In this document: positions 1 to 64,000 of the stretch, piece after piece
Numbering within the stretch: position 1 is the stretch's first letter
Layout of the letters: the number at the start of each line of letters is the position of its first letter
Source: Polytrichum commune
Taxonomy: Eukaryota > Streptophyta > Polytrichopsida > Polytrichales > Polytrichaceae
NCBI GenBank assembly: GCA_950295325.1
Contig: OX485808.1
Location: forward strand, 4,776,501 to 4,840,500
DNA: 64,000 bases
Reading direction: 5' to 3'
Notes under the pieces: generated by a model
The model's input: only the letters and a program-made list of their open reading frames with translations
Databases searched by the model: none
What the model was told of the DNA's origin: nothing
Translations under genes and position numbers: made by a program

Positions 1-162
1 CAGCTCATCGCATTCCCTTATTTTTGCTTATAATCTATAATGTCCATAGGAAGGTCCTCAAAACAAAACTTATATTCCACTCTTGGTCTCTGGTCTGCTT
101 TTTCTGCTCCTCTCCAACTTGAACAAGCTGTCCCCTTATTCATTGTCATCCCTCCATGGCAG

Positions 163-870
163 GGTCGGATCGAGGACTACATGGAGCCGTTTGATGCTTG
201 TGTTGCTCTGCACGCGTGTGGCAATGCAACTGATCTTTCTCTTGTTCAAGCTTTAAGGTGGAGGGCAGCCTATGTTGTCTCACCTTGCTGTGTTGGCAAA
301 TTACAGTTCGCAGTAATTACACCTACACATTCATCCCGTCGGCAATATACACCAGGGATAACATCTGCCAAAACAACAAGCCTTGAAGGTATGCATCCCA
401 ATGGAGGCCTTCTCAATTCTGCAACCTCAAAGAATGAGAAATCTGTAGAGTCTAGTATAAATGACATTGCCATCTCCAGACCATTCATAGAGCACCAAAT
501 ACAAACTCCTTCAATTGAATTTGTGTCCCCAAATATAGAATGTGGACGTTTGACAAAATATGTCAAACGTCCATTAGAAATTAGACTGACTTATCCTAGA
601 TCATTGTGGTTACAGTCAGTAGTAACCCCGAGTGACTTTGTACTGTTGGCACGGACCGCGGACTGGAGTAGCTATGATCGCGGAAGCCAGACCAGTCGAT
701 TGCACTCGCTTTGTAAAGTAGTAGTAGAGCTTGATAGAAATCAGGCTTCGCGAGAATTAGGGTATCAGACATGCCTTCTCTCTCTTGCAGACCAAAACGC
801 TGGTGCAGTTGGTGTTGGCCATGTCCTTGTAGGCAAACCAATGGATCAAAATGAGTATCATTTCCACTGA
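163..870 (+). CDS. GSTCD-like methyltransferase, terminal exon (partial gene)
   Basis: This is the 3' exon of a protein resembling plant homologues of the glutathione S-transferase C-terminal domain-containing protein (GSTCD), which carry a class I methyltransferase-like domain. Visible motifs are FDACVALHACGNATD directly followed by a VSPCCVGKLQ segment, typical of that domain. Nearer the end are a PRSLWL motif, a stretch like LLARTADW, and LDRNQASRELGY before the stop. The frame stays open further upstream, but a pyrimidine-rich tract and a CAG at 160-162 look like a 3' splice site, so the exon probably starts at 163 in phase 0 and the ATG at 40 lies in the intron. Earlier exons are outside the window. 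The substrate is unknown. The family is assigned from remembered motifs; the exon boundary is inferred. Confidence 0.6.
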   Translation, partial: GRIEDYMEPFDACVALHACGNATDLSLVQALRWRAAYVVSPCCVGKLQFAVITPTHSSRRQYTPGITSAKTTSLEGMHPNGGLLNSATSKNEKSVESSINDIAISRPFIEHQIQTPSIEFVSPNIECGRLTKYVKRPLEIRLTYPRSLWLQSVVTPSDFVLLARTADWSSYDRGSQTSRLHSLCKVVVELDRNQASRELGYQTCLLSLADQNAGAVGVGHVLVGKPMDQNEYHFH

Positions 871-1553
871 AGTTTCTTCACATGCCATTTACTGAAATCC
901 TCCTGTAACAAGGTATGCGGGCCTTTTGTGGTCATTGAGTGGTATATAGTGAGGCTTGGAAGAATGGACAGTAAAAAGACAGGTGTTCCAATGAGATTGC
1001 ACTATGTGCTTTAAAGATAGACACCATTCTGGTTCAACTGTTAACACAATTGGGAGGGGCTGTGTGATTGCTTAAAGAGAACGGGAATTCTCAATTTGAC
1101 CTCTTATAACTCTTGCATCTCAACTCTTAGTTTGAAGCTTCTTCACTTGTCATTAATGGAATTCCTCCTGTACCAAGGTATGTGATCACTTAAAGAGAAA
1201 GAGATTTGTCCTACTGAAACTTAGATTCTCACGTCTGAGTCTAAAACTCAAAACAACAATCTTTGTGATTTACAATTGCTAAGTGGATGAAACAGTTCTT
1301 GATCCAAATTAATGGCCAAAATTGCATGTGGAGTTGGAAGTGCTGAAAATAGGACTGCAAACCTTATGTTGTTGAAGTATGACATCCATAATACACTCAA
1401 GAAGAAAACTATTGTACTCCTCAAATTGTTGATCACATAGAATGAGTAAGTCATGCAATAAAGAAGGCTTAGAGAAAGCCTTGCCACACCTAGGGGACCA
1501 ACATCCCAGCCAGCTAATCCTCCCGGTTCGAGCTTGGGGACAAGGTTCCATAG
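871..1553. other. 3' flank of the methyltransferase gene, no gene seen
   Basis: No convincing coding region. The stretch around 873-910 (ending CTCCTGTAACAAGGTATG) recurs in diverged form around 1135-1185, a short direct duplication. Confidence 0.5.
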
Positions 1554-1799
1554 GTGCTTTGGTTGTGTGATTGCAAGGAATATGAGGAAATATATGTCCT
1601 TGATGGTAGTTTTCCAAACTTTACTCCGAGGATGTGGAGGTCTCTTCTAGAGCACATCAATGCAAGGCTATTTGATTGTGGAATGTCATTTGTTTATACT
1701 CCTGAGCAGGTGAAATCCGAAATAGATATATTGAAAAAATGGTATTGGAAGGAGAAGGAGAATAAAAGTGAATCAAGGATAGGTATGTCAATGACTTGA
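1554..1799 (+). pseudogene. Myb/SANT-like ORF fragment of a PIF/Harbinger-type element
   Basis: An 81-codon fragment reads like the C-terminal half of the plant Myb/SANT-like (trihelix-type) domain often encoded as the second protein of PIF/Harbinger elements. Recognisable pieces are a WRSLLEHINARL helix, TPEQVKSEIDILKKWYWKEK, and an SRIG motif. A transposase remnant of the same superfamily lies about 1 kb downstream on the same strand, which supports the call. The N-terminal part of the domain is missing and the frame ends early. Most of the fragment is copied in inverted orientation at about 2022-2290. Confidence 0.5.
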
Positions 1800-2290
1800 C
1801 AATTTATTGACAATTTTATGATGCATGTGACAGAATGTGCAAACATGCTTTTGAAGACAACAAAGATTTGTGGAGGTGTGGATGTTGGAGAACCCTCTAA
1901 TGTGTAAGGTCCAACACGCCTCCAATTACTGTTGATTTGAATTTTGCATCAAATTTTAATGAAGAGATGGAGAAACTGAAAGAATTCAAATGCGTGTCTC
2001 AATTCTTCGATCTATCATCAAAACTTGATGCAAAATTCAAATCAACAGTAATTGGGGGCGTGTTGGACCTTACACATTAGAGGGTTCTCCAACATCCACA
2101 AATCTCTATTGTCTTCAAAAGCATGTGTCCACATTATGTCATATGCATCATAAAATTGTCAAGTCGTTGACATACTTGTCCTTGATTCATATTTTTCTCT
2201 TTCCAATAGTGTTTTTTTCCAATGTATCTATTTCGGATTTCACCTGCTAGTATAAACAAATGACATTCCATAGAATAGACCTCCACATCC
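1630..2290. repeat. Large inverted repeat with about 300-bp arms
   Basis: The left arm (about 1630-1957) and right arm (about 2022-2290) are reverse complements with few mismatches, around a loop of about 64 bp. Matching landmarks are GATGTGGAGGTCT at 1631-1643 against AGACCTCCACATC at 2277-2289, and TTGATTTGAATTTTGCATCA near 1932 against its complement near 2025. The right arm lacks about 35 bp present on the left (about 1644-1680). The arms contain the Myb/SANT-like sequence and its 3' flank, so this is an inverted duplication inside the Harbinger relic. A transcript would fold into a long hairpin. Confidence 0.8.
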
Positions 2291-2824
2291 TGTAAATGGG
2301 ATGCGATGTATCAAAGAGTGTATATGCAAGATATTAAACTTCGCAACAAGGAGTGATATGTTGGTTTTCATATGACATATAGGATATATCAAAAATTGTT
2401 TGGAATTTTGAAACCATACATAGAGTAAAGAGATGCAAATTATAGACAAGCATTATCAATACATAAAGCAATAAGGTTGGTACTCCAAAAGCTAGCATTT
2501 AGCCAAAGTGATCATAATGTTGGAAATGAATTTCCAAGTGGGAAAAACAACTATTTCAAATGTACAAGAATGGCTAACAAGGACAAATTGTATTTTGGAT
2601 ACATTAGTATTCCAAGTGGTGCAAGATTACAGTAATTAAAGACAATGTTTTTTAATGTCATCAAACTCTTGTAAATGGGTGTTGGTATAGATGCTTTTCA
2701 TATCAAGTTAGTATACAAATCTAAATGAGCATATACGCAAATTGATTATTCATGTCGACATGCTGCACATACGGTATTGATACAAGAAATTTGTGATCAT
2801 GCTAAAAAAAAAATTAGATATGTG

Positions 2825-3346
2825 TATGCTCGCACCTGGAGGCACTCATGATACAACAAATTTGAGGATATCTTATATTTATTAAAGCTTATAGAGAACA
2901 CTATATTACAAGAACCTAGAATGTTAATTGAACAAAGAGACCTAAAGCCATATATTGTTCAAGACTCCACGTACCCTCTACTACAACAATTCCTAAGAGC
3001 ATACAATGTTCAAAGATCAAATAGGGGGGATGAAGATGAATTTGATAAGTGTTTAAGACGTGGGAACAATAAAATAGAAAATATATTTAAAATTTACAAG
3101 AACTGATGAACTATGCTAAGGGCATTAAATTGCGATGTCAAGCATGCAAGAACAATTACAATTGCATGTTGTATGTTAAATAATTTTTGCAATCGCAATA
3201 ATGATAAAAGACTTGTTAATCCAGCCTCCAACTACATCGATGACATGTCAAATGACAATGATGTGCACCCAGCAATCCAAACAAAACATTTATTAAAAGC
3301 AACATCACAACGTGCATGCACGTTGAATAAAATTGCATTGTTTTAG
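2825..3346 (+). pseudogene. PIF/Harbinger transposase remnant
   Basis: The C-terminal third of a DDE transposase of the HARBI1 type is recognisable. It shows PGGTHDTTNLR (the element-typical PG..HD...LR motif), then PYIVQDSTYPLL with the second catalytic Asp, then NNKIENIFKIYKN with the catalytic Glu position, then a CCMLNNFC segment matching the conserved CC.LHN motif. Two consecutive in-frame TGA codons at 3104-3109 and another stop near 2880 show it is dead. The N-terminal half between 2300 and 2800 is not readable. With the Myb/SANT-like fragment upstream it forms one decayed element; terminal repeats were not found. Confidence 0.65.
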
Positions 3347-4022
3347 TATTGGTTAGATAATGTGAAGCCAGATGAGGCAAGAACTTAGATTTGTAGATGT
3401 AGTGTAAATTTAGATTTTTGGGTGGGCAAAGCAGGTGAATAATCCTAGTTGGCAAGAAAGGATTGGTTTTTAATCTTATATTCATCATGAAAAAAATTTA
3501 AACTATGATGAAATTGGTTGCACCAATTTTTACAAGTGGGCATGCAACCAACTTCTACCCACATCCCCGTCAAGGCACTCGTCAAAGCAATGGTTGGCGC
3601 CTTGCCACACCAAGCTGGCCTTGCTTGCTACCTCCCTCATGGGGGCCACTAGCAGGCTAGCCCAGCCAACCCCGGTGTGGCTAAGACATGAGTATGTTCA
3701 CTTGTATGTATGAATTTGAAAGTTCTTCATTGTAAGAAGAAATATCTTTGCCATAGAAGAAGAAAAATAAGAAAACTACAATTTGTTTTTCAAACGAGAT
3801 ATTTTTAGACCCAAGTAGTGAAATGTGTAAGTGTGAATGATTATTGTTCATGAATCTAGTTGTGGATGCTCATATAATTTAAATTAAAATAGATGACATG
3901 TTTTGCCACAAAAAATTGCATATACTTGAGCACATATAATGAAAAATGGATAGTACTTGTTTTCATTCTTCACAGCAACCACTCAAATATTCAAAGAGAA
4001 AACCACTACACCATATGTTATT
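3347..4022. other. Spacer without recognisable gene
   Basis: AT-rich sequence with a short GC-richer patch at about 3540-3690. No coding frame or terminal repeat could be supported. Confidence 0.4.
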
Positions 4023-4625
4023 GCCTACATTAAAGCAGGATGTAAATATCGCTACGGTAGATGGGATTTGTCGTCGACAACATTCGGAACGAGAAGGAAA
4101 TAAAATGCATTTTGAAGATCCCTGCTCATGTATATGTGGTAAGCAGACGCGCCCACATGTCAGCCGCTGTTTTACAATCGACAATCATAGCAAGATGTTC
4201 TGTGTCTACTGCGGCGGCAATCAACCATTTGGCTGCATCAATCTTCTTCTTCTTCCACACGTCTGGAACTGCAGCTGCTTCCATTGTTGCTGTCCCATCG
4301 GCTACTTCCGATCCATTGGCTTTTCATTCTCGAAGGCAATCTGCATTTGAACCTTCCAGAGGCTAAAATTCTGACCAGTGTACTCTAACATACTATCCTT
4401 AATTATGCATGGCGACGGAAAAACTCATGTACTCTTTACTTCAATAAATTTCTGTTTTGTTCAATAAGTCTCTGCTAGTTTTTGCTGTGTGTCGTCTGTG
4501 GCAGATCAATAAGGCTGTTTCACTATCTAGTTACCCATGTAAGGTCCTCGTAACCTGAATGGTAAATACACAAAAATAACCTCCCACCTCAATATATCAC
4601 CATCCGTAAAGTCAGAGCCCGCAAA
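4023..4625 (+). repeat. Repeat E, copy 1 (about 600 bp, contains a 101-codon frame)
   Basis: About 600 bp are shared with 18355-18936 at high identity, starting at GCCTACATTAAAGCAGG. Both copies keep an open frame from ATGGGATTTGTCGTC (4061-4366 here, 101 codons; 18393-18695, 100 codons). The length difference is one codon in a CTT run. The end of the repeat has AATAAA-like motifs (ACTTCAATAAATTTC) followed by a T-rich tract, so it may be a copied 3' gene end. No protein family recognised. Confidence 0.65.
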
Positions 4626-7211
4626 GTCATCTGCGAACTCCTCATCACATTTTGAGCATGTTGTGCAATCTCTTTTGAAAACGTGTCTTTTTGGTATCTA
4701 TTCTTGGAGTCACACCTAACCACATACTACCCAAATGGGGATGCCCAATTGAGATAAGTATCCGAATTAGACATGTCTACTTTGATCTCCTTCCATATTA
4801 AGATTAACTGCGGTATGAAATTGCTGCATTTTTTACAAGTTCGGTTTTGAAATTTGTTTTTGCAACTACAGTGCTTATGGCGATTAGTGCGCGTTACTAT
4901 GTGGAGTCACGCAGTGCAATAACATCTCACTCATGAGTTCAGATTTGACTAAGCAAAGTTTAATAGGTTGTGTGGACATTATAGAACACTGTCAAATGGC
5001 TTTGCTCAGTAAAATATTACAATCACATCAAATAGTTAAAGCATTATATGATTTTGAATAGTCACACGTACTAGTTCGGATGATCAATATAATGTGTGGA
5101 TTATTTCAATTAGTGTGTGTGGTACTAAAACCTAAACATGCACTATTTTTCTTATCACAAACCTAAATATCCATTGAAGACTTCAATCTTGACCAGTAGC
5201 CCCCCAATCTTATTATTCAGGTATGAATCACGTTGTCCAAGGATAGGCACCCTAGAATTAAGTCTAGTATGTTTCATGTTAAACCTAAAGTCCAACTATG
5301 TAGAGCCGGGAATAATGCTTATCCATTGAAATTGGGATGTGGCTGTACAATATCATTTATTTCTCCAGGAATCAGGGGTCAGGAGATTTTTAAGCTCAAC
5401 CATCTAAAATCCGTCCCTCTACAGCTTCTACCGGTTTTTTCAGGATTTGATTGGTTGCAAACATGTTGCCATTAAATTGGACCGGCCAACATCCTATATA
5501 TTTTTTCAAGTGCCGGCTAATATCCTCTTCATCGTAATGACAATTGGCCAAAAACTTGGGCGTTGATAAGTAAGTGAGTTTCCAATGTAGCAAAATTATA
5601 TCTACAAACATTATACACCATTCCACAACAACGTCCAAAGAACATATCAACATCCAACAACAATGATCAACAATTCATTACATACAAGAAACAACAATAA
5701 TGATCAACAATTTATCCATAGCAAGAGTTGGACCTGAAATAACCCATCAATCGGTTGATGGCCATGGATTTACTCTTCTATCATGATACCTAGGTCTTAA
5801 AATCTCATATTAGATTCAAGGCCACATCATGATAAAAGGGTGACCTAACATACCATACTATATACAAAACCAAAATTCATCAATTGTTAGAGTCAAAATC
5901 AGCAATATCATCTTCACCTTCAAGACGAAAACACCCTAAAAGGTATCTGTGTAGATGTGAAAACAACCATCTAAACTTTGTAGAGTTCCTCTATAAAGCT
6001 AGGCTTTCATTAGTACGTTATCAAGATTATCACGAAGATCTTTCATAGACACACGCATAATACATTCTAAACGCTAGCTATCAACAATGAAATGCAATAG
6101 TGAAGCAAAAGCTTCGCCTATCCGCCATTCACCAAATCGCTACAAGCCTACAACGAACACATAACCTAAACCCTAAAACAAGATGATATCCGGCCCTAGA
6201 TGAATCAAACCGGATGAAATCCGCCTATTTCACAACTCACCCGGGTAGAAATCCTCCTCCTTAAAATGGTTGCTGGTTGAAATCCATTTTTATTTTTAAA
6301 GCACCGGTTTCACATCCTCCACTTTCCCAATTCAACTGGACTTTTCATAAAACCAACTGGCCGCCATTACACTAAATACCAATACTCCCCAGACATTGCA
6401 AGGAGTAGTTGAAGGAGTCAAAAAAAGAAGGAAAATAAATCGATCAACCAACACATTTACCACCACGACTTGGTATTTGGAAAGGATCTATAGAATGCAT
6501 TACAAAACTAGCAATAAGTGAATTGAACATTGACAACCAATTGACTTGGATCACCCTTCTAATATGGAAATAGGGTTTATGTTGGTATCAAAATAAGAAT
6601 GGGTCAATGTGGACTTACGATTTGACGGATCGCTTAATGATAGAGTCAGAAACCATCATTGCATTAGCTACAATGACTTATATTGCAGAAACAAATTTTT
6701 ATGAGTTAAATCTAATGAACGAACGGATGTTCAATGATTTCATTAATGATAAATAAAAATGTCTTGCTAAGAGTATTTGAGTCATATTTTTCAAATTATT
6801 TATTGGCATATACATATGATTGGGATCTAAATGATTTGTTTATTTATTTTTCACTTGTATTCAAGGGGTTTTTTTATAGCTATGTATTTGCACGTATATC
6901 ATTTTTATGAGGGAGTATATATATTTGTAGTTATATACATACATGGGATATTAATTTCATGGTCATGCACGCATGTGGTTGAAGTTGGAGTTGAAGCACT
7001 AGAGATTGTGATAGAGGACATCCCAACATACGAAACCCTAGAGGATGGCTGGGAAGAAACCATCTTATTTCCATCATAGTGAGTTAAGTCCAGTTGCTAA
7101 AGCCATCAATCTTTGATGCTTTGAAAGGACTCGTGCATGTATTTTTCACTTGTGTATGTATTCAAGGGATTTTTTTAGCTATATATTTGCATGTATATCA
7201 CATTTATGAGG

Positions 7212-7270
<59 letters not shown>

Positions 7271-7921
7271 TCATATGGGGTATTAATTTCATGGTCATGC
7301 AAGCAGATGGTTCCCAGTTCTAACTATGAGTACACTGCAAGGATATAACCTAATAACACTTTTAGTCGCTAACCTCAGTGATAACTTACGACATGCGATT
7401 AAAAATGTTAGTTAAATGTAAAGGCCTTGTCAGTAAGTAGATGACATATTGGAGTGACGACATATAACAAATAAGATAAGGTTGATGATGGACATGTGTG
7501 AATAGAAGTAGTCATGACTCTAGATCGGTCGCGTCTTTGGTATAGGTACCTATAGGTGTGAATGGAATGACATTTATAGAAATTTAAAGAGAGGAATGAC
7601 ATTACGATTAGTAAGTGTAGCAATCACAATTAGGACTTACCCATGAGTGTCAACCATCTCTAAGTGAAATTAATTGCCACAACCTAGTTGCCTAAGGGCC
7701 GCTTTACACATAGACCAAAAATGGTGACCATGAAAACCTATAAGCCTTTGAACGTTATCCCAAAGGATGAAAAAACAAGAAATCATTTATTATTATTATT
7801 CTTATTTTGCAATAGATGGGCCCCTTAATAAGCTTAGTGTAGAGTGAAAATGTGAACCATGTTGACATATTGTGACATATTTTTTGAGAAACTAAAAATA
7901 ATAGGTAATCCGGGACCCCAC
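4626..7921. other. AT-rich intergenic region with dispersed repeat fragments
   Basis: No supportable gene in 3.3 kb. About 4880-5000 resembles the sequence flanking the MITE at 63221-63725. About 5065-5155 resembles sequence at 21541-21625 and 35319-35405. Segments near 6830-6970 and 7140-7300 are copies of each other, a local duplication. Around 7697 the sequence GGGCCGCTTTACAC resembles the terminus of the MITE at 59523. Confidence 0.45.
7213..7267. repeat. (TA)n microsatellite
   Basis: About 25 uninterrupted TA units inside the second copy of a local duplication. The first copy near 6910 has only a few TA units. Confidence 0.95.
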
Positions 7922-8310
7922 CAATGTTTAAGATTGAAGTTCTCATATGAATTTCATTTTGAAGGGTTTTCAAATTTTAGCCTTTCACTTGAAGGGCTGG
8001 TTCAAATCCTAGGCGTCAATTAAAGAATATAGAAATGAAATAAAACTCATATTAAACTTGTGTATGAATTATGTGGCACGTGTTTCCTACACAATGTGAA
8101 GGATTAAGAATCAACCATCTAACTCTACTTCTTGTGGTGACAATGCCCTACATTTGTTGGTTCTTGTGGCGGGCATATTTCATTGAGGACTTCAAGCGGC
8201 ATCTTCATTTTCAATTTGGGTTGTGTTTTGAAGGGTTGTTTTCAGAGAGCTATATTTTGAAGGGCCAAATCCCATTTGAAAGGCATTGAAGAGTTCAATC
8301 TTGAACACTG
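7922..8310. mobile_element. hAT-type MITE, copy 1 (389 bp)
   Basis: Non-autonomous element with termini CAATGTTTAAGATTGAAG and, in reverse complement, CAGTGTTCAAGATTGAA. It is flanked by 8-bp near-duplications GACCCCAC (7914-7921) and GACCCAAC (8311-8318). An 8-bp target duplication and a CAGTG-type terminus fit the hAT superfamily. A second copy in the opposite orientation lies at 48167-48552. Inside are several GAAGGG motifs in both orientations. No transposase is encoded. Confidence 0.75.
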
Positions 8311-8862
8311 GACCCAACTGACCATGGCAACATAATATTAATAGGAGGCAACAACAATTTGATTGCTTGCCATGACCCCTACCTATACATTAAACCCACC
8401 TCTTTCTGATGGGCCTAATGCATGAACTTATCCAATAAACCATGAAACATTTTCCACTTGATGCCATGTACAATACCATGTATGTTTTCATCCATTTGAA
8501 TTTCTTTGGTCCCTTAGGTCCTTATGGTCAAGTGTGAAGTGAACTTGGACCATTTCCAACTTCTCAACCAATCACATTTGTATATCATGGGACAAGGGCC
8601 TTAATGCTTTAGTGTAGACTAGCCTTCAACCTATTCTAGTCATTGCCACCATGTTTGTGTCGCGCAGCTCTTGTGAGCCAACTTGAAGGAGTGAAGGCTA
8701 TCCCCAACTATGCCACAGTGGAACTACTCTACCACATGGAGAAATTTGGATCATTGATTGGGGGACCATAATGATCGTAGCTCTCCCTGACCTCAATCTT
8801 CACCTCAAATCATAAGAGCAAGGTAAATGGGCCTTAAATGGTTTTTTTTTTTTTTTTTTTTT

Positions 8863-8897
<35 letters not shown>

Positions 8898-9254
8898 GCA
8901 ATGCACTACTTCGGCCTTGTATCTTACACATATGATTGGCACGAGATGGTTAGCAATTCCAACTCGAGGTCGCAACAATTTTCTTCATAATTTTTGGAAC
9001 TCCTAAGAATATTGAATTTTCTACCAATCACATTGTGACGATTTCCTTTTTCATTAAAATATCATATAGGTCGCCTACGATGTTGACTATTGAATTGCCC
9101 TTGAATCAAGAATTGTGACATATTCTGCACACGTACTCCAATCATTCTAAAACCCACATGTCTTTCCTGTTGTAGTCCATTCTCAGATCCATATCATATC
9201 TAACCACGCACAACTCAATTATAGGATTATATTGATTAAGACAAGTAGCGGAAT
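8311..9254. other. Spacer with a poly-T/(GTT)n tract
   Basis: No gene seen. The flank of the simple repeat (TAAATGGGCCTTAAATGG) resembles the sequence near 35205-35227 in segment B, which suggests a shared older repeat. Confidence 0.4.
8842..8898. repeat. Poly-T followed by (GTT)n
   Basis: A run of about 23 T is followed by about 11 GTT units: a compound simple repeat. Confidence 0.95.
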
Positions 9255-9883
9255 TAGGCCCGGCTTACCTCACTCAAAGAAGATCGACAATATAAACTTG
9301 AATGCACCCACTGAAAGTACGCAACCCTAAAATTATGAGCACTTCAAACTCCGTATACAGTTTTGGACGTCATGAAGATCAGCATTTCAAGTTTCCAGAC
9401 CGTACTCTACTAGTACTCCACTCAGCTGATCAACAACAATTGCAAACTGCAAAATGGATTTGGAACGAATGTCATTTTATTGACATCATGACAATGTAAT
9501 ATATGTACATACCCAATTTTCTGATGGGTTGAAAGGATTGAGAGTTTCTAGTCTCCTTTGGAGTTACTAGCTCTCTAACCCAAGAATATTGCTACTGGAA
9601 CTACAAGTCGATCATCATGCTTGGGCATCATTGATTTCGAACTCTGTCATTTCATTGACATCGTAACAACGTAATTTATATACATGCCCGTTTTCTTGTG
9701 GGTTGGAAGGATTGAGAGTGTCTAGTCTCTATTGGACTACCTAGCTCTCCAACCCAAGAATATTGTTAGTGGCATCGCAAGTCGATCATCATGCTCGGGC
9801 ATCGTGGGCACCATCATGAACATGCTTGGCCTCATTTTCTTTGAGTTGCTTCTGTACATTCTTATGATTGATATTGTACAGTT
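9255..9883 (-). repeat. Segment D: 3' flank of the TND-like gene copy
   Basis: Reverse-complement counterpart of the 3' flank of copies A (about 24282-24975) and B (about 38005-38700). Homology stops near 9255, at the sequence equivalent to GTGAGGTACCCCGGGCC in A. It marks the outer edge of segment D. No gene of its own recognised. Confidence 0.75.
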
Positions 9884-10103
9884 TTATGCAATGCTGCAGC
9901 CGCACTGTTGCATCTTTAGTGTCTTGTGCGGCGCTCCCACGAACAGCATTTCGCATGTGATGGATGCATTTTGGGGATAGAGAATCTGAGCCCCTGGAAA
10001 CTGCGAGCCCTGGTGTGCACCTCTGGGTCCTCGTGCTCCGAGAGGTCGAAGAGCAGTTTGGAGAATTTCAGCATGCAGAATTGAGGTGCATCGCTCGCGT
10101 GCA

Positions 10104-10360
10104 CACAAAGGATTGCAGTACGAGATGCTCCGACATTTTCTACCCATATTTGAGGGTAGGCGAGTCCTACGCAAGCTAATGAAAGCCTTACAAAACCTGC
10201 ACGATCGCAAGATGTTGAGCATGTACATGTGTTCCACGCCCAACCTGTTGCGATCGTGCAGGTGTTGTAAGGCTTTCATTAGCTTGCGCAGGACTGGCCT
10301 ACCTTCAAATATGGGTAGAAAATATCGAAGCATCTCGTACAGCACATGCAATCCTCTGTG
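10104..10360. repeat. Foldback made of TND-like coding sequence (about 110-bp arms)
   Basis: The left arm (10104-10210) is in the plus-sense coding orientation of the gene. The right arm (10249-10360) is the resident minus-strand copy. They are near-perfect reverse complements around a loop of about 38 bp, for example CGATCGCAA at 10202-10210 against TTGCGATCG at 10249-10257. The arms correspond to the part of the gene encoding LHVLYEMLRYFLPIFEGRPVLRK. The left arm lacks 6 bp present in the right near position 10120. The structure would make a long hairpin RNA matching intact copies A and B. Confidence 0.85.
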
Positions 10361-10638
10361 CCTCATGAAGCACTCGATCTTGGACAGACTGTTGGTGTTG
10401 AGCAAGGGGTTGAGAGCCAAACAAGCATCTCGAACAGAGGAACGGTCTCCACCCGGGAGATCCATATCCAACAGTTTTATGTACCGTTTCATTGCATGGT
10501 CCCCGCTCTTCAAGCTCTCGTCCGGTTTGATTAGGCGACGTAGCTTCTTGTGCACTTGAAGGCGAGTTTTGGTCTTCCGAAGCTTGGCCACAGGACCGGT
10601 TTGTGCAAAGCATGGGAGCGAAGCCACTGGCCGCTTTG

Positions 10639-10643
10639 CTTTC
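10639..10643. other. 5-bp target-site duplication (left) of the copia element
   Basis: CTTTC, repeated directly after the 3' LTR at 16504-16508. The intact gene copies have one GAAAG at the matching place (minus-strand sense). Confidence 0.9.
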
Positions 10644-10825
10644 TGTTGGACCGTTGCCCACAAGCCCTTCTACTATTTACTGTTACTGCTGTACTTTAGG
10701 GTTAACCTTTAAGATTAGGTTTAGAATTAGGTTTAGGATTAGGGCTAATCTTTGTACTTATACCTGTGAGCTCCCAGCTCTCAGGTGAACTGATTCGTTC
10801 CAAGACAGTGTTTCTGTCTTCAACA
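10644..10825 (+). repeat. 5' LTR of the copia element
   Basis: Starts TGTTGGACC and ends TTCAACA, with canonical TG...CA ends. 182 bp, identical by eye to 16322-16503. It contains several degenerate repeats around GATTAGGTTTAG (about 10710-10745). Confidence 0.95.
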
Positions 10826-10843
10826 TGGTATCAGAGCAAGGTT
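10826..10843 (+). promoter_or_regulatory. Primer binding site, initiator-Met tRNA type
   Basis: TGGTATCAGAGCAAGGTT follows the 5' LTR immediately. TGGTATCAGAGC is complementary to the 3' end of plant initiator methionine tRNA, the usual primer of plant copia elements. Confidence 0.9.
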
Positions 10844-11147
10844 ACCTCCACCTCGCTATGGTAGGAAGTAGTGATATCTCTCCCCTCTTGTCTACTTATC
10901 TTTGAGGCTCCGCTCTTGAGGATCTGAAGTAGTACTAAGTCATAGTAGCGCGAGAAAATTGTCTATGAGCTTGCATTGTAGTTCTTCTTTCTCTGCCGTA
11001 AGGTTCTTGATCACTTCTTCTTGTCGTCTTACGGACTCCGAATACCTCATTAGCAGCTCTTCGTTCTGAGCTTTAACTCTCTTGATCACTTCTTCATGTC
11101 GGCTTAAAGTAGACGACAAAAGTCTGTAGAAAAGAGTACGAGTCTAG

Positions 11148-14100
11148 ATGTCCATTATAGAGAGGGATACTGAGAACACGTTGCGAGTCAGCAACAACGG
11201 ATTCACTACCATGGCTGGAGACAATGGATTACCAGAAACTTATCATCTGGAGGGAGGCAACAACTTTGGAGTTTGGGCCTACAGGATGAAGAATCTGCTC
11301 CAGAGGGACGGACGTTTTCACTACTGCATTACCCCGCCAAAAGAGATCATGAGCGAGGAGGAGAAGACGGCACGGCAACAAGTCTTGAGCATCATCAACA
11401 GCAATGCAAAGAACACTGCTCTCAAGCTTCTACGTCGATACAAAGATCCTTACGAATGCTGGACTGGGTTGAAGACTAGGTACGAGTCTGACAGCGGTCC
11501 TCGTCGTGTCATGCTTATTGACAAGTTTTTCTCCCTAAGGAAAACTGACTCCATCTCAATGGATGATCATCTCACTGAAGTTAAAGAGATTGCTAACCTC
11601 TTAGAGGAAGTTGAAGTCAAACTCCCGGAGGACATCATAGTGTATTATACACTTAAGAATCTGCCAAAGGAGTACGAAATCTTCAGACGAATGCAGATTG
11701 GCGGACAGTCCTTACCTACCTATGAGCAGCTTGAAGCCAAGCTCATTTCAGAGGAGACCTCTATCAAACTCGAGAGTCAGCATAGAGAAGATGGTGAAGC
11801 CTTCTTCTCACACCATGATAGATTCAGGCGACATCAGAATGTCTCACGTTTTCCGCCACAGATGGCTCAGAACCCAAGGCACGGTTACGCGAACAGGCGC
11901 TCTCCAGACTCGGGAGGATCATTTAGCATCAGACCTTCGACGCATACCGAATTCGGCGGATCATCCACACAGAGACCACAACATCAACAGAAGCCTTTCG
12001 GTTCTGCACCGAGACTTCAACCTAACTACCAACCTCGTTATCGACCCAGGGGTCCGGACAAGCCGCGGAGTGACAGATGCAACTACTGCGGTCTTGAAGG
12101 TCACTTTGAAAGAGAATGTGATCTCCGCTCTATTCTAGACCGGATGAAAGACTACGAGCAACGCCTCTTACAACAACGCAACAGAAACCTGAACGGACAG
12201 GTACATCACCTAGAGGAGCCGGCCGAACCTTTCAACTCCGAACAGGACTCACCCAACTTCGAAACAGCAGATGAAGTTGTAGATGCATGTCTAGTAGAGT
12301 TGAACTTATTGGAGACACCATCTCAGACTCCTCTCTGGTACTTAGACTCAGGAGCCACCCACCATGTTTCGGGTGACTCATCAGCTTTTTCTTCCATACA
12401 ACCAACTAGCGGGTCGCAGGTTAGATCCGCAGGCGGTCAGAGTCATCATGTTGTTGGAGTCGGGAATGCCGACATTCAACTATCCTCAGGTGCAATAAAA
12501 TCTATCCCTTCTATTCTGTACACCCCGGGTATTACTAAGAACCTCTTGAGCGTAGGGGCTTTGACTGACCACCAGAAAACTCTAGTTTTTCGCTCCAATG
12601 GGTGTTATGTTATTGATAATGCGACCCTTATAGTAGAAAATTTTGCTCCGAGAGAGACAAGCAGAGGACTGTACAGGTTAACCGGTACACGGACAACCAC
12701 GGCACCCGAAGTAAATGCCATTTATCCTACTTCGCAAGCCACGTTGTGGCATAAGAGACTTGGCCATTTTCATACAAAAGGCCTACAGCGCATGATCCAA
12801 TTCAACGCTGTTAGAGGACTTCCCCATCTTCACTTCTCTAGACATACCTGTGATGGGTGCCAATTCGGCAAGCACACCAGAACAAAACTTCCCAAGATAA
12901 CTACACGTCAAACTTCAAAAATTCTAGAGCTAGTACACTCAGATGTGTGCGGACCTTTCAGGACTACATCTCTCGGGGGATCTCGCTATTTCGTCACATT
13001 TATTGACGATTTTTCTAGAAAGACATGGATCTATTTTATTGCCAACAAAAATCAAGTGCTGGAGAAATTCCAACACTTTGTACACCTTGTGGAAACATCC
13101 ACATGTCAAGCTGTTCAAGCACTCCGAACCGATAATGGTGGCGAGTATACGTCCAAAACTTTTGCAGCATTCTGCTCTTCGAAAGGAATCGCTCGGGAAT
13201 TGCCGCCCCCGTATACTCCAGAGCGCAACGGAGTAGCAGAACGCCGGAATCGTTCTCTCCTCGACATCACAAGATGTCTTCTCATCGACAAATCTCTTCC
13301 CGCGTACCTGTGGGGAGAAGCAGTTCAAGCTGCCGCAAACATCTTGAACCTACGCTCCACAAAACGTCATCCTGCCAAAACTCCGCACGAACTCTTTACT
13401 GGTATGAAGCCTTCCATCAGCTACCTTCGAATTTTCGGTTCTCCAGTGTATGCTCATGTTCCTAAGACCCATCGCTCCAAGCTTGAACCCCGCTCTGAGA
13501 AATGCCTTATGCTGAGCTTCGACGAAGCAGCAAAGGCATATCGCTGCTTTCGCCCTTCGACAAAGAAGGTGTTTGTTTCTCGCGACGTTTTCATTGACGA
13601 GGCAGCATCACTACCTCCTACATCGAGCCACAACGCTCCTGTTGCGGACACCACTCCTGCTCCTACAAGAGCGGAAGAGCTGCAGTCTCTCCCAGTTCCA
13701 TGCATATATTCTCCCTCACCCACTCATGACGCAGACAGCATGGCGCCGCTACCTGCGACCCCCCTACCCCCATTGCTCACCACAACCCCCGGTGTTCCCA
13801 TACCTCCTGACATTGATGTCAATCCTCCCTCGCCGCTGCTCACCACTCCTCTCTCTCCTAACCCACCTTCTCTCCACCCTCCCAGACGCTCTCAGCGAAT
13901 TCGTCAGTTTCCACGCCATCTACACGATTTTGCTGCCCAGGTTCAACTCCACGAATCTACCCCAGAGGCTCCCACAGACGACATAACCTTTAAGCAGGCT
14001 CAATATCATCCCAATTGGAGAGTGGCCATGCAGGAGGAAATCAACTCCATCTACAAAAATAACACCTGGTCTCTTGTTCCTCTACCCCCGAACACCAAAG

Positions 14101-15509
14101 CAATTACATCACGTTGGGTATACAAAATCAAACCAGGACTCGACGGCAAACTCTCGAAGTACAAGGCTCGACTCGTGGCTCGCGGCTTCGAGCAAACAGA
14201 GGGCGTGGACTTTCTCGATACATTTGCACCTGTGGTGCGTTGGGAGACAATTCGTGCTCTCCTCGCAATTGCGGTACACCTAAACTGGCCTATTCATCAA
14301 CTTGATGTACTTACAGCCTTCTTAAATGGAATCCTCAAGGAGGATGTATACATGCTTCAACCGCCTGGTTTTCTACAACCTGGCACAGAAAATCTTGTCT
14401 GCAAACTCCACAAAGCGCTATACGGACTGAAGCAGAGTCCACGAGCTTGGTACGCTCGCCTTCACGCGGCGCTCCTAGCCTGGAAATTGGTTCAATCGTC
14501 ATCCGATCCTAACCTCTACTATGCTCATATTGGAAGTGACACTGTTGCCTTGCTTGTCTACGTGGACGACATCCTTCTTACAGGTAGCAACTCGCAGCTC
14601 CTTGCTCAACTCAAAGCTCACCTCCACCAGAATTTCTGCACCAACGACTTAGGTCCCATTCAACGGTACCTTGGAGTGCAGTTCGACCGCCAACCTTCAA
14701 GTCTACGCATGCACCAGACCGCATACGCTCACAGCATCCTTCGGCAATTCGGCATGGAGAATTGCTCTCCCTCTACGACCCCCCTACCTGAAGGTACAGC
14801 ACTATCCAAAAATTCTGCCACCCCCCCAGTTGATGCGACTCTCTACCGAATGTTGGTTGGAAAGCTTCTCTTTCTCACAAAGACGCGCCCAGACATTTCC
14901 CATGCAGTCAGCGTTGTGAGCAGATTTATGCAGAGTCCCCAGGAAGCACACCTTCAAGCGGCCAAGCACATCCTCCGCTACATTCGGCGCCATCCAGACC
15001 TTGGCTTGCTTTTCAAGCAAGGGGAGGATAATTGTCTGAATGGGTACACCGACGCCGATTATGGACAAGACATCGATGATAGAATATCTGTGGGGGCTTA
15101 CATTTTCTTTCTTGGTAGCTCGCCTATTTCATGGAATTCTAAAAAACAATCCAGTACCTCAAGATCCTCATGCGAATCTGAATATAGGGCTCTTGCCCAA
15201 TGCACTTGCGAAGCAGTCTGGATTCGAAGACTTCTGAACGAACTCAGGGTTTTGGAAAACAAACCTACCAACATTTACTGCGACAACCAAAGCGCAATCA
15301 AACTTAGCTACAATCCGGTGTTCCATGACAAATCTAAACACTTTGAGATTGACTATCACGTTACCCGGCAAAAAGTAGAAAACAACACCATCAAGGTCAA
15401 GTTTATGTCATCTCAAGATCAACCTGCTGACATTCTTACGAAACCTCTTGGGCGAATCAAATTCGAGACATGCAGACAAAAATTACAACTCTGCGGCCAC
15501 TTCATCTAA
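11148..15509 (+). CDS. Copia gag-pol polyprotein (1453 aa)
   Basis: One open frame encodes all copia functions. The Gag part begins with a YHLEGGNNFGVWAYRMK segment typical of copia gag and has a CCHC zinc knuckle at residues about 311-324 (CNYCGLEGHFEREC). The aspartic protease active site is WYLDSGATHH near residue 400. The pre-integrase zinc region (LWHKRLGHFH ... CDGCQFGKH) lies at about 534-575. Integrase acidic residues lie in HSDVCGPF (about 598), RTDNGGEYTS (about 660) and the PERNGVAERRN region (about 695). Reverse transcriptase includes DVLTAFLNG and the YVDD catalytic motif near residue 1138. RNase H carries GYTDADYGQD near 1300 and SSCESEYRAL. The ATG at 11148 is the first in frame; a second ATG 20 codons later is also possible. 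No stop or frameshift was seen. Confidence 0.95.
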   Translation: MSIIERDTENTLRVSNNGFTTMAGDNGLPETYHLEGGNNFGVWAYRMKNLLQRDGRFHYCITPPKEIMSEEEKTARQQVLSIINSNAKNTALKLLRRYKDPYECWTGLKTRYESDSGPRRVMLIDKFFSLRKTDSISMDDHLTEVKEIANLLEEVEVKLPEDIIVYYTLKNLPKEYEIFRRMQIGGQSLPTYEQLEAKLISEETSIKLESQHREDGEAFFSHHDRFRRHQNVSRFPPQMAQNPRHGYANRRSPDSGGSFSIRPSTHTEFGGSSTQRPQHQQKPFGSAPRLQPNYQPRYRPRGPDKPRSDRCNYCGLEGHFERECDLRSILDRMKDYEQRLLQQRNRNLNGQVHHLEEPAEPFNSEQDSPNFETADEVVDACLVELNLLETPSQTPLWYLDSGATHHVSGDSSAFSSIQPTSGSQVRSAGGQSHHVVGVGNADIQLSSGAIKSIPSILYTPGITKNLLSVGALTDHQKTLVFRSNGCYVIDNATLIVENFAPRETSRGLYRLTGTRTTTAPEVNAIYPTSQATLWHKRLGHFHTKGLQRMIQFNAVRGLPHLHFSRHTCDGCQFGKHTRTKLPKITTRQTSKILELVHSDVCGPFRTTSLGGSRYFVTFIDDFSRKTWIYFIANKNQVLEKFQHFVHLVETSTCQAVQALRTDNGGEYTSKTFAAFCSSKGIARELPPPYTPERNGVAERRNRSLLDITRCLLIDKSLPAYLWGEAVQAAANILNLRSTKRHPAKTPHELFTGMKPSISYLRIFGSPVYAHVPKTHRSKLEPRSEKCLMLSFDEAAKAYRCFRPSTKKVFVSRDVFIDEAASLPPTSSHNAPVADTTPAPTRAEELQSLPVPCIYSPSPTHDADSMAPLPATPLPPLLTTTPGVPIPPDIDVNPPSPLLTTPLSPNPPSLHPPRRSQRIRQFPRHLHDFAAQVQLHESTPEAPTDDITFKQAQYHPNWRVAMQEEINSIYKNNTWSLVPLPPNTKAITSRWVYKIKPGLDGKLSKYKARLVARGFEQTEGVDFLDTFAPVVRWETIRALLAIAVHLNWPIHQLDVLTAFLNGILKEDVYMLQPPGFLQPGTENLVCKLHKALYGLKQSPRAWYARLHAALLAWKLVQSSSDPNLYYAHIGSDTVALLVYVDDILLTGSNSQLLAQLKAHLHQNFCTNDLGPIQRYLGVQFDRQPSSLRMHQTAYAHSILRQFGMENCSPSTTPLPEGTALSKNSATPPVDATLYRMLVGKLLFLTKTRPDISHAVSVVSRFMQSPQEAHLQAAKHILRYIRRHPDLGLLFKQGEDNCLNGYTDADYGQDIDDRISVGAYIFFLGSSPISWNSKKQSSTSRSSCESEYRALAQCTCEAVWIRRLLNELRVLENKPTNIYCDNQSAIKLSYNPVFHDKSKHFEIDYHVTRQKVENNTIKVKFMSSQDQPADILTKPLGRIKFETCRQKLQLCGHFI

Positions 15510-16263
15510 CCCTTATCTGGTGTCGAGGGTAATACACCCTCATTGACTCATCAGTGGATGAAGCATAGGCCTCCCACTCCTCTTCTTCACTCCAACCAAT
15601 TTCTCTCCACTGTCCACTCGGGAATTCGCCTAGAGGCGCAGACACAGAGGAGGCGCTTGAACCGCTGCGACTCCCACTGCTCGACCTCTCTAATTTCGGC
15701 CTCCTTACAAACCTTCTCGCAGCTCGCCGGACTCCTTCCTCGACAGGGCGGAAGCTTTCAACCCTCGACTGGCTTAACTCTGTCTGCTCCGAATAATGTT
15801 CAATGCGCTCCGACAACAAAACGGCGAACGACTCCAACTCCCTTTCCACTCGCTCTCGCAGTGATGGACGTGGCTCGCAACGGTCTACTAAATGTTTCAG
15901 AAACCCCGGCGAATCCACTCGCACCATTTCCAGTGCAGCCCATTCTACTGTCCCTCCTACCTTCTCTCTCCAGGTTTTACTCACTCTTCTGAGTCTCCAT
16001 AAGAGTGAAATATTCACCTTCCTATGGAGGAGAGGCCAAATCCTCTCAAGTACTAATTCATCACTGAGAGGGGGCATCAGGGTTCTCCCTTCCGCTCCCC
16101 TTCCATGATTCCTCTCTCTTGGAATCCTGTCACTTACATCGAAGACCCGGGCTTCAATCAAATCTATCAACTGGGAAATTCCCCGTTTCATCATCATGAG
16201 TATCGTCCACACCAACAGACTCAATAGACGGATCCATGTGATCTCTCTTAATCGCAAGTCCAT
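15502..16263 (-). CDS. Antisense ORF of the copia element, F-box-like (253 aa)
   Basis: A 253-codon frame on the minus strand fills the space between pol and the 3' LTR and overlaps the end of pol by 8 bp tail to tail. Residues about 9-26 form a hydrophobic segment (WIRLLSLLVWTILMMM) that could anchor in a membrane. Residues 64-112 read like an F-box: PPLSDELVLERIWPLL, then SLLWRLRRVSKTWRE and a W/A-rich end. The next part is charged and helical, and residues about 195-215 are serine/glycine-rich. F-box proteins normally recruit targets to SCF ubiquitin ligases; whether this one does is unknown. Such an ORF is not part of the standard copia gene set. It may be a captured host gene or a lineage-specific accessory gene. 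Family assignment is by eye only. Confidence 0.55.
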   Translation of the reverse strand: MDLRLREITWIRLLSLLVWTILMMMKRGISQLIDLIEARVFDVSDRIPRERNHGRGAEGRTLMPPLSDELVLERIWPLLHRKVNISLLWRLRRVSKTWREKVGGTVEWAALEMVRVDSPGFLKHLVDRCEPRPSLRERVERELESFAVLLSERIEHYSEQTELSQSRVESFRPVEEGVRRAARRFVRRPKLERSSSGSRSGSSASSVSAPLGEFPSGQWREIGWSEEEEWEAYASSTDESMRVYYPRHQIRVR

Positions 16264-16312
16264 TCTTCGTTTTTCTTTGCTTTTGCTCTTACGTTGTCAG
16301 GTCTTTGCGTGC

Positions 16313-16321
16313 AAGAGGGGG
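16313..16321 (+). promoter_or_regulatory. Polypurine tract of the copia element
   Basis: AAGAGGGGG lies directly before the 3' LTR, the usual place and composition for the plus-strand primer. Confidence 0.85.
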
Positions 16322-16503
16322 TGTTGGACCGTTGCCCACAAGCCCTTCTACTATTTACTGTTACTGCTGTACTTTAGGGTTAACCTTTAAGATTAGGTTT
16401 AGAATTAGGTTTAGGATTAGGGCTAATCTTTGTACTTATACCTGTGAGCTCCCAGCTCTCAGGTGAACTGATTCGTTCCAAGACAGTGTTTCTGTCTTCA
16501 ACA
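16322..16503 (+). repeat. 3' LTR of the copia element
   Basis: 182 bp, identical by eye to the 5' LTR, followed by the target duplication CTTTC at 16504-16508. Confidence 0.95.
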
Positions 16504-16866
16504 CTTTCACGCCTTTCAAATACATATCAATAGCATCCATGGAGGGCGTGGATGGTGAGGCTGCAGCACTAGTGCAAGGCTCGTTCGCATCACCCAATGT
16601 CGACTTGATGATGTCGGAGGTGACCTTTTCTTGCACTTGAACTCCGATGTTAGGCTTGCAAACCTTTGGCCACACGATCATCAGTCTGTGCAAAGCAACG
16701 TTTACGCTTGCCAGCCGCTGTGATCAGCGAAACCTCGGCACCCTCACTTTCTTTCCCGCCCTTCAAACTCATATCAATGGCATCCATGGAGGCCGCGGAT
16801 GTTGAGGTTATTGCAATGCAAGCCGGCTCGTTCACATTGTTTAGCAACGGCTTGTTGATTTCATGA
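16504..16866 (-). pseudogene. TND-like family gene, copy D, middle part (broken)
   Basis: Minus-strand continuation of copy D on the far side of the copia element. It covers the two long internal repeat modules (KPLLNNVNEPACIAITSTSA to the KGVKE end of the next module). Compared with A and B it has one extra base after the GTGGCCAA codons near 16665, so the frame shifts and a stop follows. At 16866 the homology ends abruptly and a plus-strand fragment of the same gene begins, a head-to-head junction. The first half of the gene is absent. Confidence 0.85.
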
Positions 16867-17060
16867 GAGTTGGCGCATTGGGTGATGGAACGATCCTTGC
16901 ACTAGTGCTGCAACCTCACCATGCACGCGCTCCATGGATGCTATTGATATGTACTTGAAGGGCGTGAAAGAAACTAATTAAGGGACCAGTGGCTTCGCTC
17001 CCAACGGCCACGCTTAAGTGCTGCTTTGCGCAAACGTGCAATGAAACGGTATAGCAACTT
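16867..17060 (+). pseudogene. TND-like family gene, copy C (deleted fragment)
   Basis: Plus-strand fragment corresponding to about 23585-23845 of copy A: the third internal module (SMDAIDMYLKGVKE) and the SCFAQT region. It jumps with an internal deletion to the AATGAAACGGTA segment and then stops. It has frame-breaking changes, including a stop just after the KGVKE codons (AAACTAATTAAG). Confidence 0.8.
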
Positions 17061-18354
17061 TTTTGCGACATATCATATAATTTGTCTACGTGGATGATTG
17101 TGCTTATTAATTGAAATCCAATAATTACTGTTGGGAGGCACACTTATAGAGTCTCGTGGATCACAAAACCCGAAGACAATGACAGAGAACACATGTCATG
17201 AGATTGACGTTTCTGGGTAGGATGATTGGAAACGCCGGAATGATCCATTTGGAGAGGAAGTGGATGCACTGATTTGCTATGAAGCTGAATTGGCGAAGTT
17301 GTAAGAGCAGGTGCGTTCCGAACCTTGGTGACTTTTGCTGGTCCCTGCGTTGCTTTCTCAGTTTCCTCCACTTGCAGGCACTCGCAACAGTTTCATCGTC
17401 GAGCTTTACCATTGAGCTCTGCAACTGATGTGAGTAGCACAGTGATGCCAGATGCTTTGTTGGATCTGCTGTGCTGAAGACCAATTCAGGAAGGAGGACA
17501 CACATGTCCTACACAAACTGCATCTGCGAACTCCTCTGTTTGGATTCTTGGATACTTGATAGTGGATACAATCAAGCACGACTGGACCAACGCCCCATCC
17601 ATATACAGAATATGCTGAAGTGCATGATAATGCCAGTATACTCCCAGATTTGTATGCTGCAATACTATAATGTGGCAAAATTTGCAGAGACGATTATGAC
17701 AATATCCAAACAGCTATGAAAGTGAGATCTAGTCGTTCAGGAGATGCCAGCATGATTATGAGATCGGAAAGTAGTGTATTGATTTTGGTTGGCGTATATG
17801 GGCATCGTAACTAACATTTCTGGACGATTCAAATTTCTGCAATGTGTTGGGATATGTTGGAAGTGTATGGATGGAGGCGCCCATGGAATGCAGGAAAGCA
17901 CGAAGCCGAGATTTGCCAAAGCATGGCAATTTCCGAGTGGTGGGGCACATCATCATGGAAGATTTTTGCACTTATGACTGCCATGTGTCTCACAGGTGAA
18001 GGCTGGGTGCAAGAATCTTCGGCGGGATGGAAAGCGTGCGATGCGAGCAGGGTTCGTTTCGTTAATAGCACGTTGTGGTGCCGCAGTTCGTGCTCAAACA
18101 ACGATTGCGGTTGGTGTTTTGTGACGGTGTTAAGCATGGATAGAGTGGCCATTGGAATGGGCAAGAGCCCCAGTCTTGTGGCCCCCCTTTTCACATGGGA
18201 AACCGCAGCAGTTTCCCATGTGGGGAAGGCATCCGGGTCTCCTTGTGCATGCGCACCAGGTCTCGCAGTTTCTAGGGGCTCAGATTCTCTATCCCTCAAA
18301 GGCAACCATCACATTCAACGATTGCAGGTGGCCGCATCCACCGTCGAGAGCCCG
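17061..18354 (+). repeat. Segment C: 3' flank of the TND-like gene family
   Basis: From about 17098 it matches the 3' flank of A (24985-26042) and B (38708-39764) with a few percent divergence. It continues past the end of A into sequence shared only with B (AATGGGCAAGAGCCC onward). At about 18255-18310 it holds a small copy of the gene's own 3' exon end (CGCAGTTTCTAGGGGCTCAG). No trustworthy gene: the competing frames on both strands are equally open and none shows a known domain. The right edge abuts repeat E. Confidence 0.75.
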
Positions 18355-18936
18355 GCCTACATTAAAGCAGGATGTAGATATCGCTAAGGTAGATGGGATT
18401 TGTCGTCGACAACATTCGGAACGAGAAGGAAATAAAATGCATTTTGATGATCCCTGCTCATGTATATATGGTAAGCAGACGCGCCCACATGTCAGCCGCT
18501 GTTTTACATTCGACAATCATAGCAAGATGTTCTGTGTCTACTGCGGCGGCAATCAACCATTTGGCTGCATCAATCTTCTTCTTCCACACGTCTGGAACTG
18601 CAGCTGCTTCCAATGTTGCTGTCCCATCGGCTGCCTCCGATCCATCGAATTTTTATTCTCGAAGGCAATCTGCATTTGAACCTTCCATGGGCTAAAATTC
18701 TGACCAGTGTACTATCCTCATGCATGACGACGGAAAAACTCATGTACTCTTTACTTCAATAAATTTCTGTTTTGTTCAATAAGTCTCTGCTCGTATTTGC
18801 TGTGTGTTGTCTGTGACAAATCAATAAGGCTATTTCACTGTCTAGTTACCCATATAAGCTCCTCATAACCCCAAAGGTAAATACACAAAAAACCTCCCAC
18901 CTCAATATATCACTATCCGCAATGTCAGAGCCCGCA
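18355..18936 (+). repeat. Repeat E, copy 2
   Basis: Partner of 4023-4625, fused directly to segment C at GCCTACATT. Keeps a 100-codon frame from 18393 to 18695. Relative to copy 1 it lacks about 14 bp after the CTGACCAGTGTACT segment and one CTT codon. Confidence 0.65.
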
Positions 18937-19636
18937 CAAACATCGTTGGAAATGACGAGGTTGGTAAATTGGCCAAACAAGGAGTAGAATGATCTCGCAT
19001 AATTGTAGAAACCCCTTTCCACCTCATCGGCCATCAGACACCGTAATGATCATCTAACCCCCCAACATCCACACAACATGACGTCTCAGTCTGCAACCTA
19101 TAAAACTACATAGACAAAGAATAGTACATAAGCGCACTCATCTCATGCAAAAAATACAATGCCCTATATAGACAAATAGCTCTCTAACACAAACATACAC
19201 ATAAAATGTTCAAATATTATGGGATGCCCCTTGGATTACCAATGCACAAATAACACAAGCCCTCAAATTTTGATATGGAAGATTCTTAGGGAACTACCAT
19301 AAAAAAACCATATCCTTAAACAAGATATATCCCCAAATGTAACCTATGTACATCCCACCAATATGACACATGCCTCCACCTACTATCATGTTGCACACAT
19401 AAACAATCTAAGGAAAAACCAACACAATAAAGCAATACACGCTCTAGCAGACACACGCTTCCCCGCCCCACAACCCATAGCTTCACCCTAATCAAAGTTG
19501 GTAGCATTTGAAGACTGCACACCTAACAACACCATACCGTCATGGCAACTCCAGTGCACATGCTATCTACCAATATGTAAATGCCCAACTTGACTTAAAC
19601 CTAACACATTATGCATCTGAGGAGCCTCACTTACAT
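18937..19636. other. Spacer, unique within the window
   Basis: No gene recognised in about 700 bp. The segment separates repeat E from duplicated segment A. Confidence 0.4.
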
Positions 19637-20101
19637 ACAACAAAATGGTGTATACACAACACACACACACACACAACCTCAATCTCTACATGGCACATGG
19701 AATAGCCTTTTGTGTGGTTTGCTATATGGGTACTAGCACAAGATTGCAAATATTCTCCATTTGGCTAAACAATTTGGCCACCTGGTTGATACGAATTGCT
19801 TGTCCTCCACGCACACACCGCCACCCTGAATCACTTACAAATATCAACAAACCCATCAACCAAAATACCATCCCCAAGCCTATCAATCATCAAGGATCGA
19901 GATATAGATGTGAATTTGCCACTCATGGCCCCACTGTCACTGCAAACACTAGGAATTTCTTTGCTCGATACAACCTCAACAACCACAACATGCTTAATGA
20001 TCCACATCCTTGTAGACTTGCATTACACAACCAAAACCCTCCCCAATGGCCCTTGAGAGGCCGGAATTGGTCCTGGTACAACATCCTCATTTCACACAAC
20101 T

Positions 20102-20643
20102 CCCGGGGAGGGCACTCGCGAAAATTTATTAAACCATGTGAGAAAGAATGTAGGGTATTTCTAATTCATTTGTGATAAAATTTATACAATTCTTCGATAT
20201 AATGAAGCACCTCTTCAATTACAAAGTTGTGTGTATAAAAAAATAAGGGTACCATATAATGCATCAATTTATCTGATTCTTTCAATCTAAAATAGGGTTG
20301 GGAATAGTAGGTAGAGAAAAAATATTGAGGCAGAGGTATACAATGCATTTTATTGGAATCATTTTCAAGATATTGGAGTAATGGTCTAATATTTGGGAGC
20401 TCTTCAACATAAACGTCCAAGGTAAGCAAGGTTATATAAAAATTATAAGGAACATAGGGTACTAGAAACTAGTTCAGTTGCGACTTTATAAATACAAATA
20501 GGGTCATCTAAAATGACAAAATTTAGATTTATCTGTACTGATAGGGTGTAAAGAATTCCAATTTCTTAGATAAATAGCCCCTTGATAAATAGCCTTCCGT
20601 CGCAGATGGGTTATTAAATACATGTATGAGTGCCCTCCCCGGG
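20102..20643. mobile_element. Non-autonomous hAT element (542 bp) with perfect TIRs and 8-bp TSD
   Basis: Perfect 16-bp terminal inverted repeats CCCGGGGAGGGCACTC (20102-20117) and its complement (20628-20643). Direct repeats ACACAACT flank it at 20094-20101 and 20644-20651. Segment B has the empty site near 34421-34432 with a single ACACGACT. An 8-bp duplication indicates hAT. The interior has repeated ATAGGGT-type motifs (about 20150, 20291, 20453, 20499, 20541) and no transposase. Confidence 0.93.
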
Positions 20644-20932
20644 ACACAACTTCCATGCCACGAAAAGATGAAACGAGCCACCGGACAATCTGAGGGCTTC
20701 CACATAACCACTTATTTCGACACCGGATTCGAAAACATAAGCAAAAGAGTTTTCCAAAGTGCGTGCCTCGATTGTCTACACAAGATGAACACACTTCTTA
20801 GTATGGATTTCAATTTATTCAAACCCGATTGATAATGGTTCAAACCAAATTACTAACAATTAGGTAGGCTTTCCCAAGCTACACCTCAAACACCTGCTCA
20901 AAGATGAATGAACACCATTACAACAATTAATT

Positions 20933-21396
20933 GCATATGAATATTTGTGAAAGTAGAAGGCATGATCCAAATGTGTAAATATAAATACTAAATCAACACA
21001 CAAATTTAAGTATCATTTGAGAATGACAAAGATATTAATCTCAAATGGTAAGTCACAAAAATCATAATTTCAATGTTAATGAGGATTTTGTAATGTTTTT
21101 GACCTCCAAGTTAATAACGTGCTATATTGATGGTTTCACTTTCAGAATGAAATCCCAATCAATTGCTTATTTACTAATGAGAAGTACACATATATATTGG
21201 ATTTCACACATGTAAGGTGAAATGCACTCAATATGGGATTTGTAGTTAAGCAACCTTCATGAATGCAAGGGCAATGTGCTTCTCTTGAAGTCTGGTGGGG
21301 CGGGTAGCACATTTCGGTCAGGTTCAAAAATTTATGTGGAGGTTGCCCTAGGCCAGATCTGACACCCTCAAAAGGTTGTGGGGGTGTTTAACATCC
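20933..21396 (+). repeat. Half-foldback repeat in segment A
   Basis: Homologous to the right half of the foldback element at 51475-52659, ending in GTTTAACATCC (B has GTTTAACGTCC, the foldback terminus). The other half is absent. The counterpart in B is 34711-35173. Confidence 0.7.
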
Positions 21397-21949
21397 GTCC
21401 ATAGCAAGTGCAAACAACATTTCGCCTAGCAAATGCAAACAATATTTCAAATGCCTTTTCTAAATAGCCCACTTCTCCTTGAATATGAAACAGACGATTG
21501 GTACAAGATTCTTAGCAAATCCAAATTGATGCCATAGTCATGCGTACTACTTCGGATGATCAATATACTATATTGATTATTCCAATTAGTGCGTGTGGTA
21601 CTAAAACTTGAACTTGCACTATTTTTCCAAGTCTCAAAATTGGTGGAGGCTCAATTTTTCACTGAGTCATACTATGTCATGAATACATGCTCCTTTACCA
21701 TACATTTTGGGAAAATTAGTATATGCTCTCAAGTATTTGTAGAGTGATAAAAAAAAATTATATGCAAATGCATGTTGGTCAGTGAATAAATAATACCATG
21801 ATGAATAGTGTTGGTGATTCTAGTGAACAAGGTTGCTAATGACTAATAATTTGAATGAATAGTGTCACTACTTTCACTGAATAATGCTGCTATGAATATA
21901 TGCTCTTTTCAATGAATAGTGTGGAACTAGGCAATGATTCCTAGATCTC

Positions 21950-22240
21950 CTGATGGCATTAATTTAATAACGTATAGAAATTCAGTATCACCTTCACTAA
22001 TTTTGCACACACACTATCAGCCAACCCTCACTACATCGGATGATTTGCGTACCACTATTGCTAGGGTCAAGTGGAGAGAAACCATAAGTTACTTTAGCTT
22101 TCACTTTTAGTTAATGTAGCTCTACACAAATTATCTCGTTCAATGAGGGTTGGCTAATAGAGCGTCACTGTGGGAAATTAGTGAAGGTGAAACTAAATTT
22201 CTTCATGCTATGAAATTAGTGCCACAGGAAGAACTAGGGG
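21950..22240. repeat. Small foldback element in segment A
   Basis: Left arm about 21950-22035 and right arm about 22140-22240 are inverted copies: AGCCAACCCTCA at 22019-22030 pairs with TGAGGGTTGGCT at 22144-22155, and CCTTCACTAATTTT pairs with AAATTAGTGAAGG. In B (35712-35970) 47 bp matching 22015-22061 are missing, which removes the inner end of the left arm. Confidence 0.75.
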
Positions 22241-22685
22241 TTCATGACCCCAAAGTTCCTCCTCACTTAGCACTCATTTGATACTCTCACTAGATGGTTT
22301 ATTCACAACGCTACCATACTACTTTATAAGACATGAAGTTGCTATTATTGTTACACCATCAAGTATGATTCTTAAAGTCCCGACCTCAAACTTCAAAGCA
22401 TCTTAGAATATACACTAATACTCTTGACAAGTACGGTAAATGAACATGTGTTCATGAATTTAGTATCACTTGGTGAAAACTTAGCTCACTATTGTTGAGA
22501 TTTGGCATAAGACTGTGAACTTTGGGAATTAGTCCCACACTCACTAAATGGGATAATCAATGTACATTTACTTCACCACAAGCCATATAACTATATCATT
22601 GGATGTCTCGACGTCCTCTAGGCCTCAAGGCATTTCTCATCCATGCGGAGGACTATCGTTCACACCTCCCATTTAAGCGATTTGG

Positions 22686-24281
22686 ATGTATTATTTCATC
22701 CACTGTACCAGAATGAATGACATCATCCGTACATCCGTGGATGAACTTGTGACGCAAGCGGGATGTTTCTGGAAGTTTATCTCCAAGTTACCACACGTTT
22801 CGCTTTTACTTTTTCTCCAAGTTACCAAATGTTTCCCTTTGACCTTCGCTCCAAGTTACCACACGTTTCGCTTTTACTTTCGCTCCAAATTACCAGTCCA
22901 TTTTAAAAGCGTGGGTCTCCCATTTGTTTACTCTTATTTTGCTTTCGCGATTGTCGAGTCTACGGTTCTTCGCTGCAGCGCCGGACTTGCTTCCGTTGCA
23001 TCGTTCTCAGCAGTCGCTGAATTGCATCCTCCTGCATACCCACATAATTCAACACATTCTCCTCGCTATCGGTTTGCTTCCATGGCTTCTCATCTTGAGC
23101 AAGCCCTGGATCAGGCCGATGCCCATATCACTCTTACGTTTGTGGACGCTTCCCTCAACCCCGAGCCTGAGCAAATGCTCAGAATCTCTGAAATCAGCAA
23201 ACCCTCAGTTAAGGCGAACAAGCCTGGCATTATTGCTGCCGCCTCAAAAATATCTCGCCCGCCCATGGATGTTGTCGGTGCAAATTTGAAGGCCCTGGAA
23301 GCAAAGGCCACCTCTGATGAGATCAGCAAGCCGTTGCTAAACAATGTGAACGAGCCGGCTTGCATTGCAATAACCTCAACATCCGCGGCCTCCATGGATG
23401 CCATTGAATCAGATATGAAATTGAAGGGCGTGAAAGAAAGTGAGGGTGCCGTGGTTTCGTTGATCACAACGGCTGGCAAGCGTAAACGTTGCTTTGCACA
23501 AACTGATGATCGTGTGGCCAAGCTTTGCAAGCCTAACATCGGAGTTCAAGTGCAAAAAATTGTCACCTCCGAGATCAGTAAGTCGGTATTGTGTGATGGA
23601 AACCAGCCTTGCACTAATGCTGCAACCTCACCATCCACGCCCTCCATGGATGCTATTGATATGTATTTGAAGGGCGTGAAAGAAAAGCGGCCAGTGGCTT
23701 CGCTCCCAACGACCACGCTAAAGTCCTGCTTTGCACAAACTTGTCCTGTGGCCAAGCTTCGCCTTCAAGTGGACAAGAAGCTACGCCACCTCATCAAACC
23801 AGATGAGAGCTTGAAGAGCGGGGACCATGCAATGAAACGGTACATAAAACTGTTGGATATGGACCTCCCCGGTGGAGACCGTTCCTCTGTTCGAGATGCT
23901 TGTTTGGCTCTCAACCCCCTGCTCAACACCAACAGTCTGTCCAAGATCGAGTGCTTCATGAGGCACAGAGGATTGCATGTGCTGTACGAGATGCTCCGAT
24001 ATTTTCTACCCATATTTGAGGGTAGGCCAGTCCTACGCAAGGTAATGAAAGCCTTGCAACACCTGCACGATCGCAACAGGTTGGGCGTGGAACACATGGC
24101 GTGCGATGCACCTCGATTCTGCATGCTGAAATTCTCTAAACTGCTCTTCGACCTCTCGGAGCACGAGGACCCAGAGGTGCGCACCAGGGCTCGCAGTTTC
24201 CAGGGGCTCAGATTCTCTATCCCCAAAATGCATCCATCACATGCGAAATGCTGTTCGTGGGAGCGCCACACAAGACACTAA
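22686..24281 (+). CDS. TND/LW-like (TFIIS N-terminal-like) repeat protein, copy A (531 aa)
   Basis: Uninterrupted 531-codon frame. Residues 1-130 are of low confidence because they overlap short tandem repeats and may be 5' untranslated; an alternative start is Met133 (23082), but copy B has Val there. Residues about 169-358 consist of three degenerate modules. The two longer ones share EISK, a cysteine-containing A.TS.S segment, SMDAID, LKGVKE, SL.TT, CFAQT and VAKL. A basic KRKR lies in the first of these. Residues about 380-512 resemble the TFIIS N-terminal/LW fold, with PLLNTNSLSKIECFM, RPVLRKVMKALQHL and SEHEDPEVRTRARSFQ. That fold binds transcription elongation and mediator partners, so a nuclear role is possible but inferred. 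Relative to copy B it lacks five codons (KTKTR region) and has two other in-frame indels. No introns were identified. Confidence 0.6.
   Translation: MYYFIHCTRMNDIIRTSVDELVTQAGCFWKFISKLPHVSLLLFLQVTKCFPLTFAPSYHTFRFYFRSKLPVHFKSVGLPFVYSYFAFAIVESTVLRCSAGLASVASFSAVAELHPPAYPHNSTHSPRYRFASMASHLEQALDQADAHITLTFVDASLNPEPEQMLRISEISKPSVKANKPGIIAAASKISRPPMDVVGANLKALEAKATSDEISKPLLNNVNEPACIAITSTSAASMDAIESDMKLKGVKESEGAVVSLITTAGKRKRCFAQTDDRVAKLCKPNIGVQVQKIVTSEISKSVLCDGNQPCTNAATSPSTPSMDAIDMYLKGVKEKRPVASLPTTTLKSCFAQTCPVAKLRLQVDKKLRHLIKPDESLKSGDHAMKRYIKLLDMDLPGGDRSSVRDACLALNPLLNTNSLSKIECFMRHRGLHVLYEMLRYFLPIFEGRPVLRKVMKALQHLHDRNRLGVEHMACDAPRFCMLKFSKLLFDLSEHEDPEVRTRARSFQGLRFSIPKMHPSHAKCCSWERHTRH
22781..22895 (+). 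repeat. Tandem repeats of about 35 bp at the 5' end of gene A
   Basis: About three and a half copies of CTCCAAGTTACCACACGTTT plus CGCTTTTACTTTCG-type sequence. The B counterpart (36507-36607) has a different arrangement, yet the length difference remains a multiple of three. Confidence 0.85.
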
Positions 24282-26042
24282 AGATGCAACAGTGGGGCTG
24301 CAACATTGCATGAAACTGTACAATATCAATCATAAGAATGTACAGAAGCAACTCAAAGAAAATGCGGCCAAGCATGTTCATGATGGTGCTCACGATGCCC
24401 AAGCATGATGATCGACTTGCGATACCACTAACAATATTCGTGGGTTAAAGAGCTAGTTAGTCCAAAAGAAGACTAGACACTCTCAATCCTTTCAACCCAC
24501 AAGAAAACGGGCATGTAGATAAATTACGTTGTTACGATGTCAATGAAATGACAGAGTTCGAAATCAATGATGCCCAAGAATGATGATCGACTTGTAGTTC
24601 CAGTAGCAATATTCTTGGGTTAGAGAGCTAGTAACTCCAAAGGAGACTAGAAACTCTCAATCCTTTCAACCCATCAGAAAATTGGGTATGTACATATTAT
24701 ACTTTGTCACGATGTCAATAAAATGACATTGGTTCCGAATCCATGTTGCACTTTGCAATTGTTGTTGAGCAGCTAAGTGGAGTACTAGTAGAGTACGGTC
24801 TGGAAACTTGAAATGCTCATCTTCATGAATCGGGATTGCTAACTCGAGACAAATTCGATGCAACTTCCAAAACTGTATGTGCATTTTGAAGTGCTCATAA
24901 TGTTAGGGTTGCGTACTTTCAGTGGGTGCATTCAAGTTTATGTTGGCGATCTTCTTTGGGTGAGGTACCCCGGGCCTAATTATGATTGTGCTTATTAATT
25001 GAAATCCAATAACTACTATTGGGAGGCACACCTATAGAGTATCGTGGATCACAAAACCCGAAGACAATGACACAGAACACATGTCCTGAGATTGACGTTT
25101 CTGGGTAGGATGATCGGAAACGCCGGAACGATCCATTTGGAGATGAAGTGGATGCACCGATTTGCTATGAAGCTGAATTGGCGAAGTTGTAAGAGCAGGT
25201 GCGTTCCGAACCTTGGTGACGTTTGCTGGTCCCTGCGTTGCTTTCTCAGTTTCTTCCACTTGCAGGCACTCGGAACAGTTTCATCGTCGAGCTTTACCAT
25301 TGAGTTGTGCAACTGATGTCAGTAGCAAAGTGATGCCAGATGCTTTGTTGGATTTGTTGTGGTTAAGACCAATTGAGGAAGGAGGACACACATGTCCTAC
25401 ACAAACTGCATCTGCGAACTCCTCTGTTTGGATTCTTGGATACTTGATAGTGGATACAATTCAAGCACGACTGGACCAAAGCCCCATCCATATACAGAAC
25501 ATGCTGAAGTGCATGTTAATGCCAGTATACTCCGACAGATTTGTATGCTGCAATACTATAATGTGGCAGAATTTGCAGAGACGATTATGACAATATCCAA
25601 ACAGCTATGAAAGTGAGATCTAGTCGTTCAGGAGATGCCAGCATGATTATAAGATCGGAAAGTAGTGTATTGATTTTGGTTGGCGTATATGGGCATCGTA
25701 ACTAACATTTCTGGACGATTCAAATTTCTGCAATGTGTTGGGATATGTTGGAAGTGTATGGATGGAGGCGCCCATGGAATGCAGGAAAGCACGAAGCCGA
25801 GATTTGCCAAAGCATGGCAATTTCCGAGTGGTGGGGCACATCATCATGGAAGATTTTTGCACTTATTACTGCCATGTGTCGCACAGGTGAAGGCTGGGTG
25901 CAAGAATCTTCGGCGGGATGGAAACCGTGTGATGCGAGCATGGTTCGTTTCGTTAATAGCACGTTGTGGTGCCGCAGTTTGTGCTCAAACAACGATTGCG
26001 GTTGGTGTTTTGTGACGGTCTTAAGCATGGATAGAGTGGCCA
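24282..26042 (+). other. 3' flank of gene A, no supportable gene
   Basis: Conserved in A, B and C, and partly in D. It is GC-richer than the surrounding spacers and has open frames on both strands, but none shows a domain and they are not consistently preserved in C. It may hold degenerate exons of whatever locus was originally duplicated. Confidence 0.4.
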
Positions 26043-26807
26043 TACACCAATGTCACTGTTGTGGACTGCCTTCATCAGGTTTTCAAATTCCAACTACACT
26101 ACAGTTTACCTGTCTGAAAACATATGAAACGCTTAGAATTATAGTAAGCATGCAATCTCAATCAAGATTCATTTGGACATCTGAAACATGTAACTCGTCA
26201 TTGAATAACCCGTCACCATATGAACTGGTTGAATTTGAGAAGTAACCAGTTGAAGTTCAAGACTTCAAGAAAATTACCCATCATCTAAAAAGGAATTTTT
26301 GGTTGTGAGCATTTAATTCTGTGAGTTTTCATTAATTATCGTTTTGATGTGGTTTCTGGTTTCTGGTTTCTGGGTTTAAGGTGGTGATCTGAGTCAAATG
26401 TAATTTTAGTTTGTGAGAGCGATGCGGAGAATTTTGCGAATTCCGATCTGCGATGGATAGGACAATTGGTAGGTAGCTCCGTTGGTGGACTTGACTTCAT
26501 TATTGGGAGCTTTCACTAAAGATTGGACACCTATCTGTGCTAAATCTAACCTCTCGGTGCTCTTCACTTTTGTTTTGGATCCTCTTCGACAGATTCTCGT
26601 TTTCTTTTTGGGCCATAGTACTTATGGGAGATTTCATTGTGGCACATTCAAATTGCTGCAGACAAGTTCTTCCACATTTCGGATGGAAAATTTCATGTCG
26701 TTTTCTCTCAATGTCTTGGAGTTGAGCATCTGAGCTAGAATTTGAACTAGAGTTGAGCATTTGAGCTAGAATTTTTTGGTTTGAGCTAGAGTTGAAAGCC
26801 ATAAAAG
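26043..26807. other. Spacer between segment A and the piggyBac relic
   Basis: No gene recognised. It contains short direct repeats TGAGCTAGA (26731-26790) and the repeat TTTCTGGTTTCTGG near 26348. Confidence 0.4.
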
Positions 26808-26960
26808 ATGGCCATTGTCCCTGGAGAGGATCACACTGTTCTATCTGAAGCGAGAGTTGCTGTGGCAGCTTGGGTGAGAGAAGATTTACAAAAATTAGAT
26901 GATGTTATAGCGGACCTTGTTTCCCTGTTGGATGAGGATATTTTGGTCACAGCTCCGTGA
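26808..26960 (+). CDS. Small ORF of unknown function (50 aa)
   Basis: ATG at 26808 opens a 50-codon frame with an amphipathic acidic segment (WVREDLQKLDDVIADLVSLLDED). It precedes the piggyBac N-terminal ORF on the same strand by about 200 bp and could be its displaced first exon or an unrelated gene start. Just downstream, 26991-27040 has a 25-bp unit (GGCATGGAACTTGCGATATT) repeated twice. No family recognised. Confidence 0.3.
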   Translation: MAIVPGEDHTVLSEARVAVAAWVREDLQKLDDVIADLVSLLDEDILVTAP

Positions 26961-27173
26961 CCAAAGGGTGTGAAATTGCCAAAAAAGTCGGAGGCATGGA
27001 ACTTGCGATATTTGTGGAGGCATGGAACTTGCGATATTTGTGGAGGCGTGTGGTGGTGCATCGGTTGGGGTGGCGCCAACGACAAAGCGAGGGAGACGAG
27101 GGATCCTTTACATCAAGTGTAAATTCTGCACTGAGGCGCTTGTGGCCGGACCGAGCCAGCGAGGACAAGAACG

Positions 27174-28086
27174 ATGGACAAAGCTTGCAAGCAGTGTAAA
27201 ACCACCCTTCCCTTTGTCATTATCAACATTTCTGGCGCCGGCAGTTCGATTGTGAATGTGGGTTGTGATCATGTTGTTGTTCGTAGTGAAATTAGGATGT
27301 CCTCTAAACTAGTATGTCCCGGGTCCACGAGTGAAAAATCCTTGTTCACTTCTAATAATGAAAATGAGCCGTTGGGTTCTAATTCTCATTTGGATGTAGT
27401 GGGTTCTCCTAATTTATCGCTAGAGACTCCTCATTTGAAACCGGGCTTGAGATATAATTCTAAATGCCCGTTTATCCCACCATTGCATACAATTGGGTGT
27501 TGTGGTCAAGTTGTGAGGGTCCCGTGTATTGAACTCCCCGATGTCATGTGGTTAGATGCTAATTTTTCACAGTCTGACTACCTCTGGGGAACTGTCATGA
27601 ACGAATATTACGAACCGATCCATGGTTTGACATTTTTCAGCGTCCAGTTCTATAGTATTTTTGGGTTGCCCGATGTATCCGAGGTCATGGTAGAATGGAT
27701 GGATGAAAATGATGATGTCCTTGAAGTGCCCACACAACAAATGTGGGTTCTTTCTGGGAAATATCCTAATGACAATGATAGTGACTACCAACCGAGTGAC
27801 CAAGGAGAGGAGGACCCCCTGGAAACCACAAATACATTGACTCCAAAAACCAGAATTTGGTATATGGGGTCTAATAGGGCGGACCATGAACTTGGCATCG
27901 GATACGGGGATTTTGACTATCTAGTTGGATTATCCAAGAAAGAAAGGTTTACGGAGCACATTTGGAATTCACCGGTATCGTCCATTCCACATGTAGAGTG
28001 ACGAGGTGGGTCCGAAGGTTTTAATGACGGATTGGGGAGTTTGAGAGTTTAGAGGAGTATTTGATGTTGTTTTGGCCGTTAGACAT
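27174..28086 (+). pseudogene. piggyBac-type transposase, N-terminal part
   Basis: An open frame to 28001 encodes a region with VVRVPCIELPDVMWLD, a GTVMNEYYEPIHGLTFFSVQF segment and an acidic stretch (about 27700-27820). It looks like the variable N-terminal extension of a plant piggyBac-derived transposase, possibly Tudor/chromo-like. After the stop, a shifted frame at about 28039-28083 reads EFESLEEYLMLFWPLD, which fits the start of the piggyBac transposase domain. It continues into the next part across the MITE insertion. Stops and a frameshift show the gene is dead. Confidence 0.5.
28079..28086. other. 8-bp target-site duplication of MITE R1 (left)
   Basis: TTAGACAT, repeated at 28419-28426 after R1 and again at 30992-30999 after R2. 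Confidence 0.9.
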
Positions 28087-28418
28087 CTTGGGGGGAGGGT
28101 AGTCATTGGTTGGAGTAGCAATATACGTGCGAACAAATGATAGGGTATTTTAAAAACATGGGAGCAAAAATTATAATTGGACTTAAAAATAATATAGGGT
28201 ATCAAAAATGGCACTGGACATCTTTGAAGTACTATAGGGTATGAAATAATAAGTAATTTGGAATTATAAGTAATGCAAGCCATTTTTTTATTAACCCAAA
28301 GTAGAAATTTACATAATGATAGCATGTGAAAAAAAAATTGAAAGTAATACCCCCTATAAAATAGTGGTTGTTCGCACCCATATCCTTAACTTTTTAACAC
28401 ACTGTCCCCCCCCCTGAG
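28087..28418. mobile_element. hAT-like MITE R1 (332 bp) inserted in the piggyBac gene
   Basis: Begins CTTGGGGGG and ends CCCCCCCCCTGAG, a G-rich/C-rich inverted terminus, with TTAGACAT on both sides. The interior has three ATAGGGTAT motifs, also found in the hAT element at 20102. Removing the element and one target copy joins the piggyBac frame without a shift (LFWPLD followed by MMHKIVDN). It is not an LTR: it has no TG...CA ends and no primer site. Confidence 0.88.
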
Positions 28419-29562
28419 TTAGACATGATGCACAAAATTGTTGATAATAACCACATAACTACAAATAAAGATGAACCAAGGTATAGCAAAACCGTCAAAT
28501 GTGAGTGGTTAGTACGCAAGCATAATACGTTGTATTCCCAATATTGGCAGCCCGAGAAAAACCTTACCATTGATGAGATGATGATAAAGTTTTGCGAGAA
28601 ATATTCACCTATTAGACAATATATGAAGGCAAAACCCACTCAATATGGCATTAAAATTTGGTGTTTAGCAAATAGTGTGTCAAAGTATGTCCAAAAAATG
28701 GAAATTTATTACGATGAAAATGAAGAATATGAAGGTGAAGATCAAAATACCGGTTACAAAGTGGTGACTAGTTTAGTGAGCGGGTTGGAGCACGTGGGAC
28801 ATGTGATCACTTGCGATAATTGGTTTACAAGTTCAATTTTATTTTGGAATCTTTTGAAGCTCGGTTTCAGAGCTACTGGGACTTGTAAAACCAATAGGCG
28901 AGGTTGGCCAAGTGCATTGACAATTAACAAGGGTAAAGCCGTTAGAACAGTTTCTCGTGGTATAATGTGGTGGCGAATGCACGCATCACATCAATTGGCC
29001 GCTATCAATTGACTTGACAACAAACCGGTGACAATTTTGACTACGGCTATGTCTCCCATAGATGCAACAAATGACATGTTTGTGGGTAGATGACATAAAA
29101 AACATCCCTTGTTCACCCGTATTAGTACATTACTAAGACCACATACAGGGAGTAGATGTGCAAGATCAATTGCGGGGCAATTATTTTATACAAACACGGG
29201 ATTACAAATGGTGGCATAGAATTTTGTTACATCTATTAGATACATCTCTTGTCAATGCATATATTTTGTACCATGCTCGTATGCAAAGGATGGATGAAAG
29301 TGTAATGAGCCGAACAAAATTTCACTATGAAGTGGCCACCAAAATGTGTATGTCCAGTGTGCAGCACATGTGTGTCATTCCTCATTGAGAGGGCATTCCC
29401 AACCCGGATGCCACGCATTATACCTTCTTTTGGACACGCAACAAGGGAAAGGTAACGCAGAGAAAGTGTGTTATATGCGGGAAGCGGCAACAATTCTATT
29501 GCCTCACATGTGGAGACATTCCAGTTTATATGGGCGATTGCTTTGTGGCACACCATAGTTGA
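28419..29562 (+). pseudogene. piggyBac transposase, catalytic and C-terminal parts, copy 1
   Basis: Matches the DDE_Tnp_1_7 (piggyBac) domain. NLTIDEMMIKF holds the first catalytic Asp; KPTQYGIKIWCLANS follows; HVITCDNWFTSS holds the second Asp; TGTCKTNRRGWPSAL follows. In another frame, GVDVQDQLRGNYF holds the third Asp, with KWWHRILLHLLDTSLVNAYIL. In yet another frame lies the cysteine-rich C-terminal domain (CVICGKRQQFYCLTC ... CFVAHH). In-frame stops at 29010 and 29091, a frameshift near 29150 and others near 29385 and 29450 make it non-functional. A region of roughly 100 residues before NLTIDEMM appears deleted compared with the family. Confidence 0.85.
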
Positions 29563-30658
29563 TGATCGTGTACTATTTGCATGTCATTTGCGATTTTTGT
29601 TGAGACTTTTTTCCAAGTCCATATGTATCATGATTTATGTGCATTCTAGTATGAGTAAGGATTTATAAGGGTGAAGAATGTAAGGGTGATTTTTTTTTTT
29701 TTTTTTGTTACTTATTACCTCCCACCTTTCCGAGGCAATAAAAGCCTAGCATTAGGAGAAGAGCCCGAGTGATTGGAAGTGGGGAAAGGGGGCCTCAATC
29801 CTTGAGGTGGTTTAACTAATTTTAGAAGAGCATTGATAGTGTGTCATGAGCCGGCCCCATGCTCCAAACTGGGTTGGACATGGGACACTAACAAAAATTT
29901 CAGTTTTTGGGCCCAATCTCATTGCTTGGAGACTTCAGAGTCCCATGTCTTTTTTTCCACACCTCATGATTTAACGAAACAAATTCCACATGAGGGTCAT
30001 GATGTTCTTTACATGTGGTAAAAATTTCAAATGTTTTGGAGCACTTTTAAGCAATCCGATTCCAGCATAAGTATGAAGTACCCCCTGCCCAAACAATTTC
30101 CATCAATCTTCTCAACGGTGGCATTTTCTAAAAAATTATGCGATCTTGTTGATCTTTTTTTCATAAACAAACTATGTAAGTCTTCTTTAGTTTCAACGGT
30201 GCCGATGGTGAAATTACCCCACACTAATAAGAAATTGAGCTTGCTACAAGAGCTAATCAAGAAAACATGACTTAAACTAAAACACCCCCGGTCCTTTAGG
30301 GGTTAAGGGAAAATGTTCACTTGGCCCCAACTCTTGGTAGAAAAACAAGAGGTTCACGGATGGTAGTCCACATCTAAAAATTGATTACCGAATAAGGGGT
30401 GAGTCCCAAAAACAAAGTAAGAGGATTGGTTCCCCTCCTATGAACTATAAGGTCCGTGGTGAGAGGAGCTAACCATTAGCATGGCGGAATACGAAGGGTT
30501 AACGCTCGTAACCTTTGCTAGGAATGAAAATTAGCAAGATGGTCAAGGGGGGCTAGTAAGGGTTGCGACCAAAAGACTCTATTAATTCTCCAAACTATTC
30601 AACAATATTCTTCACATTTTTTACAAGACATTGTCCCTAGGTGCTAATATACCTAAAC
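29563..30658 (+). repeat. 3' flank of the piggyBac relic, copy 1
   Basis: Noncoding; part of the 2240-bp segment duplicated at 30992-33231. Contains a poly-T run (about 29690-29707). The piggyBac TTAA/terminal repeats were not identified. It ends with ACCTAAAC (30651-30658), the left target duplication of MITE R3 copied to R2. Confidence 0.8.
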
Positions 30659-30991
30659 CTCGGGGGGGGGGGTAGTCATTGGTTGGAGTAGCAATATACG
30701 TGCGAACAAATGATAGGGTATTTTAAAAACATGGGAGCAAAAATTATAATTGGACTTAAAAATAATATAGGGTATCAAAAATGGCACTGGACATCTTTGA
30801 AGTACTATAGGGTATGAAATAATAAGTAATTTGGAATTATAAGTAATGCAAGCCATTTTTTTATTAACCCAAAGTAGAAATTTACATAATGATAGCATGT
30901 GGAAAAAAAATTGAAAGTAATACCCCCTATAAAATAGTGGTTGTTCGCACCCATATCCTTAACTTTTTAACACACTGTCCCCCCCCCTGAG
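30659..30991. mobile_element. Chimeric MITE R2 (333 bp)
   Basis: The left flank ACCTAAAC is that of R3, the right flank TTAGACAT that of R1. The left end (CTCGGGG) is R3-like; the body after about 30700 has R1 bases (GTGCGAACAAATG rather than GTGCAAACAAATG). It is the product of recombination between R1 and R3, not a third insertion. Confidence 0.88.
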
Positions 30992-32135
30992 TTAGACATG
31001 ATGCACAAAATTGTTGATAATAACCACATAACTACAAATAAAGATGAACCAAGGTATAGCAAAACCGTCAAATGTGAGTGGTTAGTACGCAAGCATAATA
31101 CGTTGTATTCCCAATATTGGCAGCCCGAGAAAAACCTTACCATTGATGAGATGATGATAAAGTTTTGCGAGAAATATTCACCTATTAGACAATATATGAA
31201 GGCAAAACCCACTCAATATGGCATTAAAATTTGGTGTTTAGCAAATAGTGTGTCAAAGTATGTCCAAAAAATGGAAATTTATTACGATGAAAATGAAGAA
31301 TATGAAGGTGAAGATCAAAATACCGGTTACAAAGTGGTGACTAGTTTAGTGAGCGGGTTGGAGCACGTGGGACATGTGATCACTTGCGATAATTGGTTTA
31401 CAAGTTCAATTTTATTTTGGAATCTTTTGAAGCTCGGTTTCAGAGCTACTGGGACTTGTAAAACCAATAGGCGAGGTTGGCCAAGTGCATTGACAATTAA
31501 CAAGGGTAAAGCCGTTAGAACAGTTTCTCGTGGTATAATGTGGTGGCGAATGCACGCATCACATCAATTGGCCGCTATCAATTGACTTGACAACAAACCG
31601 GTGACAATTTTGACTACGGCTATGTCTCCCATAGATGCAACAAATGACATGTTTGTGGGTAGATGACATAAAAAACATCCCTTGTTCACCCGTATTAGTA
31701 CATTACTAAGACCACATACAGGGAGTAGATGTGCAAGATCAATTGCGGGGCAATTATTTTATACAAACACGGGATTACAAATGGTGGCATAGAATTTTGT
31801 TACATCTATTAGATACATCTCTTGTCAATGCATATATTTTGTACCATGCTCGTATGCAAAGGATGGATGAAAGTGTAATGAGCCGAACAAAATTTCACTA
31901 TGAAGTGGCCACCAAAATGTGTATGTCCAGTGTGCAGCACATGTGTGTCATTCCTCATTGAGAGGGCATTCCCAACCCGGATGCCACGCATTATACCTTC
32001 TTTTGGACACGCAACAAGGGAAAGGTAACGCAGAGAAAGTGTGTTATATGCGGGAAGCGGCAACAATTCTATTGCCTCACATGTGGAGACATTCCAGTTT
32101 ATATGGGCGATTGCTTTGTGGCACACCATAGTTGA
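30992..32135 (+). pseudogene. piggyBac transposase, catalytic and C-terminal parts, copy 2
   Basis: Exact counterpart of 28419-29562 at a spacing of 2573 bp. It carries the same stops and frameshifts, so the gene was already dead when duplicated. No difference was noticed by eye in this stretch. Confidence 0.88.
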
Positions 32136-33231
32136 TGATCGTGTACTATTTGCATGTCATTTGCGATTTTTGTTGAGACTTTTTTCCAAGTCCATATGTA
32201 TCATGATTTATGTGCATTCTAGTATGAGTAAGGATTTATAAGGGTGAAGAATGTAAGGGTGATTTTTTTTTTTTTTTTTGTTACTTATTACCTCCCACCT
32301 TTCCGAGGCAATAAAAGCCTAGCATTAGGAGAAGAGCCCGAGTGATTGGAAGTGGGGAAAGGGGGCCTCAATCCTTGAGGTGGTTTAACTAATTTTAGAA
32401 GAGCATTGATAGTGTGTCATGAGCCGGCCCCATGCTCCAAACTGGGTTGGACATGGGACACTAACAAAAATTTCAGTTTTTGGGCCCAATCTCATTGCTT
32501 GGAGACTTCAGAGTCCCATGTCTTTTTTTCCACACCTCATGATTTAACGAAACAAATTCCACATGAGGGTCATGATGTTCTTTACATGTGGTAAAAATTT
32601 CAAATGTTTTGGAGCACTTTTAAGCAATCCGATTCCAGCATAAGTATGAAGTACCCCCTGCCCAAACAATTTCCATCAATCTTCTCAACGGTGGCATTTT
32701 CTAAAAAATTATGCGATCTTGTTGATCTTTTTTTCATAAACAAACTATGTAAGTCTTCTTTAGTTTCAACGGTGCCGATGGTGAAATTACCCCACACTAA
32801 TAAGAAATTGAGCTTGCTACAAGAGCTAATCAAGAAAACATGACTTAAACTAAAACACCCCCGGTCCTTTAGGGGTTAAGGGAAAATGTTCACTTGGCCC
32901 CAACTCTTGGTAGAAAAACAAGAGGTTCACGGATGGTAGTCCACATCTAAAAATTGATTACCGAATAAGGGGTGAGTCCCAAAAACAAAGTAAGAGGATT
33001 GGTTCCCCTCCTATGAACTATAAGGTCCGTGGTGAGAGGAGCTAACCATTAGCATGGCGGAATACGAAGGGTTAACGCTCGTAACCTTTGCTAGGAATGA
33101 AAATTAGCAAGATGGTCAAGGGGGGCTAGTAAGGGTTGCGACCAAAAGACTCTATTAATTCTCCAAACTATTCAACAATATTCTTCACATTTTTTACAAG
33201 GCATTGTCCCTAGGTGCTAATATACCTAAAC
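32136..33231 (+). repeat. 3' flank of the piggyBac relic, copy 2
   Basis: Duplicate of 29563-30658; one substitution seen (TACAAGGCATTG against TACAAGACATTG). Ends in ACCTAAAC (33224-33231) before R3. Confidence 0.85.
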
Positions 33232-33568
33232 CTCGGGGGGGGGGTAGTCATTGGTTGGAGTAGCAATATACGTGCAAACAAATGATAGGGTATTTTAAAA
33301 ACATGGGAGCAAAAAATTATAATTGGGCTTAAGAGTAATATAGGGTATCAAAAATGGCACTGGACATCTTTAAAGTACTATAGGGTATGGAATAATAGGT
33401 AATTTGGAATTATAAGTAATGCAAGCCATTTTTCTATTAACCCAAAGTAGAAATTTACATAATGATAGCATGTGAAAAAAAAAATTTGAAAGTAATACCC
33501 CCCTATAAAATAGTGGTTGTTCGCACCTATATCCTTAACTTTTTAACACACAGCCCCCCCCCCCCGAG
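33232..33568. mobile_element. hAT-like MITE R3 (337 bp), independent insertion
   Basis: Begins CTCGGGGG and ends CCCCCGAG, flanked by ACCTAAAC at 33224-33231 and 33569-33576. Its body differs from R1/R2 at several positions (for example AATTGGGCTTAAGAGTAAT against AATTGGACTTAAAAATAAT), so it is an older or separate copy of the same family. Confidence 0.9.
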
Positions 33569-33576
33569 ACCTAAAC

Positions 33577-33931
33577 CTTACTCAAGAACACATCCAATGC
33601 ATTTCAATGGTCCCACATCAAACTCCAAAAAAAACCCACTTCTTACAACCGCAACCTACACAAGCCCCCACCAAGATCAACAACACTAGCCCATAGACAA
33701 CAAGAAAATCTTGCGTCTTAAAAAACAATCATAATGACTACATAAAGAAGAAGCAAAATGCCAATTGATACAAACACAACCAACCCCACAACCCAACACA
33801 TGAGCCTCTTCACTCCTACCATAAAAAAAACCCCTCACACCTTGTTAAGACACCATTCTTGATCCCACATGTGCAAACCACGTCACAACATAGTAAGGCA
33901 TCCCCCCAAAACCAAAACCAACCAGACAAAA
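33577..33931. other. Spacer between MITE R3 and segment B
   Basis: A- and C-rich sequence with no gene or repeat recognised. Confidence 0.4.
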
Positions 33932-34710
33932 ACAACAAAATGGTGTATACACAACACACACACACACACACACAAAACCTCAATCTCTGTAACATGGCAC
34001 ATGGGCAAGCTCTAAGCCTGGCACATGGAATAGCGTCTTGTGTGGTTTGCTATATGGCTACTAGCGCAAGATTGCAAATATTCTCCATTTGGCTAAACAA
34101 TTTGGCCACATGGTTGATACGAATTGCCTGTCCTCCACCCACACACCGCCACCCTGAATCACTTACAAATATCAACAAACCCATCAACCAAAATACCATC
34201 CCCAAGCCTATCAATCATCAAGGATCGAGATATAGATGTGAATTTGCCATTCATGGCCCCACTGTCACTGCAAACACTAGGAATTTCTTTGCTCAATACA
34301 ACCTCAACAACCACAACCTGCTTAATGATCCACATCCTTGTAGACTTGTATTACACAACCAAAACCCTCCCCAATGGCCCTTGAGAGGCCAGAATTGGTC
34401 TTGGGACACCATCCTCATTTCACACGACTTCCAAGACACGAAAAGATGAAACAAGACACCGGACAATCTGAGGGCTTCCACATCACTACTCATTTTGACA
34501 TCGGATTCAAAAACATAAGCAAAAGAGTTTTCCAAAGTGCGTGCTTCGATTGTCTACACAAGATGAACACACTTCTTAGTATGGATTTAAATTTATTCAA
34601 ACCCGATTGATAATGGTTCAAACCAAATTACTAACAATTAGGTAGGCTTTCCCAAGCTACACCTCAAACACCTGCTCAAAGATGAATGAACACCACTACA
34701 ACAATTAATT

Positions 34711-35173
34711 GCATATGAATATTTGTGAAAGTAGAAGGCATGATCCAAATGTGTAAATATAAATACTAAATCAACACACAAATTTAAGTATCATTTGAGA
34801 ATGACAAAGATATAATCTCAAATGGTAAGTCACAAAAATCATAATTTCAATGTTAATGAGGATTTTGTAATGTTTTTGACCTCCAAGTTAATTACGTGCT
34901 ATATTGATGGTTTCACTTTCGGAATGAAATCCCAATCAATTGCTTATTTACTAATGAGAAATACACATAAATATTGGATTTCACACAGGTAAGGTGAAAT
35001 GCACTCAATATGGGATTTGTAGTTAAGCAACCTTCATGAATGCAAGGGCAATGTGCTTTTCTTGAAGCTTTGTGGGGCAAGTAGCACGTTTTGGTCAGGT
35101 TCAAAAATTTATGTGGAGGTTGCCCCAGCCCGGATCTGACACCCTCGAAAGTTTGTGGGGGTGTTTAACGTCC
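34711..35173 (+). repeat. Half-foldback repeat in segment B
   Basis: Counterpart of 20933-21396. It ends GTTTAACGTCC, matching the terminus of the foldback at 51475-52659. Confidence 0.7.
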
Positions 35174-36411
35174 ATCCATAGCAAGTGCAAACAACATTTC
35201 ACCAAAAGGTAGATGGGTCTTAAATGGTTGCCTTTTCTAACTAGCCCACTTCTCCTTGAATATGAAACACACGATTGGTACAAGATTCTTAGCAAATCCA
35301 AATTGATGCCATAGTCATGCGTACTACTTCGGATGATCAATATACTATATTGATTATTCCAATTAGTGCGTGTGGTACTAAAACTTGAACTTGCACTATT
35401 TTTCCAAGTCTCAAAATTGGTGGAGGCTCAATTTTTCACTGAGGCATATTATGTCATGAATACATGCTCCTTTACCATACATTTTGGGAAAATTAGTATA
35501 TACTCTCAAGTATTTGTAGAGAGATAAAAAAAATTATATGCAAATGCATGCTTGTCAGTAAATAATACCATGATGAATAGTGTTGGTGATTCTAGTGAAC
35601 AAGGTTGCTAATGACTAATAATTTGAATGAATATTGTCACTACTTTCAATGAATAATGCTGCTATGAATATATGCTCTTTTCAATGAATAGTGTAGAGTT
35701 AGGCAATGATTTCCTAGATCATTTGATGGCATTAATTTAATAACATATAGAAATTCAATATCACCTTCATTAATTTTGCACACACACTAGGGTCAAGTGG
35801 AGAGAAACCATAAGTTACTTTAGCTTTTACTTTTAGTTTATGTAGCTCTACACAAATTATCTCGTTCAATGAGGGTTGGCTAATAGAGCGTCACTGTGGG
35901 AAATTAGTGAAGGTGAAACTAAATTTCTTCATGCTATGAAATTAGTGCCACAGGAAGAACTAGGGGTTCATGACCCCAAAGTTCCTCCTCACTTAGCACT
36001 CATTTGATACTCTCACTAGATGGTTTATCCACAACGCTACCATACTACTTTATAAGACATGAAGTTATTATTATTGTTACACCATCAAGTATGATTCTTA
36101 AAGTCCCGACCTCAAACTTCAAAGCATCTTAGAATATACACTAATACTCTTGACAAGTACGGTAAATGAACATGTGTTCATGAATTTAGTATCACTTGGT
36201 AAAAACTTAGCTCACTATTGTTGAGATTTGGCATAAGACTGTGAACTTTGGGAATTAGTCCCACACTCACTAAATGGGTTAATCAATATACATTTACTTC
36301 ACCACAAGCCATATAACCATATCATTGAATGTCTCGACGTCCTCTAGGCCTCAAGGCATTTCTCATCCATGCGGAGGACTATCGTTCACACCTCCCATTT
36401 AAGCGATTTGG

Positions 36412-38004
36412 ATGTATTATTTCATCCACTGTACCAGAATGAATGACATCATCCGTACATCCGTGGATGAACTTGTGACGCAAGCGAGATGTTTCTGGAA
36501 GTTTATCTCCAAGTTACCACACGTTTCGCTTTTACTTTTGCTCCAAGATAATTTTACTTTCGCTCCAAGTTACCACACGTTTCCTTTTTACTTTCGCTCC
36601 AAATTACCAGTCCATTTTAAAAGCGTGGGTCTCCCATTTGTTTACTCTTATTTTGCTTTCGCGATTGTCGAGTCTACGGTTCTTCGCTGCAGCGCCGGAC
36701 TTGCTTCCGTTGCGTCGCTCTCAGCAGTCGCTGAATTGGATACTCTTGCATACTCAAATAAATCAACACGTTCTCTTCGCTATCAATTTGCTTCCGTGGC
36801 TTCGCATCTTGAGCAAGCCATGGACCAGGCCGATGCCCATATCACTCTTACGTTTGTGGACGCTTCCCTCAACCCCAAGCTTGAGCAAATGGTCAGAATC
36901 TCTGAATTCAGCAAACCCCCAGTTAATGCGAACAAGCCTTGCGTTATTGCTGCAACTCCAACAATATCTCGCCCGCCCATGGATGTTGTCGGTGAAAACC
37001 TGAAGGCCCTCAAAGAAAAGGCCACCTCTCATGAGATCAGCAAGCCGTTGCTAAACAATGTGAACGAGCCGGCTTGCATTGCAATAACCTCAACATCCGC
37101 GGCCTCCATGGATGCCATTGATATGGAATTGAAGGGCGGGAAAGAAAGTGAGGGTGCCGAGGTTTCGCTGATCACAACGGCTGGCAAGCGCAAACGTTGC
37201 TTTGCACAAACTGATGATCGTGTGGCCAAGCTTTGCAAGCCTAAGATCGGAGTTCAAGTGCAAAAAAATGTCACTGCCGAGATCAGTGAGTCGGTATTGT
37301 GTGATGGAAACCAGCCTTGCACTAATGTTGCAACCTCACCATCCACGCCCTCCATGGATGCTATTGACATGTATTTGAAGGGCGTGAAAGGAAAGCGGCC
37401 AGTGGCTTCGCTCCCAACGACCACGCTAAAGTCCTGCTTTGCACAAACTGGTCCTGTGGCCAAGCTTCGGAAGACCAAAACTCGCCTTCAAGTGCACAAG
37501 AAGCTACGTCACCTCATCAAACCCGACGAGAGCTTGAAGAGCGGGGATCGTGCAATGAATCGTTACATAAAACTGTTGGATATGGATCTCCCCGGTGGAG
37601 ACCGTTCCTCTGTTCGAGATGCTTGTTTGGCTCTCAACCCCCTGCTCAACACCAACAATCTGTCCAAGATCGAGTGCTTCATGAGGCACAGAGGATTGCA
37701 TGTGCTGTACGAGATGCTCCGATATTTTCTACCCATATTTGAGGGTAGGCCAGTCCTACGCAAGGTAATGAAAGCCTTGCAACACCTGCACGATCGCAAC
37801 AGGTTGGGCGTGGAACACATGGCGTGCGATGCACCTCGATTCTGCATGCTGAAATTCTCCAAACTGCTCTTCGACCTCTCGGAGCACGAGGACCCAGAGG
37901 TGCGCACCAGGGCTCGCAGTTTCCAGGGGCTCAGATTCTCTATCCCCAAAATGCATCCATCACATGCAAAATGCTGTTCGTGGGAGCGCCGCACAAGACA
38001 CTAA
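36412..38004 (+). CDS. TND/LW-like (TFIIS N-terminal-like) repeat protein, copy B (530 aa)
   Basis: Second intact family member, same architecture as copy A: variable N-terminal region, internal modules with EISKPLL, SMDAIDM, LKG and CFAQT, then a C-terminal LW/TND-like region with RPVLRKVMKALQHL and HEDPEVRTRARSFQ. Compared with A it lacks 12 bp in the N-terminal repeat region, keeps the KTKTR codons (as does broken copy D), and lacks two codons after SMDAID. Every length difference is a multiple of three, which suggests that the reading frame has been under constraint, or that divergence is too recent for it to break. The start is uncertain: the ATG at 36412 is shared with A, but Met133 of A is Val here. 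Confidence 0.6.
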   Translation: MYYFIHCTRMNDIIRTSVDELVTQARCFWKFISKLPHVSLLLLLQDNFTFAPSYHTFPFYFRSKLPVHFKSVGLPFVYSYFAFAIVESTVLRCSAGLASVASLSAVAELDTLAYSNKSTRSLRYQFASVASHLEQAMDQADAHITLTFVDASLNPKLEQMVRISEFSKPPVNANKPCVIAATPTISRPPMDVVGENLKALKEKATSHEISKPLLNNVNEPACIAITSTSAASMDAIDMELKGGKESEGAEVSLITTAGKRKRCFAQTDDRVAKLCKPKIGVQVQKNVTAEISESVLCDGNQPCTNVATSPSTPSMDAIDMYLKGVKGKRPVASLPTTTLKSCFAQTGPVAKLRKTKTRLQVHKKLRHLIKPDESLKSGDRAMNRYIKLLDMDLPGGDRSSVRDACLALNPLLNTNNLSKIECFMRHRGLHVLYEMLRYFLPIFEGRPVLRKVMKALQHLHDRNRLGVEHMACDAPRFCMLKFSKLLFDLSEHEDPEVRTRARSFQGLRFSIPKMHPSHAKCCSWERRTRH

Positions 38005-39764
38005 AGATGCAACAGTGCGGCTGCAACATTGCATGAAACTGTACAATATCAATCATAAGAATGTACAGAAGCAACTCAAGGAAAATGAGGCCAAGCATGT
38101 TCATGATGGTGCCCACGATGCCCAAGCATGATGATCGACTTGCGATACCACTAACAATATTCGTGGGTTAAAGAGCTAGTTAGTCCAAAAGAAGACTAGA
38201 CACTCTCAATCCTTTCAACCCACAAGAAAACGGGCATGTAGATAAATTACGTTGTTACGATGTCAATGAAATGACAGAGTTCGAAATCAATGATGCCCAA
38301 GAATGATGATCGACTTGTAGTTCCAGTAGCAATATTCTTGGGTTAGAGAGCTAGTAACTCCAAAGGAGACTAGAAACTCTCAATCCTTTCAACCCATCAG
38401 AAAATTGGGTATGTACATATTATACTTTGTCACGATGTCAATAAAATGACATTGGTTCCGAATCCATGTTGCACTTTGCAATTGTTGTTGAGCAGCTAAG
38501 TGGAGTACTAGTAGAGTACGGTCTGGAAACTTGAAATGCTCATCTTCATGAATCGGGATTGCTAACTCGAGACAAATTCGATGCAACTTCCAAAACTGTA
38601 TGTGCATTTTGAAGTGCTCATAATGTTAGGGTTGCGTACTTTCAGTGGGTGCATTCAAGTTTATGTTGGCGATCTTCTTTGGGTGAGGTACCCCGGGCCT
38701 AATTATGATTGTGCTTATTAATTGAAATCCAATAACTACTATTGGGAGGCACACCTATAGAGTATCGTGGATCACAAAACCCGAAGACAATGACACAGAA
38801 CACATGTCCTGAGATTGACGTTTCTGGGTAGGATGATCGGAAACGCCGGAACGATCCATTTGGAGATGAAGTGGATGCACCGATTTGCTATGAAGCTGAA
38901 TTGGCGAAGTTGTAAGAGCAGGTGCGTTCCGAACCTTGGTGACGTTTGCTGGTCCCTGCGTTGCTTTCTCAGTTTCTTCCACTTGCAGGCACTCGGAACA
39001 GTTTCATCGTCGAGCTTTACCATTGAGTTGTGCAACTGATGTCAGTAGCAAAGTGATGCCAGATGCTTTGTTGGATTTGTTGTGGTTAAGACCAATTGAG
39101 GAAGGAGGACACACATGTCCTACACAAACTGCATCTGCGAACTCCTCTGTTTGGATTCTTGGATACTTGATAGTGGATACAATTCAAGCACGACTGGACC
39201 AAAGCCCCATCCATATACAGAACATGCTGAAGTGCATGTTAATGCCAGTATACTCCGACAGATTTGTATGCTGCAATACTATAATGTGGCAGAATTTGCA
39301 GAGACGATTATGACAATATCCAAACAGCTATGAAAGTGAGATCTAGTCGTTCAGGAGATGCCAGCATGATTATAAGATCGGAAAGTAGTGTATTGATTTT
39401 GGTTGGCGTATATGGGCATCGTAACTAACATTTCTGGACGATTCAAATTTCTGCAATGTGTTGGGATATGTTGGAAGTGTATGGATGGAGGCGCCCATGG
39501 AATGCAGGAAAGCACGAAGCCGAGATTTGCCAAAGCATGGCAATTTCCGAGTGGTGGGGCACATCATCATGGAAGATTTTGCACTTATGACTGCCTTGAG
39601 TGGCGCACGTGAAGGCTGGGTGCAAGAACCTTCGGCGGGATGGAAAGCGTGTGATGCGAGCATGGTTTGTGTCGTTAATAGCACGTTGTGGTGCCGCAGT
39701 TTGTGCTCAAACAACGATTGCGGTTGGTGTTTTGTGACGTTCTTAAGCATGGATAGAGTGGCCA
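38005..39764 (+). other. 3' flank of gene B, no supportable gene
   Basis: Near-identical to 24282-26042. Only a few changes occur near the end (39590-39680). Confidence 0.45.
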
Positions 39765-39828
39765 CTGGAATGGGCAAGAGCCCAGTCTTGTGGCCCCCCT
39801 TTTCACATGGGAAACCGCCCCACTTTCC

Positions 39829-40317
39829 TGTTGAGACTGAAAAATACAGATGGTGTAGACAAGGTATTTTGGACAGTATGTAGGTGCAAATTCAGTACTA
39901 CCTGCATACAGTAGAGCAGGGTATGTATATTGTATGAAATTAATAAAATAATGGTTCATGACACTTGGCACCATCTGATTGCACGTAGGTGGCTTGCCAT
40001 ACTAACCAGGCTGATGTCCTGGTCTATACCCTCGTGATATCCGAGGTTAACTATCTATTTACACTATCTAAGAGGGACTGATACCCTAGGGATACCCTGT
40101 TGGGTTCCCTTAGCTAATATTGAGTTAAGTGCTTATACCCTACTAAGTGTCCAGGGTGTAGTTAATTAGGTAATACCCTGGACTGCCGGGTATCCACCCT
40201 AAGCCTCAAATGGCTTACACCCTAAGTCCTCATATGGTTCACACCTTAAGCCTCAAATGGCTAATCTGGTTATACATCATATTGTTTCTAATTAGTTCTA
40301 ATACTAATTCTCTAACA
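39829..40317. mobile_element. Solo LTR (489 bp) in segment B
   Basis: Starts TGTTGAGACTG and ends TCTCTAACA, flanked by TTTCC at 39824-39828 and 40318-40322. Segment C has the uninterrupted site (GCAGTTTCCCATGTGGGG near 18208-18225). About 40195-40265 has tandem units of about 25 bp (CCCTAAGCCTCAAATGGCT). No internal region is present, so it is a recombined solo LTR of an element unrelated to the copia at 10644. Confidence 0.85.
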
Positions 40318-40664
40318 TTTCCCATGTGGGGAAGGCCTCCGGGTATCCTTGTGTGCACCAGGGCTCGCAGTTTCCAGGGGCTCAGATTCTCTATCCCCCA
40401 AAGGCAACCATCACATGCGAAATGTAAACTCACATGATCACATTAATAAGTGGTAGTTTAGATTGTAAGCGTGCTTACGAAAATGCCAGCATTCCGTTCA
40501 AACTGAATACTCGCACGCTGAACTGCAACTCTCATGTGGTGCCTCTGGAATCATCTTTCTCACATCGAGGATGCCAGAAAGGCTTGCTCCCAGGCATACA
40601 TCCGTGTCGTGGCCTTCGACACCGTGCATATTAAGCGATTGCAGGTGGCCGCATCCACCGTCGA
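40318..40664 (+). repeat. Distal part of segment B (C-like)
   Basis: Resumes homology to C: a copy of the gene's 3' exon end (CGCAGTTTCCAGGGGCTCAG near 40367), then about 200 bp (40425-40635) absent from C, then GATTGCAGGTGGCCGCATCC shared with C. The segment ends at the GTCGAGAG sequence. Confidence 0.7.
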
Positions 40665-43583
40665 GAGCTTAGCGTTACTCACTATTTGGAATTACTTGAT
40701 GCTATAAATGTTTACTATAGAATTTTCTTTCACCAAAAATGGTCAATTGGATGTTTGAGCATTCTACATATTGTGTCATGAGCTCACAGAGGAGGAGAGA
40801 GGGGGAAAAAAGAAAAGGAAAAAAGGTAACAACAACAAGCGTTCAAGTGTGGCATGAATCACCCCACCTTAGAGCCACGAGGAAGGAGCCCCCTTGCCAT
40901 ACAAGCTTTCTTCATGCATAGTGCTCACCCCGATGCCACTTATCTTCAAGATACGAGAAGTTACAAGAAGTTAGCATAATTGCCACAAGGATTTACAAGT
41001 AGTGAACTAGATTGCCACTAATCCATTCTTATCCACTCGGCTTCATAATAGCCTAGTTGAGTTCACATTTGAGACTTCATAATAGTTTGTTTCATACTAC
41101 TAACACGTTACACTCCTCCACTCTAGATTTGAGTGTCTTTGCTCAACTCACATATAAAACCCATCAACTAAGGTAAAACTTATTCAAAAATAGTTTAAAA
41201 ATAAAATCCTATGTTAAGATCTTCTATGCGTCTTGCGTTTAGACAGAATATTGGGTAAACTCTCACGTCCAACACCATGATGTGATAAGCGCTTACTTGA
41301 GCGAGCCACAAAGTCATGTGAACAATGAGATATGTAAAATATTATGAATATATAAAGTCTTGTTCAATTTTAAAACTCTATGTTACAACGCCAATTCTTT
41401 TGTCAATATGAAATGGATCAATCCTATGGAAGCACAATAGAACTAGAGATTATATTACACAAGCAAATACACATACACAAAGGCATATAAACAATGTTTG
41501 GAGTGATGATCATCCTCACCCCTTGCCTCCCCCTTTATTACATTTTTCCTGCTTGGTTCGTACGATGAATATGGGATATCTCAACTCCCACTTTCCACAA
41601 ATCATATGAATTTATTCAAAACCTATTCATTCTTAGTCATCTAGCAAACACCATTTTATGACCACAAACAACCTAATGTTCTATTTTCAACATAATCTAA
41701 TCTTCTAGCTCCAACACTCCCACTTTGCGAGTAGTCAAAGGATTTCAATTTGATTCTCTCTAATAGTGGTTGTTTTCTCTCCATTGCAAGTGCTATGTTT
41801 TCAAATGACATAGATTTACACAATACCAAATAAATATTAAAATATGCCTCATTGTCATTTTTTTCACCATATTGGGGCAATGTGTGGTTCTTCCACAAAT
41901 TTCCAAACACCTGGTGCACCCTTGTAAGGTACCCTTGCTCCTTTAAAGACTTTTTTATTCATCAACACCTGAACTTGGTTGCATTCCCTCATTAGAATTC
42001 TTTTGGGGCAAAGGTGTTGAAGAACACCCTTTGCTTGCTAGTCCTCCTCTTGGTGCTTGAATTCCAACTTGGTTTGTTGTTTTGATGTGTAAATTATGAT
42101 CTTGTATGTGTAAGTGTTAGATTTTACATGACATCCACAAAACTACAAACTACAATCCATAACTATTATATGTCATGTAAGAGAAGAATAAATACCAAGT
42201 TAACCTACCCATAGGGTCCTCAAAATAGTGAATGTTAGAAAATTACATAATAGTAAGGTCGACAATATTTACCTTCTCCAATATAATACCCCCCCTTAAA
42301 ACACCTAATTTTCTCACGTGTTCCCACTAAATACAATGCAGTGACCCCCCCCCCCCCCCCTCTCCTCCCTTGAGAATGACATTTGTCCTTGTAAGAGAGA
42401 ATCTATGTAAAAATCAAATGGCCTTTGGGGACTTTAGTCGGTGGACGATTCCATGGGATAAGGCGCCCCATGATAAGACTAAGAAATTTAGCTTGGTTCT
42501 TTACATGGTAGGTGAGGCCCGCGTTTGAGGGCAGTATTGGAATAAGGGCTCCCATGAGGTGGAGCCAAATGCTAGGCCTGCATTCTAGTTATGCTCCCTA
42601 CCAAGAGCCTCATTGCACGTAAAGGCCCACCAAATAGTCGAGATCAATTGCATCATTGGGAAGGCATTATGCATAGTGGAGGGCTTATACACATTGCTAC
42701 AACATAAAATGCTCTATTATTTCCCCCCCGCCCAACCCTTTTTTTGTTGCCCGGTGTATTCCAATGGTGAAATTGCACTTTGGGTTGGACCAATGCATTT
42801 TGCACACAAAATTGCACTGGCACTATTCATGATGAATTATAATACATGATGACAAGATATTAACATGGGGAAAAAAAATTAGCAGTGTTTTATGTGATAG
42901 AGAACGCCCTTCGACCAAGATATTCTGTGAATAAGTGGCCACCTAAGGGCATGGCCGATTATTCACGAACTGTCCAAGGACGTTCTTAATCATAAGTTCT
43001 AGGATTGGATTTCAACCATTGGATGCTTGTCAAATTTTACGGGCTGTTATGTTTGAAGTCTTTCCGGGCAGTTACGATGTTTAAGGTGCCCGCTCTTACC
43101 AAAACGAAAACGGAACCAGGACTTTATGTGAGGGTTGGGGCGAAACAACCCGTATACTGGTTGCTTGGAGGCAAGGGTTTAGGCATCCAACAAGGAATGA
43201 GTGTATGGGTTAGTTCGCCCAAATCTTTATGTAACATGTAACCCAAGTCACATTTTACTTCACTTTAACTACAGGCAACACTAAATCGGGTCAAAAGACT
43301 CAGCCAATGAGACGGCCAGAAACACATCTCTCGACCAATAGATGACCACAAATCTGGTCAGACCATCCCACGACTTCCATCACGTGTCAAAGTGGATGAA
43401 AGTCGTGGCCACACGGACGCACGAAGTCTCATTCTCAGATGACAAACATCCAATATGGATGAATGAACCCCGAAGAAGTGGAGAGAGAGAGAGAGAGAGA
43501 GAGAGGAACAACAAGAGGAACGAGTTGTCTGTGCTCCATTTGTTGTTTGTTGCGAGGCATTTTGCTAAGACACTGGGGGAGCT
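40665..43583. other. Spacer upstream of S1FA
   Basis: About 2.9 kb without a convincing gene. It contains a poly-C run at about 42343-42360, a GA microsatellite at about 43482-43504 close to the S1FA start (probably 5' untranslated), and AT-rich DNA elsewhere. A minus-strand frame at 41656-41919 shows no known domain. Confidence 0.4.
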
Positions 43584-45829
43584 ATGGCGGATACCGCTGG
43601 GTCGGGAGCAGATGATGTTGACCCCTTTGCATTCGTCCCCAAAGTACGTAAAACTCTTCTTCTCTCTCTGTCTCTCTCTTTCCTCACCTCCTGGTCACCG
43701 CGAAATGAGAGCGTCCTTTCTCCACTCTTCCTCGCTCACTTCCTTCTTTGTATGGTCTCTCTGCGCCGGGTTTTAGGGTTACGAGCACTGGCTTTAATAA
43801 ATGGATCCTTGTGACACTACCTGGGGAAAGACTGCGTAAGTAGTAGCTCAAGAGAGTTTTCAATCTGGTTTGTTGTCGATGTGCACTTCTGCACTGGTTT
43901 GTCGATTTTGTTCCAGGTTTGGGATGTGGCTGCTATGGTAGGGTTTTTTGGTGTTGGAATTTGCATTGCATGACTTTGAGGTTTTGGCTATGAAATGTGG
44001 GTGAGTGAGGGTTTCTTTTCTTTACTTCTAGTGTAAAACCACCTTTGTGTTTTTTTTAGTGGTTTAGTGGACGTGAGTCTCCGATCGATGCGACCCTGGT
44101 AGGGTTTGGTTGAACTTGTGAGGTGGATCGTGTGCGAGTGGACCAAAAGGAATTAAAGTGTTGTCCTGGAAATTACTCATACCCTGCTTCCCAGCTGTCG
44201 GCAGTTCTCGCGTTCTCTCTTCCAGTTAATCTTGGAGGTTTTGTGATTTTTGGACTGATTTTCGAAGGCTTGATTGGAGCTTCTTCGTTGTTGAGGTTTG
44301 ATAAGAACGATGATGTGATATTAGGCTCAGCGGAGGGATGAAGTTATTAGAGTCATCCTTTGACTCAGTGGGACTTTTCGTCGGGAGTTGGTCCCTTATG
44401 ATTTTCCATTGGTTGTTCTGCATACGAAATCAATAGCAATTTTTCCCACTTCTGGTGCATGCTCGGCGTGCCCGGAGGGTAGTGTCTGAGATTAAATGAA
44501 TCTACCTAGTTTCGTTCATCGAGGGCCAAACTCATTTAGCTCCTGTTAGCATGCCAAAATGAGTTTGACCCTCAATGTAGTTCCTTTCTCATGCTAATTC
44601 CTTCATGTTCGGAAGGTGCCAAGCTCTGAACTGAATCCCTCGTCTGGAGAGCTTAGCCGTACAAGGGTTATTTATTTATTTATTTAAAAAAATGTTTTCT
44701 TTGTTTTGGTTCCTCTACGGAGAGTTTCATCGTGTATCAGAACTTGTCATTGCTACTATCTGAGGTGCTGTATGCTGTATTCACTGCCCCTTCTATTTGG
44801 TGTGCACTCATTACTTGAAAATTGTAGGTGTTTGAGATGGCCTTCATTAGCACATGTATTTGCACCATGCTCTTGTCCATACGTCAATATATGCTGAAAT
44901 ACTGCTGAGATTCTGTCGTTCTAAAGAGCAGGTAGGGTTGCTAGCTGAAAGTTTTGGATTGCTGCCAGAAGTCGCTAGAGAGTAATATGTACTATAATAA
45001 TACCTCTTGTTTTATTTCCTAAAGGATTGACATGGAAAAGTAGGGAGGCCTTCGGATGAATGAGCTCAATTGAAAAAGTTCCATCAGTGGAGAGAGAAGG
45101 AATTATTGCATAAGTACCTCTTGTTCATCCAACATTACAGCCCTGAGTTAGTCTTATCCAAGTAATTTGAGATGAATTGGCCACAAACCTATAGAGGGTC
45201 AAGTTTTTATGTTGGATGGATGAGAGGTACTCTCATATGTGATAATTCCCTCTCCCCTCCATTAGGGTCTGGAGTGTTTGCTGTATGCCCATGCACCCAC
45301 AAGGTGTTACTCAGGAGCACACTTATGTAGTGATTCAAAAAGGAGCTAATCTGACTTCTCCAAAATGCATCCAAAGTTTCTCATTCCTTGCATTGCCATT
45401 CAGTGAAGATAGGGAGGGTAACTATCTACCTTCTATGTATGAAATTAGCAGGAAGGGAGTAGATTACATAATTCGAGACTCAATCTTTTTTCTTCTCTTT
45501 GAGGTTATTTGGTATGCTTGCTGTGAGGTTTTCATCGATGTACAAAAGGTCTTCCCGCTAAGCATTGTAAATCCTTCTGTCTTTATGCTGTGGTAACATC
45601 AAAGTTCTGTTGTCATGAACAGGGAGGAATTGAACAGAAAGCAGGTCTCAATCCAGGGCTTATAGTCCTCATTGTGGTTGTGGGAGTTCTATTGGTTTTT
45701 GGTGTCGGCAACTATGTGTTATATATGTACGCCCAGAAGACCCTCCCACCAAAGAAAAAGAAGCCAGTCTCGAAGAAAAAGATGAAGAAAGAGAGACTGA
45801 AAGCAGGTGTAAGACCAGCTGGGGACTAA
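43584..45829 (+). CDS. S1FA: S1FA-type DNA-binding protein, two exons (88 aa)
   Basis: Exon 1 is 43584-43643 (20 codons, ending FAFVPK, donor GTACGT) and exon 2 is 45623-45829 (acceptor AACAG, starting GGIEQK). Joined in phase 0 they give 88 residues, typical of this small plant family. Conserved features in exon 2 are [19 protein letters not shown] (a hydrophobic helix), then [19 protein letters not shown] and [11 protein letters not shown], a lysine-rich nuclear-localisation-like tail. S1FA was described as a factor binding a negative element in plant photosynthesis gene promoters; the hydrophobic helix also allows a membrane location. The 1979-bp intron has AT-rich sequence and no clear further exon. 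The region before the ATG has a GA microsatellite. Exon joining is inferred from the splice sites and family length. Confidence 0.88.
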
Positions 45830-47696
45830 GATGGTCTGAAAACCACTCACTTTCGCCAGACTTGATAGTCTGGCTTAGGTGTTTTTGTAAGAAGTTTGTG
45901 TTTCTGATTCATCATCATTACATACTGGGTACAGGTTTAGATGGATAGTTGAGTTGATGAGCTGATTTAGAAGGATGTCTTGTTATAAGACGCTGATGTG
46001 GTCCTTTTTCTCGATGCTTTCTGAAGTGGTTGTTTCATTTGGGAGAGCAATTGCTGAGTCGAGGCTCTAGACAGGAGAGGACTTAGGTGTAGGTTGATTG
46101 AGAAACGTTGGTAATGGCATGGTCCAATTGAAATTACTGGCACTTTGGCTTCTGTTGTTACTCTCACTAACCTTTCTTAATAAGTGGAATCTGTGTGTTC
46201 TAGACATCTATAAGCTTGCCATTGCTGAATGTCAAGTATCACTTCCTTTCTTGGTGGTCAAGTAGAGAGATAAGAAAATTTCTGTTGGACACATGAAGCA
46301 ACCCTAACATTACAAGTTGATTTATTATCACCATCTTTCTAGTTATGGCTTCTGCATTCCAGCCAGGTAGGAGCTGGGCCTTTGAGTTCAAACAGAGCAC
46401 TCTGTGCACAGGTTTTTATACTCGTCCATTTAAGCATTTAAGCATATCCACTATTACTAGATCGCCACGTTCTTTGTTGGGTCTCGTTGGTAATTGGATG
46501 AGGATTTTAACACATCTTAGCATGTAACTTTTGGAGACTATGAGTCAACAATGATTTGTCCAAGTGTTGATTATAAGTGTGTTCAAAACTGACTCTAGGT
46601 TGTCATGTCACATTAGGCAAGAAGCTGTAGGGGCCCCTTCTGGCTAAGGGTCAACACTAAGTGTAATTACCATAATGATTATGTACTTTCATATCACCCT
46701 CAGGCTTCAAGTGCTATGATTGTGTGGCTATGCAGTATTTACTGGGGATTAGTCGCCTCTTGTTTTGAAAGTGTTTTGGGACTATTTTACAAATTAGGTT
46801 CTGTGGATGTCTTAATTGGTGAACTGGCACAGAACAGCCTAGGGCAACTGAAGAAAATGTAAACCCTCTCATATGTATGTGAGCCCCTGATGAAGGATGG
46901 TGACAAACAGATGAATTAGTTAGCATTCTTCAAATTCCCTCGTTCAAAATCCATGTCAGCCAAGAGGTCTCCTCTTTTATCTTGTAAGTTTCCCTGTTGC
47001 AACTTCAGGGTTAGCTCTCAAACTGCAGGATTGATGCGAGAGAACCAAAAAATTCAATATACTTTAACCTGTCTGACGCAGTTGTTCTTAATATCATCCC
47101 TCTGCCTTTGAGTATTTTGATTGTGTGGGTTTGCATCATTTACTGGGGATTAATAGCCTCCTGTTTTGGAACTGTTTTCAGACTCTCTTACAAAATTAGG
47201 TGTGTGGATGTGTCAATTGTTGAACTGGCTCACAACAGCTGAGGGCCATCTGACGCAATGCAAATCCTTTACCTTATGCTCTTTAACTACGGATCAAAGT
47301 CAATGCTATATGGGGGAGAAAGCACGGTCAAGTATACGGAAAAGTGCTCCGGTATACTAAGACCATAAAGTTTTTGGTCAAACACCTAGAAGTAGTAGCA
47401 AAGTGTTGTTTAAATTGGATTTTTTTTCCCCTATAGTGCCCTCTATTGTTGTGTTAGGTACTCAAATATAGAATACCAAGATGAGATCTTCAAAACTCAT
47501 CATTAAAAGTATTGCTTAAAAGGTAATGGCTAAATTTGGTTTTGGATGTAGATTTAATAACCTTAAATACTTTTAAATTGGTTTTTTTTTTCATATTCCT
47601 TGAATTCTTTATAAACTTGAGGGTAGCATTACAAAATTTTGTAGAAAAACATCAATTTGAAAAACATTTATCATGTTTTAAACAAATTTTAAACAA
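45830..47696. other. S1FA 3' flank and spacer
   Basis: No gene seen. Two related copies of about 125 bp lie at about 46731-46860 and 47129-47255 (TTTACTGGGGATTA onward), a diverged local duplication. Confidence 0.45.
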
Positions 47697-48166
47697 TTAT
47701 GTGTTCAATATATCTACTTGCAAATTACTTGCACCGTCTTCTAAAATATGTAGACATTTCCTTACAAATAATTTGTCAACATAAATTACTTGGCTTTGTA
47801 GATCAATGTGTTTTTTCAAATGTTTATGATTTTTTCCTTCACAAAATTCAAAATTAATATATAGTGTTGAATCACTTTCACTTAAACTTATGTAGGGTAA
47901 TGGAGTTGTGTACTTCACCATGCTTACGCCCATGGATAAAGTATGGCTTTGGTCCCAAAAACATTGTTGGCTGAAAAGTTTTCTCTTCTGTTCTCTCGTT
48001 ATCTTGTCGCCTTGCCCTGTTGCAAGTTCATGGTTAGCTCTCGAACCGCAGAAACGATCCAAAAAAAACTCGAAAAATTCAATCGACTTTTGACCCGTCC
48101 AATCTGGTGTGGCTGACGCAGTTGTTGGCAAAGTTTTGGCAGGGTTGTTGAAATCGAAGCTGCAGT
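47697..48166 (-). other. Minus-strand open frame of unknown nature
   Basis: A 159-codon minus-strand frame (47697-48176) begins inside the hAT MITE terminus. Its first part (FDFNNPAKTLPTTASATPD, then FFEFFLDRFCGSRANHELA) could be a degraded continuation of the coding fragment on the other side of the MITE. The second half is AT-rich and looks random. No family recognised. Confidence 0.2.
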
Positions 48167-48552
48167 CAGTGTTCAAGATTGAAGCCTCAAATGCCCTTCA
48201 AACGCGATTCGGCCCTTCAAAATATACCTCTCTCAAAACAACCCTTCAAAACGCAACCTCAAACTGAAATTGAAGAAGTCCTCAACATAATCTGCCCGCC
48301 ACAAGAACCAACAAGCATACTAGGGCATCGTCACTACAAGAAGTGGAGTTAGATGGTTGATTCTTAATTCTTCACATCATACTGAAAACATGCACCCATA
48401 TAATTCATGCGCAAGTTTAATATGAGTTTTGTGTTTCATTTCTACATTCGTGGATGGACGTCTCGGATTTGAACCAGCCCTTCAACTAAAGAGCTGAAAT
48501 TTGAGAGCCCTTCAAAATGAAACTCATATGAGGGCTTCAATCTTGACCACTG
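48167..48552. mobile_element. hAT-type MITE, copy 2 (386 bp)
   Basis: Opposite orientation to 7922-8310. The termini are CAGTGTTCAAGATTGAAGCC and the complement of GGCTTCAATCTTGACCACTG. Flanks GCTGCAGT (48159-48166) and GCCGCAGT (48553-48560) match at 7 of 8 bases, as expected for an aged hAT target duplication. Confidence 0.78.
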
Positions 48553-48555
48553 GCC

Positions 48556-48791
48556 GCAGTATTTGTTCATGAGCGCCGTGAGCTCCTCGGGTGCGAGGTC
48601 TTTCACATTGTGGTAATGTAGTTAGGGTTCACGATGGCCGAGTGCTTCATCAACGCCCACCACGCTTCAAGGCATTGTTGCATGCCCTTGTCGATCTCAA
48701 CGCTCATCAAACCACGAGGAGTTTGATGCCACTTTTTGCGGAGTGCGATCTCCGCAAAAGGGGACACGACTTTGATGCCTTTCGGGTACAC
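48556..48791 (-). pseudogene. Fragment of an unidentified protein-coding gene
   Basis: GC-richer island with protein-like minus-strand sequence: YPKGIKVVSPFAEIALRKKW, then RGLMSVEIDKGMQQCLEAWW, then after a frame change NVKDLAPEELTALMNKYCG. The two frames meet near 48605. I do not recognise the family. It is squeezed between the hAT MITE (48167-48552) and a Tourist-like MITE (from about 48784), so it looks like an exon of a dead gene hit by both. Confidence 0.35.
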
Positions 48792-49288
48792 TTCACAAAC
48801 GAGACCGAGAGCCCGTGACCATCACACTTCAAGCACTCTCATTGGTGGAAAAGGGCGGAGCCGGTCCAACTTTGCTTCACACTACGCTTGAGGGGCCAAT
48901 GGAGTATGTGAATGCAAGATGGGTGTAAAGTCTACATGGATTTCTACGTGGCATCGAATGGATCATGTTTCATGGTCACTTGGACTCTTTTCCAAAACCA
49001 CCTCTTGGAGGTAGGTTTAATACAAAACCGTTGGGAGACTATGGCACTCTGAATGCTCACAATCGTTTGATTTATTTTACTTTATCATGTGTGAGGACCC
49101 GCATGAATGGAAATTCATTGAAATAGCATTGGGTTGAGGGCCCGATCACATATGGCTTCACACTACACTTGAGGGTCCGTGACCACACTACGTGAGTTTG
49201 GAGGTGTGGTGGGACGGCCTTTGGACACTTTCTTTTGGGCTCTCACAATTTCATGGTCACGGCTCTTGGCTCGTGTGTGAAGTGGCCC
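48784..49288. mobile_element. Tourist-like MITE, copy 2 (about 505 bp)
   Basis: Homologous end to end with 63221-63725 and the same length. The right terminus is GTGTGTGAAGTGGCCC; the left has decayed (GGGTACACTTCACAAACG). No clear target duplication remains. Confidence 0.7.
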
Positions 49289-49756
49289 TGAGAAATGGAA
49301 CGCGATGGCATAGATTGAGAAGCTGTTCCTGAGCACTTGGTATGTGGATGTTATGCCCACACACACGGCCTTGAGTGGTCTCGAATGAAACCCCAACATA
49401 GCCTGTGGAGCCACCGCCACTTTGTGTGCAATTAACCATTAATGTTTGATGCAACAAGGGTTTAGTTGAGGTACTTGGGTGGGTGGGTGTTATTTGATTC
49501 GTTGTTCATGTGCTCCAACTTCTACCAAGTCGATTTACCACAACGAAACTTTTGTGTTGCATTAGCATATCTGTGATGAAGCATCAACAAAAGTCTGGAT
49601 TGAAAATTGGACATCTGTTGATTTAGTTGTGGTTATTAGAAGTACATGCTTGTTGATTCCTTAATTGAATACACATATTTTCTTAGTTGTGTTTATTAGT
49701 CAATTGAATTTTTTTTTCAGTTTTTGGAACAAAGGAGGTGCGTAGCCGCCTTGCTA
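49289..49756. other. Spacer
   Basis: Nothing recognised. Confidence 0.4.
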
Positions 49757-50092
49757 CACTAAATATGGTTTTTAGTGTCACCAATTTTAATTGTCTTGCT
49801 CAATACTAATAGTAAACCGCGGTATAGTGTCACCAACACTAATTGTTAACCCAACATTTTTGAAATTGCTTGTAAATTTCTTGGGGGAATACAAAATGAT
49901 ATTGTCACAATTACTGTCACTTACCAAGTGATTTTTCATCCAAATTTCAATCATCCATGACAATATTTCATCACAAGTGGTTGACAAGAGAAGGTAGGGT
50001 TTTGGCCAATGGATAAACTCATCCATCATCCATGACAGTAGTTGTTCACTTATTCATAAAATGTCATATGACACTAAATATCATATTTAGTG
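49757..50092. mobile_element. Small inverted-repeat element with CACTA-type ends (336 bp)
   Basis: Begins CACTAAATATGG and ends CATATTTAGTG, with TA on each side. Internal copies of the TTAGTGTCACCAA motif occur. Superfamily unclear: CACTA-like ends but a TA flank. Confidence 0.5.
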
Positions 50093-51474
50093 TAGTTTTT
50101 TCGTCAAGGAGAAAGTAGATTTCACAATCACAAATTGAACTGCCAACCACTGAATTTGGTTTGGGTACCTCTCCACTATCATTTGCCTATTGAAATAATA
50201 TCTTACTTGTATGAAATTTGAACAAAACTAGGAGGGTTTTGGTTTGCCTACAATAGTCTTGTGCAATTGTTTTCTTCTAACTTCTTTTCATTTTTCAATG
50301 CTTCAATGATGTCGTTGGTAGCAACTACAAGAAATATTCCAAGCTACTTACAATAAGAAAGTGAGCGAACAATAGGGTCTTCTTTTTTTCCCAAATAGCT
50401 CCAAGGACAATGTTGTTCACCACATTCAATCCTTGCTCATTTATACATGATGAAGTCAATGACCAAGCCCAACTCAAGGCATTAGATTTGGAAAAGGAAT
50501 ATGAACAATGAATTCAAGCCAAATCAACCTAGTACAACCCAATAGGCATTCTTAAATGCCCCTAATCTTTTGTCTCCCATGCCACTCAATCACCTTCATC
50601 AAATTCACGACCTTGCAAATCGGTTTAGTTTTAGCATTCCATCCAAGTCCACCAAATGTAGCTATGCATTCAAGCAGTCTTCAGTTACAGCCACCAACAA
50701 AGACTTTACTTCAACACTACTTTTATGCATGTAGTGATATGGTTGACATCACTGAAGGCCCTTTAATTGGGGAATATATAGTGAGGTTGCATAATTGTGC
50801 CAAAAATATATATTTAAAAAAAACATGGGCACAATAGTGGCTTCAATCATTTCCCCCCACTTTTGTGTGAAAATATTGAACCCAGTGGGATGACCACATG
50901 ATCCATGTTCTTCACTTTGACAATGAATAAGATATTCATATAAGCTCTAAGATTTATGAGGAAAATGACTACGCCCTCGATTTGGATTTGCTAACCATCT
51001 CACACTAAGCATGTGTTTCATGTCCTAGAAGCTAGTAAGAAAAAGTAACATTCAAGACCCATCTCCCTTAGACAAAATAACATATTTAAGTTAATTAGAG
51101 CCCCTAGTAAGCTACATTGTTTTATCTAATTATTGTGGGTGGGAAATCCATGTGGGGTTGGAATTTAGCGTGGCCTACATTAATTCTATAGTACTTGCCT
51201 TGGTTAACATTAGTAATTTTATAGTACTTACCTTGCCTTGAATTTTCATTGAAATATGCAGACGAAAAAACCCACACTAACTCTTCACACTGTAAATTAT
51301 AGTGGGCTACTTCAAGTCATAATCATACATAGTGTGGGTAATTGGGAATTAGTGTGGCCCATACTAATTACACAAAACAATGTAGATTCAGCCTTAATGC
51401 AGATGAAATCGGCCCATTGTGTTCTTGTTATCTTCGCTTTTGATTCCTCGTCTAGAGTGGCCACATAAGGAGCA
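50093..51474. other. Spacer with repeat F, copy 1
   Basis: About 50917-51072 is repeated at 60946-61116 and partly at 61973-62055 (landmark TTGGATTTGCTAACCATCT). No gene seen. Confidence 0.5.
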
Positions 51475-52659
51475 GAGGACGTTAAGTTCCCCCCCCCCCC
51501 ATGAACTTTTCGGGGAGGAATATTCGGCCAGGGGCAGCCGCTTGTCGGATTTTCTGGACCTGACCAAAAATTATTGCCCGCCCGCCCGACTTCGAAAAAA
51601 CCAATGTCCTTGCATTCTTGAAGGCCACTTATCCACAAATCCCATATTGAGTGCACTTCATTTTCAAGGTCCCAAATCCAATATATATATATATGTGTGT
51701 TCACTTCCATTGAGTAAGTAAGCAATTGACTTGGATTTCATTTTCAAAGTGAAACTGCCAATAAAGCATGTAATTACCTAGGAAGTCAAAAATATTACAA
51801 ATTCCTCATTAGCACTAAGGTTATAGTTTTTGTGATACATTAATGATTTATTTTTAATATGTTAAATATTATAGTCTAGTTAATACCTTCTACTTTCACA
51901 AAGTATTCATATGCATTTAAATTAATTAAGTGTGATTGAATGTAACTAAGTCCAATTAATTGTGATTAATCCTAATTAAGCCCAATTAAATCAGAAAATT
52001 TTCTTACCAAATTAATTATAAATTAGATTTACTGGAGCTAATTCCATTAAATCAAGTAAGTACATTTTATAATTAATTAGGCTTAATTATTTTGGTTAGC
52101 ACGCTTTCTGATTTAATTGGGCTTAATTAATATTAATCAATTAATTGGACTTAGTTACATTCAATCACACTTAATTAGTTTAAATGCGTATGAAAACTTT
52201 ATGATAGTAGAAGGTATTAACTATAAAATATAAAATATAAAATATAAAATACTAAAAACAAATCACTAATTTTAGTTTCATTTTAGAATGACAAAGTCCC
52301 TTTCAATTGTAAGTCGCAAAAATTATAACCTCAGTGCTAATGAGAATTTTGTAATATTTTTGACTTCCAAGTTAATTGCATGTTTTATTGGCAGTTTCAC
52401 TTTGAAAATGAAATCCAAGTTATTTGTTTATTTACTCAATGAAAGTGAACATATATATTGGATTTGGGACCTTGAAGATGAGGTGTACTCAATATGGGAT
52501 TTGTGAATAAGTGGCCTACAAAAAATACAAAGACAATGATTTTTTGGAAGTGGGGCAGACGGACAGCAGTTTTCGGTCGGATCCAGAAAATCCGACGGGC
52601 GACTGCCCCTGCCCGAATATTCCTCCCCCGAATAGTTCATGGGGGAACTTAACGTCCTC
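51475..52659. mobile_element. Foldback element with arms of about 550 bp (1185 bp)
   Basis: A near-complete palindrome. The left arm runs inward from GAGGACGTTAAGTTCCCCC (51475) and the right arm ends in GGGGGAACTTAACGTCCTC (to 52659). Inner pairs include CCAATTAAATCAGAAA near 51981 against CTGATTTAATTGG near 52108; the loop is about 50 bp near 52021-52068. Long terminal inverted repeats without a coding interior resemble Mutator-like foldback elements. A clean target duplication was not identified. Related half-copies lie in segments A and B. Confidence 0.8.
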
Positions 52660-52811
52660 CCTTATGGAGCCCTTTGATGTGAATCAAGAATGTGAATGCC
52701 TGACCCTACCTCAACTTACCCTTTCGTATGAATGTGAGAATCGAAGGGTAAAGTGTCGATGGGAAAGTCTCAAGACTGTTTGAATTTCTCTAACAAGGTT
52801 CGCTTTTGCAG

Positions 52812-53038
52812 ATTCTTCCAGCACAGAGAGTCCTACAGTAGAATCCATTGTTCTTGATCTCATCATCGACCTCCTCAATTCCTTCAATCTCTCAAGCTCA
52901 ATCTTACGAAGTGAGAAATCCTTCCTGGGAATATTCATTACGGAGAGTTGGAGGGAGGCATCCGAACTGCACGCAACATTTGCATCATCTCGTCGTCCTG
53001 AATTTGCAAAGGCACGTCAGACTAAAACTTCGCCTTAA
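52812..53038 (+). CDS. Possible terminal exon of an unidentified gene
   Basis: After a good 3' splice site (TTCGCTTTTGCAG, 52799-52811) a phase-2 frame reads SSSTESPTVESIVLDLIIDL, then SFNLSSSILRSEKSFLGIF, ITESWREASELHATFASSRR and PEFAKARQTKTSP before TAA at 53036-53038. Its composition and lack of repeats are more protein-like than the surroundings. No upstream exon was found within 200 bp; the foldback element lies directly upstream and may have cut it off. Family not recognised. Confidence 0.35.
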
Positions 53039-53202
53039 ACCTCTGTGACGAGATGTGATTCAGAAATAATTACAAAATCTGGACACAAATGAACTTAGTC
53101 CAAGGAAAATATTTTTTGATAAGGCTTGTGTGCCTCTGCTTCAGTCATTAGAGCTTCCGTTTGCTTGCACACGTAGCTATGGTACCTTCTTCTCAAAATT
53201 CC

Positions 53203-53645
53203 AGTTTGTTTGATGGAAAATAAGAAATTTAGTGGGCAGATGAACTTTCAAGTCCAGATGAAAGTCGTTATTGCAGGGAATTTACAGTACAAATCGGTTA
53301 CTTGGATTCTGTTGGAGGTTTTTGGTGTACAGCGATATCAGGGTTTAGGGTTTAAGGTATGGAGTTCCTTCGTTAGCAAAGAATTGTGTTTCGTTGTGTC
53401 TAAATACTATATGTGATACCTATTTATCGAAAGTTCAATCTGTTTGATGAAGAAAATAAAATTTGGTAGGCAGCAGAACTTCGAGTCCAGAAGAAAGTTG
53501 TTCTTGCAGGGAATTTTACACGACACAGAAATTACTTGGATTTTTATTGGAGATTTTAATGTACAGTGAGATCTGGGTTTAGGGTTTAGGGGTTTAGTGC
53601 CCTCTTTAGCAAACGATTGTGTCCCGTTGTGTCTATGACTGCACC
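53203..53645 (+). repeat. Tandem duplication of about 220 bp
   Basis: Two diverged copies (about 53203-53425 and 53430-53645), each with TGTTTGATG, a TTGCAGGGAATTT segment and GGGTTTAGGGTTTA near the end. No coding frame conserved. Confidence 0.75.
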
Positions 53646-53760
53646 CCTGATGGGTATTGGTGTTTGGAGTTTTGTTCTAAGAGCGCCATAGCCCAATAAA
53701 ATATACTTCCTATCACACATGAGGTCAAAGTATGTGAATGAGGATATGAGCATTTGGAGT

Positions 53761-54440
53761 TATGAGGATATAAGGGTTTTAGTGGTCTGTACTTACTCTG
53801 TTATGGTTATTAGGAACGATTAGCTTCTGGTGTACCTAATTAGGTTAGGCCTTGATTGAATGTCAACTTCAGCTGATGTTCTTCTATGATTTTTAAATAA
53901 AATTGAATTTGTCGAAATAATTGACTTATGCCTAAGCTCCCCGTGCCTACAACGTATCATTTGTATCAGTTGGACAGTTTCGGAGTGTAGTGTAAAACCG
54001 TCTGGGAAGGGGCAGGTGTTTGGGTACGAGGATATAAGGGTTTGATGATTTGTAGTTACTCTGTCATGGTCATCAGGACAATGAGCCTTCTGGTGTAACT
54101 AATTAGGTTAGGGCTGGAATGAATGTCAACTTTGGCTGGTGTTGTTCAATGAACTAACATTAATTAATTTGTCGAAATAATCGACTTATGCCTTAAGTGC
54201 TCGAGCTCGCAATTTATCGTCTTGTACCAGTTTGAACAGTTTCGGAGCATAGTGTAGCTTATCTGCAAAGGGCCAGATGTTTGGGTATAAGGATATAAGG
54301 GTTTAAGTGATTTGTCATCAATCTGTTATGGTCATCAAATAGAATTTCTGGTGGACGTATTCAGGTTAGGGCTTCATTGAACTTTGACTTCAGCACATGT
54401 CCTTCCATGATTCCTGGATATAGTCTGCTCTCTTACAACT
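53761..54440 (+). repeat. Three tandem units of about 262 bp upstream of the pseudouridine synthase gene
   Basis: Units start at about 53761, 54025 and 54285 with GAGGATATAAGGGTTT-type sequence. They share CTAATTAGGTTAGG, TTGTCGAAATAAT and CAGTTTCGGAG; the third unit is truncated. They end about 200 bp before the gene's ATG. Confidence 0.8.
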
Positions 54441-54644
54441 TACCGATAGAGCATATCCCAATAAGCCAAATTTCGTCTTAAGTGGTCCTACTAACTTCTA
54501 TAACCTGCAAACAGGGAGGCGGATAATGCATCAATGGCAACAAGGCTGAGAGGAAGGCAATTACAAAATTGATTACGTGATTGGTCATGTTTTATTCCTG
54601 CAATCATCTCTATAGCACAGCAAGCATCTGTTCAATTTTGACAC

Positions 54645-56810
54645 ATGTTTCATGTTTTACGCCCTAGTCGAGCTCTCTTGTCAAGATTAGAAGGCTGGAA
54701 TTTTAAGTATGAGTTACGGGGTTTTAGAAAAATGAGTACTACTGCATTTTCTGGGCCTTTAGCAAGTGGTACCACAAGTTCACAACACGACATCCCTACA
54801 CATGTTCATCATGTGTTACCAACGTCACCAGCCTTACACACTGCGATGAATGCTGAACCAAATAAGCCTGGAAAGTTGCATGGAATGGATTTGACAATTG
54901 TTGATCTGTCCCCCTCCGAAAGTACAAGCTCTGAGAACAAGAATTCGAAAATGGGCGGTGGGATTGACGGAAATACAGAAATAGGAGAAGAAAATTTGGA
55001 TTTTCCTGTACCCATGTCGCCATTTGCAGGCGAACTCTCCAAGGAGGTAGAACTGAACAGGGCTTTAATTGCAGAGGCCGCAATGAAGGCAGGGCCTGCA
55101 ATCAGCAAAGAAGATGTGCTCTTTGAAGATGAATGGTTGATAGTAGTGAACAAGCCGCGAGGATTATACTGCGAACATGTTTTCGCAACCATACCATCAC
55201 TCTTAAGCTCAACAGGTATGTCTCATACCTCTGTCAATTTTATATACTTGTCTTAGATAAGTGGGAACTTTTATAAGGAGAGTACTTGAGTAACAAATTG
55301 TTGTTGCAGGTCAATAATCTTAATGTTCCTTCAAGAGTCCGTTCCAGTGTTGGTCTGGTACATAGTTGAATGCATGGTATCAATAATCCACATCACTAAT
55401 GCTATTCGAGAACCTACCCGTGGGTATCAAAATCATAATACCAGTTGGTATTTGGTGCGGATGTCAAGGTGAGAGAATCTGTGTATACCTGACTTATTAT
55501 TTGGGTCATCACCATTCTAAACCATATAGATACTAGGGCGATTTTGCCTAGGTATGAAGGTATTCGCATGGTATATATACCCAAATGCTATTGAAAAAAA
55601 ATAAACCGTTAAATACCAATACCCTACTGGTATCAAAAGAAGACGATACTAGATCAACACTGGTCCTTTCCTCCTCACAACAAGTATATAAAATACTGGA
55701 CTTTCCAACAAGTAGAAATATGTTTCTAATTGCATATTGCCTTGAAATCTTGCCTTCACTATATGGACAAGTAGTTCTAGGAGGTACAAGACAACAGTTC
55801 TTGAGCTGGAACAGGTCATTGCTGGTTGTATATCTCTTGGCACTAAGTAATATAAAGAAACATCAAAAAACCAGGAGTCTTGAGGACCCTAATGCATTAG
55901 GATCAGGAATGTGTTGAAGGCTCTCTTGCCTCATGAAGTTTACCTTGAGGTAGACATCTCAATGGTGAACAACATTTTATCCTTTGTCATTGATACTCAT
56001 TGGAATCACACTCAAGCTATAATGTAATTTGTTTGAGTGGGAGTTACATTGGTGTGGTTTGCTAATGCAGGTGAAACTGAGCCGCATATGCACATGGCGA
56101 ATCGGTTGGACCGAGACACGAGTGGGGTGATGGTAATCACAAAATGTAGAGAAGCAGCTGCAAAGCTAACACGCACTTTCACAGATCGCCAGGTCCAAAA
56201 GACATATCTAGCTCTATGTGCACAGGCACCCCCAAATTGGAACCATATCAAAATTGAGTCTGGGCATGGTCGCTCTAGGTATGGAGCATGGCGGGTTTAT
56301 GCGAAACACGACGTGGGGCGACGCCTACCTGGAGGTTCCTCGGTCCGAGAAATGGTGACGCGACTTGAAATCCTTACAAAAAATAACAGTAGTCAAGATG
56401 AGACCGATTTGGATTTGCCATCCTCAGGTGACCACACTTCTGTAGTTGTAGTTGTAGTTGGGGGTGATGAAGATGATGCAATCGGGAGGAATGAAATCAG
56501 AGAGAAGAATATTTTAAGAGAAGGAGGAGGTGATGAGGTGGTGACAGTGGTGCGTGCGTTTCCAGAAACTGGCAGAACACATCAGATTCGGTTACACTGC
56601 CAGTACCTCGGCCTTCCCTTATGTGGGGACATTAAATATGGAGGGCCTCTTGTGTGGCAAGGTGTAAATTATGGCTCACATGCATTACATGCTGAAAGCC
56701 TTGCTCTCTTGCATCCTATCACTTATGAGCCCCTTCAAATAGTTGCCCCTTGTCCTGAGTGGGCCGCCCAATTGGGTGTTCAACCATTTTTGCACAAAGC
56801 CAAAGAGTAG
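54645..56810 (+). CDS. RNA pseudouridine synthase 1-like, two exons (436 aa)
   Basis: Exon 1 is 54645-55215 (donor GTATGT) and exon 2 is 56071-56810 (acceptor AATGCAG). Joining in phase 1 reads LLSSTGETEPH without a shift and gives 436 residues. RluA/RluD-type pseudouridine synthases convert uridine to pseudouridine in RNA. The catalytic motif is NRLDRDTSGVMVITK, with the active-site Asp in RLD at the start of exon 2. Other family motifs are LIVVNKPRGLYCEHV before the intron, SGHGRSRYGAWRVYA, RAFPETGRTHQIRLHCQYLG and LHAESLALLHPIT. The SGHGRS...GAWRVY segment is diagnostic of the plant RNA pseudouridine synthase 1 subgroup. The first about 40 residues are basic and hydroxylated and could be an organelle-targeting peptide; residues about 75-130 are acidic and low-complexity. 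The ATG at 54645 is the first in frame; Met29 and Met35 are alternatives. Confidence 0.9.
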
Positions 56811-59519
56811 AATCCCGTCTTAACATTAGCTTCTCTACCTTTAGCATTTAGTTTTCGGTTTTTTGAAAGTCATAGGTATCTTCATTTTTTGTTAACAAAC
56901 ATTTATGGAGTGTAAGATGCAAAGCCCCATGTGAATGGGGTTAAGTCGCAATACCCAGAAGTGATCAAAGAATCTTGGGACATTGTGGCGGCGTGATCTA
57001 ATAGTCGGCTAATTCAACAGGGTGTTGTCAATGGTAGTGTTCTCAATTTGAAAACCCGTAGAAAGAGCAGAAGAATCTCCTAAGCAGTTAGAATATAAAA
57101 ATTAATTAGCAGTTGAGCATATAGGCTCAAAGTTAGAGATGGCGGCGAGATAATTTAAACATTTATACAATACAGGAGAACCATGGAGCCAAGTACAATA
57201 AGTCCATCTCTCTAATATTTATTTGATCCAGAACACCTTTAGTACAGTGATATTGGCACACCATGTGATGTGCATAAGGAGACAACCCACAGGATCATCT
57301 CGCAGGTTTGGCAGGTAAACGGCTTTCTATCAAAAGGAGAATTGTGGGCCTCTCTTGAAACTTTAAGTGTGCCATGGGATTACACAGAGAACTCCGAAAG
57401 CAGAAGTGGCCCTATGGATATTTCTGCAAACTATAAGGAGCTTTCAAAGATATTTTAGTACTTTCAAACCTCTTTTCATGATTCTACATCTTTAGTTTTT
57501 AATTTATTGTTCATTTTATGAGCATAACTGGTTCAAACAATAATGAATCTTGAATTCTGACATTTTAAAGACTGATTACACTCTGATCAGATCGACCCGT
57601 AAAGTGTGGTTATCATATTTTGGCTTTGCAGGAACTTGTGTCCAGTGATTCACATAACCACATTTGGCATGTGATGGCCATTCGGCTCTGCCGAATGTAG
57701 CTTCAAATGTAAGGCTTCCCTTTCTTAGTTTGTGTGGAAGGATGAGATGGAGCCCAAGAAATCTGTTGGAGGAATCCCTAGATTTACTGAGTACTGGAGG
57801 AGAAAAACTGGACCCAAAAGGTATTCTTTTCTCTTGTATCCATGTGCAGTGCCTGTCTGGACTCTATTTAAGCTTCAACTGCAAGATGCAAAAACAGTGC
57901 TTAATAGAGTTATCCCTTAACTAAATGTGACTTTTTGTCGAGAGTTTGTCCCCTGTGATTTTCCATTGGTTGTTTTGCATACTTTATCAGTAACTGCTTA
58001 TCACTCGTGGTGCATGTTTGGAGGTAGTCTTTGATTTTGAATGACAAGCAACTTATTTTGGTTTTCATCGAGGCCCAAACACATTTTAGCACATCTTGGC
58101 ATGCCAAATTGAGTTTGACTGAACCAATATAGATTCTTCATCGTTCAAACCTCCACCTCTGAACATGTTTGGAAGAAAATTACCAAACATGGAAGCTGTT
58201 GTATGCAAAACAACCAACTTCCTACCAAAAGGCCCATTGAATTACAGGATAACATATAATTCTGAGTTTCAAATTACCTGATTTCCAGAAGGCAAATTCA
58301 CATTTCACTTTTTACTCAGTTGTACATTTCCTGATAGATTCTGGAAGAATAATGTGGCACTTCCCTCCTTCAATGTTAAGTCTCCTCTTGCCCATCTGAG
58401 CCATACCACTTTTGTCATGACTTAACTTACTGGACGCCCTTCAAGAGGCCAACACAAGTTAAGTTTTGGCAGAAATATAAGATTCCACCAATAGTTGCTT
58501 GTTACGAGGCAAGGGGAGCTGACACAAACCTGGGCTTCATGCACTTCACACCTCCTGCCAATCTGGTGGCAACTTACATCATTGAGATTCCAACCCCAAT
58601 TTGCTGGCTGCTAAGTTACAACCACTAACTTGAAATATGGGTCAAAGCAGATTTGACTTTAATGTCGCCCTCTTCTCAAGTAACCTGGTGACCATGGATA
58701 GATAGCTTGGGGAAGATATTGTTTGTTGGGTGTTGGCATCATTTGCCTAGCAGCTAGCGGAAAAGACACAATGCCGCATAACTTAGTAAACTTCGTAGGC
58801 CTCCATAAGTAGGAGAGTGGCAACTTTTATTACGAAGCTCACAATCTTGAAGGGAATAATAAAGCATTCCCTGTGCCCGATGCCGATTCTGTCTACGGAA
58901 TCCACTGTAGCTGCCACCTTTTGGAAAGATCCATTTGAAGAAAGATACTTACACTGGTAGGCCACTCCAATTACGTTTACAGGACTATTCTAAATGCTCA
59001 CACAGCCACATGGTAGAAGGAATACATGCCTTATTCAAACACTACTTAGTCTTTAAAAAGGTCTCTTAACACATGTGTACATGTTCAAGTCTCAAACATA
59101 CATTCTCAAAAGTAGCATGTTTAAGTAAAATCTAAGAGTAACACTTAAAGCTGTATCGATATTCATCTTATTTCCCAAAATTGTGAGCTCAATGCTGATG
59201 TTCCTCATTCGTATTAGCTAATGTGCTCATGTAATTGGTATTTTGTTTTAGGATCCCTTATACATGTCGAAATGCAAGAGCCTTGCAGGCAAGTGTCCCT
59301 CACTAATCTTTGAACTAGTTTTGTCAATTTCTCTCCTAGCTTGGATGTTTTGGAAAAATGCATAAAAATCATGCGGTGATTCTCACAATGTAATTGCAGG
59401 ATGATTATAATGTGTAAATTGTCCTTTGGGTTTTCCCACATGTTTTGTTTATATATTATATCGTCCATTGATGGCGCTTTACTGCGAAAAAAGGACCTAG
59501 CCCCAAGGCGTTCCCTAAC
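56811..59519. other. Spacer downstream of the pseudouridine synthase gene
   Basis: No supportable gene. About 57926-58125 is a diverged copy of S1FA intron sequence at about 44365-44580 (shared TGATTTTCCATTGGTTGTT and GCATGCCAAA.TGAGTTTGAC). A 62-codon frame at 57732-57920 has no recognisable domain. Confidence 0.45.
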
Positions 59520-59522
59520 TAA

Positions 59523-60007
59523 GGGGCGGTTTACACTATGGACCAAGAGCCATGACCAAGAAAATTAAATCATTTTCATGGTCATAGCTCTTGGCCAAGA
59601 GCCGTGACCATGAAAAATAAAAAATGGATTTTTGAGTGGCTTGGTCACTCTTGTAGTGTAAAGTGGATTTGGACCGGGACAACTTTGGGCTGATTTTTTT
59701 AATATAAATACAGTAAAGTCAAAAAAATATTTTAAAAAAATCGGCCAATGGCTGATTTTCAGCCTTACGGCTCCCTTGATTTCCGTTGAGTCGAGCATTT
59801 TGCCTCGCCTCAACGGAAAACCCGTTGGACCATGGCACATTATCCAAATGGCAGATTTTAGTAGTTTTTGGGGACCTCAAAGTTAGTGGTCATTCTCCTT
59901 TTTTCAAGGTAGTGTAAAGCCAAATGGGACCAAGAGCACTTTACTCTCCAATCACAAATTTTAGAATTTCATGGTCATGGCTCTTGGTCCATAGTGTAAA
60001 CCGCCCC
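59523..60007. mobile_element. Tourist-like (PIF/Harbinger) MITE, 485 bp
   Basis: Long terminal inverted repeats beginning GGGGCGGTTTACACTATGG (59523) and ending with the complement. Both arms continue through GACCAAGAGCCATGACC. TAA flanks both ends (59520-59522, 60008-60010), the 3-bp TWA target duplication of PIF/Harbinger elements. Confidence 0.85.
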
Positions 60008-60161
60008 TAAGGAGCACGTCCTTGGGCTCCATCCTTGGGAAGGCCCTACTTGAAGGGAACGCGTTGGGGATCGGGCCTTCTCTGCCACTTTTCACTACAA
60101 AGGACTTTGATAATCACATGAAGGCCACATTCGTTTCAAGTTGTGCTTCCCCTTCCCACTA

Positions 60162-60698
60162 AACCGCTTATGGCGTTTAGTGTCATGTACACTATTTGCA
60201 AAGGGCCTAAAATAGATGCCTAGAGGTCTCAAAGTGTCACACCCACTAATTGTCTAATATGATTCCATTTGTCAACATAAGTAACTTCTTTAAGTGAAAA
60301 AATATTTACAGTATGACATTTAGAGAGGCACATTGAGATACTTTAGATGATAGTCTTCCATTTTAATATGCAGGGGAAAGATCTCTATGAGCGTACTAAT
60401 GGCAAGTGTCATGTGTTTACACTTTAGTATGCAAGAGGAAGATATTCTTCAGCATACTAATGGCATGTGCCATTTGTGTACACTTTGGTCAACTTGTGTA
60501 CCATTGTGTAACATAGGCATGCACCTCGTAACACTATTGAACATGCTCATGCCAAGATAATAGTAAGCGCATTTGAATGCCAAGTGCCATGAGCTGGCAA
60601 TTATGGTGAAGTTGCTAATCGTCAATGGAACCTAGCATACGCCTCAAAGTAGGGTCAGTGGCACTATTGCACATGTGACACTAAATACCATAAACGGT
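60162..60698. mobile_element. MITE-like element with imperfect TIRs (about 537 bp)
   Basis: Begins AACCGCTTATGGCGTTTAGT and ends ACTAAATACCATAAACGGT, imperfect inverted repeats of about 28 bp, with CTA on both sides (60159-60161, 60699-60701). Inside, about 60361-60488 is a tandem pair of about 63-bp units (GCGTACTAATGGCA / GCATACTAATGGCA). No coding content. Confidence 0.55.
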
Positions 60699-62437
60699 CT
60701 ACATACTCTCCCAATAACTTGGCACGACAGGGTATTTGATATCAATCTATTCAGGTGATTCAATTACTTATCTTTATTAGACACCCTATATTTGAATGGT
60801 ATGTCGTTTGGTGTGGCTCCAAAACTTAATACCAAAAAACATGCTCAAAATATGATATTCATTCTAGGCTCAATAGTCAACATATTTGTACGGGAGGGGG
60901 GGGGGAGAGAATCTATATTACCTTTTAATGAGCACAAGAATCTTCCCTTTCATAATGAATAAGAAGCTCATGTGAACTCCAGAAACTATGAGGAAAGTGG
61001 CGACGGCCTCAAGTTGGATTTGCTAACCATCTTGTACTAATCGCGTGTTTCATATCCTAGTAGAAGTGGGCTAGTAAGAAATAGTAATCATTTTAGACCC
61101 ATTTTTACCTTATATAATTTGAAACAGCGAGTACTTCTGGACATTGACGACATCCATGTTCCAAAGTTCCAAACAAAATGGCGGCCACCGACAACAACAT
61201 GCTGAGTAGATGGTGCATAAAGTAGTTAGGACATTAATTCATATGCATGGGTACAATAGACGCCAAGGACCCAAACTAGTGGTCTACATTTTGGGACCCA
61301 GACATTTATGCAGGTGGCCTTCGTCCAACCCTTTGTGGTTGTTTTTATTGTTGTGATTGCTACCAAGCCATGGGCCGGCTAGAAGCATACTATACTATTT
61401 TGTCTTACAAATAGTACTCTCCTTGAGCCTTTTATTCAATTGTATGCGTTGACAATCTTACACTAACCGTAGTACCCGAACTCCGGTTTTTTGAAACTCT
61501 TCTTTATGCTTGAAACAATTTTCGGCCGGCCTAAAGGTAGGCAACCCTCATTTGGTTGCTTTTCTCAATCGGAAACCTATATTTGTGTGGTATGTGGTTA
61601 GGTGTGGCTTCAAGAATAGACACACGGAATAAAGACGTGTCTAAAAGAGATTGGACTACTTGTTCAATATTTTTTGGGGGAACATACATGATTGTTAAAT
61701 GAGCATGAAAATTTTCGTTGTGATAATGAATTCGTGTGCAAATGAGGCTATTTTGATGCTCAAGTTAAGGAGACTTTAATGTATAAATAGGGGTTTGACT
61801 TACGTGCCTCTTTGGGAAAATGTAACTAATTATTTACATGGAGTAAAGTTACGAAACAACTTGCATTCCAAATCATTTCCTTTTACTCCATCCCTGAAAA
61901 TTATTGCGCAAATTTCAAGCCACCCTCTCTATGGTTGAATCAACTTGTTTTCATCTTTTTCCGTATATCTATCTTAAGATATTCATATGAGCTCCGAAAA
62001 TTATGAGGAATGTGGCAGCGGCTTTGATTTGGATATGCTAACCATCTTGTATAAGGTAGGATTACGGAAAACGACGAATGACCACTACTAGTGCACTAGA
62101 CTAGGAGTAAAATGATTCTCGTGTGGACCCAAAATGGCTAATTGTAAAAGTGGTGATCCGAAAACGATGAAATGTTAGGCCGGAGGCAGTGATTGGCCGC
62201 ATAGGTCATGTTTCACACCACTTGGGATCACTTTTGGTTGCCATCGACTTAACCATTTTGTGTCCATTCGTATGCAAAGTAGGATATGCAAAGTTTGATG
62301 CTCAAATTCGAGAGACTCTACTGTACAAGTACAAGGTTCAACTTACTTACCTATTTGAGAAAATCATTTCCAGGGAATAAAATTACAAAACAACATGCAT
62401 TCCTCATCATTTCCTCCACTCCATCTCTAGGAAAACC

Positions 62438-62479
<42 letters not shown>

Positions 62480-62988
62480 GAGGGGTTGATCACAGCAGCC
62501 ATCACCGGCAACATCCATCGGCTTCCCTAGTTGTAATAGTGTGAAAAGTGATGGGCCAACATGACGAAAAGTTTGGTGTGATCCGGACATGAAACAGCTT
62601 TATTGCCACCATTATCCGTCGTCTACCTTAATCGCGTGTTTCCAATATCCCAGGAGGAGCAGTGGGCTCGTCGCAAAAAAGAATGAACCGAATCACACCC
62701 ACCCAGCTCACAAAAAAGTTAACATGCTGCCATCCCCATGCCCACAAGCACAAGCACAAGCACAAGCCGAGCCAAGCCAAGCCAAGCCAAGCCAAGCCAA
62801 ACCCAAGCCGAGCCAAGGCCAAGGGCAGGCCAGGCAGAGGCCGCGAAGATGCCAGTTGTGTTGACCAGAGAGCAGCAGGCGAGTTGGATGAGCGTTGTGG
62901 CCCATGAGGAGGCTCATCACACACTGCCAGCATATCCTTCTCTGCATAACATGAGATGCTACTCCAAGAGCTGTGATGCTGAAGATCG

Positions 62989-63019
<31 letters not shown>

Positions 63020-63220
63020 CCATCATCATCATCCCTCATCATCCCTCATCATCATTCTTCGTGACGTGACACTAAGGACAATCGATGCAGCTTAAATGCC
63101 TAAAATTGCAGCATGGAATCAAGCTCCAAAACCCCACCGTTTCAGCAAAAACTATTTATGATCCCAAGCAGGGTGTGTTACTATGCGGAGTGACGCAGTG
63201 CTGCAGTAACATCGTACTCA
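60699..63220. other. Repeat-rich spacer with repeat F copies and simple repeats
   Basis: Contains repeat F at 60946-61116 and a partial copy at 61973-62055. Simple repeats: poly-G at about 60896-60905, (TC)n at 62443-62476, ACAAGC and AGCCA tandem units at about 62741-62800, and ATC/ATCATC tracts at about 62985-63056. Frames here come from simple repeats, not genes. Confidence 0.5.
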
Positions 63221-63725
63221 AGGCCACTTCACACACGAGACTGAGAGCCCGTGACCGTTGCACTTCAGGCACTCTCATTGGTGGAAAAGGCGGAGCCGGT
63301 CCAAGTTTGCTACTTCACGCTACGCTTGAGGGACCAACGGAGTGTGTGGATGCGAGATGGGTGTAAAGTCTACGTGGATTCCTACGTGGCATCGAATGGA
63401 TCATGTTTCATGGTTGCTTGGACTGTTTTTAGAAACCGCCTCTTGGAGGTAGGCATGACACAAAACCATTGGGAGACCATGGCACTCCGAACGTTCACAG
63501 CCGTTGGTTTGTTCTAGTTTATCATGTGTGAGGACCCGCGTTAATAGACATTCGTTGAAAAAGCATTTGGTTGAGAGCCCAGTCACATGTGACTTCACAC
63601 TACACTTGAGGGTCCGTGGCCATACTACATGATTTTGGAGGTGTGTTGAGACGGCCTTTGGACACGTTCTTTTGGGCTCTCACAATTTCATGGTCACGGC
63701 TCGTGGCTTGTGTGTGAAGTGGCCC
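63221..63725. mobile_element. Tourist-like MITE, copy 1 (505 bp)
   Basis: Inverted termini AGGCCACTTCACACACGAG and the complement of GTGTGTGAAGTGGCCC, with TCA on both sides (63218-63220, 63726-63728). The flanks match an uninterrupted related sequence near 4890-4970, so the insertion is supported by an empty site. The terminus style (GGCC..TTCACAC) resembles the element at 59523. The partner copy is 48784-49288. Confidence 0.72.
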
Positions 63726-64000
63726 TCAAATGTTCAATCTTTACTAATGAAAGTTCAATAGGTTGTTCGGACATTAGAGATCGTAAATGATTATGGCAGA
63801 AAATTACATTCTCGTTAAATAGTTTGTAGTGTTGCGTAACTCCAATTAGTAGCACACACTAATTGGGATAATCATTGTCCTAAATGAGGAATAAGTACAT
63901 CGATTATTCCGTTTAGTGCGTGTCACAATTCGGGATTATGCAGTGTAGCAATAACATCATACTCACAAGGTCAATTTTCACAAACGAAAGTTCAATAGGT
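63726..64000. other. Window end, repeat flank
   Basis: Continuation of the repeat interrupted by the MITE. The motif CAATAACATC.TACTCA and AAAGTTCAATAGGT recur near 63200, 63760 and 63950-64000, so the repeat unit is itself duplicated. No gene. Confidence 0.45.

What the first reader, a model, noticed from the sequence alone, without database searches (positions are those of the whole stretch)
15502..16263. Copia element with a 253-codon antisense F-box-like ORF between pol and the 3' LTR
Standard copia elements have nothing but a short noncoding stretch here. This one has a long antisense frame with a hydrophobic N-terminus, an F-box-like LSDELVLERIWPLL...WRLRRVSKTWRE segment and a Ser-rich tail, ending 8 bp inside pol. 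An accessory protein that engages SCF ubiquitin ligases could counter host silencing or integrase turnover; that role is speculation. It may also be a captured host gene.
Basis: partly seen in the sequence, partly recalled or inferred. Interest (0 to 1): 0.75.

Follow-up and report, generated by a model that had tools for sequence, protein, structure and literature searches.

The report
Conserved backwards gene in plant retrotransposons
A jumping gene in what is probably a moss genome carries an extra protein-coding gene on the opposite strand behind its replication genes; natural selection has kept this gene intact across long-diverged copies, and its protein weakly resembles the adaptors that plants use to mark proteins for destruction.

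Summary
A young Ty1/copia element (identical 182-bp LTRs, 5-bp target duplication, intact gag-pol) carries a 253-codon ATG-to-stop frame antisense between pol and the 3' LTR, overlapping pol by 8 bp. It is not chance. Of 30 homologous loci cut from the same genome, 29 lie antisense beside a copia RNase H; 18 of 24 checked carry an uninterrupted 238-253 codon frame at 47-60% identity. Synonymous sites are near saturation, yet in the ten least saturated pairs dN/dS is 0.14-0.26 (0.06-0.17 in the N-terminal 160 residues). This is a genuine accessory gene, as old as this copia clade; decayed relatives stand beside much more distant copia pols. Nine of ten other copia loci sampled show none. Pfam finds no F-box in any of 18 members. 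Profile comparison with 20 host F-boxes aligns the conserved core in register and beats 600 permuted controls, but probability is only 19% (75% with distant homologues, leaning on one row). The core also occurs in an ORF without pol nearby and in dispersed repeat ORFs. Best reading: an antisense accessory protein with an N-terminal membrane helix and a degenerate F-box-like fold. Antisense accessory genes are best known from gypsy elements; a copia one is a new variant.

The parts
10639..10643 (.). 5' copy of target-site duplication CTTTC
   Evidence: flanks of the two LTRs
10644..10825 (+). 5' LTR (TGTTGG...CAACA)
   Evidence: 182 bp, 100% identical to 3' LTR
10826..10837 (+). primer binding site TGGTATCAGAGC (initiator tRNA-Met type; label recalled)
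   Evidence: sequence
11148..15509 (+). intact copia gag-pol frame, 1453 codons
   Evidence: Retrotran_gag_2, gag_pre-integrs, rve, RVT_2, SH3_retrovirus, Pol_BBD
15502..16263 (-). antisense accessory gene (aORF), 253 codons
16132..16257 (-). aORF residues 3-44: long N-terminal helix with a 17-19 residue hydrophobic stretch, candidate membrane anchor
   Evidence: block pLDDT 81-95 over residues 1-40; the Kyte-Doolittle 19-residue maximum (1.58-2.05) starts at residue 7-15 in 18 of 18 members
15916..16080 (-). aORF residues 62-116: F-box-like core
15505..15606 (-). aORF residues 220-253: acidic/Ser stretch and C-terminal [YF]-P-R-H motif
   Evidence: P246 R247 H248 invariant in 18
16311..16321 (+). 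polypurine tract next to the 3' LTR
   Evidence: sequence; an equivalent lies upstream of the aORF ATG in relatives
16322..16503 (+). 3' LTR; begins 58 bp upstream of the aORF ATG
16435..16440 (-). TATAAG on the aORF strand, 177 bp before its ATG (near-palindromic, so also a sense TATA)
16375..16380 (-). telobox ACCCTA on the aORF strand, in the LTR
   Evidence: present in 16 of 16 copies, always on this strand
16504..16508 (.). 3' copy of target-site duplication CTTTC

Best explanation
It is an antisense accessory gene, inherited and selected along a Ty1/copia clade, for an approximately 240-250 residue protein: an N-terminal helix likely to anchor it in a membrane, a conserved all-helical core that is probably a degenerate F-box-like adaptor fold, a variable linker, and a conserved acidic/[YF]PRH tail. 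Shown: the gene, its conservation, its pairing with copia pol. Inferred: transcription from the 3' LTR on the minus strand (58 bp upstream; TATA and telobox on that strand); the protein docks on a host SKP1-type or similar adaptor surface at a membrane and changes the fate of a host factor that limits the element (silencing) or of an element protein, as F-box-like silencing suppressors of plant viruses do. Likelihoods: real selected gene 0.97; membrane helix 0.7; F-box-derived fold 0.45; acts through SKP1/SCF 0.2.
For: 30 homologous loci cut, 29 antisense beside RNase H of at least 64% identity. 18 of 24 checked intact. Over 117 high-divergence pairs mean pN is 0.325 (aORF), 0.243 (its first 160 residues), 0.106 (RNase H), with pS 0.77 and 0.80, so both genes share one history. 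Zero stops in frame in 16 of 16 intact copies, 77-335 in each other frame. Purine at -3 and G at +4 in 16 of 16 (the +4 G is also the first base of the invariant Asp2). AlphaFold with 18 rows: N-terminal helix 3-44 confident, then helices 68-82, 85-94, 96-102, 106-115 at low confidence. hhalign core vs 20 host F-boxes: score 18.9, 0 of 300 permuted F-boxes and 0 of 300 permuted cores reach it; with 15 distant rows score 26.4, probability 75%, 0 of 300 permuted reach it, best 18.7; four other aORF segments at most 0.46%.
Against: Pfam F-box models do not match any of 18 full members at E up to 1, nor 10 cores at E up to 10, while three host F-boxes score E 3.5e-11 to 7.6e-13. Without distant rows hhalign probability is 19%, with the four most distant rows dropped 17%; dropping one row (L046) takes 75% to 34%. 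The Pro of 'LP' is lost in the close clade. Core pLDDT is low, 41-64 per block of ten over residues 61-120. No expression data. One young pair (L023/L026) shows dN/dS 0.58 in the aORF and 1.22 in RNase H, as in decay after insertion. Hydropathy of the N-terminal stretch (1.58-2.05) is borderline for a transmembrane segment, and two members have a second stretch nearly as hydrophobic elsewhere (1.61 in L028, 1.38 in L023).
Confidence: 0.5

Rival explanations
1. A selected accessory protein whose core is a lineage-specific helical domain unrelated to F-boxes; it works in another way, for example as a membrane-tethered regulator of particle assembly, nuclear import or antisense control, like the nuclear proteins proposed for Grande and Retand.
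For: No Pfam match reaches a curated cut-off in members or cores; the only weak ones (GAPT E 0.24, ATR1_N 0.13, DUF6587 0.024) are scattered and unrelated. Loss of the key Pro. F-box similarity covers about 24 columns without distant rows. Other known antisense accessory proteins have no known function (PMC7264820).
Against: Alignment to F-boxes falls in the right register, beats all 600 permuted controls, and is absent for four other segments; distant homologues show LP and V-S-K-x-W as F-boxes do.
Confidence: 0.42
2. Captured host gene: a host F-box-like family, of which L088 is a survivor, was the source of the element's gene in the ancestor of the clade. (This concerns origin and can hold together with either reading of function.)
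For: L088 (C3:52617600-52619900) has a 261-codon stop-to-stop frame with the core (domain E 6.6e-10 in a six-frame search of that stretch), different flanks and no copia pol match in the 8.3 kb read.
Against: The same core is found in many dispersed repeat ORFs, so L088 may equally be a domesticated or passenger piece of mobile DNA. No intron positions or outgroup could be tested.
Confidence: 0.35
3. The protein matters little; the selected feature is antisense RNA that tunes sense RNA by double-strand formation.
For: Antisense RNA is a proposed role in the review; telobox and TATA in the LTR fit a minus-strand promoter.
Against: Selection acts on amino acids: mean pN 0.325 versus pS 0.77, and third codon positions differ most.
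Confidence: 0.04
4. Chance open frame in a stop-poor stretch.
For: 2 of 2000 shuffles reach this length.
Against: Conservation across near-saturated synonymous divergence.
Confidence: 0.01

Closest known systems
aORF-3R / eORF-3'R of plant LTR retrotransposons (Grande gene23, RIRE2, Retand ORF4, PvRetro13)
   Same: Antisense frame between pol and 3' LTR, present in most copies of a family, constrained, no known function (PMC7264820, parts 1 and 2 of 3 read; PMC11963269, abstract read).
   Different: [quoted passage not shown] here it is Ty1/copia with an 812-bp region almost filled by the gene. No TRP28/Transposase_28 or SMC match was found by Pfam; the core is F-box-like at best.
SIRE eORF-3'F (env-like) of Ty1/copia
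   Same: Extra ORF after pol in a copia element.
   Different: Sense orientation, heterogeneous sequences (PMC6317226, passages read). The survey's 250-codon cut-off would miss most of the copies here (238-253 codons).
Viral F-box-like silencing suppressors: polerovirus P0, crinivirus p22
   Same: [quoted passage not shown] search listing and start of abstracts only).
   Different: No sequence comparison was made; the resemblance is only the proposed mode of action.
RLC5 copia of Physcomitrium
   Same: The dominant copia family of this genome clusters at one place on each of seven large contigs, like RLC5 (PMC7466625, passages read).
   Different: The five members sampled from that family show no aORF.

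Membership tests
aORF-3R (antisense accessory ORF between pol and 3' LTR) | Antisense frame between pol and 3' LTR | tested here: met
aORF-3R (antisense accessory ORF between pol and 3' LTR) | Present in most copies of the family and constrained like other element proteins | tested here: met
   29 of 30 loci beside RNase H (the loci were found by the aORF itself, so this does not count copies that lost it); constraint, weaker than in RNase H
aORF-3R (antisense accessory ORF between pol and 3' LTR) | Transcribed from its own or an antisense promoter | not testable with these tools
   only TATA/telobox motifs seen
F-box protein (Pfam PF00646/PF12937) | Model match above the curated cut-off | tested here: not met
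   none; one distant relative, L043, reaches PF12937 with E 0.027, 14.7 bits against a cut-off of 24.3
F-box protein (Pfam PF00646/PF12937) | LP at the start of helix 1 (recalled) | tested here: not met
   S/D/N/T in place of P in 18 of 18 close members; LP present in distant L039, L044, L046, L088, L092, L095
F-box protein (Pfam PF00646/PF12937) | Profile similarity over the three-helix domain | tested here: inconclusive
   hhalign 19% / 75%, above all permuted controls, dependent on distant rows
F-box protein (Pfam PF00646/PF12937) | Binds SKP1 | not testable with these tools
   none
Captured host gene | Homologous host gene outside elements, older than the element copy | tested here: inconclusive
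   L088 candidate; same core in dispersed repeats
Ty1/copia element | Integrase before reverse transcriptase, copia gag, LTRs, target duplication | tested here: met

The most novel reading that the evidence does not exclude
A Ty1/copia clade has kept an antisense-encoded, membrane-anchored F-box-like adaptor, expressed from its 3' LTR, that redirects a host ubiquitin ligase against silencing or to control element proteins; the same domain has spread through other repeats and an ORF outside elements of this lineage, so retrotransposons and host have traded a degradation adaptor.
Probability: 0.2. Interest if true: 0.85.

Novelty: new variant of a known kind. Interest (0 to 1): 0.56.

Why it matters
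[quoted passage not shown] A compact copia element with one well-constrained antisense gene and many diverged intact copies gives a clean system to ask what such genes do. If the F-box-like reading holds, it would be a retrotransposon counterpart of viral silencing suppressors that use the ubiquitin system.

Tried and rejected
Chance frame: rejected. Sense-strand ORFs in the same stretch: the 144-aa one matches 3 of 15 relatives, partly or with stops; the 101-aa one matches in 15 of 15, with stops in 9 of them, which I read as the shadow of aORF conservation. Canonical F-box by HMM: rejected. PDB by sequence: nothing for the single protein; for the profile one weak hit, E 0.25, to a spliceosomal snRNP-B chain over residues 133-215, dismissed as compositional. 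AlphaFold without alignment is poor, mean pLDDT 51; with 18 rows it is 54, confident for residues 1-40 and 70-80 over 121-150. Rfam on the window: nothing at gathering scores. Bacterial promoter scan of the region: uninformative for a plant. RNase H tree: distant aORF-bearing rows interleave with aORF-lacking ones on long, poorly supported branches, so one gain with losses, or several gains, is unresolved (rows L047, L036, L051 and L041 dropped for under 100 residues, L001-L008 left out as duplicates). L044 and L045 have no copia pol match in about 3 kb on each side but are broken frames, so they were treated as remnants. L043 carries the core in the same orientation as its nearest pol, against the general rule.
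Full report
The element. The window lies at G000:C6:4776501-4840500 of a 408-Mb assembly in 64 contigs. A copia element spans 10644-16503: two 182-bp LTRs with no difference, CTTTC on both sides, TGGTATCAGAGC after the 5' LTR, and one intact gag-pol frame at 11148-15509 with copia gag, integrase and reverse transcriptase. Identical LTRs mean a recent insertion. The host is a land plant, probably a moss: this is an inference from the primer site, the seven contigs of over 42 Mb seen in the tables and the RLC5-like clustering of the dominant copia; no call named it.

The antisense frame. 15502-16263 (-) is open for 253 codons and overlaps the pol end by 8 bp. It fills nearly the whole 812-bp stretch between pol and the 3' LTR, and its ATG lies 58 bp from that LTR. 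Length alone is moderately unusual: 2 of 2000 dinucleotide shuffles reach it.

Conservation. A DNA search gave 25 matches and a protein search 60 in the same genome; both are lower bounds by the tool's own note. Thirty loci were cut from the protein search. In 29 of 30 the frame is antisense beside a copia RNase H of at least 64% identity; in L038 the only RNase H is a 36% piece in the same orientation. Of 24 loci checked, 18 have an uninterrupted frame of 238-253 codons, two pairs of them near-identical, and 6 are broken; 6 of the 30 were not checked. In the alignment of these 18, identity to the window protein is 47-60%, and 47 columns are invariant.

Selection. Among seven copies (21 pairs), third codon positions differ at 0.46-0.61 against 0.21-0.35 at second positions. 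Over 117 diverged pairs mean pN is 0.325 for the aORF, 0.243 for its first 160 residues and 0.106 for RNase H; pS is 0.77 and 0.80. In the ten least saturated of the diverged pairs (pS 0.55-0.67) dN/dS is 0.14-0.26 for the aORF, 0.06-0.17 for its N-terminal part, and 0.03-0.09 for RNase H in the seven of them where it was measured. Equal pS in the two genes argues for shared descent rather than swapping. Of three young pairs, two have too few changes to judge, and L023/L026 shows 0.58 in the aORF and 1.22 in RNase H, as expected of decaying copies (L023 has a stop in RNase H). Over the aORF span of 16 non-redundant intact copies the frame has no stops and the other five have 335, 258, 155, 95 and 77; these copies had been picked as intact, so the contrast is illustrative and the dN/dS is the test.

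How far it reaches. Fifteen weaker places were fetched. Several carry decayed aORF beside copia pol as distant as 29-37% identity over the longest reverse-transcriptase match (L039, L046, L049 antisense; L043 same orientation). Of ten further copia loci picked from the 150 scored reverse-transcriptase matches (1204 candidates), nine show no aORF in the 1.5-1.6 kb read after RNase H and one (L063) does. Five of the nine (L054, L055, L056, L060, L062) fall in one clade of the tree; two of these five (L054, L055) were taken from the clusters that this family forms at one place on each of seven large contigs. Its 3' LTR appears to follow pol within about 50 bp, by eye. On the RNase H tree of 47 rows, the 34 rows of the aORF clade (L038 probably misplaced there) are parted from 13 others by a branch with 99/93 support; those 13 are the nine lacking rows and four distant aORF-bearing ones, whose order is not resolved. 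So the gene is at least as old as this clade and perhaps much older.

Anatomy of the protein. AlphaFold with 18 rows has mean pLDDT 54. It is confident for a helix over residues 3-44, which holds the most hydrophobic 19-residue stretch of every member (Kyte-Doolittle 1.58-2.05), a borderline membrane anchor. Residues 121-150 reach 70-80. Helices at 68-82, 85-94, 96-102 and 106-115 are predicted with low confidence and match the order of F-box helices (recalled). The tail after 170 is unstructured and ends in an invariant P-R-H.

Is it an F-box? Pfam says no for 18 members and 10 cores. Three host F-boxes score strongly under the same search, and none of the 150 listed F-box places in the genome coincides with a listed aORF place, read by eye. 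Comparing the core with an alignment of 20 of those host F-boxes gives probability 19%, score 18.9, against means near 10 and maxima 17.1 and 18.1 in two sets of 300 permuted controls. Adding 15 distant homologous stretches found by the aORF profile, not by F-box likeness, gives 75%, score 26.4, control maximum 18.7 of 300. Four other segments give at most 0.46%. Removing any single distant row leaves 70-80%, except L046, which takes it to 34%; removing the four most distant rows takes it to 17%; five half-sets of F-boxes give 55-88%. My reading: a degenerate F-box-like fold is somewhat less than even odds. The close clade lacks the Pro of 'LP', so ordinary SKP1 binding is doubtful.

Relatives outside the clade. 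L088 holds a 261-codon stop-to-stop frame with the core (domain E 6.6e-10 in a six-frame search of that stretch), without a copia pol match in the 8.3 kb read around it. A search with it lists 82 matches. By my count one is itself, 5 hit another exon-like part, 20 are copia aORF places and 56 are other dispersed places, 14 of them at E up to 0.001 and the rest weaker; many have open frames of about 190-240 codons and some look like identical copies. Three of these loci were read and show no convincing copia pol in 2.5-3.4 kb (matches at E 0.006 and 0.067 dismissed); the aORF profile hits them at domain E 6.9e-8, 7.4e-8 and 0.0012. They are probably further repeat families with a related domain. 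Whether elements took it from the host, or the reverse, is open.

Expression. The aORF-strand stretch 60-290 bp before the ATG holds ACCCTA in 16 of 16 copies (23 sites) and TAGGGT in none; 500 mononucleotide shuffles give mean 1.05 and maximum 6. TATA-like words on that strand lie between -160 and -228 in 9 of 16 and anywhere in 330 bp in 10 of 16, but where compared they are near-palindromic and could serve the sense promoter. Telobox is a known plant promoter element (recalled). A minus-strand promoter in the 3' LTR is therefore plausible, not shown.

Known or new. [quoted passage not shown] PMC11963269, abstract read). The plant-wide survey PMC6317226 (passages read) found extra ORFs of at least 250 codons in 582 copia elements, in 45 groups, and in the passages seen singles out only the sense SIRE one; orientations of the others are in supplements not seen, so an antisense copia ORF could be among them. 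Its cut-off would miss most copies here. Searches of the open-access library listed no paper that I recognised, from titles and starts of abstracts, as describing a conserved antisense gene in copia or an F-box-like retrotransposon protein; most subscription papers are not held. Viral F-box-like silencing suppressors exist (PMC6593998, PMC6784205; listing and start of abstracts) and are the model for the proposed action only.

Verdict. A real, selected antisense accessory gene in a copia clade; new variant of a known kind; mechanism open, with a membrane-tethered F-box-like adaptor as the best single guess.

Noticed in passing
G000:C1 33.41-33.47M, C2 47.27-47.33M, C3 33.16-33.20M, C4 35.45-35.52M, C5 46.55-46.61M, C6 25.46-25.49M, C7 13.58-13.68M: Copia elements with open frames up to 1363-1373 codons are packed at a single site on each of seven large contigs, probably centromeres, as RLC5 in Physcomitrium.
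   Followed up: partly
window 16375-16380 and LTRs of 15 relatives: Telobox ACCCTA kept on the aORF strand in 16 of 16 otherwise diverged copies; it could serve an antisense promoter, sense transcription or chromatin recruitment.
   Followed up: partly
L089-L088 (G000:C3:52614600-52619900): A tandem array of exon-like repeats (one weakly like Pfam PF03440, 24.6 bits, just under its cut-off of 25) runs up to an ORF that carries the aORF core.
   Followed up: partly
L092, L094, L095 and places: Dispersed repeat ORFs of about 190-240 codons share a related core (in L092 and L095 LP...IWPLL...LFKLR...W); element type unknown.
   Followed up: partly
window 10114-10344, and 16504-16586 with 16888-16970: Long inverted repeats flank the element: 110-nt arms 90% complementary, and 83-nt arms 93% complementary.
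   Followed up: no
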